A DNA stretch of 64,000 nt, from NCBI RefSeq assembly GCF_000955805.1, contig NZ_JYOA01000001.1, positions 761,995 through 825,994 of the forward strand. Reading direction: 5' to 3'. The translations under genes were made by a program, and so were the position numbers. Origin of the DNA: Pseudomonas sp. 21 (GTDB lineage Bacteria > Pseudomonadota > Gammaproteobacteria > Pseudomonadales > Pseudomonadaceae). The stretch's first letter is position 1. Each line of letters begins with the position of its first letter. The notes below the pieces were generated by a model. The model saw nothing but the letters and a program-made list of their open reading frames with translations, was not told the DNA's origin and did not search any database. Positions 1-64,000 of the stretch are shown here, piece after piece.

Positions 1-1194
1 GAAGGCCGCGAGCATCTTGTGCGTGGAGTGGGTGGTAAACACCAGCGGGCCGCTGTCGTCGCGGCTGGTGCCCATGCCGTAACGCCCGGCGTAGAACTCG
101 TGGAAGGCCGCGTAGGCGTACCAGGCTTCGTCGAAATGCAGCACCTCGACACTGTCGCCCAACGCTTGCTTGATCATCTGCGCGTTGTAGCAGAGACCGT
201 CATAAGTGGAGTTGGTCACCACCGCCAGCCTTACCTTGGGCTCGCGGCCGCGCGCCAGGGGGCTGGCTTCGATCTTCGCGGCGATGGATTCGCGGCTGAA
301 CTCGGACAGCGGGATCGGCCCGATGATGCCCAGCTCGTTGCGCTCCGGCGTCAGGTACAGCGGGATGGCGCCGGTCATGATGATCGAATGGAGGATCGAC
401 TTGTGGCAGTTGCGATCCACCAGCACCAGGTCGTCGCGACAGACCATGGAGTGCCAGACGATCTTGTTCGCCGTGGACGTGCCGTTGATCACGAAGAAGG
501 TATGGTCGGCGCCGAAATTGCGCGCCGCGCGGGCTTCCGCCTCGGCCAGCGGGCCGGTGTGATCGAGCAGCGAGCCCAGCTCGGGCACCGAGACGGAGAG
601 GTCCGAACGCAGGGTGTTCTCCCCGAAGAACTGGTGGAACGCCTGCCCTACCGGGCTCTTGCGATAAGCCACGCCGCCGCCATGGCCGGGCGTGTGCCAG
701 GAATAGTTGGACTGCGCGGTGTGCTCCACCAGTGCGCGGAAGAACGGCGGCAGCAGGCCTTCGAGATACTTGCGCGCGGCGCGGCTGACCTGGCGGGCGA
801 GGAAGGGAACGGTATCTTCGAACAGGTAGAGAATGCCGCGCAGTTGGTGCAGGTCGGCCATGGACTCGGCCGGCGCGTTCTCGATGGTCATCTGCTCGCC
901 GAGCGCGAAGATCGGCAGTTGCGGCGCGCGCACCCGCGCCATGCGAATCAGCTCCACCACGTCCTGCAGGAGGCGCTGGTTCTCCCCTGCCCCCTCGGCG
1001 GCGACCAGGATGCAGGCGAGGCCGTGGTGGGTCGAGGCGACGATGCGCCCCTCGGCGGAGCTGGCGGTGGAAAGGATGCTGAAGCCGTCCTGCTCCAGCT
1101 CCCGCGCGATATCCCTCACCCGGTCGCCGGCCACGGTGTCGGCCTTGATGTCGCGGTGAACGATGAGGATGGGGAATTTCAGATCTTTGTACAT
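1..1194 (-). CDS. ldcA: Lysine/ornithine/arginine decarboxylase LdcA, N-terminal 398 codons (truncated by window edge)
   Basis: PLP-dependent basic amino acid decarboxylase of fold type I; in P. aeruginosa LdcA makes cadaverine from lysine. The ATG at 1194 opens MYKDLKFPILIVHRDIKAD, a response-regulator-like wing domain (about residues 1-140), followed by the aminotransferase-fold core. The motif THSTHKML, whose lysine forms the Schiff base with PLP, is visible at about residue 393, just before the sequence runs out. The full protein should be about 750 residues, so roughly the last half is missing. The identification rests on the family and on the position next to dnaQ, as in P. aeruginosa. 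The gene is monocistronic here and faces away from the dnaQ side terminator. Confidence 0.9.
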   Translation of the reverse strand, partial: MYKDLKFPILIVHRDIKADTVAGDRVRDIARELEQDGFSILSTASSAEGRIVASTHHGLACILVAAEGAGENQRLLQDVVELIRMARVRAPQLPIFALGEQMTIENAPAESMADLHQLRGILYLFEDTVPFLARQVSRAARKYLEGLLPPFFRALVEHTAQSNYSWHTPGHGGGVAYRKSPVGQAFHQFFGENTLRSDLSVSVPELGSLLDHTGPLAEAEARAARNFGADHTFFVINGTSTANKIVWHSMVCRDDLVLVDRNCHKSILHSIIMTGAIPLYLTPERNELGIIGPIPLSEFSRESIAAKIEASPLARGREPKVRLAVVTNSTYDGLCYNAQMIKQALGDSVEVLHFDEAWYAYAAFHEFYAGRYGMGTSRDDSGPLVFTTHSTHKMLAAF

Positions 1195-1458
1195 TGTGAA
1201 CCCCTGAATGGACGTACGACTGGCGTCGATCCCTTTCAGAGTATGGACCCACGGAATGTAAGGGAATGCACCCGGCTGAGCGCTGTAATAAAACGTCGCG
1301 TGGCTGACAGGACTCCCCGTGCTGAGCGCTTTGTTCTTGCTCTTTGGGACTTCAAGAGAAACTTCCGCACAGGATCAACATCCGAGCAGGGAACGGCGCC
1401 GGCCCTGCCGACGGATCGCGGGCATGGCCCGCTCCTGCAGCGGTAATCGCGGCGCAAT
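1195..1458. other. Intergenic region between ldcA and dnaQ, ldcA leader
   Basis: About 300 bases lie between the dnaQ stop and the ldcA start. They hold a bidirectional terminator, one REP palindrome and the ldcA leader. A short open frame on the minus strand (1236-1457) translates through the REP and has no ribosome site, so I do not call it. I could not identify a convincing sigma70 promoter for ldcA by eye. Confidence 0.5.
1413..1440. repeat. Single Pseudomonas REP palindrome
   Basis: The palindrome GCGGGC-ATG-GCCCGC (1418-1432), followed by TCCTGCAG, is the classic Pseudomonas repetitive extragenic palindrome. Only one copy was seen in the window, in the gap between two transcription units, which is where such elements normally sit. 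Confidence 0.75.
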
Positions 1459-1488
1459 GAAAAAGGCCGCCCGACGGCGGCCTTTTTC
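1459..1488. terminator. Bidirectional rho-independent terminator after dnaQ
   Basis: GGCCGCC-CGAC-GGCGGCC stem (1465-1482) flanked by an A run on the left and a T run on the right, so it works on both strands. It lies 16 bases past the dnaQ stop on the minus strand. Confidence 0.85.
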
Positions 1489-1503
1489 AGACAGCGCGGA
1501 GAA

Positions 1504-2241
1504 TCACTCCTTCGGCGCTTCCATCTGCGCCCACAGCGACGGGCCGCCAGCAGACTTCTCGATCACCGCCAGGCGCGCCACATGCGCCTCGATCTCCGCA
1601 TCGGTGGCGCGGATCACCCGGGTCAACCCACGCTCCGCCGCCAGGCGACGGATCGCCGAAGCAGTGGCGCGGCCGCTGCCATCACCTTCGGCACCGTTGC
1701 CAGCCAGCGACAGGCTGGTCTGGCCACCGGTCATCGCCAGGTAGACGTCGGCGAGAATCTCGGCATCGAGCAATGCGCCGTGCAGGTCACGGCCGGAGTT
1801 GTCGACGCCATAACGCTTGCACAGGGCATCGAGGTTGTTGCGCTGGCCCGGATGGCGCTCGCGGGCCATCAGCAGGGTGTCGAGGATGCCGCAGTAGTCA
1901 GCGACGTCCGCGCGCTCGGTCTGCCCCAGCAGGGCGAACTCGTTGTTGATGAAGCCGACGTCGAACGCCGCGTTGTGGATGATCAGCTGAGCACCCTTGA
2001 TGAACTCGAAGAAGTCATCCGCCACTTCGCGGAAGCGCGGCATGTCCTTGACGTATTCATTGGTGATGCCGTGGACCGCAATGGCGCCTTCGTCGATCTC
2101 GCGATCGGGCTGCAGGTAGACATGGAAGTGCCGGCCGGTCAGGCGGCGACCGTCAAGTTCGACGCAACCGATCTCGATGATCCGGTGGCCGTCGGTGACC
2201 GGCATACCGGTCGTTTCAGTATCGAGTACGACGCTGCGCAT
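1504..2241 (-). CDS. dnaQ: DNA polymerase III epsilon subunit, 3'-5' proofreading exonuclease
   Basis: 245-residue DEDDh exonuclease that edits mismatches in the replicative core polymerase. Exo I is VLDTETTG near the N terminus, Exo II is HNAAFDVGFI near residue 95, and the Exo III histidine and aspartate are in DLHGALLDAEIL near residue 160. The C-terminal tail would bind the alpha subunit. It lies head-to-tail downstream of rnhA with about 70 bases between them, the classic rnhA-dnaQ neighbourhood. Length and motifs fit the family with nothing missing. Confidence 0.95.
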   Translation of the reverse strand: MRSVVLDTETTGMPVTDGHRIIEIGCVELDGRRLTGRHFHVYLQPDREIDEGAIAVHGITNEYVKDMPRFREVADDFFEFIKGAQLIIHNAAFDVGFINNEFALLGQTERADVADYCGILDTLLMARERHPGQRNNLDALCKRYGVDNSGRDLHGALLDAEILADVYLAMTGGQTSLSLAGNGAEGDGSGRATASAIRRLAAERGLTRVIRATDAEIEAHVARLAVIEKSAGGPSLWAQMEAPKE

Positions 2242-2313
2242 TCTGTGTGAAACCTTCTTGCGATTGATGCGCCCGGATGGCTCCGGGCGACCTTGATCCT
2301 GATAACGGGACGC

Positions 2314-2757
2314 TTAGCGCGGCAGCTCGCTCACGCCACGGTTGGCCAGCATGTCCGCGCGCTCGTTGCCGGGGTGGCCGGTGTGGCCGCGCACCCAGCG
2401 CCATTCGACATTATGCCGGTTCACCTGCTCGTCCAGCGCCTGCCACAGGTCGGCATTCTTCACCGGCTGCTTGGCGGCGGTCTTCCAGCCACGTTTCTTC
2501 CAGTTGACCATCCACTCGGTGATGCCCTGCATGACGTACTGCGAGTCAGTGACGATGCGCACCTCGCAATGCCGCTTGAGCGCGGCCAGGGCCATGATCG
2601 CGGCCATCAGTTCCATGCGGTTGTTGGTGGTTTCGGCCTCGCCGCCCCACAGCTCGCGCTCGGCGCCCTTGTAGAACAGCACGGCGCCCCAGCCACCCGG
2701 GCCGGGGTTGCCCTTGCAGGCGCCGTCGGTGTAGATCTCGACTTTCTCTTCGCTCAT
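2314..2757 (-). CDS. rnhA: Ribonuclease HI
   Basis: 147-residue RNase HI that cuts the RNA strand of RNA-DNA hybrids. The four acidic catalytic residues are visible: D in IYTDGAC, E in NRMEL, D in VTDSQYV and D in ERADMLA. The frame remains open far upstream, but the conserved start [14 protein letters not shown] at 2757 marks the real N terminus. The upstream extension is only the shadow of the overlapping methyltransferase. The gene begins 11 bases after the methyltransferase stop and is probably co-transcribed with it and dnaQ. Confidence 0.95.
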
Positions 2758-2768
2758 TTGGCTCGCTT

Positions 2769-3527
2769 TCAGGACTCGGAATCGCGGCGGCTGACCTTGG
2801 CCACCGGCAGCGGCACCAGTTGGCCGCGCGGCTCGCGACGGGGCTGGCGCAGGGGCCGCAGACCGACCACCAGCTTGCGCGCCACCAATAGATAGAAGCC
2901 GGCGCCGGAACCCTGCAGGACGGGTCCCCAGGTCTCCATGCGGGCCAGACGGCCCTGCCATTTCGCCGATGCAAGCGGCGGACGATAACACCCGAAGCGG
3001 CGTTTCTCCAGCGCGAAGCCCAGCAGGTTGAGCCAGTCGCAAACCCGGTTCGGCGAGATGCAGCGAGCGCGGCGCAAGGCGTCGCGGGCGAAGTAGTGGC
3101 GAATGCCCCAGGCGCTCCAGGGGTTCACCCCGACCACCAGCAAGTGCCCGCCCGGGCGCACACTGCGCGCGGCTTCGCGCAGCAGACGGTGCGGCGACAG
3201 GCAGAAATCCAGGCCATGGTGCAGCAGCACCACATCGGCAGCATGTTCGCCCAGCGGCCAGGCGGCCTCGTCGCAGGCGATCTCCACGCCGGGCAACGGT
3301 GGCCCGAGGCGCACGCCACGCTGGATATTGCCGACGCTCGCCGGCAGTTGCGCATGCGGCCCGTAATGCACCAGGTAGCCGCCGAAATAGCGCTCCAGCT
3401 CGTCGATCAGCAATTGCTGTTCTTCGGCGAGCATCATTCCGCCGATCGGCCCGGACAGCCAGTCGCGGGCCTGGTCGATCAGTTCGAGCCAGTCGGCATC
3501 GGCCTGGGCGAAGGGTTCTTCGATCAT
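2769..3527 (-). CDS. Class I SAM-dependent methyltransferase
   Basis: About 252 residues. The centre has a methyltransferase-like core: [19 protein letters not shown] followed by [15 protein letters not shown], typical of strand 4 and strand 5 of the Rossmann fold. The first motif is weak, so the substrate cannot be told. The conserved neighbourhood (between gloB and rnhA, as in P. aeruginosa PA1814) supports a real gene. I start it at the ATG at 3527 (MIEEPFAQ) rather than at the upstream 3557, because the shorter start leaves room for a divergent promoter shared with gloB. Confidence 0.8.
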
Positions 3528-3613
3528 CACTACCCCCTGTGGGACAGCGCGACACAAAAGTGCGTATCCGCACTACTATGCGCCAATGCCCACCACTTGG
3601 CGACTTTCCACCC

Positions 3614-4408
3614 ATGATACAGATAGATGCCCTGCCCGCCTTTTCCGACAACTACCTCTGGCTGTTGCAGGATGTGACCCGCCGCGAATGCGCGGTGGTC
3701 GATCCGGGTGACGCCGCGCCGGTCGAGCAATGGCTTCAGGCTCATCCCGGCTGGAAGCTGACCGACATCATCATCACCCACCACCATGCCGACCACGTCG
3801 GTGGTGTCGCCCGCCTCAAGGCGGAAACCGGCGCCCGCGTACTGGGTCCGGCCGGGGAAAAAATTCCGGGGCGCTATGTGGCGCTGGAAGACGGCGACCG
3901 TATCGAAGTACTCGGCCTCGCGTTCGAAGTCATCCATGTCCCCGGCCACACTCTCGGGCATATCGCCTATTTCCACTCGACAGGCAGCCATGACGACGCA
4001 GAGCAGCCCTTGCTGTTCTGCGGCGACACCCTGTTCGCCGCCGGATGCGGCCGCCTGTTCGAGGGCACGCCAGCACAGATGCATGCATCGCTGAGCCGGC
4101 TGGCTGCCCTGCCCGGCGACACCGCCGTGTACTGCACCCACGAGTACACCCTGAGCAACCTGCGCTTCGCCTGTGCAGTCGAACCGGAGAATCCCGAGGT
4201 CCTGGCGCGCTTCGAGGAAGTCAGCCGCTGGCGCGAACAGGGGAAGATCAGTCTTCCTTCTTCCATTGCCCTAGAACGCGCGACGAATCCTTTCCTTCGC
4301 GTGTCGGAAACATCCGTTAAGAAAGTCGCCGACGAGCGGAGCGGCCAGCAAATCCGCACGCCGGAAGAGGTCTTTGCGACCATTCGCCGCTGGAAGGATC
4401 AGTTCTGA
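3614..4408 (+). CDS. gloB: Hydroxyacylglutathione hydrolase (glyoxalase II)
   Basis: 264-residue metallo-beta-lactamase fold enzyme that hydrolyses S-lactoylglutathione to lactate and glutathione, finishing methylglyoxal detoxification. The dinuclear metal site motif [10 protein letters not shown] is at about residue 55, with further ligands in VPGHTLGH and FCGDTLF. The C-terminal glutathione-binding helices are present. The start at [13 protein letters not shown] matches the family. The reading frame extends upstream only because the frame is open opposite the methyltransferase. It is transcribed divergently from the methyltransferase. Confidence 0.95.
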
Positions 4409-4422
4409 AGGCTGGCGAAATC

Positions 4423-4451
4423 TTGACCAGGGCAGGCCCGGTTTCTAGAAT
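4423..4451 (+). promoter_or_regulatory. Sigma70 promoter of mltD
   Basis: TTGACC (4423-4428), a 17-base spacer and TAGAAT (4446-4451), about 36 bases before the mltD start. One mismatch in each hexamer and ideal spacing. Confidence 0.7.
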
Positions 4452-4487
4452 CGCCGAAATTTTTGCCCCGGACATAGTCATCAGCCA

Positions 4488-6098
4488 ATGCCGCCCAAGA
4501 CCAGAAAGACCTCCGATCTAGACGCATTGGCACGAGCCATCCGAGTCTCCATTGTCCTCCTCGCGGCGGGCCTGGCAGGCTGCCAGTCGACCCAGCAGAC
4601 CGCCAGCAACAACCAGGTCCGCAGCGCCTCCCGCGCAGTCGACGTGCAGTTCAACCCCGCCTGGAACCAGGCCCAGAACGATATCTGGGAACGTATGCGT
4701 GGCGGCTTCCAGCTGCAGGATCAGTTCAATACCAACCCGCGCATTGAGCGCCAGCGGCTGTGGTTCATGAGCAACCAGTCGTTCCTGGAGAACGCCAGCG
4801 AGCGCGGCGCGCCTTACATGCACTACGTCGTCGAGCGCCTGGAAGAGCGCGACATGCCGCTGGAGCTGGCGCTGCTGCCGATGATCGAGAGCTCGTACAA
4901 CCCGATGGCCGTGTCGCGCGCCCAGGCCGTTGGCCTGTGGCAATTCATCCCGAGCACCGGCACTCACTTCAACCTGCGCCAGACCAACTTCTATGACGGC
5001 CGCCGCGACATCACCGCGTCGACCAACGCCGCGCTGACCTACCTGAACCGCCTGCACGACATGTTCAACGGCGACTGGCTGCTCGCGCTGGCCGCCTACA
5101 ACGCCGGCGAAGGTACCGTCAGCCGCGCGATCGAGCGCAACGAGCGCCTCGGCCTGCCCACCGACTACTGGAACCTGCCGCTGCCGCAGGAGACCCAGGA
5201 CTACGTGCCCAAGCTGCTGGCCCTGTCGCAACTGGTGAATGCCCCGACCATCTACGGCATCAACCTCAGCCCGATCGCCAACCAGCCCTACTTCACCTCG
5301 ATCCGCGTCAAGCCGGGCCTGGATCTCTCCCAGGTGGCCGCTGCGGGGGACCTGGACCAGGACGAACTGCAACAGCTCAACCCCGCCTTCAAGCGCGGCG
5401 TGACCCTGGATGGCCCGCATCACCTGCTGGTGCCCCTGGCCAAGGCCGACTCCCTCAAGGCCGGCGTCGCGAACCTGGAGCCGGTGCAGGTCAAGCCCCT
5501 GGTGGCGTCGAACAACGGCCATTACCGCGTGCGCAAAGGCGACAGCCTGCACAGCATCGCCCAGCGCTACCGCCTGAGCGTGGCCGAGCTCAAGGCAGCC
5601 AACCGCCTGAGCGCCAACCGCCTGCGCAATGGCCAGACCCTGGTCATCCCCGGCCAGCCCGGCCGCCCGACCATCGAGCCGGAGAGCCCGCGCCAACTGG
5701 CCCAGGTGGAAAGCTCGAAGACCGTCGCCAGCGCCCGCGTCGCTACTCGCAGCTACACCGTGAAGAATGGCGACACCCTGTGGAACATCGCCAAGAAGAA
5801 CGGCGTCGAAGTCGCGGACCTCAAGCGCTGGAACGGCCTGGACAGCCATGGCGTCAAGCCCGGGCAGACCCTCAAGCTGCAGAGCGCCGCCGCCACCCAG
5901 CTGGCTTCCAGCAGCAAGAGCAAGGCCAAGCAGGACACGGCGACCTACTACAAGGTCAAGCAGGGCGATTCGATGTACCTGATCGCCAAGCGCTTCAATG
6001 TCGAGATGCAGCACATCAAGCGCTGGAACCCGCGCAGCGGCCAGGCCCTGAAGCCGGGCCAGACCATCACGCTGTACCTCGACACCGCCAGCCGCTGA
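4488..6098 (+). CDS. mltD: Membrane-bound lytic murein transglycosylase D, lipoprotein with three LysM domains
   Basis: 536 residues. The basic N terminus is followed by a hydrophobic stretch ending in the lipobox LAGC, so it is a lipoprotein. The SLT goose-lysozyme-like domain (about residues 110-260) contains the catalytic glutamate in MIESSYNPMA and the motif AYNAGEGTV. Three LysM peptidoglycan-binding repeats follow (YRVRKGDSLHSIAQRY, YTVKNGDTLWNIAKKN, YKVKQGDSMYLIAKRF). It cleaves the MurNAc-GlcNAc bond leaving anhydro-MurNAc. It has its own promoter and a hairpin after the stop. E. coli MltD has two LysM units, so three is slightly long but normal for Pseudomonas. Confidence 0.95.
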   Translation: MPPKTRKTSDLDALARAIRVSIVLLAAGLAGCQSTQQTASNNQVRSASRAVDVQFNPAWNQAQNDIWERMRGGFQLQDQFNTNPRIERQRLWFMSNQSFLENASERGAPYMHYVVERLEERDMPLELALLPMIESSYNPMAVSRAQAVGLWQFIPSTGTHFNLRQTNFYDGRRDITASTNAALTYLNRLHDMFNGDWLLALAAYNAGEGTVSRAIERNERLGLPTDYWNLPLPQETQDYVPKLLALSQLVNAPTIYGINLSPIANQPYFTSIRVKPGLDLSQVAAAGDLDQDELQQLNPAFKRGVTLDGPHHLLVPLAKADSLKAGVANLEPVQVKPLVASNNGHYRVRKGDSLHSIAQRYRLSVAELKAANRLSANRLRNGQTLVIPGQPGRPTIEPESPRQLAQVESSKTVASARVATRSYTVKNGDTLWNIAKKNGVEVADLKRWNGLDSHGVKPGQTLKLQSAAATQLASSSKSKAKQDTATYYKVKQGDSMYLIAKRFNVEMQHIKRWNPRSGQALKPGQTITLYLDTASR

Positions 6099-6110
6099 GT
6101 TTCACCTTGC

Positions 6111-6131
6111 GCCGGGGCGCACAGCCCCGGC
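6111..6131 (+). terminator. GC-rich hairpin after mltD, possible terminator
   Basis: Perfect 8-bp stem GCCGGGGC/GCCCCGGC with a five-base loop, 13 bases after the mltD stop. No T run follows, so termination may be partial. Confidence 0.4.
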
Positions 6132-6214
6132 CGCATGTCTTCTGGCAGCCAGGACAAGCTGCTACTGTACGACGCTAACCTCCTTCAGCCAGCCGGGATC
6201 GGATCCTACGCCTG

Positions 6215-8044
6215 ATGCGTCGCTTGCCTCTCCTGTTCCTGGGACTCTTCCTGGGCCTCCCCGCCTCCGCCCAGATCACCGAGAGCCACGGCTACGCCCA
6301 GTTCGGCGACCTCAAGTACCCGGCCAACTTCGACCATTTCGACTGGGTCGACCCCAGGGCACCCAAGGGCGGCCTGCTGCGGCTGATGGGCCTGGGCACC
6401 TTCGACACGCTCAACCCCTATACCTTCAAGGGCAGCCCGCCGGTCAGCACTGCGGACTTCCTGCAGTACGGCGTCAGTGAGCTGAACGAGCCACTGATGG
6501 TCGGCACCGGCCTGTATGACCCGTCCGGCGACGAGCCCGCCTCCAGCTACGGTCTGATCGCCCGCAGCGTGGAGTACGCCGAGGACCGCAGCTGGGTGGT
6601 GTTCAACCTGCGCCCGGAAGCCCGCTTCCACGACGGCAAGCCGATCACCGCCTACGACGTGGCGTTCTCCTATCGCACGTTGCTGCACCACGGCCACCCG
6701 ATGTACCGCACCAACCTGCAGGAAGTGCAGCGGGTCGACATTCTTTCCGCTCGAAGCATCCGTTTCGTCTTCAAGCGCCACGACAACCCGCTGCTGATCC
6801 TGCGCCTGGGCGAAATGCCGGTGCTGCCGCAGCATTACTGGAAGGGCCGCGACTTCCAGGCCACCACCTTCGAGCCGCCGCTGGGTAGCGGCCCCTACCG
6901 CATCACCGAGGTGGTGCCGGGACGCCGCCTGGTGTTCGAACGGGTCAAGGACTGGTGGGGCAAGGACCTGCCGGTCAATCGCGGCAAGTACAACTTCGAC
7001 CGTGTCGAGGTGGACTTCTACCGTGACGCCGGCATCGCCTTCGAAGCCTTCAAGGCCGGCGAGTTCGATATCTACATCGAACACCAGGCGAAGAACTGGC
7101 GCAGCAACTACCGCTTCCCGGCCGTTCGCCGGGGCGAAGTGCTGAAGGTGGAAATCCCCCACCAGATACCCACCCAGACCCAGGCGCTGTTCCTCAACAC
7201 CCGCCGCGCGACCTTCGCCGACCGCCGCCTGCGCGAGGCGCTGGGGATGATGTTCGACTTCGAATGGACCAACCGCGCACTGTTCAACGATGCGTACGTG
7301 CGCGCCAGCAGCTACTACCCCAACAGCACCCTTGCGGCCACCGGCGTCCCCCAGGGTCAGGAATGGCTGCTGCTCTCGCCCTATCGCTCGCAACTGCCCG
7401 AAGCGCTGTTCAAGCGCCCCTTCACCGTCCCGGTGACCAAGGGCGCCGGCATCCCGCGGGAAACCCTGCGCCACGCTTTGGGTCTATTGGGCGAAGCCGG
7501 CTGGAAGCTCTCCGGCGACCGCTTGCTGGACGCCAGCGGCAAGCAGCTGCGTTTCGAGATCCTGCTGGTCAACCCCAGCCTGGAACGCATTCTCCAGCCG
7601 TATCGCGAGAACCTCGCCAGCATCGGCATCGATGCGAGCTTGCGCACCGTGGACCGCGCCCAGTACAAACAACGTCTGGACCAGTTCGACTACGACATGA
7701 TTCTGATGACCCTGCCCCAGACACTGAGCCCCGGCCTCGAACAATGGCAGTACTTCCACTCCAGCCAGGTGGCGGTCAAGGGCAGCAAGAACTATGCGGG
7801 CATCGCCAACCCCGTGGTGGACGCGATGCTGGAAAAACTCCTCGGCGCCACCAACCGCGATGAGCAGGAAGCTGCCGCACGCGCCCTGGACCGGGTGCTG
7901 CTGTGGCAGCACTACAGCATTCCCAACTGGTACCTGAACAAGCACCGGCTGGCGTACCGCAACCGCTTCGCCTTCGTCACCACGCCGCCCTATACGCTGG
8001 GTCTGCGAGCCTGGTGGCAAAAAGACCAGGAGAAAACCCTATGA
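6215..8044 (+). CDS. nppA1: Extracellular solute-binding protein of a peptide/nucleoside ABC importer, copy 1
   Basis: 609-residue family 5 (OppA-type) periplasmic binding protein with a clear signal peptide (MRRLPLLFLGLFLGLPASA). It is the first gene of a tightly packed five-gene operon with two binding proteins, two permeases and a fused double ATPase. This layout matches the P. aeruginosa npp system, which takes up peptidyl-nucleoside antibiotics and peptides, and the E. coli yejABEF microcin C importer. Its stop overlaps the start of the second binding protein (ATGA). The assignment to npp is by order and family. The natural ligand is not visible. Confidence 0.85.
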   Translation: MRRLPLLFLGLFLGLPASAQITESHGYAQFGDLKYPANFDHFDWVDPRAPKGGLLRLMGLGTFDTLNPYTFKGSPPVSTADFLQYGVSELNEPLMVGTGLYDPSGDEPASSYGLIARSVEYAEDRSWVVFNLRPEARFHDGKPITAYDVAFSYRTLLHHGHPMYRTNLQEVQRVDILSARSIRFVFKRHDNPLLILRLGEMPVLPQHYWKGRDFQATTFEPPLGSGPYRITEVVPGRRLVFERVKDWWGKDLPVNRGKYNFDRVEVDFYRDAGIAFEAFKAGEFDIYIEHQAKNWRSNYRFPAVRRGEVLKVEIPHQIPTQTQALFLNTRRATFADRRLREALGMMFDFEWTNRALFNDAYVRASSYYPNSTLAATGVPQGQEWLLLSPYRSQLPEALFKRPFTVPVTKGAGIPRETLRHALGLLGEAGWKLSGDRLLDASGKQLRFEILLVNPSLERILQPYRENLASIGIDASLRTVDRAQYKQRLDQFDYDMILMTLPQTLSPGLEQWQYFHSSQVAVKGSKNYAGIANPVVDAMLEKLLGATNRDEQEAAARALDRVLLWQHYSIPNWYLNKHRLAYRNRFAFVTTPPYTLGLRAWWQKDQEKTL

Positions 8045-9906
8045 AAAGCCCCCGCCGCGCCGCGCTCTGCGCCGGCCTGTTGCTGGGACTGCTGGGCAGT
8101 GCGCAGGCCGCGCCGCAGCACGCCATCACCCTGTATGACGAGGCGCCGAAGTACCCGGCGAACTTCAAGCACTTCGACTTCGTCAATGCCGATGCCCCCA
8201 AGGGCGGCACGCTGCGCCTCTCCGATTTCGGCGGTTTCGACAGCCTCAACCCCTTCATTGCCAAGGGCAACTCCGCGCCGCAGATCAACCTGATCTACGA
8301 CACCCTGACCTTCCACTCCCTCGACGAGCCCTTCACCGAATACGGCCTGCTCGCCGAGAAGATCGAGAAGGACCCGGAGCACCGCTTCGTCCGCTACTAC
8401 CTGCGGCCCGAGGCGCGCTTCCAGGACGGCACGCCGGTCACCGCCGAAGACGTGGTGTTCACCTTCGAGACGCTGATGAAGGACGGCGACCCGATGTACC
8501 GCAACTACTACGCGGACGTCGACAAGGTGGTGGCCGAGGACAAGCTGCGCGTGCGCTTCGACTTCAAGCACGGCGACAACCGCGAGCTGCCGCTGATCCT
8601 TGGCCAGCTGTCGATCCTGCCCAAGCACTGGTGGGCCAGCCGCGACTTCAACAAGACCAACATGGAGCCGCCGCTGGGCAGCGGCCCGTACCGCATCGCC
8701 AAGGTCGAGGCCGGCCGCTCGATCCGCTACGAGCGGGTCAAGGACTGGTGGGGCGACAAGCTGCCGGTGAACCGCGGCTTCAACAACTTCGACGCCGTGG
8801 TGGTGGAGTCCTACCGCGACCTGACCGTCGCCCTGGAAGCCTTCAAGGCCGGGCAGTTCGACTTCAACGACGAGCGCATCGCGAAGAACTGGGCGACTGC
8901 CTACGACTCGCCCGCCGTGCGCGACGGCCGCATCGTCCGCGAGGAGCCGGTGAACGGTAACCCGTGGGGCATGCAGGCCTACGCCTTCAACATCCGCCGC
9001 CCGGTGTTCCAGGACCCGCGCGTGCGCGAGGCGATCACCAACCTGTTCGACTTCGAGTGGACCAACAAGCAGCTGTTCTTCGGCTCCTACCTGCGCGACG
9101 GCAGCTACTTCGAGAACTCCGAGATGGCCGCCAAGGAGCTGCCCGATGCGGAGGAGCTGAAAATCCTCGAACCGCTGCGCGACAAGCTGCCGCCAGAGGT
9201 CTTCACCCAGGTCTACGTGCCGCCCACCAGCGACGGCAGCGGCATCATCCGCGAGCAGAAGCGCAAGGCCTACCAGCTACTGCTGGAGGCCGGCTACAAG
9301 ATCGAGAACGACAAGATGGTCGGCCCCGACGGCAAGCAGCTGAGCTTCGAGTTCATGCTCGCCCAGGCCGACTTCGAGCGTGTGCTGCTGCCCTTCAAGC
9401 GCAACCTCGCGGAGCTGGGCATCGACATGCAGCTGCGCCGGGTCGACGTCTCGCAGTACATCAACCGCCTGCGTTCGCGGGACTACGACATGATCGTCAG
9501 CAGCTGGCCGCAATCCAGCTCGCCGGGCAACGAGCAGCGCGAGTTCTGGCATTCCAGCAGCGCCGACAAGCCGGGCAGCCGCAACTTCATCGGCCTGCGC
9601 GATCCGGGCATCGACGCCCTGGTGGAAGGCCTGATCAACGCCGGCTCCCGCGAAAGCCTGGTGCGCCACGCCCGCGCCCTCGACCGCGCGCTGCTCTGGG
9701 GCCACTACGTGGTGCCCAACTGGTACCTGGGCAACTGGCGCATCGCCTACTGGAACCGCATCGCCCACCCGGAAAAGCTGCCGCCCTACAGCTATGCGCT
9801 GCAAACCTGGTGGCAGGCCCGCGAGAAGGCCGAACCGACCAAGACCGCTGCCAAAGCTGCAGCCGAGGCGCCGGCTGACAGCGCCGTCGCCCAAGGGGCC
9901 AACTGA
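8041..9906 (+). CDS. nppA2: Extracellular solute-binding protein of a peptide/nucleoside ABC importer, copy 2
   Basis: 621-residue paralogue of the preceding binding protein, clearly the product of an old tandem duplication: [20 protein letters not shown] parallels KYPANFDHFDWVDPRAPKGG of copy 1. Signal peptide ends near AQAA. The C terminus has an Ala/Lys-rich tail not found in copy 1. It starts on the ATGA overlap at 8041 and its own stop overlaps the permease start at 9906. Both copies probably dock on the same permease pair and widen the substrate range. Confidence 0.85.
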
Positions 9907-10988
9907 TGCTGGCCTACATCCTGCGGCGCCTGCTGCTGATCATCCCCACCCTGTTTGGCATCCTGCTGATCAACTTCATCATCATCCAGGCCGCCCCCGG
10001 CGGCCCGGTGGAGCAGATGATCGCCAAGCTGGAGGGCTTCGATGCCGCCAGCGGCGGCGCCACCGGGCGTATCTCCGGCGGCGGCGGCGAAGTCGCCGCG
10101 GCGGGTACGCACTATCGCGGCGCCCAGGGCCTGGACCCGGAGCTGGTGAAGGAAATCGAGAAGATGTACGGCTTCGACAAGCCGGCACCCGAACGCTTCT
10201 GGATCATGCTCAAGAACTACGTGCACCTGGACTTCGGCCAGAGCTTCTTCCGCGACGCCAAGGTCACCGACCTGATCGTCGAGAAGCTGCCCGTCTCCAT
10301 CTCCCTGGGGCTGTGGAGCACGCTGATCATGTACCTGGTGTCGATCCCGCTGGGCATCGCCAAGGCGGTGCGCCACGGCAGCCATTTCGACGTCTGGACC
10401 AGCTCGGCGATCATCGTCGGCTACGCGATCCCCGCCTTCCTCTTCGCCATCCTGCTGGTGGTGCTGTTCGCCGGCGGAAGCTACTGGGACTGGTTCCCGT
10501 TACGAGGACTGACCTCCAACAACTTCGACGAACTGACCTGGGCCGGCAAGGTCCGCGACTATTTCTGGCACCTGGCGCTGCCCATCACCGCGCTGGTGAT
10601 CGGCAACTTCGCCACCATCACCCTGCTGACCAAGAACAGCTTCCTCGACGAGATCGGCAAGCAGTATGTCGTCACCGCCCGCGCCAAGGGCCTGACCGAA
10701 CGCCGCGTGCTCTACGGCCACGTGTTCCGCAACGCCATGCTGCTGATCATCGCCGGCCTGCCCTCGGCCCTGCTGGGCATCTTCTTCACCGGCTCGCTGC
10801 TGATCGAGGTGATCTTCTCCCTCGACGGCCTGGGCCTGCTCAGCTTCGAGGCGGCGCTGAACCGCGACTACCCGGTGGTGTTCGGCACGCTGTTCATCTT
10901 CACCCTGTTCGGCCTGATCATGAAGCTAGTCAGCGACGTCCTCTACACGCTGGTCGATCCGCGCATCGACTTCGAGAACCGGGAGTAA
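9906..10988 (+). CDS. nppB: ABC importer permease, YejB/DppB type
   Basis: 360-residue inner-membrane permease. The N terminus [20 protein letters not shown] is the first membrane helix of the DppB/OppB family. A long periplasmic insertion follows (about residues 25-130), then five more helices. The EAA loop that contacts the ATPase reads [22 protein letters not shown] near residue 260. Start and stop overlap or abut its neighbours, so translation is coupled. Confidence 0.9.
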
Positions 10989-10992
10989 TCCG

Positions 10993-12012
10993 ATGCGCCT
11001 TTCTCCCATCAATCTGCGCCGCTGGGCGCGCTTCAAGGCCAACAAGCGTGGCTGGTGGTCGCTCTGGCTGTTCCTCACGCTGTTCATCCTCAGCCTGGGC
11101 GCCGAACTGATCGCCAACGACAAGCCCCTGGCGATCCACTACGACGGCCAGTGGTACTTCCCGGTGGTCAAGCGCTACCCGGAAACCGCCTTCGGCGGCG
11201 AGTTCCCCATGGAGGCGAACTACAAGAGCCCGTACATGCGCGAGCAGATCGCGCAGAAGGGCGGCTGGACCCTCTGGCCGCCGATCGCCTACAGCTACGA
11301 CACCATCAACTATGACCTGCGCGTGCCGGCGCCTTCCGCGCCCACCGCGGAGAACTGGCTGGGCACCGACGACCAGGCCCGCGACGTGATGGCACGGGTG
11401 ATCTACGGCTTCCGCGTATCGGTGCTGTTCGCCCTGATCCTCACCGTGCTGAGCTCCATCGTCGGCGTCGTCGTGGGCGCGCTGCAGGGCTTCTATGGCG
11501 GCTGGATCGACCTGCTCGGCCAGCGCTTCCTGGAAATCTGGTCGGGCCTGCCGGTGCTCTACCTGCTGATCATCCTCGCCAGCTTCGTGCAGCCGAGTTT
11601 CTGGTGGCTGCTGGGAATCATGCTGCTGTTCTCCTGGATGAGCCTGGTGGACGTGGTCCGCGCCGAGTTCCTCCGTGGCCGGAACCTGGAGTACGTGCGC
11701 GCGGCGCGCGCCCTGGGCATGCGCAACGGCGCGATCATGTTCCGCCACATCCTGCCCAACGCGATGATCTCCACCCTGACCTTCATGCCCTTCATCCTCA
11801 CCGGCGCGATCGGCACCCTGACCTCCCTGGACTTCCTCGGCTTCGGCCTGCCCGCCGGCGCGCCGTCGCTGGGCGAGCTGGTCGCCCAGGGCAAGTCCAA
11901 CCTGCAGGCGCCCTGGCTGGGCATCACCGCCTTCGTGGTGCTGGCCGTGATGCTGAGCCTGCTGGTGTTCATCGGCGAAGCCGCCCGCGATGCCTTCGAC
12001 CCGAGGAAGTGA
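10993..12012 (+). CDS. nppC: ABC importer permease, YejE/DppC type
   Basis: 339 residues. The N-terminal helix follows a short basic segment, with a large periplasmic loop (about 40-130) typical of YejE. The EAA motif is in YVRAARALGMRNGAIMFRHI. It pairs with the preceding permease to form the membrane channel. It starts four bases after the previous stop and ends one base before the ATPase start. Confidence 0.9.
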   Translation: MRLSPINLRRWARFKANKRGWWSLWLFLTLFILSLGAELIANDKPLAIHYDGQWYFPVVKRYPETAFGGEFPMEANYKSPYMREQIAQKGGWTLWPPIAYSYDTINYDLRVPAPSAPTAENWLGTDDQARDVMARVIYGFRVSVLFALILTVLSSIVGVVVGALQGFYGGWIDLLGQRFLEIWSGLPVLYLLIILASFVQPSFWWLLGIMLLFSWMSLVDVVRAEFLRGRNLEYVRAARALGMRNGAIMFRHILPNAMISTLTFMPFILTGAIGTLTSLDFLGFGLPAGAPSLGELVAQGKSNLQAPWLGITAFVVLAVMLSLLVFIGEAARDAFDPRK

Positions 12013-12013
12013 C

Positions 12014-13624
12014 ATGAGCCAGAACGAGAACCTCATCGAAGTGCGCGACCTGTCCGTCGATTTCCGCTGCGGCGACGAACAGGTGCGCGCGGTCGAACAC
12101 ATCAGCTTCGACATCCGCAAGGGCGAGACCCTGGCGCTGGTAGGCGAAAGCGGCTCCGGCAAGTCGGTCACCGCGCACTCGATCCTGCGCTTGCTGCCCT
12201 ACCCCACCGCCAGCCACCCTTCCGGCAGCGTCCAGTACGCCGGCAAGGACCTGCTCAAGCTGCCCGAGCGCAAACTTCGGAGTATCCGCGGCAACCGCAT
12301 CGCCATGGTGTTCCAGGAACCCATGACCTCGCTGAACCCGCTGCACAGCATCGAGAAGCAGATCGGTGAAGTACTGGCGCTGCACAAGGGCATGAACGGC
12401 GCCCAGGCCCGCGCGCGCACGCTGGAACTGCTAGAGCTGGTGGGCATCCCCAATCCCGCCAGCCGGCTCAAGGCCTACCCCCACGAACTTTCCGGCGGCC
12501 AGCGCCAGCGGGTGATGATCGCCATGGCCCTGGCCTGCGAGCCGGAGCTGCTGATCGCCGACGAACCGACCACGGCGCTGGACGTCACGGTGCAGCTGAA
12601 GATCCTCGACCTGCTGCGCGACCTGCAGCAGCGCCTGGGCATGGCCATGCTGCTGATCACCCACGACCTCAACCTGGTGCGGCGCATCGCCCATCGCGTC
12701 TGCGTGATGAAACGCGGCTGCATCGTCGAGCAGGCCGATTGCGAAGCCCTCTTCGAGGCCCCCCAGCACCCCTACACGCGTGAATTGCTCGGAGCCGAGC
12801 CCAGTGGTACCCCCGCACAGAACGAGCCAGGAGCGCCCTTGCTGGAGGTCGACGACCTGCGCGTGTGGTTCCCGATCAAGAAAGGCGTGTTCCGCAAGAC
12901 CGTCGATCACGTCAAGGCCGTGGACGGCATCGACTTCAGCCTGCCGCGTGGCCAGACCCTGGGCATCGTCGGCGAGAGCGGCTCGGGCAAGTCGACCCTC
13001 GGCCTGGCCATCCTGCGCCTGATCAACAGCCAGGGCGGCATCCGCTTCGAGGGCCAGTCCATCGAAGGCATGAACCAGGCGCAAGTCAGGCCCCTGCGTC
13101 GCGAGATGCAGGTAGTCTTCCAGGATCCGTTCGGCAGCCTCAGCCCGCGCATGTCGGTGGGCCAGATCGTTGGCGAAGGCCTGGAAATCCATGGCATGGG
13201 CACACCCGAGGAGCGCGAGCAGGCGATCATCGAGGCGCTCAAGGAAGTCGGGCTCGACCCGGATACCCGCCACCGCTATCCCCACGAGTTCTCCGGTGGC
13301 CAGCGGCAGCGCATCGCCATCGCCCGCGCGCTGGTGCTCAAGCCGGCGCTGATCCTGCTGGACGAGCCGACCTCGGCGCTGGACCGCACCGTGCAGCGCC
13401 AGGTTGTCGAGCTGCTGCGCGGGCTGCAGGCCAAGTACAACCTGACCTACCTGTTCATCAGCCACGACCTGGCGGTGGTGAAAGCCCTCAGCCACCAGTT
13501 GATGGTGATCCGCCACGGCAAGGTGGTCGAACAGGGCATGGCCGAGGATGTCTTCGCCGCACCGCAGCATGCGTACACACAGCAACTGCTGGAAGCAGCC
13601 TTCATGGTCCCGGCAGCGAGCTGA
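12014..13624 (+). CDS. nppD: ABC importer ATPase with two fused nucleotide-binding domains, YejF type
   Basis: 536 residues with two complete ATPase domains in one chain, as in YejF. Walker A motifs [10 protein letters not shown] and [10 protein letters not shown], signature motifs [12 protein letters not shown] and [12 protein letters not shown], and Walker B segments LLIADEPTT and LILLDEPTS are all present. Each domain ends in an OppD/OppF-like C-terminal extension. The start at 12014 ([10 protein letters not shown]) follows the permease stop by one base. The open frame further upstream only overlaps the permease. Confidence 0.93.
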
Positions 13625-13649
13625 ACCATTACATGATCAAGGAGTGGAT

Positions 13650-14447
13650 ATGGGATTTCTCACCGGCAAGCGCGTACTGATCGTCGGTGTCGCCAGCAAG
13701 CTGTCCATCGCCTCCGGCATCGCCGCGGCGATGCACCGGGAAGGCGCCGAGCTCGCCTTCACCTACCAGAACGACAAGCTCAAGGGCCGCGTGGAAGAGT
13801 TCACTGCTGGCTGGGGTTCCAGCGCGGAGCTGTGCTTCCCCTGTGACGTAGCCAACGACGCGGACATCGCAGCCGTGTTCGCCGAGCTGGGGAAGCAGTG
13901 GGATGGCCTGGACTGCATCGTCCACTCGGTGGGCTTCGCACCGGGCGACCAGCTCGACGGTGACTTCACCGAAGTCACCACCCGCGAAGGTTTCCGCATC
14001 GCCCACGACATCAGCGCCTACAGCTTCATCGCCCTGGCCAAGGCCGGCCGCGAACTTATGCAGGGTCGCAACGGCAGCCTGCTCACCCTCTCCTACCTGG
14101 GCGCCGAGCGCACGATGCCCAACTACAACGTGATGGGCATGGCCAAGGCGAGCCTGGAAGCCGGCGTGCGCTACCTGGCTGGCAGCCTCGGTCCGGAAGG
14201 CACCCGCGTCAACGCCATCTCCGCCGGCCCGATCCGTACCCTGGCCGCCTCGGGCATCAAGAGCTTCCGCAAAATGCTCGCCGCCAACGAGCGCCAGACC
14301 CCGCTGCGGCGCAATGTGACCATCGAGGAAGTCGGCAACGCCGGTGCCTTCCTCTGTTCGGACCTCGCTAGCGGCATCAGCGGTGAGATCCTCTATGTCG
14401 ACGGTGGCTTCAACACCACCGCCATGGGCCCGCTGGGCGACGACTGA
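13650..14447 (+). CDS. fabI: Enoyl-[acyl-carrier-protein] reductase (NADH)
   Basis: 265-residue short-chain dehydrogenase-like enzyme of type II fatty acid synthesis that reduces trans-2-enoyl-ACP. The NADH-binding motif [13 protein letters not shown] is at the N terminus, and the catalytic Tyr and Lys are in [12 protein letters not shown] (Tyr-x6-Lys). The start is fixed by a strong AAGGAG six bases before the ATG at 13650. It sits 25 bases after the importer operon and ends in a shared terminator with ppiD. It is the target of triclosan-type inhibitors in this family. Confidence 0.95.
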
Positions 14448-14464
14448 GCCGTTTCCCAGGCAAA

Positions 14465-14493
14465 GAAAAAGGCCGCCGATGCGGCCTTTTTCT
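14465..14493. terminator. Bidirectional terminator between fabI and ppiD
   Basis: GGCCGC-CGAT-GCGGCC stem (14471-14486) with an A run before and a T run after. It serves the convergent fabI (+) and ppiD (-) genes. A second GC-rich hairpin (14511-14526) lies between it and the ppiD stop. Confidence 0.85.
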
Positions 14494-14535
14494 TGTACCG
14501 GATAAAACGAGGGCCGCTTGCGCGGCCCCAGTTCA

Positions 14536-16425
14536 TTACTTCTTGGCGTCGTCGAACTTCTCGATCTTCGCCTGATCCTGCAGGTAGCGGCGGAACGCGG
14601 AGAAATCGTCCTGGCCACTGCGCGAGGCGAGGAAGCGCTGGTACATCGCTTTCTCCTGCTCGGTCGGCTTGGCATCCGGCTCGCTCACACCACTGAGCTT
14701 GACCAGCACGAAGTCGCCGTTCTGCAGCGCGACACCACCCAGGCTGGGCTTGCCGGCGCCCTCCGGACGAGCCATGCGGAACACGCTCTGCAGCACAACC
14801 GGATCGACACCTTCCTGACCACGGGCAGCCGCTTCCACGACCTTCCAGTCCTGGCCTTCCTGGGCCTGGGTCAGAGGGATCTTGCCGTCGCGCAGACCCG
14901 CCAGCAGCGCTTCGCCGCGAGCCTTGGCATCGGTGGCAGCGTGCTCGACCTGCAGACGCTTGAGGATATCGGCACTCACCTGTTCCAGGGTTTCCTGCTC
15001 AGGCTTGTGGTGCTCCTTCACGCGCAGCACGACCACGGTATCCGGGTCCAGTTCGATGGCGCCGCTGTTGGCGCCCTCTTCCAGCACTTCGGGGCTGAAA
15101 GCGGTCTGGATGACCTGGCGGTTGGCGGTCACACCCTCACCACCTTCCTTGCCGAACGGCTTGCTGGTCTGCACCTTCAGGCCCATGTCCTGTGCCGGCT
15201 GGCCCAGATCGGAGGCTTCGTAGGCGGAGCTTTCCAGCTGCTTGGTCGCATCGACGAAACGTTGCTCGACCAGTTGGGTCTTGGCTTCGTGCTCCAGCTT
15301 GGCCTTCAGGCTGTCGAAGGTCGGAACCTCCGGCGCTTCGACGCCGAGCAGCTTGATCAGGTGCCAGCCGTAGGAGGTCTTCACCGGGGCGGAAACTTCG
15401 CCCTTCTTCAGCGCATACAGCGACTCTTCGAAGGCCGGGTCATACACGCCACGACCGGCGAAGCCGAGATCACCACCGTTGGCGGCGGAGCCGGTGTCGT
15501 TGGACAGCTCCTTGGCCAGCTTGGCGAAGTCTTCACCCTTGTCCAGGCGTGCCTTGATCTCGTCGATCTTGGCCTTGGCCTGCTGGTCGTTCTGCTTGTC
15601 GTTCACCTCGATCAGGATGTGCGCGGCGTCGCGCTGCTCGGCCAGGCCGGCGATTTCCTTCTGATAGAGGGCATCGAGGTCTTCCTTCTTCACCTCGACC
15701 TGGTCGAAGAAGGTGGACTTCTTCAGCTCGACGTAGTCGATGGTGACCTGCTCGGGAGTCATGAACTCGGTGCTGTGGGCGTCGTAGTACGCCTTGATCT
15801 CGCTGTCCTCGACCTTGCTCTTGGCCGGGTCGGCCTTGAGGGTCAGGGTGGCGAAGTCTCGGGTCTGCTTCTCCAGACGGGCGAAGGCATTCAGCTCGTC
15901 ATCGGTGACGAAGCCGGTACCGGCGATGCCGGCGCGCAGCTGACCAATGAGCATTTCCTCGCCGAACATGCGGCGGAACTGCATGCGGTCATAGCCCATC
16001 TGGCGGATGACCTGGTCGAAGCGCTCGGCACTGAACTTGCCGTCCACCTGGAATTCAGGAGTCGACAGGATCAGTTGATCCAGCGCCTGCTGGGAGAAGG
16101 CGAACTTATCGTTCTGGGCGGCCTGCAGGATCAGCTTGCGCTCGATGAGCGACTTCAGCGCGGAGTCCTTGAGCAGCTTGTCGTCGAGCATGGACGAATC
16201 GAAGTCCTTGCCCAGACGCTGCATCAGCTGGCGACGCTGCATGTCCGCGGCCTGCTGCAGTTCCGGCAGACCGATGTCTTCACCGTTGACCTGAGCAGCG
16301 ACGTTCTCGTGGTGGGTTGCGCGAATGATCTGATCGAACCCGGTCAAAGCCATGAGGACAACGATCACGCCCAGGATGGTCTTGGTGATCCAGCCTTGGG
16401 AGTTGTCCCTGATGTTTTGCAGCAT
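14536..16425 (-). CDS. ppiD: Periplasmic chaperone/peptidyl-prolyl isomerase PpiD
   Basis: 629 residues. An N-terminal membrane anchor (about residues 14-33, TILGVIVVLMALTGF) is followed by a SurA-like chaperone region. A parvulin PPIC domain near residues 260-370 contains AAHILIEV, FAKLAKELSNDTGSA, GGDLGFAGRG and YGWHLIKL. It helps outer-membrane and secreted proteins leave the Sec translocon. The start MLQNIRDNSQGW at 16425 matches Pseudomonas PpiD and is preferred over the upstream ATG at 16458. It is the last gene of the proteostasis block. Confidence 0.92.
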   Translation of the reverse strand: MLQNIRDNSQGWITKTILGVIVVLMALTGFDQIIRATHHENVAAQVNGEDIGLPELQQAADMQRRQLMQRLGKDFDSSMLDDKLLKDSALKSLIERKLILQAAQNDKFAFSQQALDQLILSTPEFQVDGKFSAERFDQVIRQMGYDRMQFRRMFGEEMLIGQLRAGIAGTGFVTDDELNAFARLEKQTRDFATLTLKADPAKSKVEDSEIKAYYDAHSTEFMTPEQVTIDYVELKKSTFFDQVEVKKEDLDALYQKEIAGLAEQRDAAHILIEVNDKQNDQQAKAKIDEIKARLDKGEDFAKLAKELSNDTGSAANGGDLGFAGRGVYDPAFEESLYALKKGEVSAPVKTSYGWHLIKLLGVEAPEVPTFDSLKAKLEHEAKTQLVEQRFVDATKQLESSAYEASDLGQPAQDMGLKVQTSKPFGKEGGEGVTANRQVIQTAFSPEVLEEGANSGAIELDPDTVVVLRVKEHHKPEQETLEQVSADILKRLQVEHAATDAKARGEALLAGLRDGKIPLTQAQEGQDWKVVEAAARGQEGVDPVVLQSVFRMARPEGAGKPSLGGVALQNGDFVLVKLSGVSEPDAKPTEQEKAMYQRFLASRSGQDDFSAFRRYLQDQAKIEKFDDAKK

Positions 16426-16486
16426 GCGGCCCCCGACGCGGCCACGTCCCACCGTCAATGGCGGCGCGGCGTGGAAAAAAGCGGAT

Positions 16487-16514
16487 ATAAGAAAGGCGCA
16501 TCCGAGGATGCGCC
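16487..16514 (-). terminator. Rho-independent terminator after the hupB/tRNA-like transcript
   Basis: Nine-base-pair stem GGCGCATCC/GGATGCGCC, followed on the minus strand by TTTCTTAT. It lies ten bases after the CCA end of the tRNA-like sequence. Confidence 0.8.
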
Positions 16515-16524
16515 TTCTCGTAAC

Positions 16525-16599
16525 TGGTGGAGCTTGCGGGCATTGAGCCCGTGACCCCTGATGATTCCAACCGACCTACGCCAGCCGGGTCATCGCTCC
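16525..16599 (-). tRNA. tRNA-like sequence, probably a degenerate tRNA
   Basis: On the minus strand a 75-base block begins GGAGCGA and ends AAGCTCCACCA. The outer five acceptor pairs, an exact D stem (GACC/GGTC, loop containing GG) and a T-arm-like ACGGGCTCAATGCCCGC can be drawn. The anticodon stem does not pair, the T loop departs from TTCRANY, and two acceptor positions are mismatched. The encoded CCA and the terminator just behind it look like a genuine tRNA unit. I read it as a decayed or tRNA-mimic gene co-transcribed with hupB. No anticodon can be trusted. Confidence 0.4.
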
Positions 16600-16603
16600 G
16601 TGA

Positions 16604-16628
16604 CCGGTCCAACCGAGGTTGGAACCGG
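16604..16628 (-). other. Hairpin between hupB and the tRNA-like sequence
   Basis: Near-perfect inverted repeat (CCGGT-CCAACC / GGTTGG-A-ACCGG, one bulge), 25 bases after the hupB stop and five bases before the tRNA-like block. No T run follows. It could be an mRNA 3' stabiliser or a processing site. Confidence 0.5.
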
Positions 16629-16652
16629 TCCAGGTCAAGTCCAAAAAGACGC

Positions 16653-16925
16653 TTAGTTGACAGCGTCCTTGAGGGCTTTACCGGCCTTGAAGCCCGGGAT
16701 CTTAGCAGCAGCGATCTTGATCGGCTTGCCGGTTTGCGGGTTGCGACCGGTGCGAGCAGCGCGCTCTTTGACAGCGAAGGTGCCGAAGCCTACCAGTACG
16801 ACGGAGTCACCAGCCTTCAGGGCGCCAGTTACGGACTCGATCACCGCGTCCAGAGCGCGACCGGCAACAGCTTTCGGGATATCAGCAGATGCGGCGATAG
16901 CATCGATCAGTTCCGACTTGTTCAC
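16653..16925 (-). CDS. hupB: DNA-binding protein HU-beta
   Basis: 90-residue histone-like protein, exactly family length. It has an N-terminal dimerisation helix ([16 protein letters not shown]) and a beta-arm with the [10 protein letters not shown] signature whose proline inserts in the minor groove. It compacts DNA and assists replication and recombination. It lies between lon and ppiD as in other gamma-proteobacteria, with its own strong promoter. Confidence 0.96.
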
Positions 16926-17018
16926 TCTAAGTCCCCTTATTTCTGTTGAGTATGTTTCTATGTGTTAGGTGTAAGCAAAAGCAGGTGCTGGTTTGCCATC
17001 TGACAAAGCAAGTGCCGC

Positions 17019-17048
17019 TTTATAACAAGGGCTCAAAAACAGTGTCAA
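17019..17048 (-). promoter_or_regulatory. Sigma70 promoter of hupB
   Basis: On the minus strand a perfect TTGACA (17043-17048), an 18-base spacer and TATAAA (17019-17024), about 93 bases before the hupB start. It begins just after the lon stop. Confidence 0.8.
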
Positions 17049-17061
17049 GAAAGCCCCCCAA

Positions 17062-19458
17062 CTAATGCGTGCTGATTCGCTCCTTGGAATCAGACTCGCG
17101 CTTCTCATCCTTTGCAACCATCTCGGGAGCCGCATCGGGCAAGGGCTCCGGGGCGTATTGCAGCGCAATTTGCAGGACCTCGTCAATCCATTTAACCGGT
17201 TTAATAACGAGATCGGCCTTAATATTATCCGGAATTTCCCTAAGGTCTCGTACGTTTTCCTCGGGAATGATCACAGTCTTGATTCCACCCCGGTGTGCAG
17301 CCAGAAGTTTTTCCTTCAGGCCACCAATGGCCAGCACCTGACCCCGCAAGGTGATCTCGCCGGTCATCGCAACGTCCGCACGAACCGGGATCTGAGTGAT
17401 CGCCGAAACCAGCGCAGTGCACATGCCGATGCCCGCGCTAGGGCCGTCCTTGGGCGTCGCGCCTTCCGGCACGTGGATGTGGATATCGTGCTTCTCGTGG
17501 AAGTCCGAGGCGATGCCCAGGCTCTTCGAACGACTACGAACCACGGTCAGCGCGGCGGTGATGGACTCCGCCATGACATCGCCCAGCGAGCCGGTCTTGG
17601 TCAGTGCGCCCTTGCCGGGAACCATGGCCGATTCGATGGTCAGCAATTCACCGCCCACCTGGGTCCAGGCGAGGCCGGTCACCTGGCCGATCTGGTCCTG
17701 CTGCTCGGCCAGGCCGTAGCGGAACTTGCGCACACCCAGGTAGTTCTCCAGCGAATCCGGAGTCACCACGGCGTCGATACGCTTGGCCTTGCCACCGTCC
17801 TTGACCGCCTTGCGGCAGACCTTGGCGATCTGGCGTTCGAGACTGCGCACACCGGCTTCGCGGGTGTAATAGCGGATGATGTCACGGGTAGCCGCTTCCT
17901 CGAAGACCACCTCGCCCTTCTTGAGACCATTGGCCGCAGTCTGTTTCGGTACAAGATATTTCGAAGCGATGTTGATCTTCTCGTCCTCGGTGTAACCCGG
18001 CAGACGGATGACTTCCATGCGGTCCAGCAACGCTGCCGGAATGTTCATGGAGTTCGCCGTGCAGAGGAACATCACGTCGGAGAGGTCGTAGTCGACTTCG
18101 AGGTAGTGGTCGTTGAAGTTGTGGTTCTGCTCCGGATCGAGCACTTCCAGCAGCGCCGACGCGGGGTCACCGCGCATGTCGCTGCCCATCTTGTCGATCT
18201 CGTCGAGCAGGAACAGCGGGTTGCGCACGCCCACCTTGGTCATTTTCTGAATCAGACGACCGGGCATGGAACCGATATAGGTGCGACGGTGACCGCGAAT
18301 CTCGGCCTCGTCACGCACGCCGCCCAGGGCCATGCGCACGAACTTGCGGTTGGTCGCTCGGGCGATGGACTCGGCCAGCGAGGTCTTGCCCACGCCGGGC
18401 GGGCCGACCAGGCAGAGCACCGGGCCCTTGAGCTTCTTCACGCGCTTCTGTACGGCGAGATACTCGAGGATTCGCTCCTTGACCTCTTCCAGGCCGTAGT
18501 GGTCCGCGTCGAGGATGTCCTCGGCCTTGTCCAGGTCGTGGCGCACCTTGCTCTCGGCCTTCCACGGCACATTCACCAGCCAGTCGATGTAGGAACGTAC
18601 CACGGTCGCCTCGGCGGACATCGGCGACATCTGCTTGAGCTTGTTCAGCTCGGCAGTGGCCTTGGCCAGGGCTTCCTTGGTCAGGCCGGCGGCGTCGATG
18701 CGCTTCTTCAGCTCCTCGACTTCGTTGTGGCCTTCGTCGATGTCACCCAGCTCTTTCTGGATGGCCTTCATCTGCTCGTTGAGGTAGTACTCGCGCTGGC
18801 TGCGCTCCATCTGCTTCTTCACGCGGCCGCGAATGCGCTTTTCAACCTGCAGCAGGTCGATCTCGGCATCCAGCATGGCCAGCACGTGCTCGACGCGGGC
18901 GGACAGCTCGGTGATCTCGAGGATTTCCTGCTTCTGCTCGATCTTCAGCGCCATGTGGGCGGCCATGGTGTCTACAAGCCGACCCGGCTCGTCGATGCTG
19001 TTGAGCGAGGACAGGACTTCGGCCGGGACTTTCTTGCCCAACTGCACGTACTGCTCGAACTGGCTGAGCAGGCTGCGGGTAAAGACTTCGGATTCGCGCT
19101 CGCCGACGGAGGCCTCGTCAATGATCGACACTTCCGCGCGGCAGTAGGCTTCTTCGTCGATAAAGCGCTCTACCTGGCCGCGCTGCTCACCCTCGACCAG
19201 CACCTTGACGGTGCCATCGGGCAGTTTCAGCAGCTGCAGGACGGTGGCCACGGTGCCCATGCGGTACAGGCCGTCGGCGCCCGGATCGTCGTCGGCCGGA
19301 TTCTTCTGCGCCAGCAACAGGATCTGCTTGTCGCTGGTCATGGCGGCCTCGAGGGCCTCGATGGATTTCTCTCGTCCCACGAAAAGCGGGATGACCATGT
19401 GCGGATACACCACTACGTCACGCAGGGGGAGCAGGGGCAACTCGACGAGTGTTTTCAT
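17062..19458 (-). CDS. lon: ATP-dependent protease Lon
   Basis: 798 residues. N-terminal LON substrate domain (about 1-200), coiled coil, AAA+ module with Walker [14 protein letters not shown] and Walker B LFLLDEID, and C-terminal serine-lysine protease domain with DGPSAGIGM and [14 protein letters not shown]. It degrades misfolded and regulatory proteins in the cytoplasm. Length and motifs are complete. The short C-terminal tail after VAKDEKRES is variable among pseudomonads. A sigma32-like promoter lies upstream. Confidence 0.97.
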
Positions 19459-19516
19459 GATATTCGGCTCTACAGCGGCACTTGGCCAAAACGATGGGAT
19501 TGGACCCTTCGGCCTA

Positions 19517-19545
19517 AGATGGGGTTAGGACTGGGAAAAAACAAG
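19517..19545 (-). promoter_or_regulatory. Sigma32-like heat-shock promoter of lon
   Basis: On the minus strand CTTGTT (19540-19545), a 15-base spacer and CCCCATCT (19517-19524). The second box matches the sigma32 -10 consensus CCCCATNT, and the spacing fits. Confidence 0.65.
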
Positions 19546-19558
19546 CGCGGTAGATGGG

Positions 19559-19582
19559 AAGAAAAAAGGGGCCCTAGGGCCC
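19559..19582 (-). terminator. Terminator of clpX
   Basis: Palindromic GGGGCCC-TA-GGGCCCC (19567-19582) followed on the minus strand by an uninterrupted T run. It lies ten bases past the clpX stop. Confidence 0.85.
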
Positions 19583-19591
19583 CTTCTGGTT

Positions 19592-20872
<1,281 letters not shown>

Positions 20873-20979
20873 TCGATCGTTCCAATCGGGGATATACGTG
20901 AAGGACAAGATGAAGGCATTCGCAGGCATTTTCAAGCCCGCGAGCGGCCGGATTACCGGCCGCGGTACAGCGGAGAGAC

Positions 20980-21618
<639 letters not shown>

Positions 21619-21662
21619 GTCCGACGATCACTCCCTAATAAAAAGTCATGTCTCTATAGACG

Positions 21663-21690
21663 CACAAGCCAGCCCGAAGGCTGGCTTGTG
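21663..21690 (-). terminator. Strong hairpin after tig
   Basis: Twelve-base-pair perfect stem (CACAAGCCAGCC/GGCTGGCTTGTG) with a CGAA or TTCG tetraloop, 20 bases past the tig stop. It has no real T run, so it may pause or partly terminate transcription before clpP. Confidence 0.55.
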
Positions 21691-21709
21691 ACAATCGAAC
21701 GAAGCTGGA

Positions 21710-23020
21710 TCAGGCCGCTTGCGGAGCTTCTGCAGGCTTGACCGCGTCTTCGTAGGATACCTGCTTGTCGGTCACATTGGCCTTCTGCAGGACAGTATCT
21801 ACAACTTGTTCTTCCAGTACAACCGAACGAACTTCGTTCAGTTGCTGGTCGTTCTTGTAGTACCAGGAAACAACTTGTTCCGGCTCCTGGTAAGCGGAAG
21901 CCATCTCTTCGATCATTTCGCGAACGCGGGCTTCGTCGGCCTTCAGCTCGTGCTGCTTGACCAGCTCAGCGACGATCAGACCCAGCACGACGCGGCGCTT
22001 GGCCTGCTCTTCGAACAGTTCAGCCGGCAGTTGGTCGGGCTTGATGTTGCCACCGAACTGCTGGACAGCCTGGACGCGCAGACGATTGACTTCGTTGCCG
22101 ATCAGGGCTTTCGGAACTTCGATCGGGTTGGCCTCGACCAGACCTTCCATCACCTGGTTCTTCACCTTGGACTTGATGGCCTGACGCAGCTCACGCTCCA
22201 TGTTCTTGCGAACTTCGGTGCGGAAGCCTTCCAGAGTGCTTTCCTTGACGCCGAACAGAGCGAAGAACTCTTCGTTCAGTTCCGGCAGCTTCGGCTCGGC
22301 GACGCTGTTGACGGTAGCGGTGAACTCGGCGGCCTTGCCGGCCAGGTCCAGGTTCTGGTAGTCCTCAGGGAAGGTCACGTTCAGAACGCGCTCTTCACCG
22401 GCCTTGGCGCCGACCAGGCCTTCTTCGAAGCCCGGGATCATGCGGCCGGAGCCCAGCACCAGCAGGGTGCCCTTGGCGGAACCGCCAGCGAAGGCTTCGC
22501 CGTCGATCTTGCCAACGAAGTCGATGTTCACCTGGTCGTCGTTCTGAGCGGCGCGATCAACAGCTTCGAAGCGGGTGTTCTGCTTGCGCAGGATTTCCAG
22601 CATGTTGTCGAGATCGGCGTCAGCCACGTCGGCCTGCAGGCGCTCGACCTTGATGCCGTCGAAACCGGCAACCTGGAACTCGGGGAAGACTTCGAAAGTC
22701 GCGATGTACTCGAGGCCCTTCTCTTTCTCGAACACTTTCGGCTCGACGGAGGGAGCGCCCGCCGGGTTCAGCTTCTGCTCGACCACGGCTTCGTAGAAGG
22801 TTTCCTGGATCAGGTCACCGAGGGCTTCCTGACGAGCGGCGGCTTCATAGCGCTGACGGATCACGCTCATCGGCACCTTGCCGGGACGGAAGCCAGGAAC
22901 CTTGGCGCGACGAGCGGTCTGCTGCAGACGCTTGTTGACTTCGGTCTCGATACGCTCGGCCGGCACGCCAACGGTCATGCGGCGCTCAAGAGCGGAGGTG
23001 CTTTCAACGGAAACTTGCAT
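21710..23020 (-). CDS. tig: Trigger factor, ribosome-associated chaperone and prolyl isomerase
   Basis: 436 residues: N-terminal ribosome-binding domain with the signature [11 protein letters not shown] near residue 45 (reads [10 protein letters not shown]), FKBP-type PPIase domain (about 160-245), and C-terminal chaperone arms. It binds nascent chains at the tunnel exit. The conserved start [14 protein letters not shown] at 23020 is chosen over an upstream ATG. It begins the tig-clpP-clpX-lon series and lies right beside the prophage junction, which leaves its own promoter intact. Confidence 0.96.
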
Positions 23021-23081
23021 GGATATTCCTCGTGGCACAGACGTAAGCCGGTCCTTCCGGCTCCCAGAATCAAGGGCAAGC

Positions 23082-23110
23082 ATTCTAGTAGCAAGAAATG
23101 CAGAAGTCAC
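23082..23110 (-). promoter_or_regulatory. Probable sigma70 promoter of tig
   Basis: On the minus strand GTGACT (23105-23110), a 17-base spacer and TAGAAT (23082-23087), about 62 bases before the tig start. The -35 is weak. It lies between tig and the attachment site, so prophage insertion has not separated it from the gene. Confidence 0.5.
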
Positions 23111-23162
23111 CCTGAGTGGAAGCTGCGGAAATTCACGGATGCGAGAGCTTATGGAAAGAAGA

Positions 23163-23187
23163 TGGTGCGGACGGAGAGACCCAAACC
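23163..23187 (-). other. Prophage attachment site: 3' end of a tRNA-Leu
   Basis: On the minus strand the block ends GTCTCTCCGTCCGCACCA, identical to the T-stem and acceptor 3' half of the Pseudomonas tRNA-Leu whose acceptor is GCGGACG. Agreement is perfect for 18 bases, then two of the next seven differ and the rest of the tRNA is absent. In other pseudomonads tRNA genes lie just upstream of tig. The intact tRNA should be rebuilt at the far end of the prophage. Confidence 0.8.
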
Positions 23188-23429
23188 AAACCTACCCAAG
23201 CCCCACAAACCGGACACCTCCACATTCAAGGACCGGCACAATGTACTAATTCATGTACTAAATAGTTGCGCCTGGCAAAAGGACACTCATAGTTAGACAC
23301 GTATTGGGGTCGGCGATGGTACAGCGTCAAAGCCCCGCCGTCACCGGCCCGGAGCTTTGGATTTAAGGTGGGCTGGGCTTCCGCTGTTTGAAAGCCCAGC
23401 AGCAGATGCTGGGCTGAGGGTCATCCCCT
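23188..23429. other. Prophage end region between attachment site and first cargo gene
   Basis: About 240 non-coding bases of lower GC than the flanks. They hold two copies of ATGTACTAA (23241-23249 and 23253-23261, 12-base period) and the terminator of the cargo gene. Repeats at this place could be integrase arm-binding sites. Confidence 0.45.
23388..23415 (-). terminator. Terminator of the prophage-end cargo gene
   Basis: Nine-base-pair stem AGCCCAGCA/TGCTGGGCT (23393-23415) followed on the minus strand by TTTCAAAC, 15 bases past the stop at 23430. Confidence 0.65.
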
Positions 23430-24422
23430 TCAAATATCGCGAGCAGGTACCGGAGCCACAATCAATCCGGTATCGCTGGCATCCCCTTTTCTGAGGTTGA
23501 CCTCAAGGGCCTCTTCCTGGGTTTCCAGCAGATGCGGCTGCGCCAAAGGCCTCAGCCCTTCGATCACATCGAGGATTGGAAACTCCCTCCTCTCCTCAAG
23601 GAAGCGGCACACCTGGCGATCTGGAGGCCGAGGCAGTGCTACCTCCCTTGGAACCTGCGCATCAGCGTGAATGAACTGTTGAACGATCTGCCAACCTTGG
23701 TAGAAAACCTCCATGAACGACGCGTCATAAGGGACCGGAGCAACGATCAAGTTTTTCTGATCATCTATTCGAATCGCATCATTACGGCCTTGTTGGGAGG
23801 GAACAATTGCCAGCCTCAGCCCCCTTGCCCCTTCGAGCTGACGAGGATTGATCTTAACCGTGGTCCCCACCCACTGGTCGGGACCGGTGCGGCCTACAAA
23901 CAGATCCGCTTTCCACAGCCCGTTGATGGATGCCGGTAACGCCTCTCGATCTGCCCGTTTTCGGAAAGCAGACGCCACAGAGTCAATGTGCTTTTTCAGC
24001 TTTACTGGCCGCCCCTTGCTACCTGAGAGCAGCGACGATTCATCAGTCAGCATGTCGCGTGCTGTTTGAATCAGCTGTACGGCACCAGTTTTTTCTGCGC
24101 CGAAGAGAATTGAGTCAGGGTCACCCCCTCGGATACGACAATGCTGGCTCAATGCCGAGTCAATACGGTCAAGGATCAGCTGATTCCCATTGGAGATCGC
24201 ATCGTGGATGGCATATTCGAAGCAGATCCCACAATCACCATCTCCTGGCCGATACAACCTTGGAAGCTGCCTGAGCCTGATGTTGGGTAGACCACCCGCA
24301 TCCTGAATTGCCTCCTGCTTGATCGCAAAGAGCACTCCCTGGAGGATTGGGATCACCACTGCAATGAGTGCTTGGACTTCGTCTGCAACGGGATTTCTTT
24401 GAATTTCTTTCCTTAAATCCAT
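23430..24422 (-). CDS. Unknown 330-residue cargo protein at the prophage end, possible nuclease
   Basis: I do not recognise the family. A weak helix-rich N terminus is followed by DGDCGICFEYAIHDAI (61-76). In the middle, KADLFVG (D173) and, 14 residues later, TTVKINP (K190) resemble the spacing of a PD-(D/E)xK nuclease core, with E69 as a possible upstream acid and Thr in place of the usual acidic residue. This is inference only. The gene has its own promoter, a strong AAGGAG site and its own terminator, and lower GC than its neighbours. That is the layout of a lysogenic-conversion (moron) gene. Position next to the attachment site suits a defence or fitness gene. Confidence 0.8.
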   Translation of the reverse strand: MDLRKEIQRNPVADEVQALIAVVIPILQGVLFAIKQEAIQDAGGLPNIRLRQLPRLYRPGDGDCGICFEYAIHDAISNGNQLILDRIDSALSQHCRIRGGDPDSILFGAEKTGAVQLIQTARDMLTDESSLLSGSKGRPVKLKKHIDSVASAFRKRADREALPASINGLWKADLFVGRTGPDQWVGTTVKINPRQLEGARGLRLAIVPSQQGRNDAIRIDDQKNLIVAPVPYDASFMEVFYQGWQIVQQFIHADAQVPREVALPRPPDRQVCRFLEERREFPILDVIEGLRPLAQPHLLETQEEALEVNLRKGDASDTGLIVAPVPARDI

Positions 24423-24446
24423 GACATCTCCTTAGAACATCCCGCA

Positions 24447-24475
24447 TATATAGCGATACGCCACCACCAACGCAA
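24447..24475 (-). promoter_or_regulatory. Promoter of the prophage-end cargo gene
   Basis: On the minus strand TTGCGT (24470-24475), a 17-base spacer and TATATA (24447-24452), 25 bases before the ATG at 24422, which has AAGGAG seven bases upstream. The gene therefore does not depend on phage late transcription. Confidence 0.55.
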
Positions 24476-24526
24476 TCGCGACGTCATGTCGAATTTCGCT
24501 GAGCCCTCTCACCGCCCAGCACAAGC

Positions 24527-25795
24527 TCAAGTCACCCGCCATAGCTCACTCAACCTGGTGGTGAAGCTCTGGCTCATCAGCTCGCGGCGCATCCCCCAGT
24601 CTGGCTCCGCAGGCACCCCACCCGGCCGGACTGTCCCCCTCCCCCAGCGAGCGTTGATCGCATCCATCACCGCCATGGTCTTGGTCGCTCGCTCAGGCTG
24701 CGCCGGCGCGAACAGGTCACCGGTGAACTCGCCTGGCTGCCGCAGATCGAGCAGCAACACCTCGGCCTTGCTGAAGGCGAACCCTTTTCGGAACACCAGC
24801 TCCAGGCCGTCGACGGCGGCTTTGGTGATCAGCCTGGTGTCATCGGTGGGGTATGGCAGCTCAACGCCGCCCCCCTTTGCGAACTTGGGCTCATCCGGGT
24901 TGAACATCCCCGTCCTGATGCTGACCTGCACACGCTTACAGTAGGAGCCCTGCGCCCGCAACTTCTCGCAAGCCCGGGCCGCATAGGTAGCCACCGCTTC
25001 GCGGATCGGCGACAACTCATACAGCCTCTTGCCGAACATCCGGCTACAGCAGATCTCCTGCTTTGGCGGCGCGGCCTCCTCCAGCTCCAGGCAGGCCACG
25101 CCGCACAGCTCGCGGGCAGTCTTCTCAATCACTACGTTGAACTGCTTGCGTAACGTCCAGGCGTCGGCCTGGGAGAGGTCCCAGGCTGTCTTGATGCCTT
25201 GGGCGTTGAGGTGCGAGGTCATCTTGCGGCCAACGCCCCAGACGTCGCTGACGTCGCAGGCCTTAAGCAGCCGGTCACGGCGAGCCGAGTCTCGGACATC
25301 AAGGACACCGCCAGTCTGTGCCTGCCACTTTTTCGCTCCGTAATTGGCCAACTTTGCCAGAGTCTTCGAGGTGCCGATGCCGACGCCGACGGGAATCCCG
25401 GTGCACCGCAATACCCGGGCGCGCATCTCGCGGCCGACGCGCACCAGGTCACCCGGCACCCCGGTCAGGTCAGCGAAGCATTCGTCGATGCTGTACACCT
25501 CAACGGCGGGAGCCATCTCCTCGAGGATCGTCATGACCCGGGCGCTCATATCGCCGTACAAGGCGTAGTTGCTGGAGAACGCCAGGATGCCCAGCCGCTC
25601 CAGCTTGTGGCGAATCTTGAAGTACGGCTCCCCCATGGCGACGTGGGGCTTTGCGTCGGCGCTCCGGGCGATCACGCAGCCGTCGTTGTTGGACAGGACC
25701 ACGATAGGCGTGCGCAGCAGGTCCGGCCGGAACACCCTCTCGCAGCTGGCATAGAACGAATTGCAATCGATCAGGGCAATGGAACGGTCAGCCAC
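24527..25795 (-). CDS. umuC: Y-family DNA polymerase V catalytic subunit UmuC
   Basis: 422 residues. The palm motifs [15 protein letters not shown] (N terminus) and [12 protein letters not shown] (near residue 100) carry the metal-binding acids. A helix-hairpin-helix and little-finger region follow, and the UmuC-specific C-terminal tail is complete. It performs translesion synthesis with cleaved UmuD. It overlaps umuD by eight bases and shares its LexA-controlled promoter. An umuDC pair is common on plasmids and integrative elements but is accessory in a prophage. Confidence 0.93.
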
Positions 25796-26219
25796 GGTCG
25801 TGGCACCGGATGCTGTATCGCACCACGCCCCACACCAGCAGCTCGTCGCCTTCGAGGATGTACCGCGGCGGGTAGTTCGGATTCTCCGCGCGCAGCACCA
25901 CCTGGTCGCCGTCCTTCGCCAGGCGCTTTACCGTTGGCTCACCGTTGACCGCCGCGATGATGATGTCCCCTGGCACAGCTTCGCTGGAACGATCCACCAC
26001 CAGCAGGTCTCCATCATGTATGCCCGCGCGGATCATGCTGTCGCCGCCCGAGCGCACCAGATAGGTATGGGGCGCGCGAATCTGCAGGATTTCGTCCAGG
26101 GATATTTCACGCTCCAGGTGATCCTGGGCAGGCGACGGAAAGCCCGCCGGCACGCGAAAGGCAAACAGGGGAAGCGGGCGACTGCCCGCCAGCAGGCGCG
26201 CAACAACGTCAGGAAGCAT
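25788..26219 (-). CDS. umuD: UmuD, S24-family self-cleaving polymerase V subunit
   Basis: 143 residues. Catalytic Ser in [10 protein letters not shown] and Lys in EPTVKRLAK; an Ala-Gly-like cleavage site ([10 protein letters not shown]) lies near residue 30. RecA filaments trigger self-cleavage to UmuD', which activates UmuC. The ATG at 26219 ([10 protein letters not shown]) starts 17 bases from a near-perfect LexA box. Longer in-frame starts would run through that box and are rejected. Confidence 0.92.
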
Positions 26220-26236
26220 GGGAAACGTCCAATTTA

Positions 26237-26252
26237 CTGTATATAAATACAG
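26237..26252. promoter_or_regulatory. LexA (SOS) box between umuD and the SRAP gene
   Basis: CTGTATATAAATACAG fits CTGT-N8-ACAG almost perfectly with an A/T core, as in Pseudomonas LexA sites. It lies between divergent genes and so can control both: umuDC to the left and the SRAP gene to the right. Confidence 0.9.
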
Positions 26253-26307
26253 TAATAGACAAGCCCAGTTTCCTACAATGGGAATGCAGACGGACGGAGG
26301 GTACGAA

Positions 26308-26979
26308 ATGTGCGGAAGAGTCGCGCAGTACGACAGCTGGGCAGACCTCGTAGCGATCATGCGGCTGCCCGGGCCGGCGATGCTGAAGGAGCCCATTGAG
26401 CCCCGTTACAACGTGGCGCCGACCACCCATACGTTGCTGATGGTCAACGATGAAGGCGCGCTGATCGGCGAACGCGTTAGGTGGGGATGGAGGCCGCACT
26501 GGGCCAAGGACAAGTCGGCGCCGATCAACGCCAGAGTGGAGAAGGTTGCGCGCGGACCGTTCTTCCGCGCGATATGGCCGCACCGCGCCGTATGCCCGGT
26601 GAGCGGCTGGTACGAATGGGTCGACGAGGGTGGCCCGAAGAAACAACCCTACTTCATCCGTCGACGCGACGGAGCCGCCTGCCTGACCGCCGCCATCGGC
26701 CAGTATCCGGCCGGCGACCGAGAACCAGGTGAGCACGATGGCTTCGTGATCATCACCGCCGACGCCCAAGGCGGCATGGTCGACGTCCATGATCGGCGTC
26801 CTGTGGTGCTGCCACCGGACCTGGCCGCCGAATGGTTGGATTCAGCGACGACCAAGGAGCGCGCCGAACAGATCGTCCTCCAGCAGGGCGAACCGCCCGA
26901 GGCCTTCGAATGGTTCCAGGTCAGTACCGCAGTGGGCAACGTCAGGAACCAAGGCGCGCAGCTGATCGAACCGATCTAG
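26308..26979 (+). CDS. SOS response-associated peptidase (SRAP/HMCES family)
   Basis: 223 residues. The start is set by the invariant Met-Cys: MCGRVAQYD at 26308, where Cys2 becomes N-terminal and forms a thiazolidine cross-link with abasic sites in single-stranded DNA. Other family motifs are RYNVAPT, PINARVEKV, GWYEWVD and HDRRPVVLP. It protects abasic sites from breakage. The divergent partner is umuDC with a LexA box between, so damage would induce both. An upstream in-frame ATG at 26218 would cross the LexA box and is rejected. Confidence 0.92.
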   Translation: MCGRVAQYDSWADLVAIMRLPGPAMLKEPIEPRYNVAPTTHTLLMVNDEGALIGERVRWGWRPHWAKDKSAPINARVEKVARGPFFRAIWPHRAVCPVSGWYEWVDEGGPKKQPYFIRRRDGAACLTAAIGQYPAGDREPGEHDGFVIITADAQGGMVDVHDRRPVVLPPDLAAEWLDSATTKERAEQIVLQQGEPPEAFEWFQVSTAVGNVRNQGAQLIEPI

Positions 26980-27236
26980 AGGTAGTGCGCCGTGCCCTTC
27001 CCGATGGATTTCCACTCTTCCTGCGGAGAGTTCGGCGACAGCATGGCGAAGAGTTCCACCTCCTGCCCTTCCTTCGGCTCGGCCGGCAAAAGCGCTGCAT
27101 GACGGCCAGCCTGGAGCCCGGGAAACATTTCGGAGTTGGCCGCGACGTGAAACTCCCAGATGCCGTACTGCCCTGCCTTGGTGACCAGACGCTCCAGACT
27201 CAAGCGGGTACCACCATTGGATCGAATTCTGAGCAT
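26976..27236 (-). CDS. Small protein of unknown function downstream of Dam
   Basis: 86 residues, MLRIRSNGGTRLSLERLV, no motif recognised. It looks like a compact beta-rich domain without membrane segments. It lies 35 bases after the Dam gene on the same strand and its stop overlaps the convergent SRAP stop by four bases. The tight packing argues that it is a real gene, probably read from the Dam promoter. Confidence 0.65.
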   Translation of the reverse strand: MLRIRSNGGTRLSLERLVTKAGQYGIWEFHVAANSEMFPGLQAGRHAALLPAEPKEGQEVELFAMLSPNSPQEEWKSIGKGTAHYL

Positions 27237-27271
27237 GCCGACCTCCTGTGATCGCGGCCGGCATTGTAGCC

Positions 27272-28066
27272 TCAGAACAGTCCGCCGAACGCGCCGGGCT
27301 CCCAGTTCATGATCACCAGTTCGCCGGTCACCTCGGCCATAGCCTGCCTCTGGTTCGTGTTGCTGTAGCGGATGTCCAGGCGCTCCATGTGAAAGCCTTC
27401 GAAGGCCCTTCGGATATCCGGGTGGTCGTTGATGCTGACCATCACTTTGCCCTTGCAGCGCCGCATGAAGTCAGCCATCCGCTCGTACTCAGTGAAGGGG
27501 AAATCAACGCCATAGCCTTCCGTCTGCCAGTACGGCGGGTCCATGTAGTGGAAGGTGTGGACGCGGTCGTAGCGCTCCACGCATTCCAGCCAGGGCAGAT
27601 TCTCCACGTAGGTTCCGGCCAGGCGCTGCCATGCCGCGGACAGGTTCTCCTCGATGCGCAGCAGATTGACCGCCGGGGCGGTGGTCGCGGTACCGAAGTT
27701 CTGGCCCGACACCTTGCCGCCGAAGGCGTGGTGCTGCAGGTAGAAGAAGCGCGCAGCGCGCTGGATATCAGTGAGGGTTTCGGGGCGGGTGAGCTTCTGC
27801 CACTCGAACACCTGGCGGCTGGATATCGCCCACTTGAACTGGCGAACGAACTCTTCCAGGTGATTCTTAACGACGCGGTAAAGGCAGACGATGTCGCCGT
27901 TGAGGTCGTTGAGCACCTCGGTCGGCGCCGGCACTGGCCGGAGGAAGAAGAGCGCGGCGCCGCCGGCAAAGGCCTCGACGTAGCATTCATGGGGCGGGAA
28001 CAGCGGGATAAGGCGGTCGGCCAGGCGGCGCTTGCCGCCCATCCAGGGGAAGATCGGGTTGGTCAT
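27272..28066 (-). CDS. dam: Phage DNA adenine methyltransferase (D12 class)
   Basis: 264 residues of the Dam/D12 class. The SAM-binding motif I is PWMGGKRRLADRLI with EAFAGGAALFF behind it; the catalytic motif IV DPPYWQTEG is near residue 175. It methylates N6 of adenine, usually in GATC. P. aeruginosa-group hosts generally lack Dam, so this may mark phage DNA against host enzymes. A LexA-type box lies 15 bases upstream of its start, so it is probably SOS-induced. Confidence 0.9.
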   Translation of the reverse strand: MTNPIFPWMGGKRRLADRLIPLFPPHECYVEAFAGGAALFFLRPVPAPTEVLNDLNGDIVCLYRVVKNHLEEFVRQFKWAISSRQVFEWQKLTRPETLTDIQRAARFFYLQHHAFGGKVSGQNFGTATTAPAVNLLRIEENLSAAWQRLAGTYVENLPWLECVERYDRVHTFHYMDPPYWQTEGYGVDFPFTEYERMADFMRRCKGKVMVSINDHPDIRRAFEGFHMERLDIRYSNTNQRQAMAEVTGELVIMNWEPGAFGGLF

Positions 28067-28210
28067 TTTGCAAGCCTTTACTGTGTGGATAAACAGGTGT
28101 TAGGCTCGCCCCGCTTCGTGCACGGGGCAGGAGCCTGGGCTGGGCTTGCAGGGATGTTCTGCAGGTTCGGCGTCCGGTGAGGTGTTGCAGCACCCCACCG
28201 GTCGCTCCTT
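28067..28210 (-). other. Lysis-operon end: hairpins and Dam leader
   Basis: 144 non-coding bases. They contain a LexA box, a stable hairpin at 28103-28135 (GGCTC-GCCCCG / CGGGGC-AG-GAGCC) and another at about 28172-28201 (CCGGTG.. / ..CACCGG) just after the Rz1 stop. The two hairpins probably end the lysis transcript so that dam depends on its own promoter. Confidence 0.5.
28081..28096 (-). promoter_or_regulatory. LexA (SOS) box upstream of dam
   Basis: CTGTGTGGATAAACAG fits CTGT-N8-ACAG. It is less A/T-rich in the core than the umuD box, so it may bind LexA more weakly. It is 15 bases before the dam ATG, where it would overlap the promoter. Confidence 0.65.
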
Positions 28211-28477
28211 TCATTTCGCGCGCTGGGCATCCTGGGTCTGGATGCAGTCCAGCACCTGGTTGGCACAGCTGAGCAGCGCGGCCTCTGTCACATCGAGCGA
28301 CTCACGCCACTGGTCATTGGCCAGCACCGCCGGACGTGCCGGAAGCGGGCACGCCACCAACGGGCAGGACTGGCGGGCTACGGTAGGCGCCGGGGTCGGT
28401 GGTTGCGGGGCGTTCGTACAACCGGCCAAGGCCAGCAGGCACAGGCCCACGCAGGTACTCAGCAACAGCTTGGTCAT
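28211..28477 (-). CDS. Outer-membrane spanin subunit Rz1
   Basis: 88-residue lipoprotein: signal peptide MTKLLLSTCVGLCLLALAGC with lipobox LAGC, followed by a Pro-rich stretch (APQPPTPAP), typical of Rz1 o-spanins. Its first 164 bases lie inside the Rz gene in another frame, the overlapping architecture known from lambda. With Rz it fuses inner and outer membranes at the end of lysis. Confidence 0.88.
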   Translation of the reverse strand: MTKLLLSTCVGLCLLALAGCTNAPQPPTPAPTVARQSCPLVACPLPARPAVLANDQWRESLDVTEAALLSCANQVLDCIQTQDAQRAK

Positions 28478-28784
28478 TTCGGCGTAGCTCCTCGAAGGCC
28501 GCACTCTGCGCCCTGGCATTGGTGGACACGGCCTGCTCCAGCAGACGCATCCGCTTGTGGATTTCATCGACTGCCCCGATCTGGCGCTGCTGCTCAGCCA
28601 GCACGCCTGCCTGCAGCTCAATCATTTTCTGCGCCTCACCGGCTGCCGCTTCCGCAGCAGCGGCACGCTGCGCCTGCAGGTCGATGCGTGGAGTAAGCCC
28701 CCACCACACCAGTCCCGCACCAAGGGCGACCAGCAGCAGGCCACCCAGGATCTGCAACCCCACTTTCGAAAGCAGGCTGGACAT
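28314..28784 (-). CDS. Inner-membrane spanin subunit Rz
   Basis: 156 residues. An N-terminal signal anchor (about 8-30, VGLQILGGLLLVALGAGLVW) is followed by a periplasmic coiled coil rich in Ala, Glu and Gln (about 38-110) and a loose Pro/Gly tail. It begins nine bases after the endolysin stop and overlaps Rz1. The arrangement endolysin-Rz-Rz1 is diagnostic of a lysis cassette. Confidence 0.88.
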   Translation of the reverse strand: MSSLLSKVGLQILGGLLLVALGAGLVWWGLTPRIDLQAQRAAAAEAAAGEAQKMIELQAGVLAEQQRQIGAVDEIHKRMRLLEQAVSTNARAQSAAFEELRRNDQAVAEYLRGPVPAGLGRLYERPATTDPGAYRSPPVLPVGGVPASGTSGGAGQ

Positions 28785-28793
28785 GGCTCGCTC

Positions 28794-29207
28794 CTACGGG
28801 ACGTCGCGGAAGAAGATGTGACGCCCGATCTTCACCGTCCGCTTGGCGAGCCGCGCCCAGGCCGGCGGCTTCGGCATGCTCGTCGCGTAGTAATGGGTGG
28901 CGCCGCCAGTGGGATCGGATTGTTTGCCATCGAGCACCGCAACCGCGGCTTCACGCGCCTGGAGGAACTGTCCGGGCGGGATGTCCTTCTGCCCGCTCAG
29001 GTACGGGTAGTTCGGGTCGTTCTTGTTCCAGCAACTGAACTGCGAGGACTTGAGGCAAACACTCTGAATGTCGCGCCCCCACCAGCTCGGTTTGGCTGCC
29101 CTGTTCTTGATGGTGTGTCCCACAGCCACCATGCCGGCGAACCCTTCGCCACGCGCCTCGCCCCACAAAGTGCGGGCGAGCACATCCACATCGCGCTCTC
29201 TACTCAC
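28794..29207 (-). CDS. Endolysin, SleB-like cell wall hydrolase
   Basis: 137 residues of the Hydrolase_2 (SleB/CwlJ) type: LARTLWGEARGEGFAGMVAV with the conserved catalytic Glu, and GGATHYYATSMPKPPAWA. It cuts peptidoglycan during lysis. I use the GTG at 29207, which has GGAGG five bases upstream, giving VSRERDVDVLART. The longer frame from 29285 runs through a terminator hairpin. No signal peptide, so it depends on the holins. Confidence 0.88.
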   Translation of the reverse strand: MSRERDVDVLARTLWGEARGEGFAGMVAVGHTIKNRAAKPSWWGRDIQSVCLKSSQFSCWNKNDPNYPYLSGQKDIPPGQFLQAREAAVAVLDGKQSDPTGGATHYYATSMPKPPAWARLAKRTVKIGRHIFFRDVP

Positions 29208-29224
29208 TGCGACCTCCAGAAACG

Positions 29225-29248
29225 AAAAAGCCCGCGTATCGGCGGGCT
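29225..29248 (-). terminator. Terminator upstream of the endolysin gene
   Basis: Seven-base-pair stem AGCCCGC/GCGGGCT followed on the minus strand by TTTTTCGTTT. It lies 18 bases before the endolysin start, so unmodified transcription from the tail genes would stop before the lysis genes. Confidence 0.75.
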
Positions 29249-29299
29249 GGGTTGGGTTTTGGTTTGGTAATCTTGAGCCCGCCAACTGGAGGGCTCGCG

Positions 29300-29449
29300 A
29301 TGAAGGAACAACGCATGCTGACGGGGCTTCGCGCCCACGTTGAGGAACTACTGAGCGAGGGCTGGCGGATCAGCTCGCGCGAACCGCTGGCCCTCCGTCG
29401 CGGGAAGGAACGCCTTCACTATCGGCTCGGCATGCTGATCAGCGCGTAG
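29300..29449 (+). CDS. Small plus-strand protein of unknown function
   Basis: 49 residues, MKEQRMLTGLRAHVEELLSEG..., basic and helical, rich in Arg and Leu. It has a good GGAGG seven bases before the ATG and ends six bases from the convergent HNH stop. It runs against the late operon, which suggests separate, perhaps lysogenic, expression. No family recognised. Confidence 0.55.
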   Translation: MKEQRMLTGLRAHVEELLSEGWRISSREPLALRRGKERLHYRLGMLISA

Positions 29450-29455
29450 GAACTG

Positions 29456-29794
29456 TCACATCGGACGCGCCGCATGCCATGCACCCTTCCCCATTCGCCG
29501 CTGAACCTTCGCGCGGTGCGCATTGGGTGCGAGCGGGCGTGCCGCCCTATGGCGTTGCGAATTGCAGAACCAGCACGCTGCAGCGATGTTGCCGGGGGCG
29601 TCCGTACCACCATCGCACTTGGCGTGCAGATGCTCGGCAGTGCAGCGAAATACGCGCGCCTGCTTTAGCGTGAGGTGGTGCTCTTGTGCGAACTGTTCGG
29701 GAGAGGACTGCCACATTGGGCAACCGCAGTAGGTGCAGCGGCCGGACTGGCGTTGGAAGGCTTTGGTGCGGATTTTCTGGAGGGTCTTGCTCAC
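29456..29794 (-). CDS. HNH endonuclease
   Basis: 112 residues. Two CxxC pairs frame an HNH fold: CTYCGCPMW near residue 22 and CWFCNSQRH near residue 75, with EHLHAKCDGG carrying the His residues between. The GTG start at 29794 has AAGGA eight bases upstream. HNH proteins often assist terminase at the packaging site. Here the gene is far from the terminases in the prophage map, between tail and lysis genes. Confidence 0.85.
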   Translation of the reverse strand: MSKTLQKIRTKAFQRQSGRCTYCGCPMWQSSPEQFAQEHHLTLKQARVFRCTAEHLHAKCDGGTDAPGNIAAACWFCNSQRHRAARPLAPNAHRAKVQRRMGKGAWHAARPM

Positions 29795-30008
29795 GTTCGT
29801 GTCCTTGAGGCCGGCGACGGCCTCCTAATTAAAGGAAGTCCGTCAGCCGTCTAGAGACGAACCGAACGGTGGCCGGGCTAACTGCCATAGGCCGCAAGGT
29901 GGAGGCAAAACCCCATCACCAGGGATCATCCCGTGCGGGATGAGCGCTTAGAATCTAATCCAGAACTCGCCCCTCTGACAATCCCACCTATGCATCGTGG
30001 TCTCCAGG
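29795..30008 (-). other. Unassigned intergenic region upstream of the HNH gene
   Basis: About 210 bases without a credible gene. It contains a perfect CATCCC-GTGC-GGGATG hairpin (around 29924-29942) and shorter inverted repeats near 29810 and 29840. It could hold a small RNA or a promoter. I see no clear T-run terminator. Confidence 0.4.
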
Positions 30009-30713
30009 TCAGAAGGTCTGCAGGCCGACGTAGTTCTTCACGCGGAAGATCGGACAGTCGTAGTGCTCGATCTCGATGAGGTAGCTTCCCGTCGGCGATG
30101 CGGGGATGGTCAAGCTGTACACGCCATCGTCGAGGCTCCCGGTCGAGCCGCTCGGCAGATCGAAATAGATGTCATTGGCCCACATCGGAACCAGAAACTG
30201 CTGGTCTGCCGATCCGCCCGGCCAGACCTCGATCACCTGGCGGGGGAGCGGATAGCGGCGGAAAGAGCCGCCGGTACCGCCGAACCCCATGACATTCAGC
30301 GTCAGCGGGACGGCATCCGGCGGAACCCAGTACCAGAATCCGCGGCGCCGATTGACCTCCAGGGTATTCGCCCGATCTTCCATGATGATCACCTCCCGGC
30401 ATTCCTCGAGGTTGCCCAAGGCTTGCGCGGTGAGGTTGCAGCGGCAGCGGGTGCCGGCGGGCCAAGTAGCGGCGGCAGTCCCCTCTTGCTCGCGCTGGAG
30501 GGGCGTGAACACCGTCGATCCAGGCCGGTAGGAAACGATCTCGCAGGGGCTGCCGGTTTCATCGGAGAGGGTAAGGACTATCCAGTCAGCAGGGTCCGAC
30601 ATGGCAGCCGTCAGCTGGTCGAGTGCCGTCTGCTCCAAAGGCAGCGCCTCGCCCTCCTCCTCATCCAGTGCCGCCACCAGCGGGAAATCGAAGTTGTTGA
30701 TCCAGACCTGCAT
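30009..30713 (-). CDS. Distal tail protein of unknown function (234 aa)
   Basis: MQVWINNFDFPLVAALDEEEGE..., 234 residues, beta-rich with no membrane helix. It is the last gene of the tail module, where receptor-binding or tail-tip proteins usually lie. The C-terminal part (PASPTGSYLIEIEHYDC) reads like a beta-sandwich. No family recognised; the structural assignment is by position. Confidence 0.7.
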   Translation of the reverse strand: MQVWINNFDFPLVAALDEEEGEALPLEQTALDQLTAAMSDPADWIVLTLSDETGSPCEIVSYRPGSTVFTPLQREQEGTAAATWPAGTRCRCNLTAQALGNLEECREVIIMEDRANTLEVNRRRGFWYWVPPDAVPLTLNVMGFGGTGGSFRRYPLPRQVIEVWPGGSADQQFLVPMWANDIYFDLPSGSTGSLDDGVYSLTIPASPTGSYLIEIEHYDCPIFRVKNYVGLQTF

Positions 30714-30768
30714 CGGTCGCTCCTCTGTACCCCTGCTCGGGGTGGTAATGGGGTGCCGTAGATCGCCG

Positions 30769-32493
30769 TCAGATCCAGCAGAACGGAGCGGTAATCTCCG
30801 AGCGCGGGCGGGCGATCTCTTTCGTGACGGGGTGGTAGCTGGCGTTGACGGCGAAGTTGTCCGTCGACGGGATATCCGAAGGCACCACGTCGGCTCCGGT
30901 GGCGATGATCTTGGCGGTGCGGAACAGGGCCACGCCGCTTGAGTCCTCGCCCCAGCTCATGGCCGTCAGCTGGTTCGACGGCCTGGCGATGGTCCAGTTG
31001 GCGTTACGGAGGTAGCTGTCCTCGCCCCAGACCAAGCTGATGCTGACCGGCCTCAGGCTGTTCCCCAGCAGGCTGGCGAGGTTCGGCCATACCGGCGAGT
31101 CCTCGCCGATGCCGTACCGGTAGTCGTGGCCTGGGTAGCTGCCGGCCAAGGACGTCGCGCCGACGTTCATGGTCCAGGACTGCTGGACTTCCTCCTCGCC
31201 TTGCTCAAGATCGAAACAGGGGTATCGCCCCTGATCGAACCAGGTTCCGCCGATGCCATCGAGCGCCTGTGAATAAGTGCGAGTGAACTGGTGGGCGATC
31301 TTCAGCTCGGCGCTCAACACCTCGACGCCGGCGCGGTAGATGCTCATCGACACTGCGCGGTAACCGGTGCCCTCGGCCTTCGGCGTCACGACCATGTCAC
31401 CAGTCCCGGCGCCGAGGAATTCGCCCGTGTCCATTCGCAAGCACGTCAGCGTCCCGCTCGTCGTGATTGAAGGCGGCCCGTGGTCCTCGCTCAGGGTGTA
31501 TCGGTGGGTACAGCTGAACTCCACCAGGGCGTCCGCCTCATCGAACAGCAGCGCTATCAGCCGGTTCTGGCGCTCGGCCGTTGCCGTGCCTGAGCACTGG
31601 AACAGGGAATAGCGGGTGTTGATCGGCATGTTGTCGGCGGTCTTCACCATGTCGCCGGCGCGGAAGGTCACGTAGGCATAGCCAGGGTGAAGCGGGTCAG
31701 GCTCCTCGCTGACCTTCACGAACTCCACCGCCCATTGTGCCCAGGTACCGGAGATCGACGGCTTGATGGTGTATCCGCACACCGTCGAGCGCGTGCGCAG
31801 GACGCCGAGCGAGGCAGTGAAACTCGGCCCTGCCCCGGACAGCTCCAACATCAGGAAACCGGACGGCATGAAGTTCTGCGGGCTGATGTTCGTGTTTCCG
31901 GTGTTGACCCAGCTGTGCAGCTCGATCACCACCTTTCGGCCGTTGCTGCTGATGCTGCCAACCCGCATCACCACTTCCGGGTCGCCCGGCATGACGGTCT
32001 CGCCGGTTGAAGCCTGGCCCAGGTCGGTCAGCGTGGTGCTGATGGTGACCGGTGCCCATGCGTCCGTGCCCAGGTAGCCAAACGGCACAATGGAAAGCGT
32101 CAGGGTCAGTGGGCTGTTCTTGTTGATCCGCCCGTTGACCACGCTCGGCGAGGTGCGCACCAGCCACCGGCCGCCGGCTTCGTCGATAACCACCCAGCCG
32201 TTCAGCGGCTTGCCGAAGAGCTGCAGCGTGGAGCCCGACAGCAAGGCGTAGTTCTGCCACACGCGCCCCACCGCTGCCTCCGCCTCCCACTCTTCCAGCG
32301 TCATGTCCAGGTCAGGGATGCCGGGGACCTTGAGCAAGTGCGTGTCGTAGTCGGCCGGCGCGTAGAACGGGAGGTCCCAAATGCCGTAAGGCGACCAGAC
32401 CTTGGGGGCGAACTCCCCGCCGAAGGCCAGGCCGTGCCAGGTGTGGCCGATCCTCGCCACCTCATCGAGGAGGAACCGATTCGCGTCACTCAT
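30769..32493 (-). CDS. Distal tail protein of unknown function (574 aa)
   Basis: MSDANRFLLDEVARIGHTWHG..., 574 residues, Gly/Ser/Thr-rich beta structure with many aromatic residues and no signal peptide. It overlaps the preceding 132-residue gene by four bases. Size and place suggest a tail-tip or receptor-binding protein. I cannot name a family. Confidence 0.75.
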   Translation of the reverse strand: MSDANRFLLDEVARIGHTWHGLAFGGEFAPKVWSPYGIWDLPFYAPADYDTHLLKVPGIPDLDMTLEEWEAEAAVGRVWQNYALLSGSTLQLFGKPLNGWVVIDEAGGRWLVRTSPSVVNGRINKNSPLTLTLSIVPFGYLGTDAWAPVTISTTLTDLGQASTGETVMPGDPEVVMRVGSISSNGRKVVIELHSWVNTGNTNISPQNFMPSGFLMLELSGAGPSFTASLGVLRTRSTVCGYTIKPSISGTWAQWAVEFVKVSEEPDPLHPGYAYVTFRAGDMVKTADNMPINTRYSLFQCSGTATAERQNRLIALLFDEADALVEFSCTHRYTLSEDHGPPSITTSGTLTCLRMDTGEFLGAGTGDMVVTPKAEGTGYRAVSMSIYRAGVEVLSAELKIAHQFTRTYSQALDGIGGTWFDQGRYPCFDLEQGEEEVQQSWTMNVGATSLAGSYPGHDYRYGIGEDSPVWPNLASLLGNSLRPVSISLVWGEDSYLRNANWTIARPSNQLTAMSWGEDSSGVALFRTAKIIATGADVVPSDIPSTDNFAVNASYHPVTKEIARPRSEITAPFCWI

Positions 32494-32888
32494 GGCCCGG
32501 CACCCTCGGTCGGCTCAGCGTAGATCTGCACCACCTCGGCGCCGTTGGCGTCGACCGACTTCACCTGCTTAATGGGCTTGAGCTTCAGCGTCAGCAGGCC
32601 GTCAGAACTGGTGACGGTGTACTCGTCGTAATAAGTGCGGGCGTTGTAGCTGACCTCGGTCAGCGGGCTGGCGATGCCGCCGCCGGTCCCAGTATTCGCC
32701 GGCGGCGTGTAGCTCGACCGCCCGGTCTGCGCGGGCTTCGCACCCTTCCGCTCCAGCTCGTTCAGCTTCCCAATTTCGCGGCGCTGGCTTTCCAGTGACT
32801 GCAGGTCGCTGACCAACTGCTGGGACTTGCGCGCCGACGTGATACCGCCGCCGATCGCGCGCCGCTCATCGGCAAGTGCCATGGTCAA
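32490..32888 (-). CDS. Small tail-module protein with coiled coil (132 aa)
   Basis: 132 residues. The N-terminal half (ADERRAIGGGITSARKSQQLVSDLQSLESQR...) is a helical, coiled-coil-like segment. The C-terminal half (TYYDEYTVTSSDGLLTLKLKPI) is beta-rich. It overlaps both neighbours by four bases (ATGA), so it is translated with them. Perhaps a connector between hub and tip. Confidence 0.7.
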   Translation of the reverse strand: MTMALADERRAIGGGITSARKSQQLVSDLQSLESQRREIGKLNELERKGAKPAQTGRSSYTPPANTGTGGGIASPLTEVSYNARTYYDEYTVTSSDGLLTLKLKPIKQVKSVDANGAEVVQIYAEPTEGAGP

Positions 32889-34621
32889 AGCTCCAGAAGG
32901 TCGTTGGGGATTGCCACCCGGAAGGTGGCCTTACGTTCTGCGGTGAACTCGTCGCGGTGCTCGGCCGGCACCTCCGGCGCGGTGAGCTGGAAGCGGCGCG
33001 GAAACTCATCCGGGGGCGAGCCCGGCGCCGGGTTGTCGTAGTTGCCCGAGAAGCCGTCCAGCGCGTCGTCGTACTCCATCAGCCCTTGGCCGCGAATCTG
33101 GCTCGGCAGCTGGATGAGCTCAGGGACGCTGCCTTCCGGCTGGGTGTCCGGCGGCACCGGCAGTTCGAGCGGGTCGGTCACCGTACCGCCACCGCGGCTG
33201 ATCGACAGAGTCAAGGTGGTGAGCGCCGACTGGTCATCGATGCTCCACTCGTCAATGATCGAGAAGACCTTGCCGCGCGCCCTGCAGCGGTCACCAAGCT
33301 CCAGCGTCTGCACCAGGTCCAGCCCCAAGGCCATTGGTGTCGGCACCTGCCAGGACACCTTGTTGCCCCTGTGCGCAGACAAGATGCTGACGGCGGCCGT
33401 GGCCAGTTGGCACTTCACGCTCGCGGCCAATCGCTCGGCCTCGCGCAGGTCAACCACCCAGTCGCCTAGTGCGTCCTGCTCGGCATCCGAGTCCGGAGCG
33501 CCGAACTCGGCCGACTCCCACTCTTCCGCGCGCTCCAGGTCGCTCTCCAGCGCGGCGCCGTCGCGACGAAGTACCTCGCCGGCCTGCGCCACGCTAGTCG
33601 GCGCTTCCACCGTGAGGGTGTACGTCTCGGTGATCGACTGCGCCCAGCGCATGCCGCCCACCACGTTGGCCGCCAGCAGCAGGTTGTCGTAGTTGTTCTG
33701 CCAGGCCTGGGGCGGGTCGCAGTACACCCCGCTCAGCGGCAGTGTGAGCAGCTCGCCGCCGTTCAGCAGCCGATAGCCAGCGCTGTCCAGAGCGTCCTGC
33801 AGCATGTCGGTCGTCGGCAGCTCCGTCGACTCATGGCGCCAGATACAGAAGCCTGTGTCCACGGCCCATCCCTGGATATCAGGATGCTGCCAGCTGAATG
33901 CCTGGTGCCGTTCGCGCAGGCGCGAGAAGCGATAGCTGATGGACAGTTCCACCCGGTTGATGCGACCGGACAACTTCGCCAGCTCCACCGACAGAGACCG
34001 GTCAACGGTCGAGCCGGCACCGAAGATTACCTCCGGCATGGTGGAGAGCCAGGGTGTGACACGTAGCTCGCCGGAGACCGAGCGGTCCAGGCTGGCCGGT
34101 ATGGTGCCGAGCCGCTCCTTGGCGTAGTCCCAGCGGCTGCGTCCATCCACAGCCTCGAAGACATCTGCCGACCACTGCCCACCCACCAGAGCGTCGATGT
34201 CGGCAATCTCCATTGCCTCAATCAAGTCCTGCAGGCGGTCAGTTGCTTCGCACGACACGATGCGATTGACCGGGTCGTAAGTCGGCTGCTCCAGCCAACC
34301 AGAGAAGCGCCGCTCCTCCTGCCAGCCTCCATCGAGCATCCGTTGGAAGTAGATCTCCACTGGACGGCCGGTCCACGCGATCACATCAACCCCGGTGTTG
34401 GGCAAGTACAGAGCGAACTCCGCGATAGCAGCTGCGCCCTCCTCCCGCTCGATTCGCACAGAGCCTGTGATCTGCCCTGTGACGTCCTCGACGCCAAGGC
34501 GAACCCGGCAAGACCAGACCACCCAATCCGGAGTTGCTACCGGCTGCGGCTCGGGCGTGGAACCTCCAACCGATACGCCGTTCAGCGGAACGATGTTCAG
34601 CGCCGCGCCGTTGATCAGCAT
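32885..34621 (-). CDS. Putative tail hub/baseplate-like protein (578 aa)
   Basis: 578 residues. The segment ERRFSGWLEQPTYDPVNRIV and CEATDRLQDLIEAMEI resembles the beta-barrel hub of gp27/gpD-like tail proteins, which sit under the tube. The assignment is inference from this pattern and from the position after the tape measure. The ATG at 34621 abuts the preceding stop directly. Confidence 0.7.
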   Translation of the reverse strand: MLINGAALNIVPLNGVSVGGSTPEPQPVATPDWVVWSCRVRLGVEDVTGQITGSVRIEREEGAAAIAEFALYLPNTGVDVIAWTGRPVEIYFQRMLDGGWQEERRFSGWLEQPTYDPVNRIVSCEATDRLQDLIEAMEIADIDALVGGQWSADVFEAVDGRSRWDYAKERLGTIPASLDRSVSGELRVTPWLSTMPEVIFGAGSTVDRSLSVELAKLSGRINRVELSISYRFSRLRERHQAFSWQHPDIQGWAVDTGFCIWRHESTELPTTDMLQDALDSAGYRLLNGGELLTLPLSGVYCDPPQAWQNNYDNLLLAANVVGGMRWAQSITETYTLTVEAPTSVAQAGEVLRRDGAALESDLERAEEWESAEFGAPDSDAEQDALGDWVVDLREAERLAASVKCQLATAAVSILSAHRGNKVSWQVPTPMALGLDLVQTLELGDRCRARGKVFSIIDEWSIDDQSALTTLTLSISRGGGTVTDPLELPVPPDTQPEGSVPELIQLPSQIRGQGLMEYDDALDGFSGNYDNPAPGSPPDEFPRRFQLTAPEVPAEHRDEFTAERKATFRVAIPNDLLEL

Positions 34622-35131
34622 TCAAAGTTCCTCACAGTCGATCTGCCATCCATGGATGGCAGCAGAGGCATCCAGATCACCACGGCGGCTTGTCGCTGTG
34701 ACGGTAAAAATCGGCATCCAGCAAACGCGGTACAAAGTGGCCCCCGGCACGGGGGAGACTTGAGCAACATCAGCATTCATCTCCACCGCTGCGGTCTGCC
34801 ACTGTCCCAACACGAGGGCTTGCGCCCACGGAGCGACGTCAGGCCGCGGAACGCCATTGAGGCGGAATTCCAGCTCTGTACCCGCCATGCTCATGGGCTT
34901 GGTGCAGCGCAGCTCCAGGGGCTGCCTGTAGTCCAACCCGTCCAGACCAGGCGGCATCCACCCTGTTCCGCTGATGCTGATCGCCGTCTTCTGCCAATGC
35001 GTCATCGGGACGCCCTGGCCGGCACTGAGGCGAATCAAGGCCTGCCCACCCAACGAGGAATACTGCTGAGACGGTGCCCCTGCATGAAGCTCGATGGGCA
35101 CGCCGCCCAACATGACCATGGGTAACGACAT
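34622..35131 (-). CDS. Tail protein downstream of tape measure (169 aa)
   Basis: MSLPMVMLGGVPIELHAGAP..., 169 residues, beta-rich, no signal peptide. It is the first gene after the tape measure, the place of distal-tail (Dit-like) proteins in siphophages. It shows no clear sequence motif, so that role is positional. Confidence 0.65.
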   Translation of the reverse strand: MSLPMVMLGGVPIELHAGAPSQQYSSLGGQALIRLSAGQGVPMTHWQKTAISISGTGWMPPGLDGLDYRQPLELRCTKPMSMAGTELEFRLNGVPRPDVAPWAQALVLGQWQTAAVEMNADVAQVSPVPGATLYRVCWMPIFTVTATSRRGDLDASAAIHGWQIDCEEL

Positions 35132-35152
35132 TCAGTGCTCCAGAAATGAAAC

Positions 35153-35170
35153 GCCCCGCATGTGCGGGGC
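35153..35170 (-). terminator. Hairpin at the tape measure stop
   Basis: Perfect eight-base-pair stem GCCCCGCA/TGCGGGGC overlapping the stop codon of the tape measure gene, followed on the minus strand by GTTTCATTT. A weak terminator or mRNA stabiliser. Confidence 0.45.
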
Positions 35171-38100
35171 TAGTTTTTGGATCGGCGGTGGCCACTCTTG
35201 AGCGAGGTTCGATGCAACTGTCGAGCAACGTCTTCCTCTGCCAACAGGCCGTACTGACGGCCGTCGATAGTCAGGTAGACCGGGGCCAGCGGCGGCGATG
35301 AGGCACCAACACCTGAGCCAGAGTTATCGGCGCCGGTGAGTGCCGGAAGCGCGCCGATCATTGCCACTCCGCCCTCGGCAAAACGAGGCAGGCGCAGGCC
35401 ATTCAGCGCGTGAACTACGTCCGGCCCATAGTGCCGAACCGCCCTCGCAGTCAGAATCCCCTCGCCATTGCTGAGCCTGGCCAGGATGCTATCGCTGGTT
35501 CCGGTACCCGGCCCACGCAGCACGCCGCCGGTGGCATACTGCGGCAGAGACCCAGCACTATCACCGCCAAGAAGGTCCTCTGCCCGCTTGCCATTCGCAT
35601 CTCCCGTGGTGACCAGCGTCACCGGGATCTGCATGTACTTCGCCCACTCTTGAGCAAGCGCAACCAGGCGCTGCCTTGTCTGCTCCTCGGACTCTTCATC
35701 GGACTGGTACCCGATGGTGATCCGCTTCAGCGCGTTGGCGTACTGGATCAGCTGCTCAGCCTTTTGCTTTTCCGCTTCGAACGAGGCTTGCGCACTGTCG
35801 ACGTTGATCTGCGACGCCGCATCAGCGACCTGCTGCAGCTCGCGCGCGATACCTTCGAATCCGTAGGTGTTCTCTCCAGCATCCCGAAGCGCTTCCAGTA
35901 TTCCGGCGGCGCGCTGAGCTTCCTTCAGAGCCGTCCCGGTATCTCCAGCCTGCAGCGCATTGCGCGCCGACGACTTCGCCGTCATCAGGTCGCCGAAGGT
36001 GTTTCCCTGCTGTTGCGCCCCACCCTGAAAGCTCGACACCAGGTCGGAAAATCGCTGAAGAATCTTTTCCCTTTCTTTTCGCGCGCCCTCCAGCCGCTTG
36101 TTCGCGGCATCGTAGGCTTCCAGCTGTTTGGCGAGCTGGTCCTTCACCTTCGACAGCTCTGTCCTCCGGATCGTGTCCAACCGCAACTGGTGGGCCGACT
36201 CGGCAACCTCCCGAGCCTTCAACTCCTGCTCAATGGCCTCCCGAGCCTTGGCATACTGGCGAGACTCCCGATAGGCATCCATCGCCTCGGGACTCACAGC
36301 GGCTGTCGGGCCGTTCTTGGCGAAGTCTGCGCGGCTGATCTGTTCTGACAGCTTCTGGTAGTAGGTCTCCGCACCGCGGAGTCGCTCCAGGTAGCTGGCC
36401 CGTTCCGTCTCGGAAAGCTTGGCGACCTCCGCCGACGTCAAGACCATCTCGTTCCTGTAGGGCTGGAACTTGGTCAGTGTCTCTTCAAGCGAGCGCGCAT
36501 AGTCCTCCTGGTCCTTCTCCAGCGACTTGAGCTCCTGGTGGATCTGGTACAGCTCATAGAGCTGGCTCGCAATGATTCCGTAGCCGCCAAACCGAAGGGC
36601 GGCGCCAAGATTGATCTTGCCTATCGCGGCCCCCAGCTGACTAAACCGCCCGGCCAGACCTGGGAGAGAGGCACCAGCGGCAGCCGCGGCGGCGGGTGTC
36701 GAGGACAGGTGTGCCAGGAACAGCGAGAACGGCCCACGAATAGCCGACAGCACCACGCCCAACGCCTTCCCTGCCACGCCAAACGCTACGATGGTGACCA
36801 ACGAGACGCGCACGCCCTCAGGCAATCCATTGAAGGCATTCAGCAGTTCCACCAGCAGGTTGACCAACGGCAAGCCATTGGCCACGGCCTGGCCGAAGGA
36901 CAGCTGCAAATCGTTCAGCGCCGCCTGGAAGCGCTCAACCTGCGCCTGCGGCGTGTCCTTCATGATCCCATAGGCTCGCTCGGTAGCGCCGGCCGCTTCG
37001 TCCATGCGCTCGACCTGGTCCACGAACGCATCGATCTGGTTGGTCAGTGCAAGAATCGCCGTGCGACCTTCCGTGTCCGGGATGATCTCTCGCATCGCCT
37101 CGAAGCCGAGCTTCTTCTGCGCGATCTGCTGCAGGGTTCCGGCCAGACCATTCCAGCGGATACCCAGCTCTTCCATGCGCTTGGCAGCTTCCGGTGCCGG
37201 CGCGGCGAGCTGATTGATCGCGCTGCGCAGAGCCGTGATTGCGATCGGGGCCTTAATGCCCTGAACGGTCATGCGAGCGATCGCCGCGCCAACTTCCGAG
37301 AAACTCACGCCAGCAGCGGCAGCACTCGGAAGCACCTGGCCCAGGCCGGCGGCAAGCTCGTCGAACTCGACGACACCATCCTGGATGGCAAGGAACAGCT
37401 GGTCATAGCGCCCGCCGAGCTGGTCGACTCCTTCGCCGTAGGCATTGATGATGGACAACCCTACGGAGGCCGCAGTCTTGGTGTCGGACATACCGGCGAC
37501 AGCGGCCTTGGTGGAAAGCGCCAGGGCCGTCATGGCGTGGTCTGTGTCGACCCCACTGCCGAGCAGGTCCCGAAGTGCCGCAGCGCTCTGCGCTGCAGGC
37601 TTTCCCATGTCCAGGCTCAACTGCCGCACATCGCCGGACATCGTCCTGAGCCGATCGCCAGCCAGGTCAGTGATCGCGGCGATGCCCGCGATCTGCTGTT
37701 CGTATGCCGCGTACTGACCAAAAGAACGCTGACCTACCAGGGCAACGCCACCGAAGGCAGCAGCGCCTGCGATCAGCTCATTCTTCACCTTGCCCAGGCT
37801 GTCGCGCCAACCGTTGGTCTGCAGCTGCAGTTCGCGGGTCCGCTCGACGAGCCGGCCGTACGCCTGGGCAAGCTCCGCCCCGGTAGCCTGCCCCGACGAG
37901 CGCAATAGCGCGTAGTTGCGCTGGAGCCTCACGACCTCGGCATTGATGTCCGTGAAGGGGCGAACCCCGAGAGCGTCACGGGCCGATGCCACTCCGTTCT
38001 GCAGCGCGATCTGCGGAAGCTGCTGCGCCATCTGCTGCCGGAGCCGAGCCTGTTCGCCAGACAAGTTGCGGGTGTCGACTCCTGCGGAACGCAGCTGCGT

Positions 38101-38772
38101 ACCAAGGCGAGCAAGCTCCGCTCGCTGATTGCCCGCAGTTTTCTCCAGGCCGCCAAGCTCCTGCCCCACCTGGCGATAGTTCGTCTGCAGAGCACGCGAT
38201 GCTGCCTGCCCGCGCTGCATCTCCCCACTCAGCTGGGCGAGCTGCGTCTTCGCGGCGGTGAGTTCGCCGGGGTTGATCGAGACAGCACCCAGCTTCAGTT
38301 GCTCGCGAGAAACACTACGCTGCAGGCGCTGGAATTCCTCGACGGTGGCGCGGTACTGCTCTTGCATTTGCTTGCTGGGATCAGCGGTGCCGGCCAGTTC
38401 GTTGCCCAGTTCGCGCACGCGGTCGCGCGCCGCAGCAACTGCCCGCTGACCGTATTGCAGCTGGTCAAGTCGGCGAGCGTTGCTCTCCATCGTCCGCACG
38501 GCCGCAGCCAGCTTGTTGAAGTTCGACGAGGTCTGCGCGTTGGCGGAGTCGAGGCTGACCAGTTCCTGCTGCATGTCGCGCAGACGGGTACGGGTAGAGC
38601 CCAGCGCTTTCTCGGTACCCTGCAGATCAGTCTGCAGCTGGGAGAAGGTGTTGATGCGGGAGACGGGCTGTTGTAGCTGCTTGACCACATCGGCAAAGCT
38701 CTTGCCAAACCGACCCAGCTGGCGTACACCAGAATCCGCATCAACCCCCAATCTGAGATTGACGTCAGCCAT
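35170..38772 (-). CDS. Tail tape measure protein (gpH-like)
   Basis: 1200 residues. Long N-terminal coiled coil (about 20-330, rich in Gln, Arg and Ala), then the PhageMin_Tail region with LSLDMGKPAAQSAAALRDLL and GFEAMREIIPDTEGR, then hydrophobic stretches near 580-680 and a second coiled coil. It sets tail length and enters the channel with DNA. I begin at MADVNLRLGVDADSG (38772). An ATG six codons upstream (MKGFQR) is possible. It follows the G/GT chaperone pair as in lambda. Confidence 0.93.
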   Translation of the reverse strand: MADVNLRLGVDADSGVRQLGRFGKSFADVVKQLQQPVSRINTFSQLQTDLQGTEKALGSTRTRLRDMQQELVSLDSANAQTSSNFNKLAAAVRTMESNARRLDQLQYGQRAVAAARDRVRELGNELAGTADPSKQMQEQYRATVEEFQRLQRSVSREQLKLGAVSINPGELTAAKTQLAQLSGEMQRGQAASRALQTNYRQVGQELGGLEKTAGNQRAELARLGTQLRSAGVDTRNLSGEQARLRQQMAQQLPQIALQNGVASARDALGVRPFTDINAEVVRLQRNYALLRSSGQATGAELAQAYGRLVERTRELQLQTNGWRDSLGKVKNELIAGAAAFGGVALVGQRSFGQYAAYEQQIAGIAAITDLAGDRLRTMSGDVRQLSLDMGKPAAQSAAALRDLLGSGVDTDHAMTALALSTKAAVAGMSDTKTAASVGLSIINAYGEGVDQLGGRYDQLFLAIQDGVVEFDELAAGLGQVLPSAAAAGVSFSEVGAAIARMTVQGIKAPIAITALRSAINQLAAPAPEAAKRMEELGIRWNGLAGTLQQIAQKKLGFEAMREIIPDTEGRTAILALTNQIDAFVDQVERMDEAAGATERAYGIMKDTPQAQVERFQAALNDLQLSFGQAVANGLPLVNLLVELLNAFNGLPEGVRVSLVTIVAFGVAGKALGVVLSAIRGPFSLFLAHLSSTPAAAAAAGASLPGLAGRFSQLGAAIGKINLGAALRFGGYGIIASQLYELYQIHQELKSLEKDQEDYARSLEETLTKFQPYRNEMVLTSAEVAKLSETERASYLERLRGAETYYQKLSEQISRADFAKNGPTAAVSPEAMDAYRESRQYAKAREAIEQELKAREVAESAHQLRLDTIRRTELSKVKDQLAKQLEAYDAANKRLEGARKEREKILQRFSDLVSSFQGGAQQQGNTFGDLMTAKSSARNALQAGDTGTALKEAQRAAGILEALRDAGENTYGFEGIARELQQVADAASQINVDSAQASFEAEKQKAEQLIQYANALKRITIGYQSDEESEEQTRQRLVALAQEWAKYMQIPVTLVTTGDANGKRAEDLLGGDSAGSLPQYATGGVLRGPGTGTSDSILARLSNGEGILTARAVRHYGPDVVHALNGLRLPRFAEGGVAMIGALPALTGADNSGSGVGASSPPLAPVYLTIDGRQYGLLAEEDVARQLHRTSLKSGHRRSKN

Positions 38773-38947
38773 GCGTTGGAAGCCCTTCATCTGTATCGCG
38801 GCACTGGCCCTGGCAATTGCAGCCCCGGCCCTGCTCATGCAGGCCACGATCGTGCTGGTAATCGCAGGCGGCGCTCTCGCGGTAGCGAGCGGCGCGCTAG
38901 CGCTTTTTGCTCGCCCGCTCGATCGCATCCAGCGTGTTCAGAAATAG
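38771..38947 (+). CDS. Possible small antisense membrane protein
   Basis: 58 codons on the plus strand: MRWKPFICIAALALAIAAPA... with two predicted membrane helices and a basic tail. It covers the 124-base gap between the GT chaperone stop and the tape measure start, where the minus strand has no gene. No clear ribosome site is present, and an Ala-rich antisense frame can look hydrophobic by chance. Listed as a candidate only. Confidence 0.2.
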   Translation: MRWKPFICIAALALAIAAPALLMQATIVLVIAGGALAVASGALALFARPLDRIQRVQK

Positions 38948-39345
38948 GCGCCAGGGGTAACCCCACGCCCCGTGATGCCCTCGCCCAATCAGCGCCGTCA
39001 CCACTCCATCCAGACGCTTTAATCGGCCGGCAGCATTGCCTGCTGCGCGGCCATCAGGCGCGCCTGAAACCCGAAAAAATCCGGATTTGCCTCCTTGCAG
39101 GCGGCGATCACCTCGCGCACGGCGCTGGGCTGCATTTCGTCAATCTGCTCCCGCGTGAGGGAGGTCATACGGATGAGATCAGGAATCGACGCGTCCTCGA
39201 ATAGCCCGCGGTCGACCAGGTCGCGGCCGTCCTGGTCCAGCGACTCCAGCCAAGAGCGCACTTCAGCCACTGTCAGCTCTCGGACGAGCACACGCATGCC
39301 CGTCGCCTGCAGCTTGATCTCCTTGGTATTGGTGACCTGCGTCAT
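38897..39345 (-). CDS. Tail assembly chaperone GT, -1 frameshift product
   Basis: Ribosomes that slip at 39073-39079 leave the G frame and read on to a stop at 38897. The added segment ends ...LDGVVTALIGRG, WGYPWRLFLNTLDAIERASKKR. The product is about 149 residues. In lambda the G:GT ratio, set by frameshift rate, is needed for tail assembly, with T contacting the tube and G coating the tape measure. The join is inferred from the slippery site and from the open -1 frame. Confidence 0.85.
39019..39345 (-). CDS. Tail assembly chaperone G
   Basis: 108 residues, MTQVTNTKEIKLQATGMRVL..., acidic and helical, with the LTVAEVRSWLE and PDLIRMTSLTREQIDEM segments typical of siphophage tail chaperones. 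The start at 39345 has GGGGA seven bases upstream. Its stop at 39019 is bypassed by a programmed frameshift to give GT. Confidence 0.88.
   Translation of the reverse strand: MTQVTNTKEIKLQATGMRVLVRELTVAEVRSWLESLDQDGRDLVDRGLFEDASIPDLIRMTSLTREQIDEMQPSAVREVIAACKEANPDFFGFQARLMAAQQAMLPAD
39073..39079 (-). promoter_or_regulatory. Programmed -1 ribosomal frameshift site T TTT TTC
   Basis: On the minus strand the heptamer TTTTTTC lies exactly in the X XXY YYZ phase of the G frame (GAT TTT TTC). It is 18 codons before the G stop. The -1 frame then stays open for 59 codons. Confidence 0.9.
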
Positions 39346-39358
39346 TTTCATTCCCCAT

Positions 39359-39380
39359 AAAAAACCCCGCCGAAGCGGGG
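39359..39380 (-). terminator. Terminator between the SH3 protein gene and G
   Basis: CCCCGC-CGAA-GCGGGG stem followed on the minus strand by TTTTTT. It stands inside the late operon, five bases after the SH3 gene and 14 before the G start. Confidence 0.8.
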
Positions 39381-39385
39381 TCTGT

Positions 39386-39925
39386 TCAATTCGATTTTGA
39401 TGCCGTGGGCACCGTGTCGGCCAACACCCATCCGTCCAGAGACTGGCCCCCCTTGAGCAGGCTGACCTGCTTCCAGCGACCAGCCGAACCACCGATCACC
39501 TGGACCGTGGCGCCATAGGGGATACCCGTCACCATCGCCTCGGCCATGTCGGAGGATCTGGACGGGATCGCCGGTGTTTTCATCAGGGCAACGTCTGAGC
39601 TTCGGATGACCCAGCTTTCACCCGCCTGCGCGCTGAGAAAGCTGCGCGCAGCTGGGGAACGCCCCTGGCTACCATCCCGGTAATAGGTATTGACGGCGAC
39701 CAGTAGCGCCGCCAGGGCTGCGACTGGCACCCATGCCCGCAGAGGCATACGTCGCCTCGGCACAACGACCGGCAGGACGACTCGCTTCGACGAAATCTTG
39801 GCCACCGGCAGCTCGCCAGAGGCCTGCAAGTTCCGCTTCAGCTCGTCGCGCTGCAGCTCGAAATGGAGATCGCAAAGGCCGGATCCGTTGTCCAGCGCAG
39901 GCTGCTCACAGTTGCGGCACTGCAT
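39386..39925 (-). CDS. Membrane-anchored protein with zinc-ribbon-like N terminus and SH3 domain
   Basis: 179 residues. The N terminus MQCRNCEQPALDNGSGLCDLHF has a C-x2-C...C-x2-H pattern suited to bind zinc. A basic patch and one membrane helix follow (about 70-88, WVPVAALAALLVAVNTYY). The C-terminal half is a bacterial SH3-like domain (DMAEAMVTGIPYGATVQVIGG, GGQSLDGWVLADTV). It is not a known tail gene yet sits between tube and chaperone genes. Perhaps a superinfection-exclusion or envelope protein; function unknown. Confidence 0.75.
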   Translation of the reverse strand: MQCRNCEQPALDNGSGLCDLHFELQRDELKRNLQASGELPVAKISSKRVVLPVVVPRRRMPLRAWVPVAALAALLVAVNTYYRDGSQGRSPAARSFLSAQAGESWVIRSSDVALMKTPAIPSRSSDMAEAMVTGIPYGATVQVIGGSAGRWKQVSLLKGGQSLDGWVLADTVPTASKSN

Positions 39926-39990
39926 AGGGGCTCCCTCCCAGTTGGAAATGGGAGGGACTTTACCCCCAGCAGCGTTGAGCAGGCCAGCCG

Positions 39991-40725
39991 TCAGTCCAGG
40001 AAGGTGACCGTCATGTACTGCGATACGCCCTGCCCAGACTTGGTGTCGTCTTTCTCGGCCTTCGCCGTGAACTCCATGCCGGCGAACTCGTCACCGATGG
40101 CGGACAGCGAGGCCGGCGAGTGGTTGATGCGAAAGACCTCGATGATCACCGGCCGCCCGGACTCGGCCTCGTTGAGGCCGACGAAGACGCTGCGATAGCG
40201 CTTGCCCGAAGCGACCAGCGCCTGGACAACGCCACGCGCGGCGTAGCTGTAGTCGACGGTGATATCTACACCGTCTTCCGGAACCTTCGCGGACGCTTTC
40301 ATGGTGGGGAGGCCCCCTGGACCAACGACGTAATCGGTGCCCTCCACCAGTTCGACGGCGCCGGCCTTAATCACCAGGTCGGAGGCGCCGGGGTTCTTCA
40401 GCAGGACCAGGCCGGTCGGGAAGGCACGGTGCGCCTCGCCAGTGACGGTACCCGCCTCGACGTCGTTCACTTCGCCGTACACGGCACGCGCGACGTTGGC
40501 GATCTTGAAGTGGCGAGCGTTGTAGGTGACGTTGACGCCGGTGATGCGCGTTACAGCCTTGTCGAGGCCGCCACCGGGGTTCGTGTAGTCCGGCAGTTCG
40601 ATGTCGTTGGTCTGCGCCTCGTAGGCCAGCGCGCTGCAGTTGCCGACTTCCAGCAGACCAGCCGGGTCCGAGAGATCTTCCAGGTACTGCTTGCCTACGC
40701 CGAGGTATGCGCCGTGGTCTTTCAT
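39991..40725 (-). CDS. Major tail tube protein (gpV-like)
   Basis: 244 residues, MKDHGAYLGVGKQYLEDLSD..., beta-rich. It is the most likely tube subunit, lying between tail terminator/head-tail genes and the chaperones. An internal region (VEGTDYVVGPGGLPTMKAS...) resembles the tube fold of siphophages. A hairpin (39933-39957, CCCTCCC/GGGAGGG) follows in the gap to the next gene. Confidence 0.85.
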   Translation of the reverse strand: MKDHGAYLGVGKQYLEDLSDPAGLLEVGNCSALAYEAQTNDIELPDYTNPGGGLDKAVTRITGVNVTYNARHFKIANVARAVYGEVNDVEAGTVTGEAHRAFPTGLVLLKNPGASDLVIKAGAVELVEGTDYVVGPGGLPTMKASAKVPEDGVDITVDYSYAARGVVQALVASGKRYRSVFVGLNEAESGRPVIIEVFRINHSPASLSAIGDEFAGMEFTAKAEKDDTKSGQGVSQYMTVTFLD

Positions 40726-40913
40726 TTACCTTCCTCCTGCTCGGCGCCGATCACGCCTTTACGCTTCAGCCAGGCTTCCTGGTCGGCGGTTACGTCGATC
40801 GTGTCGCCCACCTTCTTCTCCTGGCCATTGTGGGTGTGGGGTTTGTTGAGCTTGACCGAAACGAGCTTCGGCTCTTCTGCTGGCTGCCCAGCAGCCGGTG
40901 AAGGTTTTGGCAT
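40722..40913 (-). CDS. Small phage protein upstream of the tube gene
   Basis: 63 residues, Pro-rich N terminus, then KLNKPHTHNGQEKKVGDTID and a C-terminal TADQEAWLKRKGVIG. Similar small proteins precede tube genes in many siphophages; the role is not known. It overlaps the tube gene start by four bases. Confidence 0.75.
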   Translation of the reverse strand: MPKPSPAAGQPAEEPKLVSVKLNKPHTHNGQEKKVGDTIDVTADQEAWLKRKGVIGAEQEEGK

Positions 40914-40917
40914 GGGC

Positions 40918-41376
40918 TTACGCTCCTTGGATGATCACGTGCAGCTGCACGGGGAAAACGAGAGTGCCCGCCGCGAGCCCCTGCCCGGGCGGGAATGGCT
41001 TGCTGGTACCGAGAACAACGGAATACGGGCCGTCCTGGCCCCATGGATTTTTCTGCCCTGCCGGGACCTGCAGTGCCCGCACCAGATCGACGTACAGTGA
41101 ATCCAGCTCGGCGCGATAGGCCTCGACAGGCTGAACCGCTGCAACCAGCCGTCGCCCAATCAGTGCCTTGACGACACCGGCACCCGATTCAGGCGGCGGG
41201 TACTCGCCGGGCTGAATGGCAATGAATGGAAACGCCACGTCCTCTGCGCTCAGCAAGTCCTCAAGCCAGCCTTCCTTGATCCTGGTACCAGCGTCACTCA
41301 GGTAGCCGTTGGCTGGGACGATCTGTGAGAGACGCGCGACCAGGGCCTGGTGAGCGCGCTCAATTGGGTTGGTCAT
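40918..41376 (-). CDS. Tail terminator/minor tail protein (gpU-like)
   Basis: 152 residues, starting MTNPIERAHQALVARLSQIV. Conserved in size and in place after the gpZ-like gene, as lambda U is, which caps the tube and joins it to the head. It overlaps the gpZ-like gene by four bases. Assigned by order. Confidence 0.75.
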   Translation of the reverse strand: MTNPIERAHQALVARLSQIVPANGYLSDAGTRIKEGWLEDLLSAEDVAFPFIAIQPGEYPPPESGAGVVKALIGRRLVAAVQPVEAYRAELDSLYVDLVRALQVPAGQKNPWGQDGPYSVVLGTSKPFPPGQGLAAGTLVFPVQLHVIIQGA

Positions 41377-41942
41377 AGATCAGCTCGCGAGATTTGGCGC
41401 TCCACCTCCGCTTCGAGGTCGCGCTCTGCTTCATCGCCCAGCTCATCCAGCAGGGAGCCGAGTACCTGGGATGGAGAGGGGCCATGCAATACGTCGAGAG
41501 GTAGCCGCGGCTTACTGGATCGCTCAGCGATCAGACCACCTGCCGGGCCGATGGGCGCGATGAACGCCCCTTCGATCAGCTCAGTCCAGCCCTGCCCGAC
41601 CTGAACCTCCACCCCCGCCTTGACGCGCCGACCACCCTTACCCCGGCGATAGAGCTGCCGGTGTGGGAACTGGCTGAGCGTCACCCCCTTGCGCCGCGCG
41701 TAGATGATCACGCGCAGCTCTTCGGGGGTCGCTGGAATGAAGTTCACCTCGTCCTCGATGTAGCTCGGCTTCAGATGGACTTCATCGCGAATTGCCCGCC
41801 AGCTGCGAGTTCGCGTCCGACGGCCTACGGTGTTCAGGGCGATCTGGATCGCACGGCGCAGCTTGTCCGGCGCAACAGCGAAGCGCTGCTCCTGCCGGGC
41901 CAAGCCGTCGTACTCGATCCGGAAGCTGCTGTAGCCGGCCAT
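41373..41942 (-). CDS. Minor tail protein (gpZ-like)
   Basis: 189 residues with a helical N terminus (FAVAPDKLRRAIQIALNTVGRRTRTRSWRAI, Arg-rich) like the prophage minor tail protein Z family, and a loose acidic C terminus. It is thought to act in tail completion. The position between FII-like and U-like genes supports it. Confidence 0.8.
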   Translation of the reverse strand: MAGYSSFRIEYDGLARQEQRFAVAPDKLRRAIQIALNTVGRRTRTRSWRAIRDEVHLKPSYIEDEVNFIPATPEELRVIIYARRKGVTLSQFPHRQLYRRGKGGRRVKAGVEVQVGQGWTELIEGAFIAPIGPAGGLIAERSSKPRLPLDVLHGPSPSQVLGSLLDELGDEAERDLEAEVERQISRADL

Positions 41943-41945
41943 GCG

Positions 41946-42284
41946 TCACCTCAAGGGAAGGAGCGACCAGCGACTGACTAACCCGTCGGTGTCCAGGTGC
42001 TCATCGAGCGTGTACTCGCCATCCGACAAAGTAAGTTGCGCGCCGCGGCGAGGATTGGGGACCTGACAGAGCCGAAGCTCGGCCACATGCTGGACGGCGC
42101 GAAAGAGACCGTCGGCGCCCGCCACCTGGACGTCCCTGTCGTGGCACACCTCCACTTCCCTTGGAGGTGCGGATCCGGCGGGTTCGCGATAGACAGGGCG
42201 ACACCCGCCGGGCCGGCGATCACCGAAGACGTCAAACAACTGGTCATCCGCCCGCCCCATCAGTTCATCGAATGGGGCAGTCAC
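41946..42284 (-). CDS. Head-tail joining protein (gpFII-like)
   Basis: 112 residues, MTAPFDELMGRADDQLFDVFG..., with GAQLTLSDGEYTLDEHLDTD, similar in size and order to lambda FII, which sits under the portal/gpW collar and receives the tail. It starts three bases after the preceding small gene and three bases before the gpZ-like gene. Confidence 0.78.
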   Translation of the reverse strand: MTAPFDELMGRADDQLFDVFGDRRPGGCRPVYREPAGSAPPREVEVCHDRDVQVAGADGLFRAVQHVAELRLCQVPNPRRGAQLTLSDGEYTLDEHLDTDGLVSRWSLLPLR

Positions 42285-42286
42285 AG

Positions 42287-42535
42287 TCAGTCACCGCTGT
42301 TGTCGTCGCCGCCAGCATCGCCGCCGGCGCCGCCGTCCGGCGTGGCATTACCAGCCGCAGCCTTGCCAACTGTCATGCCATCGTCGTCGGCGTCGATGAT
42401 GCCCTCGGCTTTCAGGTCTTTGACCAGCCAGCCCGGTACCGGCTGCGGCTGGTCGCTGCGTAGGAGAGCGATCTTCTGACCTTTCTTGTCCTTGGTTTCG
42501 ATGGTGGCTTTCACCAGGTAGAGTTTGTCCGCCAT
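42287..42535 (-). CDS. Small head-region protein
   Basis: 82 residues: KLYLVKATIETKDKKGQKIALL and an acidic Gly/Asp-rich tail. It stands where lambda has FI, which helps DNA packaging and also has an acidic, disordered part. I see no clear similarity, so the role is positional. Confidence 0.7.
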   Translation of the reverse strand: MADKLYLVKATIETKDKKGQKIALLRSDQPQPVPGWLVKDLKAEGIIDADDDGMTVGKAAAGNATPDGGAGGDAGGDDNSGD

Positions 42536-42590
42536 GTTGCTTTCCTCGATTCAGGCCGCCGATGGCGGCCTGGGTTGGACGTGAGACCTA

Positions 42591-43616
42591 TCAGGCCACC
42601 TTGATGACGACGAACTCGTCAGCGTCGAACAGCGCGGGCACCGGCGCAGACTGGGTCTGCACCCACTCCACACTGGGGTTCTTGGTGAACCAGTTCGACG
42701 GGTAGCGAGTCGCCTCGGCGATGCCGTCCGCATTGGCCTCGGCATCCTGGATGCCGCCATAGGCCATGACGTTGTCAGCGGCAGAGGGCGCGATCAGAAC
42801 GGTGTTATCCGGCATGTAATTCAGCTTCGCGCCGGTGCCGTCCTCGTATTGCCCGGTGTAGACGAGGATCTCGTACTCCCCGTAGAAGCCCTTGCGCATC
42901 ACGACCTTGTCGAGCTGCGGACCGAGCTCCAGCTGCGAGGTGCTGCCACGGCGGGTTTCCAGCATCTCGCGAACAGCCTTGAAGCGGCCAAACAGGCGCC
43001 AGGCCTTCTTGTCCATCAGAAGGATGCCGCTCGCGCCGTTGGCGTTGGCCGCCCAGTCCTCGATGTCCTCCGCGGGGTCGTAGGTATCCGGGTCAACGGT
43101 GTCCCACTTCGCCGCGCCGATCAGGGTGATCTGGTTACCCGCGGAACGACCGTAGTCCACTTCCTGGGTCTCGTAGTCCTCCCCCTGGACGACCACCTTG
43201 CCGGTAATCACCGCCTGAACCGCCATCCACTCCTCGCGGGCGACGATCGACTGTTCCTGATCGAGCAGAATGTCGGCGATGACAGCATTGCGGCGCTCGG
43301 CGGCAGTGAGCTCACCGCCGAGCGCTTCGCCCAGCGCACGCTTGAGCAGGCGAGTCGGACGCACCACATCAGTCGGCTTCACGTACGCCGGCTTGAAGGT
43401 GGTCAGCACGCCGCCACGCTCGCGGCGAGCGCGGCCGGAAACCATCGGCGCCACGAAAGGCGCCAGGCGGACGCCGGTCTTGATCTTGTCGAATGCCACT
43501 TCTTCGGAAGGGAAAGTAGCCACCGTGGGGAAGAACATCTGCAGGAACAGCGGGGTGAACTTGGGCTGGATTTTCTTGACCCCCAGCAGAGTCGTGGTGC
43601 TGAAGCCATCGGCCAT
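42591..43616 (-). CDS. Major capsid protein (gpE-like)
   Basis: 341 residues, the same length as lambda gpE, with HK97-fold features: FSTTTLLGVKKIQPKFTPL at the N terminus, EEWMAVQAVITGKVVVQGED, and MPDNTVLIAPSA near the C terminus. The start MADGFSTTTLL at 43616 has AGGAG eight bases upstream and is preferred to 43649. It forms the icosahedral shell, stabilised by the adjacent D protein. Confidence 0.95.
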   Translation of the reverse strand: MADGFSTTTLLGVKKIQPKFTPLFLQMFFPTVATFPSEEVAFDKIKTGVRLAPFVAPMVSGRARRERGGVLTTFKPAYVKPTDVVRPTRLLKRALGEALGGELTAAERRNAVIADILLDQEQSIVAREEWMAVQAVITGKVVVQGEDYETQEVDYGRSAGNQITLIGAAKWDTVDPDTYDPAEDIEDWAANANGASGILLMDKKAWRLFGRFKAVREMLETRRGSTSQLELGPQLDKVVMRKGFYGEYEILVYTGQYEDGTGAKLNYMPDNTVLIAPSAADNVMAYGGIQDAEANADGIAEATRYPSNWFTKNPSVEWVQTQSAPVPALFDADEFVVIKVA

Positions 43617-43630
43617 CGAGGTATCTCCTG

Positions 43631-43657
43631 AAAAAAGAAAGGACCGCATTGCGGTCC
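43631..43657 (-). terminator. Terminator between decoration and capsid genes
   Basis: Seven-base-pair GGACCGC/GCGGTCC stem followed on the minus strand by TTTCTTTTTT. A strong-looking intrinsic terminator inside the late operon. Confidence 0.8.
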
Positions 43658-43684
43658 TCTGAAAGTTGGGTCAGCGACGCCGGA

Positions 43685-44035
43685 TCAGGCCGGCAGCTGG
43701 AAGCTGATGGGGGTACCGACGAAGGCTCCCAGCTTCTGCACTGCCGTGGCACCGACCGGCCAGTTCACCAACTCCGGATTGAAGGTGCCGGCCTTGACCA
43801 GCTGCGCAACAACATCGGCGGAAGCTGCGTTGACCTGGTAGGAGGTCAGACGCACCGCCTTTTCGGAGCCATCAGTAGCAGTCGGATTCCACACGACGAA
43901 CTTACCGGTGGCGGTCACCTGACCCAGCGGCGTGCGGTCCGGCACATTGGCTCCGGAAGCGACAGTGCCAAGGGTGGTCTGAATCTGGTCGGAACCGGTG
44001 TTCCAGTTATCGACGGGTTGCTGCAAGGTGCTCAT
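43685..44035 (-). CDS. Head decoration protein (gpD-like)
   Basis: 116 residues, MSTLQQPVDNWNTGSDQIQT..., beta-rich, with AFVGTPISFQL at the C terminus as in gpD. It trims the expanded capsid as trimers. Its ATG overlaps the protease stop (ATGA). Confidence 0.88.
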   Translation of the reverse strand: MSTLQQPVDNWNTGSDQIQTTLGTVASGANVPDRTPLGQVTATGKFVVWNPTATDGSEKAVRLTSYQVNAASADVVAQLVKAGTFNPELVNWPVGATAVQKLGAFVGTPISFQLPA

Positions 44036-44436
44036 GCGCGTTTGCTCCCGGTGGCTTTGTTGTGGGCGGCAACGATCTGCTCGGCCTCACTCGGTTCTGC
44101 GAATTCGCCGGCGGCACCGGCGGCGGGTTGGCCTTCACTCGCCATCAGCCGATCCAGCGCGGTGCTGGAGTCGAGGCGATCTCCGCCGGATTGCGCAGCG
44201 GCCTTCAGCGTCGCGACAGCCTCCTCCACGCCTACCGACGTGTTGAATGCCAGGTGCTGGGCCAGGCCTTCGCGGCCCTTGGCTTCAGCGTGCTGGAGAA
44301 TGCCGCTGATACGCTCGCGCTCCGAGGCAGCCGGGGTGGGTTGGCCGCCTCCGGCGGCAGGGGCCGGCTGCACGGTGTCGGCGGCCGGGGTCAGGGTGTC
44401 GGCAGTGATGCCGGTGGTGGTATCGGACGGGGGCAT
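44032..44436 (-). CDS. Internal scaffold protein (Nu3-like), nested in the protease gene
   Basis: An in-frame ATG at 44436 (MPPSDTTTGITADTL) has a near-perfect AGGAG six bases upstream inside the protease gene. The product, 134 residues, is the helical scaffold region. Lambda makes its scaffold Nu3 in the same nested way from gene C. Not a separate frame, but a separate translation start. Confidence 0.7.
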   Translation of the reverse strand: MPPSDTTTGITADTLTPAADTVQPAPAAGGGQPTPAASERERISGILQHAEAKGREGLAQHLAFNTSVGVEEAVATLKAAAQSGGDRLDSSTALDRLMASEGQPAAGAAGEFAEPSEAEQIVAAHNKATGSKRA

Positions 44437-45348
44437 GCTCGCTCCTGATGTAAGAACCCTGCCCTGGCCGGACAGGTACTCGGTGAACTCGGCGACGGCC
44501 TCATGACCGTTCACCATCTGATCGGCAAAGCCGATTTCAATTGCCTCCTCGCCTCGCAGGCAGGCCGCTTCCGTGGCGAGCACCTGCTCGACCGACAGGC
44601 CTAGGTTCTGCGCAACGATCGTCGCGAACTGGAGGCGAAGTGCATCGGTACTGGCTTGGAACGTGGCCAGCACGTCGTCCGGGAGATCCTCGTAAGGATT
44701 GCCCTCGACCTTGTGCGCACCGGAATGGATCAGGGTGACCTTGATCCCCTCCTGCTTGAGAAAGTCCTCGTAGCTGGCATGGGCCATGACCACACCGACA
44801 GAGCCGTTGATGCCGGTCTGCGTGATCAGGCGCCGCGACCCAGCGCTGGCCAGAGCCATACCGCCAGAGCAGGCCATGTCGTAGCACAAGGACCAGAGCG
44901 GCTTGCCAGCCTGATCGGCAAGCTGCCGGAGGCGGGCAACCGCGTCGAAGCAGCCGGCGACCTCGCCGCCTGGCGTGTCGAGGTCAAGCAGGATGCCGTT
45001 GACGTCCGGATCACCCAGCGCTTCGGTCACTCGGGCAACGATGCCGTCGTATCCAGTCATGCCACTGTATGGCTTCAAGTACCCGTACTTGTGGACCAGG
45101 CTGCCGCTCACCGGAATGATCGCAGCGCCGTTTACCACCTCGAACGGCCGGACTCTTTCGCGAGCCGGCTCGAAGCTTTCCGCATTCATCCGCAACTTTT
45201 GCCCGGTAGATACCTGGCCTTCGACGTCCTGCAGTTCACTGATGTTGAGTCTGCCAGCCAGTGCGCTAAAGAAGACGCGGGCATAGCCGGGCTCAAGCAG
45301 CAGGGGCGTGTTCAGCACCCGGCTGGCAATATGGGGAATCTGTTTCAT
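44032..45348 (-). CDS. S49-family head maturation protease with fused scaffold (gpC-like)
   Basis: 438 residues. The ClpP-like protease part (about 1-290) has the nucleophile in YDMACSGGMALASAG and the lysine base in HSGAHKVEGNPYEDL. The C-terminal helical, Ala/Glu-rich tail (about 330-438) is the scaffold region, also made alone from an internal start. It removes scaffold during head maturation. I choose MKQIPHIASRVLNTP (45348), which fits the family, instead of the far upstream start. A hairpin lies between it and the portal gene. Confidence 0.92.
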   Translation of the reverse strand: MKQIPHIASRVLNTPLLLEPGYARVFFSALAGRLNISELQDVEGQVSTGQKLRMNAESFEPARERVRPFEVVNGAAIIPVSGSLVHKYGYLKPYSGMTGYDGIVARVTEALGDPDVNGILLDLDTPGGEVAGCFDAVARLRQLADQAGKPLWSLCYDMACSGGMALASAGSRRLITQTGINGSVGVVMAHASYEDFLKQEGIKVTLIHSGAHKVEGNPYEDLPDDVLATFQASTDALRLQFATIVAQNLGLSVEQVLATEAACLRGEEAIEIGFADQMVNGHEAVAEFTEYLSGQGRVLTSGASMPPSDTTTGITADTLTPAADTVQPAPAAGGGQPTPAASERERISGILQHAEAKGREGLAQHLAFNTSVGVEEAVATLKAAAQSGGDRLDSSTALDRLMASEGQPAAGAAGEFAEPSEAEQIVAAHNKATGSKRA

Positions 45349-45365
45349 GTAGGGTCCCTGAAACG

Positions 45366-45392
45366 GTGAAGCCCGCACGGGGCGGGCTTCAC
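45366..45392 (-). terminator. Hairpin between portal and protease genes
   Basis: Eleven-base-pair stem GTGAAGCCCGC/GCGGGCTTCAC overlapping the portal stop. Only CCGTTTC follows on the minus strand, so it is a weak terminator or mRNA processing signal. Confidence 0.5.
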
Positions 45393-46978
45393 TCTGTGGG
45401 TTCGGCAACTGCTGGCTCGGAGTCCAGCGCCTGGGTGGCCATCCAACTGGCAGGGGGTAGCCCGGCCTCTCGGCGCTCACGCATCTCGCGCACCTGTTGC
45501 GCGAAGGTCTCCTGGTAATCCTCACCCAGCAGCGCCAGTTCCTTCTCGTAGGTGCTGAGGCCCGACTCGATGCGCAGCACCGACTCCTTGACCTCCTTCA
45601 GACCATCGATCGCCAACCGGCCGGCGCCGATCCAGTCGCAATTGCTCCAGGCGCCGCGCGCCTCGTAGAAGTTGCGCGTGGCCTTGCGCGGCAGAGTCAG
45701 TTCCCGCCGCTGCAGCGCCTCCTCGAATGCCAGCGTGAACAGCTGGGATGCGAAGCGCGAGGCGATGACCTTCCTCCGCCCCATGTAGTAGCGCCAACCT
45801 TCCATCATCGAAGCGCGGGCGCTGCTGTAGGTGCTCTGCCGGTAGTCCTTGGCAAAGGGCTCATAGGGCACATTCATCCCCGCCGCCATCCAACGGAGAA
45901 TCGAGGACTCCAGGTCGGTGAACCCGTTATCGACGTTGCCGCTGGTCTTCAGCATCAACTTCTCGTTGGGCAGCAGGTGCGGGACCTTCACGCCATTGAG
46001 CTTGAGCCGGGTGCCACCGTGATAGCTGTTCACCGCCATCATGTACTTGGCCAAGCCGGTATCGACGTCCTCGGCATCGGCGCCGATGATCTGCATCGCG
46101 GCCTCTGTGCCCAGCTCGGTCTCGATCACGGCCGCATACATGGCGTTGACGATCGCGTTCTGCAGCTTGGTGTGCTGCAGCTTGGGGAGCATGTGCATCT
46201 GCTCCAGCACGCTCAGGAACTGGTTAGCGCCGCGTGTCTGGCCATCCTCCATGGGTTCGAAGATGTGGATGAAGTTCTGTCGGCCGGTGCTGGTCTCTCG
46301 CAGTATCCGCACCCACTCGTTGCCAAAGCCGGTACCGAAGCCGAGACCTCCAGCTGAGGTGCTCCGCACGTGGTATGCCAAGGCGGCGCCGTGGGAGTCG
46401 AACTCGATACCTGCACGAAGCCGGTCGGAATCGCGGCGCTCGTTGGGATTGCACAGCCGCTTGGGGCTGAGCATCCGAACGCAAGTGCGCATGCTGGTGC
46501 CACGACGCTCCAGCCACTCGGCCTGAGCAATGATTTCGCCGGTGCGGGTGTGGGTGGCGATGCCCTCTCGAACCATCATGGTCGCGGTGCGTTTGCGCTC
46601 CACATCGAGCCAGCAACCTTGCGGGTCCTCGGCAATCTCCATCCACCAGGCTTCGACGTCCTGGGCAAACGAGCGAGCATCCTCGTCGGTAATCCCTAAC
46701 CGGCGCCACCGTGGCTTGTAGCTGAGCCTGAACAGGTGACCTACCACGTTGTCGATGTGAAGCTGCACTCCGTTCGCGGCGAAGGCGTTGTTACGAGTGA
46801 CGTCCTCCGCTCGGGCGTTACCCAGGTCCAGTCGAGGCAGCAAGGCCGCATCCACGGTCTTCAGCGACGGCGTCCATTGCGCGAGCTGCCCGCCGAAGCC
46901 GCTGCCCGTGCCCTGCCAGCCGCTGACCATCTGCCGGGCAGGCCGGCCGTTCGGATGAAGGATCGGACTGTCGATCAT
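45389..46978 (-). CDS. Portal protein (gpB-like)
   Basis: 529 residues of the lambda portal family. Typical segments are DNAFAANGVQLHIDNVVGHLF-like text near residue 70 (NNAFAANGVQLHIDN), VEAWWMEIAEDPQGC, and IHIFEPMEDGQTRGANQFL near residue 240. The dodecameric portal is the entry for DNA and the seat for the tail. It overlaps gpW by four bases upstream. Confidence 0.95.
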   Translation of the reverse strand: MIDSPILHPNGRPARQMVSGWQGTGSGFGGQLAQWTPSLKTVDAALLPRLDLGNARAEDVTRNNAFAANGVQLHIDNVVGHLFRLSYKPRWRRLGITDEDARSFAQDVEAWWMEIAEDPQGCWLDVERKRTATMMVREGIATHTRTGEIIAQAEWLERRGTSMRTCVRMLSPKRLCNPNERRDSDRLRAGIEFDSHGAALAYHVRSTSAGGLGFGTGFGNEWVRILRETSTGRQNFIHIFEPMEDGQTRGANQFLSVLEQMHMLPKLQHTKLQNAIVNAMYAAVIETELGTEAAMQIIGADAEDVDTGLAKYMMAVNSYHGGTRLKLNGVKVPHLLPNEKLMLKTSGNVDNGFTDLESSILRWMAAGMNVPYEPFAKDYRQSTYSSARASMMEGWRYYMGRRKVIASRFASQLFTLAFEEALQRRELTLPRKATRNFYEARGAWSNCDWIGAGRLAIDGLKEVKESVLRIESGLSTYEKELALLGEDYQETFAQQVREMRERREAGLPPASWMATQALDSEPAVAEPTE

Positions 46979-47184
46979 GCCACCACCCCCGCCGGCCCGC
47001 GGCGACGACCGAGGCCATGGCCGGAGCGCTGCTCCAGCCGATCAATGTAGGCCTCCAGGTCCGCGCGATCGGCAGGCTTGAACTCCACGCGTTTTCCGTC
47101 CCGCTGGATGCTCACCGTGCTGGTACCGGTGATCAAGCGGTGGAGCGCTGCACGGGCCTCGTCCAGTTCGTTCTGCAGAGTCAT
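46975..47184 (-). CDS. Head-tail connector gpW-like protein
   Basis: 69 residues, MTLQNELDEARAALHRLITG..., with RKVEF-like VQRDGKRVEFKPADRADLEA near the middle, the known gpW fold pattern of two helices and a hairpin. It overlaps terminase (47181) and portal (46978) by four bases each, so all three are coupled. Confidence 0.88.
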   Translation of the reverse strand: MTLQNELDEARAALHRLITGTSTVSIQRDGKRVEFKPADRADLEAYIDRLEQRSGHGLGRRRGPAGVVA

Positions 47185-49268
47185 GAATCATCTCCGTTGA
47201 GCTGGCGAGCCAGATCGGCCAGGCTCGTGGCGCCCTTCTTCACGGGGGCCGTTGTGGTTTCGGATTGCGCAGCCGCTGGCACCTCCGCTGTTTCGCGGAA
47301 GAGGTCCGACTGCATCAGGTCCGCTTCGATGCGGTCCCAGTCCGCCGGATTCTTCAGGTGTAAGCGCAGGTAGCGCGCCAGGTGAATCGCATAGCCTTCG
47401 CAGTCCCTGGCCTCAATCGCCTGCCCCGCCTTCTGCTGCCAAACCTTCTTGCCGGAGTGGCGGCGGCTTGGCGCCTTCACCTCGCCGAGCAACTGGTCGA
47501 AGTAGTCGGCCCGTACATCTCTGTAGCTGTGCATCCTCCCCGGGCCATGGCCGGTCAGGCGAATGCGCTCGGCGAGCAGGTCCTTGGCTTTGTTCACGCC
47601 AACCATATAGAGCTGCAGGCCGTACTTGGCGTACTTCGTCTGCGTGTTGCTGAGGTCCAGCTTCTTGGGCGCCGTGAGGATCTCGGCGTCCAGGTTGTTG
47701 GAGCCCTTGATCGCCAGCAGTTTGTTGAACCGCTTCCGCCGGGTCCTAACGTACTCATAGGCCGCATCGCTGGTCTGGCCATCCGAGGTGTCGATGCTCG
47801 CCGCGCTGATCCGCATGCTGTAGCCCTTCGCGTGTGCGAAGACGCGGAACAGAAAGCTATCCAGCTCGGTCCATACGGGGTCGCTCTTGTCGGCGCAACC
47901 AGATGCCGCAGCAATCTCTCCCCAGTACACCAGCCAGCTCTCCTCCCCACGGCCCCACGCCCGCAGGATCAACGCCAAGCGGTTGTGCTGCACGTCGACA
48001 GTCAACGTGAGGACCAGGCCGCCGGCTGGCACCACCAGCTCCTGATAGTCCTCCGCACGGGAGCGGAGGACATCGGCCTCGGGCAGGTCCGACTTGTACT
48101 CATACGGCCGGCCCTGTTTCTGGTTGGTGTAGGTGATCAGGTGGGACACATCTCCTCTAGCCGCGAAGTGCTCAGCCTTCAAACGCTCACGCACCAGGTC
48201 TGCAAGCGTTGTTCCCGGCAAGCAAGCGTAAAGCTCGTTCAACTCCAGGAAGCCAGCCTTGCCGTGGAAAGGCTTGGTCGCTACCCAGCCGAGCATGGGG
48301 TCGCCACGATCGCGCGCGGCATACACGGTGTTGCGGATGTTCTCTTTGCGCTGAAAGTCGTCCCAGTGCTCCCCGCAATGCGGGCAGCCATACACCGCGG
48401 TCTCCGGCAAAGCTCGGCCATAAACCTCGTGGGGCTGCACGGTGTCATCAGCGTCCAGCCAGTGGATATGCTCCAGGTCCAGGACGTGCGCCTTGCCACA
48501 GCCATGGCAAACGATGGGGAGTACCCGCGCGTCACTTTCTTCCAGCCGCTTCTCGGTCTTGGAGACTCCCTTGAGGGAGGGCGTGCCGCCGACCATGAGG
48601 TTGGAGCCTGGGTAGCGCTTCAGGCGCTCCTCCAAGAGGCCCATCGCCGAGCCTTGCCCTTTCACGTCGTCGGAGGTGTCGTCAGGCTCCTCGACAATGG
48701 CAAGGCCGACTGAGGACGTCGACTTGACGTTACCGGGGCTGTTGGACGCGACGAGCTTGAGAAAGCCTCCGGCAAACTTCTTGTGGTTCCAGCGGTTGCC
48801 GGCCTTCTTCGCCGTGGTGACGTCCATCACCTCACTGACAGCAGTGTTCGCCTCCACAGTCGGGATCAGCTTCTCGTCATGGAAGTTCTTCCCGTCCCCC
48901 TCCTTCGCAAACAGCGCGATGATCGGGCAGGCCCGCGTCATGATCTGCTTGAGCAGAAGACCGATGAGGAAATAGGTCCAGCCGATCTGGGCTGCCTTCA
49001 TCACATCGACCTCGGACACGGCCGGGTCGTCGATAGCCGCGGCGATGCCTAGGAAGTAAGGCGTGTAATGGAAATCGTAGAGACCATGTAGCGTGCCGGA
49101 CTCGGGAGGCAACTCATACTCAGTCGACATCCACTCCGCTGTCGCTATCAAGCGCGGTGGGTTGAACTGAGTCGCTGCGCCCACACAGCCGACGGCCAAG
49201 TTTGTCCGCATGGCCAGCAATTCTTCCGGCAGTAGCTCCAGCAATTTGGTCCACCATGGAGGGGTCAA
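47181..49268 (-). CDS. Terminase large subunit (gpA-like)
   Basis: About 695 residues. ATPase region: EVDVMKAAQIGWTYFLIGLL (Walker A-type) and LAIVEEPDDTSDDV (Walker B-type). Zinc-like CHGCGKAHVLD and CPHCGEHWDD. Nuclease acids in LTVDVQHNRLALILRAWGRG and ISAASIDTSDG. It cuts concatemers at cos and pumps DNA. The true start is uncertain: the frame opens at 49268, overlapping the small subunit by 149 bases. MRTNLAVG at 49211 is another choice. Conserved text begins just before TEYELPPESG. Confidence 0.93.
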   Translation of the reverse strand: MTPPWWTKLLELLPEELLAMRTNLAVGCVGAATQFNPPRLIATAEWMSTEYELPPESGTLHGLYDFHYTPYFLGIAAAIDDPAVSEVDVMKAAQIGWTYFLIGLLLKQIMTRACPIIALFAKEGDGKNFHDEKLIPTVEANTAVSEVMDVTTAKKAGNRWNHKKFAGGFLKLVASNSPGNVKSTSSVGLAIVEEPDDTSDDVKGQGSAMGLLEERLKRYPGSNLMVGGTPSLKGVSKTEKRLEESDARVLPIVCHGCGKAHVLDLEHIHWLDADDTVQPHEVYGRALPETAVYGCPHCGEHWDDFQRKENIRNTVYAARDRGDPMLGWVATKPFHGKAGFLELNELYACLPGTTLADLVRERLKAEHFAARGDVSHLITYTNQKQGRPYEYKSDLPEADVLRSRAEDYQELVVPAGGLVLTLTVDVQHNRLALILRAWGRGEESWLVYWGEIAAASGCADKSDPVWTELDSFLFRVFAHAKGYSMRISAASIDTSDGQTSDAAYEYVRTRRKRFNKLLAIKGSNNLDAEILTAPKKLDLSNTQTKYAKYGLQLYMVGVNKAKDLLAERIRLTGHGPGRMHSYRDVRADYFDQLLGEVKAPSRRHSGKKVWQQKAGQAIEARDCEGYAIHLARYLRLHLKNPADWDRIEADLMQSDLFRETAEVPAAAQSETTTAPVKKGATSLADLARQLNGDDS

Positions 49269-49644
49269 CGTTGAGGCTGTGAGCGGCCCCGACCATCTCA
49301 GCCAGGCGCGTCAGCGCAGCCTGCAGCTCTCGGTTCGCGACCGCCGCCCATTCCTTCAGCGCGCGGCTGGCTTCATCTGCCGGAACCAGCGTGCCGAGCT
49401 TCTCGTGATAGGCGAGCCGGCCATTCGCTGCCTTGACTGTGGATTCTTCGATGCGTGCGCGGTTGAGCGCTTCTGCCTGCGAGCCGCCACGGCCGGCGGC
49501 CTTCTCGCGCAGGTCCAGGATGTAGGCCTCGCGAACGTCGTCCATCGACCAGGTCTGAAGATCGATACCGAGCTTGGGGAGCACTTCGCGCAGGTTGCGA
49601 TCGCTCATGAACAGGTGCTCCGCGATCTCTCGCTGGGTCGGCAT
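49120..49644 (-). CDS. Terminase small subunit (Nu1-like)
   Basis: 174 residues. N-terminal winged helix-turn-helix (PTQREIAEHLFMSDRNLREVLPKLG) that would recognise cos, then a helical dimerisation region. The start at 49644 is in line with other Nu1 proteins. The C terminus overlaps the large subunit frame. Confidence 0.88.
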   Translation of the reverse strand: MPTQREIAEHLFMSDRNLREVLPKLGIDLQTWSMDDVREAYILDLREKAAGRGGSQAEALNRARIEESTVKAANGRLAYHEKLGTLVPADEASRALKEWAAVANRELQAALTRLAEMVGAAHSLNVDPSMVDQIAGATAGRIAGHADKLGRRLCGRSDSVQPTALDSDSGVDVD

Positions 49645-49807
49645 AGTCGCCTCCGGTCCAGGACCGGAAGCGGAACCCCCTATAGCCCTGTCTATCTGTG
49701 AAAAGTTCGCGGTCCACGGTCCCGTACGAGGCAGAACCTCCAGGGAGGACCCATACCTCTGGCGCTAAAAAAGCCGCCTAAAACATACATATTTAAGCGC
49801 GGGGCAA
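49645..49807 (-). other. Region upstream of terminase, probable cos region
   Basis: 160 non-coding bases before the small terminase gene, where lambda-like phages carry cos. It holds GGTCCAGGACC and an A/T-rich stretch (around 49770-49795). I cannot point to the nick sites. Confidence 0.35.
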
Positions 49808-50098
49808 TCAGGCGCTGCGCCAGACTCTGGCCATGTTCCCCTTCGCCTTGAAGACAGCGATCGTGAACACTCCCAGCAAGACAACCAGCGGCCAACTGTT
49901 CAAGGGCATCAACAGCATGCCCTTGAGAATGAACATCACCGCAGAGCCAGCACACCCCATGACCGCCCATGCCATCCACGAGATGCTGCGCCGGTAGCGG
50001 GCGTCGCCACGCTGGAAGGTGAAGAGCCGCAGGAACAAGACGACACAGAGCCAGAAAGTCATCTGCGTCAGCACCAGTTGCACCAGGTGGTTACCCAT
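49808..50098 (-). CDS. Holin-like membrane protein (96 aa)
   Basis: 96 residues with three hydrophobic segments (about 8-26, 41-61, 66-83) and a basic C-terminal tail (KAKGNMARVWRSA), typical of small phage holins. Start overlaps the stop of the neighbouring membrane protein by eight bases. Together they form a holin/antiholin-type pair placed before terminase. Confidence 0.75.
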   Translation of the reverse strand: MGNHLVQLVLTQMTFWLCVVLFLRLFTFQRGDARYRRSISWMAWAVMGCAGSAVMFILKGMLLMPLNSWPLVVLLGVFTIAVFKAKGNMARVWRSA

Positions 50099-50459
50099 CC
50101 TGACCTCCTCGCGTCATTGCACCGGGGCCAGACTTTCCGCGCTGGATCAACCAGAGCGAGATCGTCACCACCAGCAGGGCAGCGACGAAAGCAGCAATCC
50201 CGGAGAACTGGAACGGGCGGTAGCCGTAGACATCGACCTCACGGATACCCGGGGCGATCACGTAGCCCATCACGAACGACGCGATCAGGAACAGCACACG
50301 CTGCCAGTTCGGAAACTCCTGGGTGGTGGTCGAGAAGATCAACGCGCCGAACAGGGCGCCGACGGCGGCCATGATGTCGAAGCCAGCCAGGAAGCCGGCA
50401 ACGCCAGCGCCCGCGGCGCCGGCAACTACTGCAGCGGTCGTGCTCGCAGGCTCTCCCAT
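50091..50459 (-). CDS. Holin-like membrane protein (122 aa)
   Basis: 122 residues with an Ala/Gly-rich hydrophobic N terminus (about 7-45), helices near 53-70 and 85-103, and a hydrophilic tail. Resembles putative holins of Pseudomonas prophages. First gene after a terminator; probably the first gene of the late operon under antiterminator control. Confidence 0.7.
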   Translation of the reverse strand: MGEPASTTAAVVAGAAGAGVAGFLAGFDIMAAVGALFGALIFSTTTQEFPNWQRVLFLIASFVMGYVIAPGIREVDVYGYRPFQFSGIAAFVAALLVVTISLWLIQRGKSGPGAMTRGGQDG

Positions 50460-50488
50460 CGCTCAACTCCATGCCGAGGCTGAAAAGG

Positions 50489-50513
50489 GAAAGCCCCTCC
50501 GGAGAGGGGCTTT
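50489..50513. terminator. Terminator between the Q-like gene and the holin genes
   Basis: Ten-base-pair AAAGCCCCTC/GAGGGGCTTT hairpin. The minus strand reads TTTCCCTTTT after it. It lies just before the late genes, the place where a Q-type antiterminator acts. Confidence 0.75.
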
Positions 50514-50652
50514 CGGATTGCCCGGACGGGTCATGCTCCGGGGGTTCTGCACAGCACGTGCATCTTGTTGGCCCGCACCGCATTGGCGGAATACGAACAT
50601 CGTGGGGACTTTCTACCCGCAGAGTGACAAACCGAAAACCCCCTGTTTTCGG
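50514..50652 (-). other. Intergenic region upstream of the holins, candidate late promoter
   Basis: About 140 non-coding bases between the Q-like gene and the terminator. A late promoter and antiterminator loading site would be expected here. I see no strong -35/-10 pair. Confidence 0.3.
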
Positions 50653-51246
50653 TTATTCCTGTACGGCGCTCATCGGAGCCTGACGGGAGCTGATCGGCGC
50701 CACATCACCCGACGAACGGTCAGCTCCGCTAGCCTTGAACAGCTCAACACCGCGAGCCTTGTGCGCCTTCTTCGCCTGCAGGTGTGATGCCTTGCGCATC
50801 CGGTCGCCATCCCGGCGACTCTCCTTCCGCTGCCCGCTGGAACGAGCATGACGTGCCGTCAGGGCAGCAGCCACCTGATGGTGCAGGCGCTCCAGCCGGC
50901 GGTAGTAGGAGCGTCGACCGGCAGCGCCCCGCCCCAGATCAAGCACCTGTACCTGCTCGTCCAGAGTCAGTTCGTTGTGGTTCACGTACCGGAGGACAGC
51001 CAACAGAACCAGCGCACCACCGTCGGCAGCGCGCTCCACAACCCCCAGTGCCGCTTCCACTTCACTCGCCACATAGTCCGGCCCCGCACCAGCGATCAGC
51101 AGCCGCGCCCCATAAACGCCTCCGCGTGGCGCGCAGCCGCCATACTCCATAATCGTGCCCATGGTGCTGGACAGGGCCCCTGCCTGGCCGCACTTGCGCT
51201 GCTGCTCTCCCCAATGCCGCATCAACACCTCAATCCCTTCGATCAT
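50653..51246 (-). CDS. Candidate late-gene antiterminator (Q-like)
   Basis: 197 residues. MIEGIEVLMRHWGEQQRKCG opens a helical domain. A helix-turn-helix-like segment with many Arg residues (GRRSYYRRLERLHHQVAAALTARHAR) follows near residue 115, and the C terminus is basic. Similar proteins occupy the Q position of lambdoid phages, just before the lysis and packaging genes. Function is inferred from place and DNA-binding look. Confidence 0.6.
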   Translation of the reverse strand: MIEGIEVLMRHWGEQQRKCGQAGALSSTMGTIMEYGGCAPRGGVYGARLLIAGAGPDYVASEVEAALGVVERAADGGALVLLAVLRYVNHNELTLDEQVQVLDLGRGAAGRRSYYRRLERLHHQVAAALTARHARSSGQRKESRRDGDRMRKASHLQAKKAHKARGVELFKASGADRSSGDVAPISSRQAPMSAVQE

Positions 51247-51290
51247 CGCCCTGCTCTCCCCTTCAAAACCGCAACCCGACACAGAAACCC

Positions 51291-51577
51291 GCAACCCAAC
51301 ACAAACCCAACACACTCAGAACCCTTCAAAATCAATGCCTTCAGAGCATCTGTGTAAGGTGTGTAGGGTTGGTAAGGTTTTTCAGTTCCTCGCGTAGAGA
51401 AAAAACGGCGCTCTGATTCAGTCTGGAGGGTGAAGCTATTTTTTCTGCGCACGCACGCGCGCACGCGCGCAAACCTTACACACCTTACACAGCCGTCCAG
51501 AACCCGCGCCGAATGGGGCTTCGCGCTGTGTAAGGTTGCGAAACCAACCCAACACATGCCCAACACACCCAACACAC
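51291..51577. repeat. Iteron-like repeats and Z-DNA-prone tract
   Basis: Non-coding block between the Q-like gene and the replication gene. CTGTGTAAGGTGTGTA (51350-51365) recurs inverted at 51477-51492, and its first 11 bases again at 51526-51536. Arrays of CCAACAC lie at both borders (about 51293-51315 and 51545-51577). A 25-base strictly alternating purine-pyrimidine tract is at 51446-51470. A candidate phage origin or regulator site. Confidence 0.6.
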
Positions 51578-51589
51578 TTTCGCGCGCAC

Positions 51590-54328
51590 TCATGCTGCTG
51601 CCGCCTTCACGTGGTCCCAGTTGTCCACGTGCCACCCGGCCTTCCGGGCCCTAGCGCGCCACTCAGTGACGTGTAGGCCCAGCACGGGCGCCGTGGTCTT
51701 CGCGGGGGTGAACGCCTCCTCATCCCTAGGGAAGAAGAACGCGCAGAACCTTCGACTGTTGTTCTCCGTCCAGGGGATCGCCCGCGTCTTGTCGACGCCC
51801 GCCGTGGTGACGAACAGGCTGAACTTCGTCTGGCTCATCGAGTGTTCCTTGTTCCGCTGGCACCACTCCAGGAACAAGGCGTACAGGTCAGTACTCAGGC
51901 ACGCACCCCAAATGCCGTTGCCCAGCTCCCCGCTGCGCCAGAGGTGGACGAAGGTCTGCCAGGTCGACCGACTGAGGTCCACCAGGCGCTCACGCGCTGG
52001 CGTGCTGGGCGGCTTGGTGTGCTGGTCGAAGTCGCCCAGGTCCTGGGCGAGCAGCCACGCATAGAGGGCCTCCACGCCGCCGTTGGCCAGTTCGTGGCTG
52101 ATCGCCTTCTGCCGCTCCGGCGACAAGACCTCCTCCGGCCACATGACCAGGAAGCGGCGGTCACCCGGGCTGATCGGCCAGGGCATGATCTCGTTCGAGA
52201 GGAACACAGCGTTCATAAAGGACGCTTCCTCCCAGCCGTTCACGAACTTGCTCTCGATGCGGACGGTCTGCCCGGTGATGAGCTGCTTGATCTTGCCCAC
52301 CTGGTTGTACCGCTGATCCCGGCTGACCACTTCCTCGAACACCGCCCACATCTTTCCGCTCTGCCAGGCGTTGAAGTTGCCTTCGAGCTGCGTCTGCCCG
52401 ACCGTCGCGGAGTACTGTCCGTACAGCCGCCCCATGACCACCGAGAACAGCAGGCTCTTACCGGAGCCCTCCATGGTCGAGTGCATCAGTACCGCCGTGT
52501 CCATCTTCGCGCCGGTGTGCTGCAGCGGGTACGCCAGCCACCGAACCAGCCAGTCCAGCGCGGCCTGTTCGTGGTTGCACAGGAAGGCGATCAGCCAGCG
52601 CAGGTTCTCGCAGGCCGCGTCATTGCGCTTGGGCTCCAGCGGCAAGCCTTCGAAGGTGTTGATGGTCTCCTTCGGATCGGAGGTCAGGGTCGGGTCGAAG
52701 ACGATGTTGCTGACGTCCACCACCCGCCGTTCCGGGCTGTTCAACCAGAGGCCATAGGCATCGCCGAGGGCCATCTTCACCGCGCCTTCCGGCACCCGGC
52801 GTTTCTTCAGCAAGTCCCACACATCCTTGGTGCCGTCGATGTACACGTACCGGACCAGGGGCGGCATGCTCATCGGTCCGACTGCCTTGCCGGCCATCGT
52901 CCGTGCTTGCTCGATCTCCTTGACCTGGTCCTCGCTGATCCGCTTCTTCCGCTTGCGGTCAGTGACGTCCGACCACTCCTTGAAGAGCTTCTGCCCGATC
53001 AGGGCGACGAAGGCCGGCTTCTTCATCTTCTTGGCCTTGTCGATGTCCCACACGTGCGTGGTGCCCTCGATGAGGGCGTACCGACGCAGCGCCTGGGCCA
53101 AAGTCAGGCCCTCCCCCGCCCCCCCGTCTTCTGCGGTGTCGTCGTCCGCGTCGGCGTCTGCCAAGGATGGGGCGTGGGGAAGGTCGCCGGAGGCCGAGCC
53201 CGGGGGCTGCTCCGAAGTCCCCGGCTCGGAGGTTGGCTTCGGAGCCCGCGGCTTGTGCTCGATGCCCAGCATGCGGGCCGCTGCCTTGATCGCTGCGCCC
53301 TGGTTGCCGCTGTGCTCGAGCAAGCAGTAGACGTCGAAGGCGTCATTCTGGTGGCCGTTGGCAAGAGGGTCCGAGCCATGGTGTGAGTACACCTTGCGGT
53401 CCTCGCTCACAGTGACGCCTGGCAGCCCGGTGCTGCTCTGCGGGCACAACCACTTCTTGCCGCGCTGAATGTAGCCGTGGGCGCTCAGGAGCTGCTCCAC
53501 ATCGTGGGCGCGGTTGAACTCCTCAATCACCGACCCGGCGCTGCCGGTCGGAGCCGCTGGCTTGGCCTTTGGCTTCGCCGCCTTCTTCGGCGCAGCAGCC
53601 TTCGGCGCCCACGGGCATGCCGCCTCAGCATCGCGCTTGAAGATGTCCCAGTTCTTCCAGATGTTGAGCAGGTCATCCGGCAGCACCGGCAGGCCATCAC
53701 CCTTGGGCGGGGTTCGCCAGGTGTAGGGTTTACCGGTACCAGGGTGGATGGAGGGAGGCAGGACGTCCTGAACCAGGCCAGCACGCAGCTCGAAAACCGT
53801 GAAGCGCTTGAGGCTATCGGCCAGCGCCTGCATCTTCGCCTGCTGCTCGGTGTCACCCTTCTCTTTCGCCTTCAGGAGTGCAGCCTGGGCCAGCTTGAAC
53901 TTTGAGCCGTCCGGGTCCTTCTCGTTCGGCCAGCTCAGCGAGTGACGGCTGAGGTCGAACCCTTCCGGCACCCGGAACAGCACACGGAAGCGCTCGGGGT
54001 TGCCAACCACGGTGGGGTAAACCACCGGCAGCGCATCCAGGTCCAGGCCGAGGCAGTCCCACAGCACTTGGCGCGTGGATGGCACATCGTCCACGTCCAG
54101 CGAGCAAACGCCGCTGGGGCCGAGAACGGCCCCCATGTTGTGATTCGGATTCTTGGTCCAGAAGGCCTCGGCTTTGGCCGCGTCGGTGTAATACCCTCCC
54201 GGCCGCTGCCAGGCCTTGCCCTTGGGGATCTTCTCACCGGGCCCGATGGGTACCACGGCCAGGCCGAAGACTTCGATGTAACGCCGCGCCCAGGCGGAGA
54301 TCGGAGTGGCGTTCCCTGCCTGACTCAT
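51590..54328 (-). CDS. Bifunctional primase-polymerase/helicase replication protein
   Basis: 912 residues. N-terminal prim-pol (AEP) domain (about 1-230) with the acidic catalytic pair in VCSLDVDDVPST. A variable Pro/Ala-rich linker lies near residues 250-390. C-terminal superfamily 3-type ATPase has Walker A EGSGKSLLFSVVMGR and a Walker B-like AVFEEVVSRDQ. It would prime and unwind at the phage origin. Some acid-rich linker text (DADADDDTAEDGGAGEG) is low-complexity. Confidence 0.9.
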   Translation of the reverse strand: MSQAGNATPISAWARRYIEVFGLAVVPIGPGEKIPKGKAWQRPGGYYTDAAKAEAFWTKNPNHNMGAVLGPSGVCSLDVDDVPSTRQVLWDCLGLDLDALPVVYPTVVGNPERFRVLFRVPEGFDLSRHSLSWPNEKDPDGSKFKLAQAALLKAKEKGDTEQQAKMQALADSLKRFTVFELRAGLVQDVLPPSIHPGTGKPYTWRTPPKGDGLPVLPDDLLNIWKNWDIFKRDAEAACPWAPKAAAPKKAAKPKAKPAAPTGSAGSVIEEFNRAHDVEQLLSAHGYIQRGKKWLCPQSSTGLPGVTVSEDRKVYSHHGSDPLANGHQNDAFDVYCLLEHSGNQGAAIKAAARMLGIEHKPRAPKPTSEPGTSEQPPGSASGDLPHAPSLADADADDDTAEDGGAGEGLTLAQALRRYALIEGTTHVWDIDKAKKMKKPAFVALIGQKLFKEWSDVTDRKRKKRISEDQVKEIEQARTMAGKAVGPMSMPPLVRYVYIDGTKDVWDLLKKRRVPEGAVKMALGDAYGLWLNSPERRVVDVSNIVFDPTLTSDPKETINTFEGLPLEPKRNDAACENLRWLIAFLCNHEQAALDWLVRWLAYPLQHTGAKMDTAVLMHSTMEGSGKSLLFSVVMGRLYGQYSATVGQTQLEGNFNAWQSGKMWAVFEEVVSRDQRYNQVGKIKQLITGQTVRIESKFVNGWEEASFMNAVFLSNEIMPWPISPGDRRFLVMWPEEVLSPERQKAISHELANGGVEALYAWLLAQDLGDFDQHTKPPSTPARERLVDLSRSTWQTFVHLWRSGELGNGIWGACLSTDLYALFLEWCQRNKEHSMSQTKFSLFVTTAGVDKTRAIPWTENNSRRFCAFFFPRDEEAFTPAKTTAPVLGLHVTEWRARARKAGWHVDNWDHVKAAAA

Positions 54329-54534
54329 CGGCGAACCTCGTTCAGCCGCTGGCAGTCGACGCAGTACTCACACCCTGGAACGGCGAGGCGGCGCGCTGCC
54401 GGGATATCGTCACCACACCAGCCACAGTGAGTAGCGCTGATGGTATGGGCCGGCGCCGGCCGCTGGCGGGCGGCGATGAGGGAAGCGCGCTCAATCTCTT
54501 CGCGCTCCGCAGCCAAGTCGAGGTTATCAGCCAT
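54325..54534 (-). CDS. TraR/DksA-family zinc finger protein
   Basis: 69 residues. C-terminal zinc finger: CGWCGDDIPAARR...CEYCVDC. A short helical N terminus (EEIERASLIAARQ) lacks a long coiled coil, as in TraR. TraR-like proteins enter the RNA polymerase secondary channel and mimic ppGpp-DksA. Overlaps the replication gene by four bases and CII by eight. Confidence 0.85.
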   Translation of the reverse strand: MADNLDLAAEREEIERASLIAARQRPAPAHTISATHCGWCGDDIPAARRLAVPGCEYCVDCQRLNEVRR

Positions 54535-55030
54535 TGGCTTTTACCTCCTCCAGCCGACGCTCCATCGACTGCCGCGCGCCCGCCATGATGCCGAGGACGG
54601 CGCGGATGACGTTGGCACCGTGGAACTCCAGATCGACAACCTCGTGGGGCTCCCATTTGTTGTCGTCGGCGCCCTTCTGCAGGCTGGCCACGAACTCACC
54701 TTCACGCTGCAGCAACTCGCCGACAGCCTTGAGCGCTGAGCCCGTAGCCTCGACAGCCTCCGGTCGATACCAGACCGCCCCAGCCGGGCGCATCAGCGCA
54801 TCGAGCAGACGCGAATCCTTGGTGAGGCGGATGATCTCTTCGAGCTCATCCGGCGTCGGCCACCGGCGCTCCTCGTCAAGCTTGAGTTTCTTCTGGAGGT
54901 CCTCATAGGGGAGAACCATTTCATGGGCAAGGGAAGTAAGCCCTCCCTTGTAGTCGCGCCCTGCGCGGTACAGCGCCTGGCGGAGATCGAAAACCGGACC
55001 GGCGTCCGGCAGCAGGTCTTTGCGGCTCAT
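54527..55030 (-). CDS. Phage regulatory protein, CII-like family
   Basis: 167 residues. FDLRQALYRAGRDYKGGLTS and LAHEMVLPYEDLQKKLKLD form a helix-turn-helix N terminus as in the phage regulatory CII family. The C-terminal half (GEFVASLQKGADDNKWEPH...) is helical. It lies downstream of cro in the early-left transcript. A nested hairpin (55053-55090) and the tandem loop array lie immediately upstream, so its expression may be RNA-controlled. Confidence 0.8.
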   Translation of the reverse strand: MSRKDLLPDAGPVFDLRQALYRAGRDYKGGLTSLAHEMVLPYEDLQKKLKLDEERRWPTPDELEEIIRLTKDSRLLDALMRPAGAVWYRPEAVEATGSALKAVGELLQREGEFVASLQKGADDNKWEPHEVVDLEFHGANVIRAVLGIMAGARQSMERRLEEVKANG

Positions 55031-55052
55031 AATGTTAGGAACCCCCAGCGGC

Positions 55053-55090
55053 CGGTTCGCAGCGGGTCTCCCCGCTCCGTCGCCGAACCG
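55053..55090 (-). other. Nested hairpin in the leader of the CII-like gene
   Basis: Outer CGGTTCG/CGAACCG (55053-55059 and 55084-55090) enclosing inner AGCGGG-TCTC-CCCGCT (55061-55076). About 23 bases before the CII start. It lacks the CTCTGAC loop of the array next to it. Confidence 0.6.
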
Positions 55091-55116
55091 CTTGTGTGCT
55101 GTGCTTCCTACACCAA

Positions 55117-55141
55117 ACCGGCAAAGTCAGAGATTGCCGGT
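55117..55141 (-). other. CTCTGAC-loop hairpin A
   Basis: Eight perfect pairs ACCGGCAA/TTGCCGGT around a nine-base loop that reads TCTCTGACT on the minus (sense) strand. Three further pairs (CCA/TGG) follow past one position that is a U-G wobble on the minus strand. Confidence 0.8.
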
Positions 55142-55152
55142 CTGGCACCTAT

Positions 55153-55180
55153 CGCATCAGGGGTCAGAGATCCTGATGCG
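55153..55180 (-). other. CTCTGAC-loop hairpin B
   Basis: Nine perfect pairs CGCATCAGG/CCTGATGCG around a ten-base loop reading ATCTCTGACC on the minus strand. Stem unrelated in sequence to hairpin A. Confidence 0.8.
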
Positions 55181-55297
55181 TCTGTACCGAAAGTCGCCAG
55201 TTAACGACATAGCCAGGACGGAAGGTATTCCCCTACTATTCCGGCTACGGCGTCTCGATGCCTCCTCACAAGTGCTGTGCGGGCATCGAGCGTCGTT
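55181..55297 (-). other. Spacer between hairpins B and C
   Basis: 117 bases with no gene or clear hairpin of the CTCTGAC type. It contains short inverted repeats only. No promoter seen with confidence. Confidence 0.4.
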
Positions 55298-55327
55298 GCC
55301 AACCGAGGTGTCAGAGTCTCGATTGGC
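55298..55327 (-). other. CTCTGAC-loop hairpin C
   Basis: Nine pairs GCCAA-x-CGAG/CTCG-x-TTGGC, with the inner mismatch becoming a G-U wobble on the minus strand. The loop is ACTCTGACAC on the minus strand. Confidence 0.8.
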
Positions 55328-55328
55328 G

Positions 55329-55364
55329 CCGCCAGGAGGGGGTGTCAGAGTCCCTTTCTGGCGG
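55329..55364 (-). other. CTCTGAC-loop hairpin D
   Basis: CCGCCAG...GGG/CCC...CTGGCGG, 11 Watson-Crick pairs plus two A-C positions that are weak on the minus strand. Loop ACTCTGACAC, identical to C and E. It begins two bases after hairpin C. Confidence 0.78.
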
Positions 55365-55416
55365 AGATGCGGCTTGAGCTCTTCCCATGTGCTGGGGGTC
55401 CATGCCGTATCACCCC

Positions 55417-55448
55417 GCCGGCGCGGGGTGTCAGAGTCCCGCGCCGGC
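55417..55448 (-). other. CTCTGAC-loop hairpin E
   Basis: Eleven perfect pairs GCCGGCGCGGG/CCCGCGCCGGC around the loop ACTCTGACAC (minus strand). It starts ten bases after the cro stop. GC-rich and very stable, with no T run, so it is not a simple terminator. Confidence 0.85.
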
Positions 55449-55458
55449 ACCCTTCGAA

Positions 55459-55695
55459 CTAGGCCACCTTCTTAGCGGCGATGCCTTGTTCCGTGATTCC
55501 GAAATGCTCGAGCACATCAGCGAGAGAAACCTTCCCCTCACTCTCACGCACCAAAGCCTTGATCAGCGTGACGCTTGGATCCTTGCTCGCGTACTTCACA
55601 TGGAGCAGCAAGTAGTTCAACGCAATGCCACAGCGCCCCGCATATGCAGCAGCACCCTCAGCATCCTGCTTTTCAATGTATTCACGCAGTTTCAT
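55459..55695 (-). CDS. Cro-like repressor
   Basis: 78 residues, MKLREYIEKQDAEGAAAYAGRC, then IALNYLLLHVKYASKDPS: a short helix-turn-helix of the Cro/YdaS type. First gene of the early-left transcript, divergent from the CI-like repressor with operators between. The ATG at 55695 is chosen; a TTG two codons upstream is less likely. Confidence 0.8.
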   Translation of the reverse strand: MKLREYIEKQDAEGAAAYAGRCGIALNYLLLHVKYASKDPSVTLIKALVRESEGKVSLADVLEHFGITEQGIAAKKVA

Positions 55696-55719
55696 GTGCA
55701 AGCCCTCGGGCCGATTTCA

Positions 55720-55736
55720 TTAACCCAAAGGGTTAA
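55720..55736. promoter_or_regulatory. Repressor operator O1
   Basis: TTAACC-CAAAG-GGTTAA, perfect 17-base palindrome, 25 bases upstream of cro. The same palindrome recurs at O3 and O4. Confidence 0.85.
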
Positions 55737-55760
55737 ATGTACCTGTCACCAGCAAGGATA

Positions 55761-55777
55761 TTCACCTTTAAGGTTAA
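55761..55777. promoter_or_regulatory. Repressor operator O2
   Basis: TTCACC-TTTAA-GGTTAA, one mismatch to the consensus, between O1 and the CI start (18 bases before it). Suits CI autoregulation and cro control. Confidence 0.75.
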
Positions 55778-55795
55778 GAGCAAGACACTTCAAGG

Positions 55796-56443
55796 ATGAA
55801 AATTTCAAACACTCGATTATCGAATCTCCGCAGGCTGATGACTGAACGGAAGCTGCGCGGAACAGATTTGGCCCAGCTGCTCGGCAAGTCTGATGCCCAG
55901 GTGAGCGCATTTGCCGGCAAGACTCCGAGAAAAGGGATCGGTGATCAGATCGCGCGCGAGATAGAGCAGGTTCTTGATTTACCTACAGGCTATTTAGACG
56001 TCCCCGTAACTGTTGACGAGCAAGGGAACGCAGTAGTACTCGGCACTACAGGGAGAAAACTGCCAGTGATTGGCTCTGTTGCAGCAGGGGTTTGGTGCGA
56101 GGCCATCGACCTTTTCCAGCCAGGCGACGCGGAAGAATGGATTGAAGCACCCGGCCCAGTGGGACCTCACGCTTTCATCCTCCGCATCGATGGCTTCAGC
56201 ATGATTCCCAAGTTCCAAGAAGGCGACAAGGTTGTCATAGACCCTGACCTAGACGCTCAGCCAGGACACTTTGTGGTGGCAAAGCGGGCGCATGACAAGG
56301 CTGTCACATTCAAGCAACTGCGAAAGGAAGGCGAAGAGTTCTACCTCTACGCCCTCAATCCAGATTGGCCAGAGCGGATCATCCGGCTCACCGAAGAATG
56401 GCACCTGTGTGGCCGAGCCAGGTGGAAAATTACCGATCTTTAA
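55796..56443 (+). CDS. CI-like repressor, S24 family, self-cleaving
   Basis: 215 residues. N-terminal helix-turn-helix: LRGTDLAQLLGKSDAQVSAF. Cleavage site Ala-Gly in SVAAGVWCEAI near residue 100. Catalytic Ser in DGFSMIPKF and Lys in AVTFKQLRK. RecA-stimulated self-cleavage would induce the phage after DNA damage. The ATG follows AAGG directly, an unusually close ribosome site, so weak or leader-poor translation is possible. It ends in its own terminator. Confidence 0.92.
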   Translation: MKISNTRLSNLRRLMTERKLRGTDLAQLLGKSDAQVSAFAGKTPRKGIGDQIAREIEQVLDLPTGYLDVPVTVDEQGNAVVLGTTGRKLPVIGSVAAGVWCEAIDLFQPGDAEEWIEAPGPVGPHAFILRIDGFSMIPKFQEGDKVVIDPDLDAQPGHFVVAKRAHDKAVTFKQLRKEGEEFYLYALNPDWPERIIRLTEEWHLCGRARWKITDL

Positions 56444-56453
56444 CCCTTCCCCC

Positions 56454-56478
56454 AAGCCCGCCTCTCGCGGGCTTTTTT
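56454..56478 (+). terminator. Terminator of the CI-like gene
   Basis: AAGCCCGC-CTCTC-GCGGGCTT stem followed by TTTTTT. It separates the repressor transcript from the early-right promoter. Confidence 0.88.
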
Positions 56479-56495
56479 ACGCCCCGGCATCATTT

Positions 56496-56512
56496 TTAAC
56501 CATAAAGGTTAA
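56496..56512. promoter_or_regulatory. Repressor operator O3
   Basis: TTAACC-ATAAA-GGTTAA, perfect consensus arms, nine bases before the -35 of the early-right promoter. Confidence 0.85.
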
Positions 56513-56520
56513 TTTCAATC

Positions 56521-56548
56521 TTGACTACTTAACCGCAAGGGTTAATAT
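56521..56548 (+). promoter_or_regulatory. Early-right promoter, repressor-controlled
   Basis: TTGACT (56521-56526), a 16-base spacer and TAATAT (56543-56548). Operator O4 fills the spacer and touches the -10. Start expected near 56555, at the foot of hairpin F. Confidence 0.75.
56529..56545. promoter_or_regulatory. Repressor operator O4
   Basis: TTAACC-GCAAG-GGTTAA, perfect arms, inside the early-right promoter, so repressor and polymerase exclude each other. Confidence 0.85.
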
Positions 56549-56552
56549 CAGC

Positions 56553-56584
56553 CTCGTACCCACCTCTGACCCCTGGAGTACGAG
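56553..56584 (+). other. CTCTGAC-loop hairpin F, 5' leader of early-right transcript
   Basis: CTCGTAC-CCA / TGG-A-GTACGAG, ten pairs with one bulge, loop CCTCTGACCCC on the plus (sense) strand. It starts about where transcription begins and ends two bases before the first ATG. The GGAG that could serve as ribosome site lies in its 3' arm. Confidence 0.75.
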
Positions 56585-56586
56585 AC

Positions 56587-56796
56587 ATGCAATCAGCACA
56601 GCACATGACCAAAGCCCGCTGCCAGGTGTATCTGCACCCGGCAGCGGCCACCAGCCCCGCCGCTGTTGAGGCCATTCAGGCCCAAACCGGCCTTCTGGTG
56701 ATCGTTGGCACCTCCCAGCGCGCCTGCCTGACCCAGCCGCGCCCTGTCGCCCCCAGCACGGAGGCCGACAGCGGCCCGTGGGGAGGTGCCGCGTGA
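56587..56796 (+). CDS. First gene of the early-right operon, unknown
   Basis: 69 residues from 56587 (MQSAQHMTKARCQVYLHPAA...), or 63 from the ATG at 56605, which follows the CACAGCAC box seen before three other genes of this operon. No motif recognised. It ends over the start of the next gene. Confidence 0.55.
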   Translation: MQSAQHMTKARCQVYLHPAAATSPAAVEAIQAQTGLLVIVGTSQRACLTQPRPVAPSTEADSGPWGGAA

Positions 56797-57308
56797 ACGA
56801 CTTCACCATCTCCCTCGCCACGCACGAACTGCTCCACCACATGATCCAGGTGGGCGGCTTGGCAGTCTGCAAACTGGAACGGGAGGCCTCCGCCATCACC
56901 GCAAACTTCGAGGTCCTGCTCGAAGGCGATACCACTCGCGTCAAGGTCCTGATCGGCGACTACAACGGCGAGATCAACCTGGTGAGCGGCTTCCCGTCCA
57001 ACCACATCAAGCTGCGCAACTTCCTCGAAGACATCGCCAATGGCCGAGTCGAATCCGGCCGCCCGCGCGATCCACTCCCCTCCGCACTGGCCATGACCAG
57101 CGAAGACCACGCGAAGATCGAATCGGTGATCGCATGCGGCGGGTACAGGAAGCTGGCCACAGGTCACGTCATCACCGTGCATCGGCGGCCGTCCGGCGGA
57201 ACAGCAATGGTTGTTTCGGAACATAGCGAGTCGCTCCTCGTTTCCGGATCAGTGAACGACCTGTTGTTGGCAGTGGTCGAGCACGTCGAAAGCCATCTCG
57301 AAGCCTGA
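56793..57308 (+). CDS. Early-right operon protein of unknown function (171 aa)
   Basis: 171 residues. The GTG at 56793 has GGGAGG six bases upstream. The protein MNDFTISLATHELLHHMIQVG... is of mixed alpha/beta type, soluble, with no recognised family. It overlaps the previous gene by four bases. Confidence 0.7.
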   Translation: MNDFTISLATHELLHHMIQVGGLAVCKLEREASAITANFEVLLEGDTTRVKVLIGDYNGEINLVSGFPSNHIKLRNFLEDIANGRVESGRPRDPLPSALAMTSEDHAKIESVIACGGYRKLATGHVITVHRRPSGGTAMVVSEHSESLLVSGSVNDLLLAVVEHVESHLEA

Positions 57309-57318
57309 GGTCCGAGCC

Positions 57319-57603
57319 ATGAATCGGACCATTCGTGAGGCAGCAGCCGTCCTCGGCCAAGGTGAGCGAGCACTGCGCGACCGCCTGCGGGCTGACAAGG
57401 TGCTGAATCAGGACGGCACGCTCGCCGCCCAGCACATCGGCAAAGGCCATCTGTTCATGGATCCACGCGCGACCTGGAACAAGCAGACCGGCCGCTACCG
57501 CCATTACAGCGTGGTGATGGTCACCGAGGCCGGTATCGACTGGCTGGCCAAGCGCCTCGGCATCTCGATCACCGTTACTCCGCACAAGGATCACGTGGCA
57601 TGA
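57319..57603 (+). CDS. KilAC-like antirepressor domain protein
   Basis: 94 residues. The sequence TIREAAAVLGQGERALRDRL, GHLFMDPRATWNKQTGRYRH and VTEAGIDWLAKRL fits the C-terminal KilAC domain of phage antirepressors, here alone without a Bro or Rha N-terminal part. It may bind DNA or the repressor. Its stop overlaps the next ATG. Confidence 0.8.
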   Translation: MNRTIREAAAVLGQGERALRDRLRADKVLNQDGTLAAQHIGKGHLFMDPRATWNKQTGRYRHYSVVMVTEAGIDWLAKRLGISITVTPHKDHVA

Positions 57604-57965
57604 GCGCATCGAACCCCATCACCGACGCAGTGGGTGCGCTCCGCCTGGTCGGCATGCACTTCACCGCGCCTACCGCCTACCCGGCCGACGCCCTTCAGGA
57701 CGCCGCCGCAGAGTGCATCGAGCGCCTGTCCGCCATCCCGCAGGCTTCCATCGACCTGGGCGTGCTGTACGCCAAGCTGTTCGCCATCACCCCGCGCGGC
57801 TGGCTCCCGCACGTCACGCTGACCACGGACAAGGACCGTCCCTACGGCGCCGTGGTCACCGATGAAGCTGGCAACGTCGCCGCCCGCGACACCGGCAAGA
57901 CCATCGAAGGGCTGGTCGCACTGATCCGGGCACGGCTCCCGGCGGGGCGCGGGGAGGCGCCGTGA
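57600..57965 (+). CDS. Early-right operon protein of unknown function (121 aa)
   Basis: 121 residues, MSASNPITDAVGALRLVGMH..., soluble, no motif recognised. It shares four-base overlaps with both neighbours, a strong sign of a coupled small operon gene. Confidence 0.7.
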   Translation: MSASNPITDAVGALRLVGMHFTAPTAYPADALQDAAAECIERLSAIPQASIDLGVLYAKLFAITPRGWLPHVTLTTDKDRPYGAVVTDEAGNVAARDTGKTIEGLVALIRARLPAGRGEAP

Positions 57966-58198
57966 CCACCATCGAGCAACTGTTCAAGCAGTGGGGCACC
58001 GCCACGCTGACGCTGGAGCAGGTCCGCGCGACCTACTTCCCGCACATCAAGACCGAGAAGCGCCTGCGCGCACTGATCAAGAGCCGCGAGGTGACCCTCA
58101 CCACCCGCACGCTCACCACGTCCCGCCGGGAAAAGCCGGTGGTGTACCTGCAGGACCTGGCCGAGTTCCTCGACGCCCAGTCCACGCAGGCAGCCTGA
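57962..58198 (+). CDS. PrtN-like pyocin activator family protein
   Basis: 78 residues. MTTIEQLFKQWGTATLTLEQ, YFPHIKTEKRLRALIKSREV and VVYLQDLAEFLDAQ resemble the pyocin activator PrtN family, which drives pyocin genes in P. aeruginosa. In a prophage it may regulate phage or host pyocin genes. It overlaps the upstream gene by four bases. Confidence 0.8.
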   Translation: MTTIEQLFKQWGTATLTLEQVRATYFPHIKTEKRLRALIKSREVTLTTRTLTTSRREKPVVYLQDLAEFLDAQSTQAA

Positions 58199-58411
58199 AG
58201 CAAAGCGCCCCAGCGCACCTGGGTGGATCAGCAGGAGGAGTGGCAGCCATGTAACCGCAGCAACGGAGCAGGACGGCACACCCGGACCGCGCTCGAATCG
58301 CTCACATAAGGCGGCTTGTGATGAGCAGGAGGGCCCGCCATCGGGCCTTCCCCATAGCCCTCTCGACGGGAGGGTTATGGGGAACCAACAACAACCACTG
58401 AGGCACAGCAC
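58199..58411 (+). other. Long leader with two hairpins inside the early-right operon
   Basis: 213 bases between genes. GGCCCG-CCAT-CGGGCC (58332-58347) is followed by a 13-base-pair hairpin with one wobble (58350-58382). An ATG at 58321 opens a 26-codon frame through both hairpins, with AGGAG spacing unsuited. Neither hairpin carries CTCTGAC. Confidence 0.5.
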
Positions 58412-58753
58412 ATGAAGAAGACTGATGTGGCCGACTTCCTCGGCTCACTGAATGCCGGCGTGTTCGCCAACCAAATCGGGGCAGCACTCTCGGACGTCGG
58501 GTCCGGCGTCGTCGAGTTTGGCAAGAAAGGCAAGGTCACCATCACCCTGGAGATGAGCCGGGTCGGCGAATCCAACCAGGTGAACATCAGCCACCGGCTC
58601 GACTACAAGGTGCCGACCAAGCGCGGCAGCCGCAGCGAAGACACGGCGCTCGACACGCCGATGTACGTCACCCCGGAAGGCCTGGAGCTGTTCCAGACCA
58701 ACCCCACCGCCCAGCTCTTCAAGGAGAGCGAAACCCCCGTCCACCCGCGGTAA
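58412..58753 (+). CDS. Early-right operon protein of unknown function (113 aa)
   Basis: 113 residues, MKKTDVADFLGSLNAGVFAN..., with SGVVEFGKKGKVTITLEMSR. Looks like a small alpha/beta protein often found beside DUF2303 genes in Pseudomonas phages. It starts after the CACAGCAC box. The stop lies inside hairpin G. Confidence 0.7.
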   Translation: MKKTDVADFLGSLNAGVFANQIGAALSDVGSGVVEFGKKGKVTITLEMSRVGESNQVNISHRLDYKVPTKRGSRSEDTALDTPMYVTPEGLELFQTNPTAQLFKESETPVHPR

Positions 58754-58769
58754 CTCTGACCTCAACCGC
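58747..58769 (+). other. CTCTGAC-loop hairpin G
   Basis: Five pairs GCGGT/ACCGC around loop AACTCTGACCTCA on the plus strand. The stem includes the stop codon of the previous gene. Weakest member of the family. Confidence 0.5.
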
Positions 58770-58792
58770 ACCTCAACCAAGGAACACAGCAC

Positions 58793-59605
58793 ATGAAAGA
58801 AGCTCTGCAACTGCTACTGGCCAACGCCGTCGCTGCCGCCAGTGTCCGCATCGAGGGCACCACCGGGGCCTTCGCCGTTGTACCGGAAGGCTACAAGCTC
58901 CAGAGCATGGAGAAGCTCCACGCCAACCGCGACCGCTTCCGCGGCGCCCTGAGCACCTCCTCGCTGGCCGACTTCGTCACCTACGTGAAGGACCGCGCGG
59001 ACCAAGCCACTCACGGCTTCGTCGACAAGGACAACATGACCTGCCGCGTGATCTTCAACCTGGGCGACTCGGCACTGGCTGGCCACGCCGATGACATCGC
59101 CACGCTGCGCCTTGAGCCGACAGCCGCCTATGCCGCACTCCAACGCATCGCCGGCAAGACCCTGTCGCAGAAGGACTTGGCCGAGTGGATGGAGGACTGG
59201 CGCGACTTCCTGGAGGCCGTCACCCCGTCTGACGAGTCGATGCCCATCGCCCAGGCCATCGCCGCGGTGCGCAACATCACCATCAAGGCGACCTCCGAGC
59301 GCAACAACGTCGAAGGCAACTTCAACGCCGCCCGCAGCGCCATGGACAGGATCGAGGCCGACAGCCAGGACACCCTGCCGGGCTCGCTGATCTTCTCCTG
59401 CGCGCCGTTCGAGGGTCTGCCGCTGCGCAACTTCGTCCTGCGCCTGTCGGTGCTGACCGGCAACGACAAGCCGGTGCTGAAGCCGCGCTGGGTGGCCGAG
59501 GAGCAGGGCTGCGAAGAGATCGCGCAGGAGTTCAAGGACCTGCTCGCGGCTGACATCGCCGACGCCACCACTCTGACCATCGGCACTTTCGAGCTGGGCG
59601 CCTAA
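58793..59605 (+). CDS. DUF2303-family phage protein
   Basis: 270 residues. GYKLQSMEKLHANRDRFRGA, LADFVTYVKDRADQ and KTLSQKDLAEWMEDW match the general pattern of DUF2303 proteins in phage recombination/replication regions. Function not known. It follows hairpin G and a GGAACACAGCAC leader, and is followed by hairpin H. Confidence 0.85.
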   Translation: MKEALQLLLANAVAAASVRIEGTTGAFAVVPEGYKLQSMEKLHANRDRFRGALSTSSLADFVTYVKDRADQATHGFVDKDNMTCRVIFNLGDSALAGHADDIATLRLEPTAAYAALQRIAGKTLSQKDLAEWMEDWRDFLEAVTPSDESMPIAQAIAAVRNITIKATSERNNVEGNFNAARSAMDRIEADSQDTLPGSLIFSCAPFEGLPLRNFVLRLSVLTGNDKPVLKPRWVAEEQGCEEIAQEFKDLLAADIADATTLTIGTFELGA

Positions 59606-59624
59606 CAGCTTCCAACTGCAACAC

Positions 59625-59662
59625 CCCGCCGCCGGACTCTGACAGCTATTCCCGGCGGCGGG
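59625..59662 (+). other. CTCTGAC-loop hairpin H
   Basis: Eleven perfect pairs CCCGCCGCCGG/CCGGCGGCGGG with a 16-base loop that begins ACTCTGACA (plus strand). It sits between DUF2303 and the next gene, with no T run. Confidence 0.75.
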
Positions 59663-59682
59663 CTCTACAGAGGACACAGCAC

Positions 59683-60183
59683 ATGCAAGCCATCAACAGC
59701 TACGGACTGATCATCGTCCTGCTTCTCGCCTCCATCATCCAGGTCTTCAGCGGCTGGATCATCTCCCTGCGCTCCGAAGCCAAGGGCTACGACAAAGGTT
59801 ACGACGACGCCAAGCGCGGGAACGCGCCGCACATCGAGGCCCTGCACGAGGACCTGGCGCTGCTCCGCAGCCGCCTGCGCCTGGCAGAAGCGGAGCACAC
59901 CAAGGACCGCGAGAACCTGATGCAGGACTGCGATAAGCGGATCGCTCACTACTCCCGCCAGGCTAACCCCTTCACGGAAGAGGACGCGGCCGGGCTGATG
60001 AAGACCGCAGGCCAACTACGCCGCGCCAATGAGTTGTTCGAGCACCTGGGCGCAACGACGGAGGCTGATTACGCCTTCTCCGCCAGCAACCACGCCACGG
60101 TCATGGCCGGGCGCATCCGGGAAGCCATTGCCGCAGCCAACGAAGGCGCACCGTCTGTTCAGCCGGAAGGAGCCGCAGCATGA
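59683..60183 (+). CDS. Membrane-anchored coiled-coil protein
   Basis: 166 residues. One N-terminal helix (about 7-27, YGLIIVLLLASIIQVFSGWI) and a long cytoplasmic coiled coil (about 48-85, HIEALHEDLALLRSRLRLAE). It starts after a GAGGACACAGCAC leader. No family recognised; perhaps a membrane-tethered regulator. Confidence 0.7.
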   Translation: MQAINSYGLIIVLLLASIIQVFSGWIISLRSEAKGYDKGYDDAKRGNAPHIEALHEDLALLRSRLRLAEAEHTKDRENLMQDCDKRIAHYSRQANPFTEEDAAGLMKTAGQLRRANELFEHLGATTEADYAFSASNHATVMAGRIREAIAAANEGAPSVQPEGAAA

Positions 60184-60410
60184 GAAGCGTCCTTGTTCAC
60201 GGCCCGCAGATGTGCGGTAAGACCCGCAACCGCGATGCCATTGCCGCCGCCTACGGCCTGGCGAACATTCTGGACGACTGGCAGCCGGGCCAGCGCGTCC
60301 CGCAGGCCGACACGCTGATCCTCACGAATGCACCGCGCAGCCAGTTCGACCGGCTCCCAACCAGCATTGCGGTCGTCCCCTACCACAAGGCAAAAGGAGC
60401 GCAGGCATGA
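60180..60410 (+). CDS. Small P-loop-like protein
   Basis: 76 residues. MRSVLVHGPQMCGKTRNRDA contains a Walker A-type GPQMCGKT, but the rest of an NTPase (Walker B and further) is absent. Possibly a nucleotide-binding accessory factor. Overlaps both neighbours by four bases. Confidence 0.65.
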   Translation: MRSVLVHGPQMCGKTRNRDAIAAAYGLANILDDWQPGQRVPQADTLILTNAPRSQFDRLPTSIAVVPYHKAKGAQA

Positions 60411-61006
60411 GCTGGATCCTCACCTTCACCGGCAAGCGCTTCGACCTGTTCGAACCAACCCCGGACATGATCTGTCCGCACGACATCGCCCAGGCTCTCG
60501 GCACCATCGCGCGCTTTAACGGCCACACCCGGGACCACTACACAGTCGCGCAGCACAGCGTGCTTGTGTCCCGCCTGGTGCCCAAGGAACACGAACTGGT
60601 GGCGCTGCTGCATGACGCCACCGAGGCCTACATCGGCGACATGGTCCGGCCGCTCAAGCAATTCATGCCAGCCTTCTGCGATGTCGAGGCCCGCATCTGG
60701 TCTGCCATCTGCCAGCGCTTCGAGCTGGACGAAGAGCTGCCCGAGTGTGTGAAGCACGCCGACCTGGTCGCATTGGCCACCGAGCGACGGGATCTGATGC
60801 CGGCACACCCGGCTTCCTGGGAGTGTCTGGAAGGCATCGAACCGCTGGAGGCGCGCATCGACCTCTGGCCACCCCATCTCGCTCGCTGGCAGTTCCACCA
60901 GCGCCTGCAGGGCCTGCTGATCGAGCGCCTGCGCGGGCAAGCTCCGATGCTCCACGCCTCCCCCGACTGCAAGGGCTTCACCACGCCCTTGAAGGGGGAC
61001 GCATGA
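60407..61006 (+). CDS. HD-domain phosphohydrolase (YfbR-like 5'-nucleotidase)
   Basis: 199 residues with HD-type metal ligands: HSVLVSRLV near residue 47, LLHDATEAYIGDMVRPLK near residue 67 and KHADLVALATERRDL near residue 122. Similar enzymes dephosphorylate deoxynucleoside monophosphates. In a phage this would tune nucleotide pools. Coupled by overlap to the methylase. Confidence 0.85.
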   Translation: MSWILTFTGKRFDLFEPTPDMICPHDIAQALGTIARFNGHTRDHYTVAQHSVLVSRLVPKEHELVALLHDATEAYIGDMVRPLKQFMPAFCDVEARIWSAICQRFELDEELPECVKHADLVALATERRDLMPAHPASWECLEGIEPLEARIDLWPPHLARWQFHQRLQGLLIERLRGQAPMLHASPDCKGFTTPLKGDA

Positions 61007-62844
61007 CCTCCTTCCGCACAATCAAGCCGAACGATGCCCAGCGCGCGCTACCGTTCCAGCGCGAGCTGTACGTCGACCTGTTCGCCGGGCTCGGCGGCGC
61101 GAGCAGCGGAGGCCGCAAGGCCTACCGCGACCCGGACATCGCCATCAACCACAACCCCGTGGCCATCGCCGTGTACAAGGCGAACCACCCCACCACCAGG
61201 ACCTTCATCACTGACGTCTTCGACGTCGATCCGCTGGAGGCCACCCGCGGCCAGCCCGTTGCCATCCTGTGGGCTTCCCCGGATTGCCGCCATTTCAGCA
61301 AGGCCAAGGGCGCAGCCCCACGCAGTCCGCAAGTTCGCTCCCTGGCTTGGGTAGTTGTGCGCTGGGTACATGCCACCAGGCCGCGCCTGTTCCTGCTCGA
61401 AAACGTCGAAGAGTTCCAGAAATGGGGCCCGCTCGACGAGCACGGCCAGCCGATCAAGACCGAGGAAGGCCGCACCTTCAAGGCGTTCGTGGCCTGCCTC
61501 ACCAGCGGCCTGCCAGCTGACCACCCGGATATGCCGGAAATCATGGCGGCCATCGGCATGTGGGTACCGCAGAGCGCCCTGGTCCGCGGCCTGGGTTGCA
61601 ACGTGGAGTGGCGCGAGCGCCGCGCCTCGAATGCCGGCGCACCGACCATCCGCAAACGCCTGTTCATGATCGGACGCACCGATGGTCGCCCCATCGTCTG
61701 GACCACCCCGAAGCGGCACGAAAAACCGAAGTCTGGACAGGCACCGTGGCGTACCGCTGCGGAGTGCATCGACTGGAGCGACCTGGGCAAGAGCATGATC
61801 GACCGGAAGCGCCCCCACGTGGACAACACCTGCCGACGCGTGGCCAAGGGCTTCTGGCGCCACACGGTCATGGCGGACAAACCCTTCTTCGTGCCGATGG
61901 ACCAAGGCCACCTTGCCGCAGCCAATCTCACCGAGTTCGCCAACGCGAGCAACCAGCGCACCTTCAGCGCCGCCGAACCGCTGCGCACCCAGGTCGCCCA
62001 GGTGAAGGGCGGGCACTTCGCCCTCTCTGCCGCCACGCTGATTCAGACAGGGTACGGGGAGCGCCCAGGCCAGCAACCGCGAGCGCCTGGACTCCACAAG
62101 CCGCTGGGCACCGTCGTGGCTGGAGGCTGCAAGCACGCACTGGTCACCGCAATGGTTGTTGGCGCTGGCGGTCCGAGCTACAGCGGCAAGCCGCAGGCAG
62201 TTACCCAGCCCGTAGGCACGCTTCTGCCCTCGAACCATAGAGCTGTTGCAGCCTGCCATTTCGAGCAGGCCAATGGAGGGTTCTACGACGGCGCGGGCCG
62301 CGCTGCCGACGCGCCGCTCAGCACCATTACGCAGGCGGGCTCCAACCAGCGCCTGGCCAGCGCCTACCTGGTGAAGTTCTACAGCACTGGCGGGCAATGG
62401 CAGGACCTGGCCGAGCCAATGCACACAGTCCCCACAAAGGACCGCATGGCTCTGGTCACCGTTGTCCAGGTCCCAGCCGCCATCCTCCCGCCCGAGCTGA
62501 TGGAGAAGGCCCGGAAGTGCGCTGCCTTCCTGCACAAGCACCTGCCAGAGCACTTCCCGCAATTGGTCGACCTGGTGCTGCTGGGTGACTACGTCCTCGT
62601 CGATTTCACCCTGCGCATGCTCAAGCCCGTAGAGCTGAAAATCGCCCAGGGCTTTGACCCGGACTACATCACCGACTGGGGATGGTTCGAGGACAAAGCC
62701 ACCGGTGAGCTGGTGCGCAAGAACGTCAACAACACCGACCAGATCAAGCTCATCGGCAACAGCGTCAGCCCCTACGAATCAGAGGACCTGATCGCAGCCA
62801 ACGCCGCCGACCTGATCGACCTGTATAGGAGCGAGGCTGCATGA
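61003..62844 (+). CDS. DNA cytosine-C5 methyltransferase
   Basis: 613 residues. Motif I YVDLFAGLGGASSGG, motif IV SPDCRHFSKAKG with the catalytic Cys (PDC instead of PCQ, common in phage enzymes), motif VI LLENVEEF, motif VIII RKRLFMIGR and motif X LIGNSVSP are all present. A long target-recognition region lies near 280-500. No restriction enzyme is next to it, so it is a solitary methylase, probably anti-restriction. ATG overlaps the HD gene stop. Confidence 0.92.
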   Translation: MTSFRTIKPNDAQRALPFQRELYVDLFAGLGGASSGGRKAYRDPDIAINHNPVAIAVYKANHPTTRTFITDVFDVDPLEATRGQPVAILWASPDCRHFSKAKGAAPRSPQVRSLAWVVVRWVHATRPRLFLLENVEEFQKWGPLDEHGQPIKTEEGRTFKAFVACLTSGLPADHPDMPEIMAAIGMWVPQSALVRGLGCNVEWRERRASNAGAPTIRKRLFMIGRTDGRPIVWTTPKRHEKPKSGQAPWRTAAECIDWSDLGKSMIDRKRPHVDNTCRRVAKGFWRHTVMADKPFFVPMDQGHLAAANLTEFANASNQRTFSAAEPLRTQVAQVKGGHFALSAATLIQTGYGERPGQQPRAPGLHKPLGTVVAGGCKHALVTAMVVGAGGPSYSGKPQAVTQPVGTLLPSNHRAVAACHFEQANGGFYDGAGRAADAPLSTITQAGSNQRLASAYLVKFYSTGGQWQDLAEPMHTVPTKDRMALVTVVQVPAAILPPELMEKARKCAAFLHKHLPEHFPQLVDLVLLGDYVLVDFTLRMLKPVELKIAQGFDPDYITDWGWFEDKATGELVRKNVNNTDQIKLIGNSVSPYESEDLIAANAADLIDLYRSEAA

Positions 62845-63269
62845 GCACCTTTGAAGTAGTCGGCGGAAGTGACCGCCGCAGCCTGATCAAACGGTTCGAG
62901 CGGAAGAGTAAGCACGACGCCGTCAGCCAGCTGGTCGACTTTCACCTGCTGAATTGCACGCGGATCGAGAAGCTGGAGGCCGAACTAGAGGCACTGCGAA
63001 GCCAGGCCAGCACATACACCGATATCCGCGTGCAGCTGAGGCAGGCCCAAAAGGCTGCTGAGCTGGAGCGTCAGATTCAGAACGCGGCCCGAGACCTACC
63101 CGGAGCCTGGTTAATCCAGCTCTGCGTGGAGCAAGGCGCAGGCTGGGTTGATCTCTTTGATGACGACGGCTGCAAGATCGACTTTCCGGACAGCTGCGAT
63201 GGTCTAGCTACCAGTGTGAAGGATGCCGTGGAGCACGCAATCTGCGCATCCAAGGCAGGCGCACCGTGA
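62841..63269 (+). CDS. Early-right operon protein with coiled coil (142 aa)
   Basis: 142 residues. Helical centre (about 40-85, IEKLEAELEALRSQASTY...) and C-terminal WVDLFDDDGCKIDF. No family recognised. It overlaps the methylase by four bases. Confidence 0.65.
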   Translation: MSTFEVVGGSDRRSLIKRFERKSKHDAVSQLVDFHLLNCTRIEKLEAELEALRSQASTYTDIRVQLRQAQKAAELERQIQNAARDLPGAWLIQLCVEQGAGWVDLFDDDGCKIDFPDSCDGLATSVKDAVEHAICASKAGAP

Positions 63270-63568
63270 GCTGCATGATCACCTACACCACCAGCCGGGC
63301 ACCTGGCGCAGAGGACCGCGCACTCACGCGCGGCACCCTGCCCCGCCGCCCTGTCGGCTGGCTGGCAAGCGTCTGGATGCTTGCTCCTAACGGCGAGAAG
63401 ACCACCCACTCTTTCAACGTCCCTTCCTGCATGGCGGCCGACCTGGTACCGGCCATTGGCGAGCGCATTGACGCCCTCGCCGCAGAGAACGGGAACACCT
63501 GCACTCAGTTCGGCTGGTCCGCCAGCGCCCACGGCACCAGGAAGCCGCGGAAGAGAGGCTCTCGATGA
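63266..63568 (+). CDS. Early-right operon protein of unknown function (100 aa)
   Basis: 100 residues from a GTG at 63266 that overlaps the previous stop. Basic C terminus (GTRKPRKRGSR). No motif recognised. Confidence 0.55.
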   Translation: MSCMITYTTSRAPGAEDRALTRGTLPRRPVGWLASVWMLAPNGEKTTHSFNVPSCMAADLVPAIGERIDALAAENGNTCTQFGWSASAHGTRKPRKRGSR

Positions 63569-63795
63569 ATCAGACAACCAACGCCCCTATCGTCTTCCTG
63601 GCGCTGCCGGAAGTGAAACGCCGGACCGGCATGGGGACCACCTACATCTATACCGAAATGAATGCTGGCCGATTCCCGGTGGCGGTCAAAGTCGGTAGGC
63701 GCGCAACCCGTTGGATCGAAGCAGAAGTGCAGGACTGGTGCGCTGAGAAAATGGCGGCATCTCGTCAGCAGAACTGTAGAGAAGTAAGGATTTAG
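63565..63795 (+). CDS. AlpA-family transcriptional regulator/excisionase-like
   Basis: 76 residues with a MerR-like helix-turn-helix: FLALPEVKRRTGMGTTYIYT, MNAGRFPVAVKVGRRATRWI and EAEVQDWCAEKMA. AlpA proteins often act as integrase activators or excisionases and lie near int. Supports an integrase just to the right. Confidence 0.85.
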   Translation: MNQTTNAPIVFLALPEVKRRTGMGTTYIYTEMNAGRFPVAVKVGRRATRWIEAEVQDWCAEKMAASRQQNCREVRI

Positions 63796-64000
63796 GAGGC
63801 CATAGCTCCAGAATCACGCATCTCGGTCACTACCCGCTCCCCCAAAAGAATGCCTTCAGGGAACAAAATCGAAGTCTCTTCGTATGCTCGAGCACAACCC
63901 GCGACCTCTTCAGGGCGAAAGCGGACCGCAACCCCAACACATTCCGTGAGTGCCTCGATGTGCGCTTGCGGAGCGTGGTCCTTCAACGCGGCGAGAATCC
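63792..64000 (-). CDS. C-terminal part of a minus-strand gene, unknown
   Basis: At least 68 codons in frame to the window edge: ...KDHAPQAHIEALTECVGVAV and RFRPEEVAGCARAYEETSIL. The frame is still open at 64000 and no convincing start is visible, so it is truncated. It converges on the AlpA-like gene with a four-base overlap. No family recognised. Confidence 0.55.
   Translation of the reverse strand, partial: ILAALKDHAPQAHIEALTECVGVAVRFRPEEVAGCARAYEETSILFPEGILLGERVVTEMRDSGAMAS

Follow-up and report, generated by a model that had tools for sequence, protein, structure and literature searches.

A putative nut-like signal with a phage-specific loop word in both early operons of temperate Pseudomonas phages

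We have found a two-part signal in both early operons of a temperate Pseudomonas phage and its relatives. Its unit is the loop word CTCTNAC, usually in a hairpin loop, followed by the linear box CACAGCAC. The signal, its architecture, its orientation, the pairing of its stems and the coherence of its loop base within each phage are apparent from the sequence. We infer that it acts as RNA within the early transcripts, that it is read by a phage protein and that its effect is most likely antitermination, in the manner of a nut site; we assign this reading a probability of about one half. The window analysed here is a stretch of 64,000 nucleotides from a 6.3-Mb genome (positions 761995-825994), in which a first-pass annotation had singled out an array of five hairpins. 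This array proved to be part of a larger system, and two points had escaped that annotation: the CACAGCAC box 3' of each hairpin group, and the sites of the opposite operon on the other strand.

The locus is centred on an S24 repressor gene (55796-56443, plus strand) flanked by divergent early operons. To its left, the minus-strand operon contains a cro-like gene (55459-55701, by PHROG match only), the five hairpins, a CII-like gene of the CP76 type (54527-55030, by PHROG and Pfam CP76), a DksA/TraR-like zinc finger gene and a Prim-Pol/DUF5906 primase gene. To its right, on the plus strand, are operator-like repeats, a pL-like promoter recognised by consensus match only (TTGACT, 16 nt, TAATAT; 56521-56548), an ORF of about 69 amino acids (56587-56796), a gene for a KilAC-domain protein and others. 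The ~69-aa ORF belongs to phrog_13491, of unknown function, and is a candidate reader at the position of lambda N. As a separate observation, many of the relatives listed among loci L012-L079 have a hairpin CCGTAAA...TTTACGG just upstream of CII, around its likely ribosome-binding site; this hairpin is absent from the window.

All five hairpins previously reported between the cro-like and CII-like genes, with CTCTGAC in their loops, are present at the places given for them on the sense (minus) strand. Hairpins E (55416-55449, nearest cro), D (55327-55366) and C (55298-55327) all have the loop ACTCTGACAC, as had been claimed for these three, and the group is closed by a CACAGCAC box at 55272-55279. 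Hairpins B (55151-55182, loop ATCTCTGACC) and A (55110-55148, loop TCTCTGACT) are closed by a second box at 55096-55103. The sequence has no T run after any of the five, again in line with the annotation. The bare 7-mer CTCTGAC is not enriched in the window (11 copies found, 10.75 expected); five of the 11 copies lie within 311 bp on one strand, and 1000 dinucleotide shuffles of 55031-55458 held at most one. The array region folds 5.4 s.d. below its shuffles. The annotation also described stems that stay paired while sharing no sequence. The five hairpins are indeed there with different stems; the exception concerns D, whose stem contains two A-C mismatches and fails the hairpin threshold of our script, which the other four pass, so that this weakest stem is weaker than had been implied. 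Hairpin E is present in the centroid of a long fold, absent from the minimum-energy structure, and forms when folded locally.

A covariance-model search was run with a model (R1) built from 13 hairpins of other phages, none of them from the window. At E-values up to 1, five hits were obtained in the window: hairpins E (27.5 bits, E-value 3.9e-05), C (20.9 bits, 0.003), B (16.9 bits, 0.04) and D (14.2 bits, 0.25), and a distant site at 59629-59658 (13.1 bits, 0.5); hairpin A was missed. In the whole genome the best two hits were again E and C, and the third (E-value 0.78) fell in an unrelated place. At the same limit no hit was returned from 19 host stretches (380 kb), nor from LPPA56 or PG1, which carry different words. 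The 13 hairpins, which have different stems and were chosen as paired, show compensatory changes at all eight pairs. The orthologous long-stem site was aligned from 53 of the 56 references listed, three having been removed manually because it was doubtful that they represented this site. Across these 53 phages CTCT.AC is invariant, 28 stem cells show a double change as against 7.9 in shuffles (0 of 500 reach this value), and 90.9% of cells are paired, compared with 86.8% in shuffles; pairs with a double change number 5, which is not above shuffles (3.6 on average; 107 of 500 reach 5). The invariant loop and the excess of double changes bear out the earlier description of a selected loop on covarying stems, with no copied repeat.

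The unit recurs on the plus strand in the opposite operon. The first pL-side hairpin (56551-56586) carries CTCTGAC in its loop at 56564-56570, and its CACAGCAC box (56597-56604) falls within the first codons of the ~69-aa ORF. Further on, CTCTGAC at 58754-58760, with only a 5-bp flanking repeat and thus a weak stem, is followed by a box at 58785-58792, and a long-stem hairpin (59623-59664, CTCTGAC at 59637-59643 in the loop) by a box at 59675-59682; both boxes are immediately 5' of an ATG. A hairpin of another kind, TTCCCCATAG...TTATGGGGAA (58348-58384, plus strand), has no CTCTNAC and precedes a CACAGCAC box (58404-58411) and an ATG; a hairpin and box resembling it were also seen in Turba and LPPA56. 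Given sites of the same kind in the opposite operon, the switch specific to cro and CII that the first-pass annotation had offered as one possible role is too narrow.

The geometry of the unit was catalogued across related loci. In the CII-anchored loci L010-L080, all 165 catalogued sites are in sense orientation, 106 of them lying upstream of CII and the other 59 on the pL side, with none elsewhere. In the typed loci, CTCTNAC occurs within 70 nt upstream of 235 of the 313 distinct boxes and within 70 nt downstream of 3. The spacing from word to box is mostly 8-63 nt, greater for the outer hairpins of tandem groups, with a median of 31 nt where there is a hairpin and 23 nt where there is none. 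The loops of CTCTNAC hairpins are 7-20 nt long, and at some sites the word stands outside any strong hairpin.

The named phages Turba, Lodos, Meadow, Presto and LPPA56 share this layout, as do many related contigs, and the named relatives of the window phage have P. aeruginosa and Stutzerimonas stutzeri as their recorded hosts. A near-identical pL-side site occurs in a second genome among 25 searched in the same genus, and the pattern CTCTNAC-14..42-GACACAGCACATG was matched in one of 274 genomes of the class, the window's own. Many loci were fetched by patterns, two of these sets containing word and box by construction; sets of 71 and 66 loci were fetched through the CII protein alone. Rfam 15 gave 0 matches in the window at the gathering score, and at a relaxed threshold gave five sub-threshold hits in 54900-59800, with a best E-value of 0.18. 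No description of the element appears in the portions of the literature that were searched, including those of PMC3483164, PMC7326022 and PMC11846083; in the portion of PMC7326022 consulted, an N homologue is reported to be missing in a different P. aeruginosa phage.

The loop is not one fixed sequence, as the five hairpins had been taken to indicate: its variable base switches between phages, and it does so in both operons together. In hairpin loops this base is C in 128 cases, G in 69, A in 19 and T in 5. All five T cases read CTCTTGAC, and the examples listed resemble -35 TTGAC boxes; one unpaired CTCTTAC lies upstream of a box, and this stretch may match the pattern by chance. Apart from the CTCTTGAC cases T is absent at the variable position in hairpin loops, as if the boxA-like CTCTTAC were avoided. 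For the comparison between operons, deduplication reduced 156 loci to 84, and sites on both strands were present in 47 of the 84; among the hairpins counted, a few were of the wordless 58348 kind. The majority base was the same in both operons in 46 of the 47 loci, against a permutation mean of 23.7, and 0 of 20,000 permutations (which ignore relatedness) reached that number. Site pairs within a phage agree in their loop base in 266 of 285 cases, and words outside strong hairpins match the phage type in 36 of 38, both misses lying 5' of a true site. At the orthologous long-stem site some phages have CTCTGAC and others CTCTCAC on a nearly unchanged stem, and the word switches between the close relatives window/L226, LPPA56/L021 and L155/c035.

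Exceptions to this coherence are few. In locus L226 two loops near cro have AAC and the others, on the pL side too, have CAC; L015 has GAAC beside AC versions, and L065 has one G. The cro-CII region of L226/L010 has the appearance of a mosaic array, with AAC in the two cro-proximal loops and CAC in the remainder, which suggests that recombination took place within the array, close to the immunity genes. The distant PG1 clade uses ACTTACC or ACTCACC as its word and ACACAGCA as its box. There, 49 loci were examined after 17 loci of the CTCTNAC clade had been left out; 15 were without the word on one or both sides, and the 34 with the word on both sides agreed in every case (34/34), a second pL match with G being present in 5 of the 34. 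After deduplication the agreement was 8/8, with a permutation p of 0.037 that ignores relatedness.

Because each phage shares its loop base between both operons, the reader of the word is most likely a phage-encoded factor. The sponge role that had been suggested earlier is unlikely for a host small RNA, since phages recorded on P. aeruginosa carry different words (C in Turba, A in LPPA56) and no covarying complement was seen among the matches listed from the early regions scanned. In a scan of 19 sequences for a host or phage small RNA complementary to the loop, made with a pattern that did not fit the A-type word CTCTAC of LPPA56, the matches listed with a conserved context were either the sites read on their opposite strand or parts of coding genes.

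The orientation, the flexible spacing, the placement and the use of one word per phage in both operons fit a signal borne by the transcript. CUCUNAC, usually held open in a hairpin loop, and the CACAGCAC box after it would make up a two-part signal, of which the early transcripts carry copies. A phage-encoded factor would read the one version of the word that a phage carries, with few exceptions, in both of its divergent early operons, and the constant CACAGCAC would be read as a second contact by something shared. Together they would load an antitermination or elongation complex on RNA polymerase early in each operon, as nut sites do. Antitermination is our first choice because the positions of the units, just after pL and in the cro-cII interval, are those of lambda nutL and nutR, and among the roles named in the first-pass annotation a phage RNA-binding or antitermination factor remains the best.

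The closest working analogy would be lambda N/nut. Lambda has nut sites in each of its early operons, one just after pL and one in the cro-cII interval, in sense orientation; they combine a hairpin with a linear box, recognition of the hairpin is phage-specific, and a small first pL gene is involved. The unit described here has the same two locations, the same sense orientation and the same pairing of hairpin and linear box. In lambda, the linear boxA lies upstream of the boxB hairpin, which has a GNRA-like loop of 5 nt and is bound by an N protein with an arginine-rich motif. Here, by contrast, the hairpin comes first and the linear box follows, as the positions of the word around the boxes indicate; there are often several copies per operon, the loop is 7-20 nt with CUCUNAC and not a 5-nt boxB loop, and the linear box is CACAGCAC and not boxA. 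Since box order, loop sequence and box sequence all differ, the unit is nut-like in placement and logic without being a member of the nut sites. CUCUNAC does resemble CUCUU(U)A, the core of the boxA of rRNA and lambda nut to which NusB-S10 binds, but unlike boxA it is usually in a hairpin loop, varies by phage and has C, G or A rather than T at its variable base. The put sites of HK022 are likewise tandem RNA hairpins early in phage operons; as they act in cis without a phage protein, phage-specific words common to both operons would not be expected of them.

Terminator-like sites between 50450 and 64000 numbered 8, with 9.4 expected, in a weak scan that fails to pick up a hairpin, visible by eye and with a T6 tail, 3' of the repressor gene (about 56454-56478). 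A scan of 54900-56800 found none and also missed a visible one. With terminator-like sites not above chance, antitermination would have to act against Rho, the likely target, or against weak signals.

The main rival to antitermination is translational control, which we judge on balance to be unlikely. A phage protein would bind the loop and the box near ribosome-binding sites and so repress or activate several early genes. An ATG directly follows 103 of 231 boxes, 88 of these with an SD-like triplet at most 8 nt upstream, and the first pL hairpin of the window overlaps GGAG, the likely SD of the ~69-aa ORF. The other 128 of the 231 boxes have no ATG there, however, and the cro-CII array of the window lies about 80-420 nt upstream of the CII start, its two boxes preceding no ATG. 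In translational operators of the MS2/R17 type, a phage protein reads a hairpin near start codons. The present sites are similar in having a phage-specific hairpin near some start codons, here with a putative protein reader; they differ in occupying several loci per phage in both operons and in that more than half of the boxes are away from a start codon.

The mismatches in the stems bear on a second rival, an element acting as DNA, in which cruciforms or single-stranded hairpins would serve as replication-priming or promoter sites, for example for the phage Prim-Pol. Among 143 collapsed hairpins the internal stem mismatches were 33 G-T and 42 A-C. This near symmetry is as expected if both strands pair; it lacks the G-U excess expected of an RNA helix and would speak against strict selection for one. 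Terminator controls gave G-T:A-C ratios of 5:1 and 4:2, too few for calibration. Either mismatch may be tolerated in long GC-rich stems, or pairing may also be important at the DNA level, and the presence of the Prim-Pol/DUF5906 primase in the same operon would suit a priming site. We nevertheless regard an element of this sort as improbable: orientation follows transcription at 165 of 165 catalogued sites, on both DNA strands, the spacing from word to box is variable, the word also occurs outside strong hairpins, and one primase sequence is common to phages of different loop types (L002 with C, L016/L017 with A).

RNA-RNA regulation, in which the CACAGCAC boxes would be targeted by a leader RNA of the late operon carrying the exact antisense GUGCUGUG, appears very improbable. 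The exact box antisense is contained in GCACGTGCTGTG, which occurs in ten loci, several of them near-identical but with the divergent L184, L216 and L217 also included; in the window, Turba and LPPA56 it lies 3' of the late-regulator gene and 5' of a terminator-like hairpin. The window copy is GCACGTGCTGTGC (50549-50561, minus strand), just upstream of that hairpin, and its first 12 bases are present in the ten loci. This leader was rejected as an antisense partner: the 8-nt match is exact, yet the duplex energies of the window sites (-29.8 to -46.9 kcal/mol) are no better than those of random early windows (mean -39.0, best 5% -48.5), and several of the best duplexes do not use the box. It would also leave the loop word unexplained, no covarying complement of the word being seen among the matches listed. 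Neutral repeats, or a copied mobile hairpin without function, are hardly credible, for although GC-rich inverted repeats are common in the window, different sites have no stem sequence in common but retain the word and the box, and each phage is coherent in its loop base.

If the signal is read by a phage protein, the best candidate, which is unproven, is the product of the ~69-aa first pL gene; we infer this role from the following comparisons. The gene was found in 34 of 35 PG1-clade loci and in 124 of 152 typed loci (many of them partial), a typed locus being one with at least 75% of its sites of one type, except that L226 and the window were set by hand. None of its 89 distinct protein sequences is common to two loop types, which is equally true of six other proteins tested. 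Between L155 and c035, which differ in loop type, five neighbouring proteins are 88-100% identical, the ~69-aa protein is 28% identical and CI 19%. Strong divergence of CI recurs in further close pairs of different type, so that the immunity genes, too, correlate with type. Loop type does not simply follow CI or cro, as the mosaic L226 has AAC in its cro-proximal hairpins and CAC in the rest, including the pL side; CI is 82% alike in L134 (G) and L223 (C).

Within the ~69-aa protein, a difference at residue 49 is seen in 25 of the 59 close pairs of unlike type and in 1 of the 272 pairs of like type; for residue 50 the corresponding numbers are 21 and 4. Tyr49 is present in all five distinct sequences from A-type phages, where close C and G relatives have Thr. 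In the PG1 clade the neighbour of residue 49 is mostly His for the T type (9 of 10 distinct sequences) and mostly Asn for the C type (9 of 13 distinct sequences). Columns that track type are found elsewhere as well, for example in a 121-aa protein (14/16 vs 30/248) and in the primase (25/32 vs 7/204), so that the association of residues 49 and 50 is a lead and not a proof. The ~69-aa protein occupies the place of lambda N. The window's copy has no obvious arginine-rich N-terminus. Pfam and NCBIfam gave no match to the protein itself, which is placed only in PHROG 13491; its structure model is of low confidence (pLDDT 67).

Other proteins were considered as readers and set aside. The KilAC and PrtN/excisionase-like proteins are 100% identical between some phages of different type, and KilAC, the DksA-like protein and the primase each have one sequence common to different types; as they can be identical between loop types, these four are unlikely determinants. 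No column of CII separates the types (best normalised mutual information 0.60). A 166-aa pL protein (59683-60183, plus strand) was rejected because the window (G) and L226 (C) share the residue at its key column. That column has K or H in most C-phages and Q, E, D, N or G in G-phages, with exceptions, and by eye the protein has an N-terminal hydrophobic stretch.

A more specific form of the nut-like reading is offered tentatively, as a possibility that we would not yet favour. Each phage would tag both of its early operons with its own word (CUCU[G/C/A]AC or ACU[U/C]ACC) and the constant CACAGCAC, matched by a fast-evolving first pL protein of about 50-90 aa in which residues near 49-50 help to set the word. 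Only the phage's own transcripts would then be processed, with no cross-talk with co-resident prophages. If the nut-like reading is true, these phages would have a nut-like system that lies outside the classical lambdoid N/nut family, comes with natural variants whose specificity differs by a single base and has a small protein as its candidate reader, and it could explain how the early operons run in these temperate phages of Pseudomonas without a recognised N. The words would form a set of orthogonal RNA tags, and it would become testable how a phage RNA-recognition pair changes its specificity at many sites at once.
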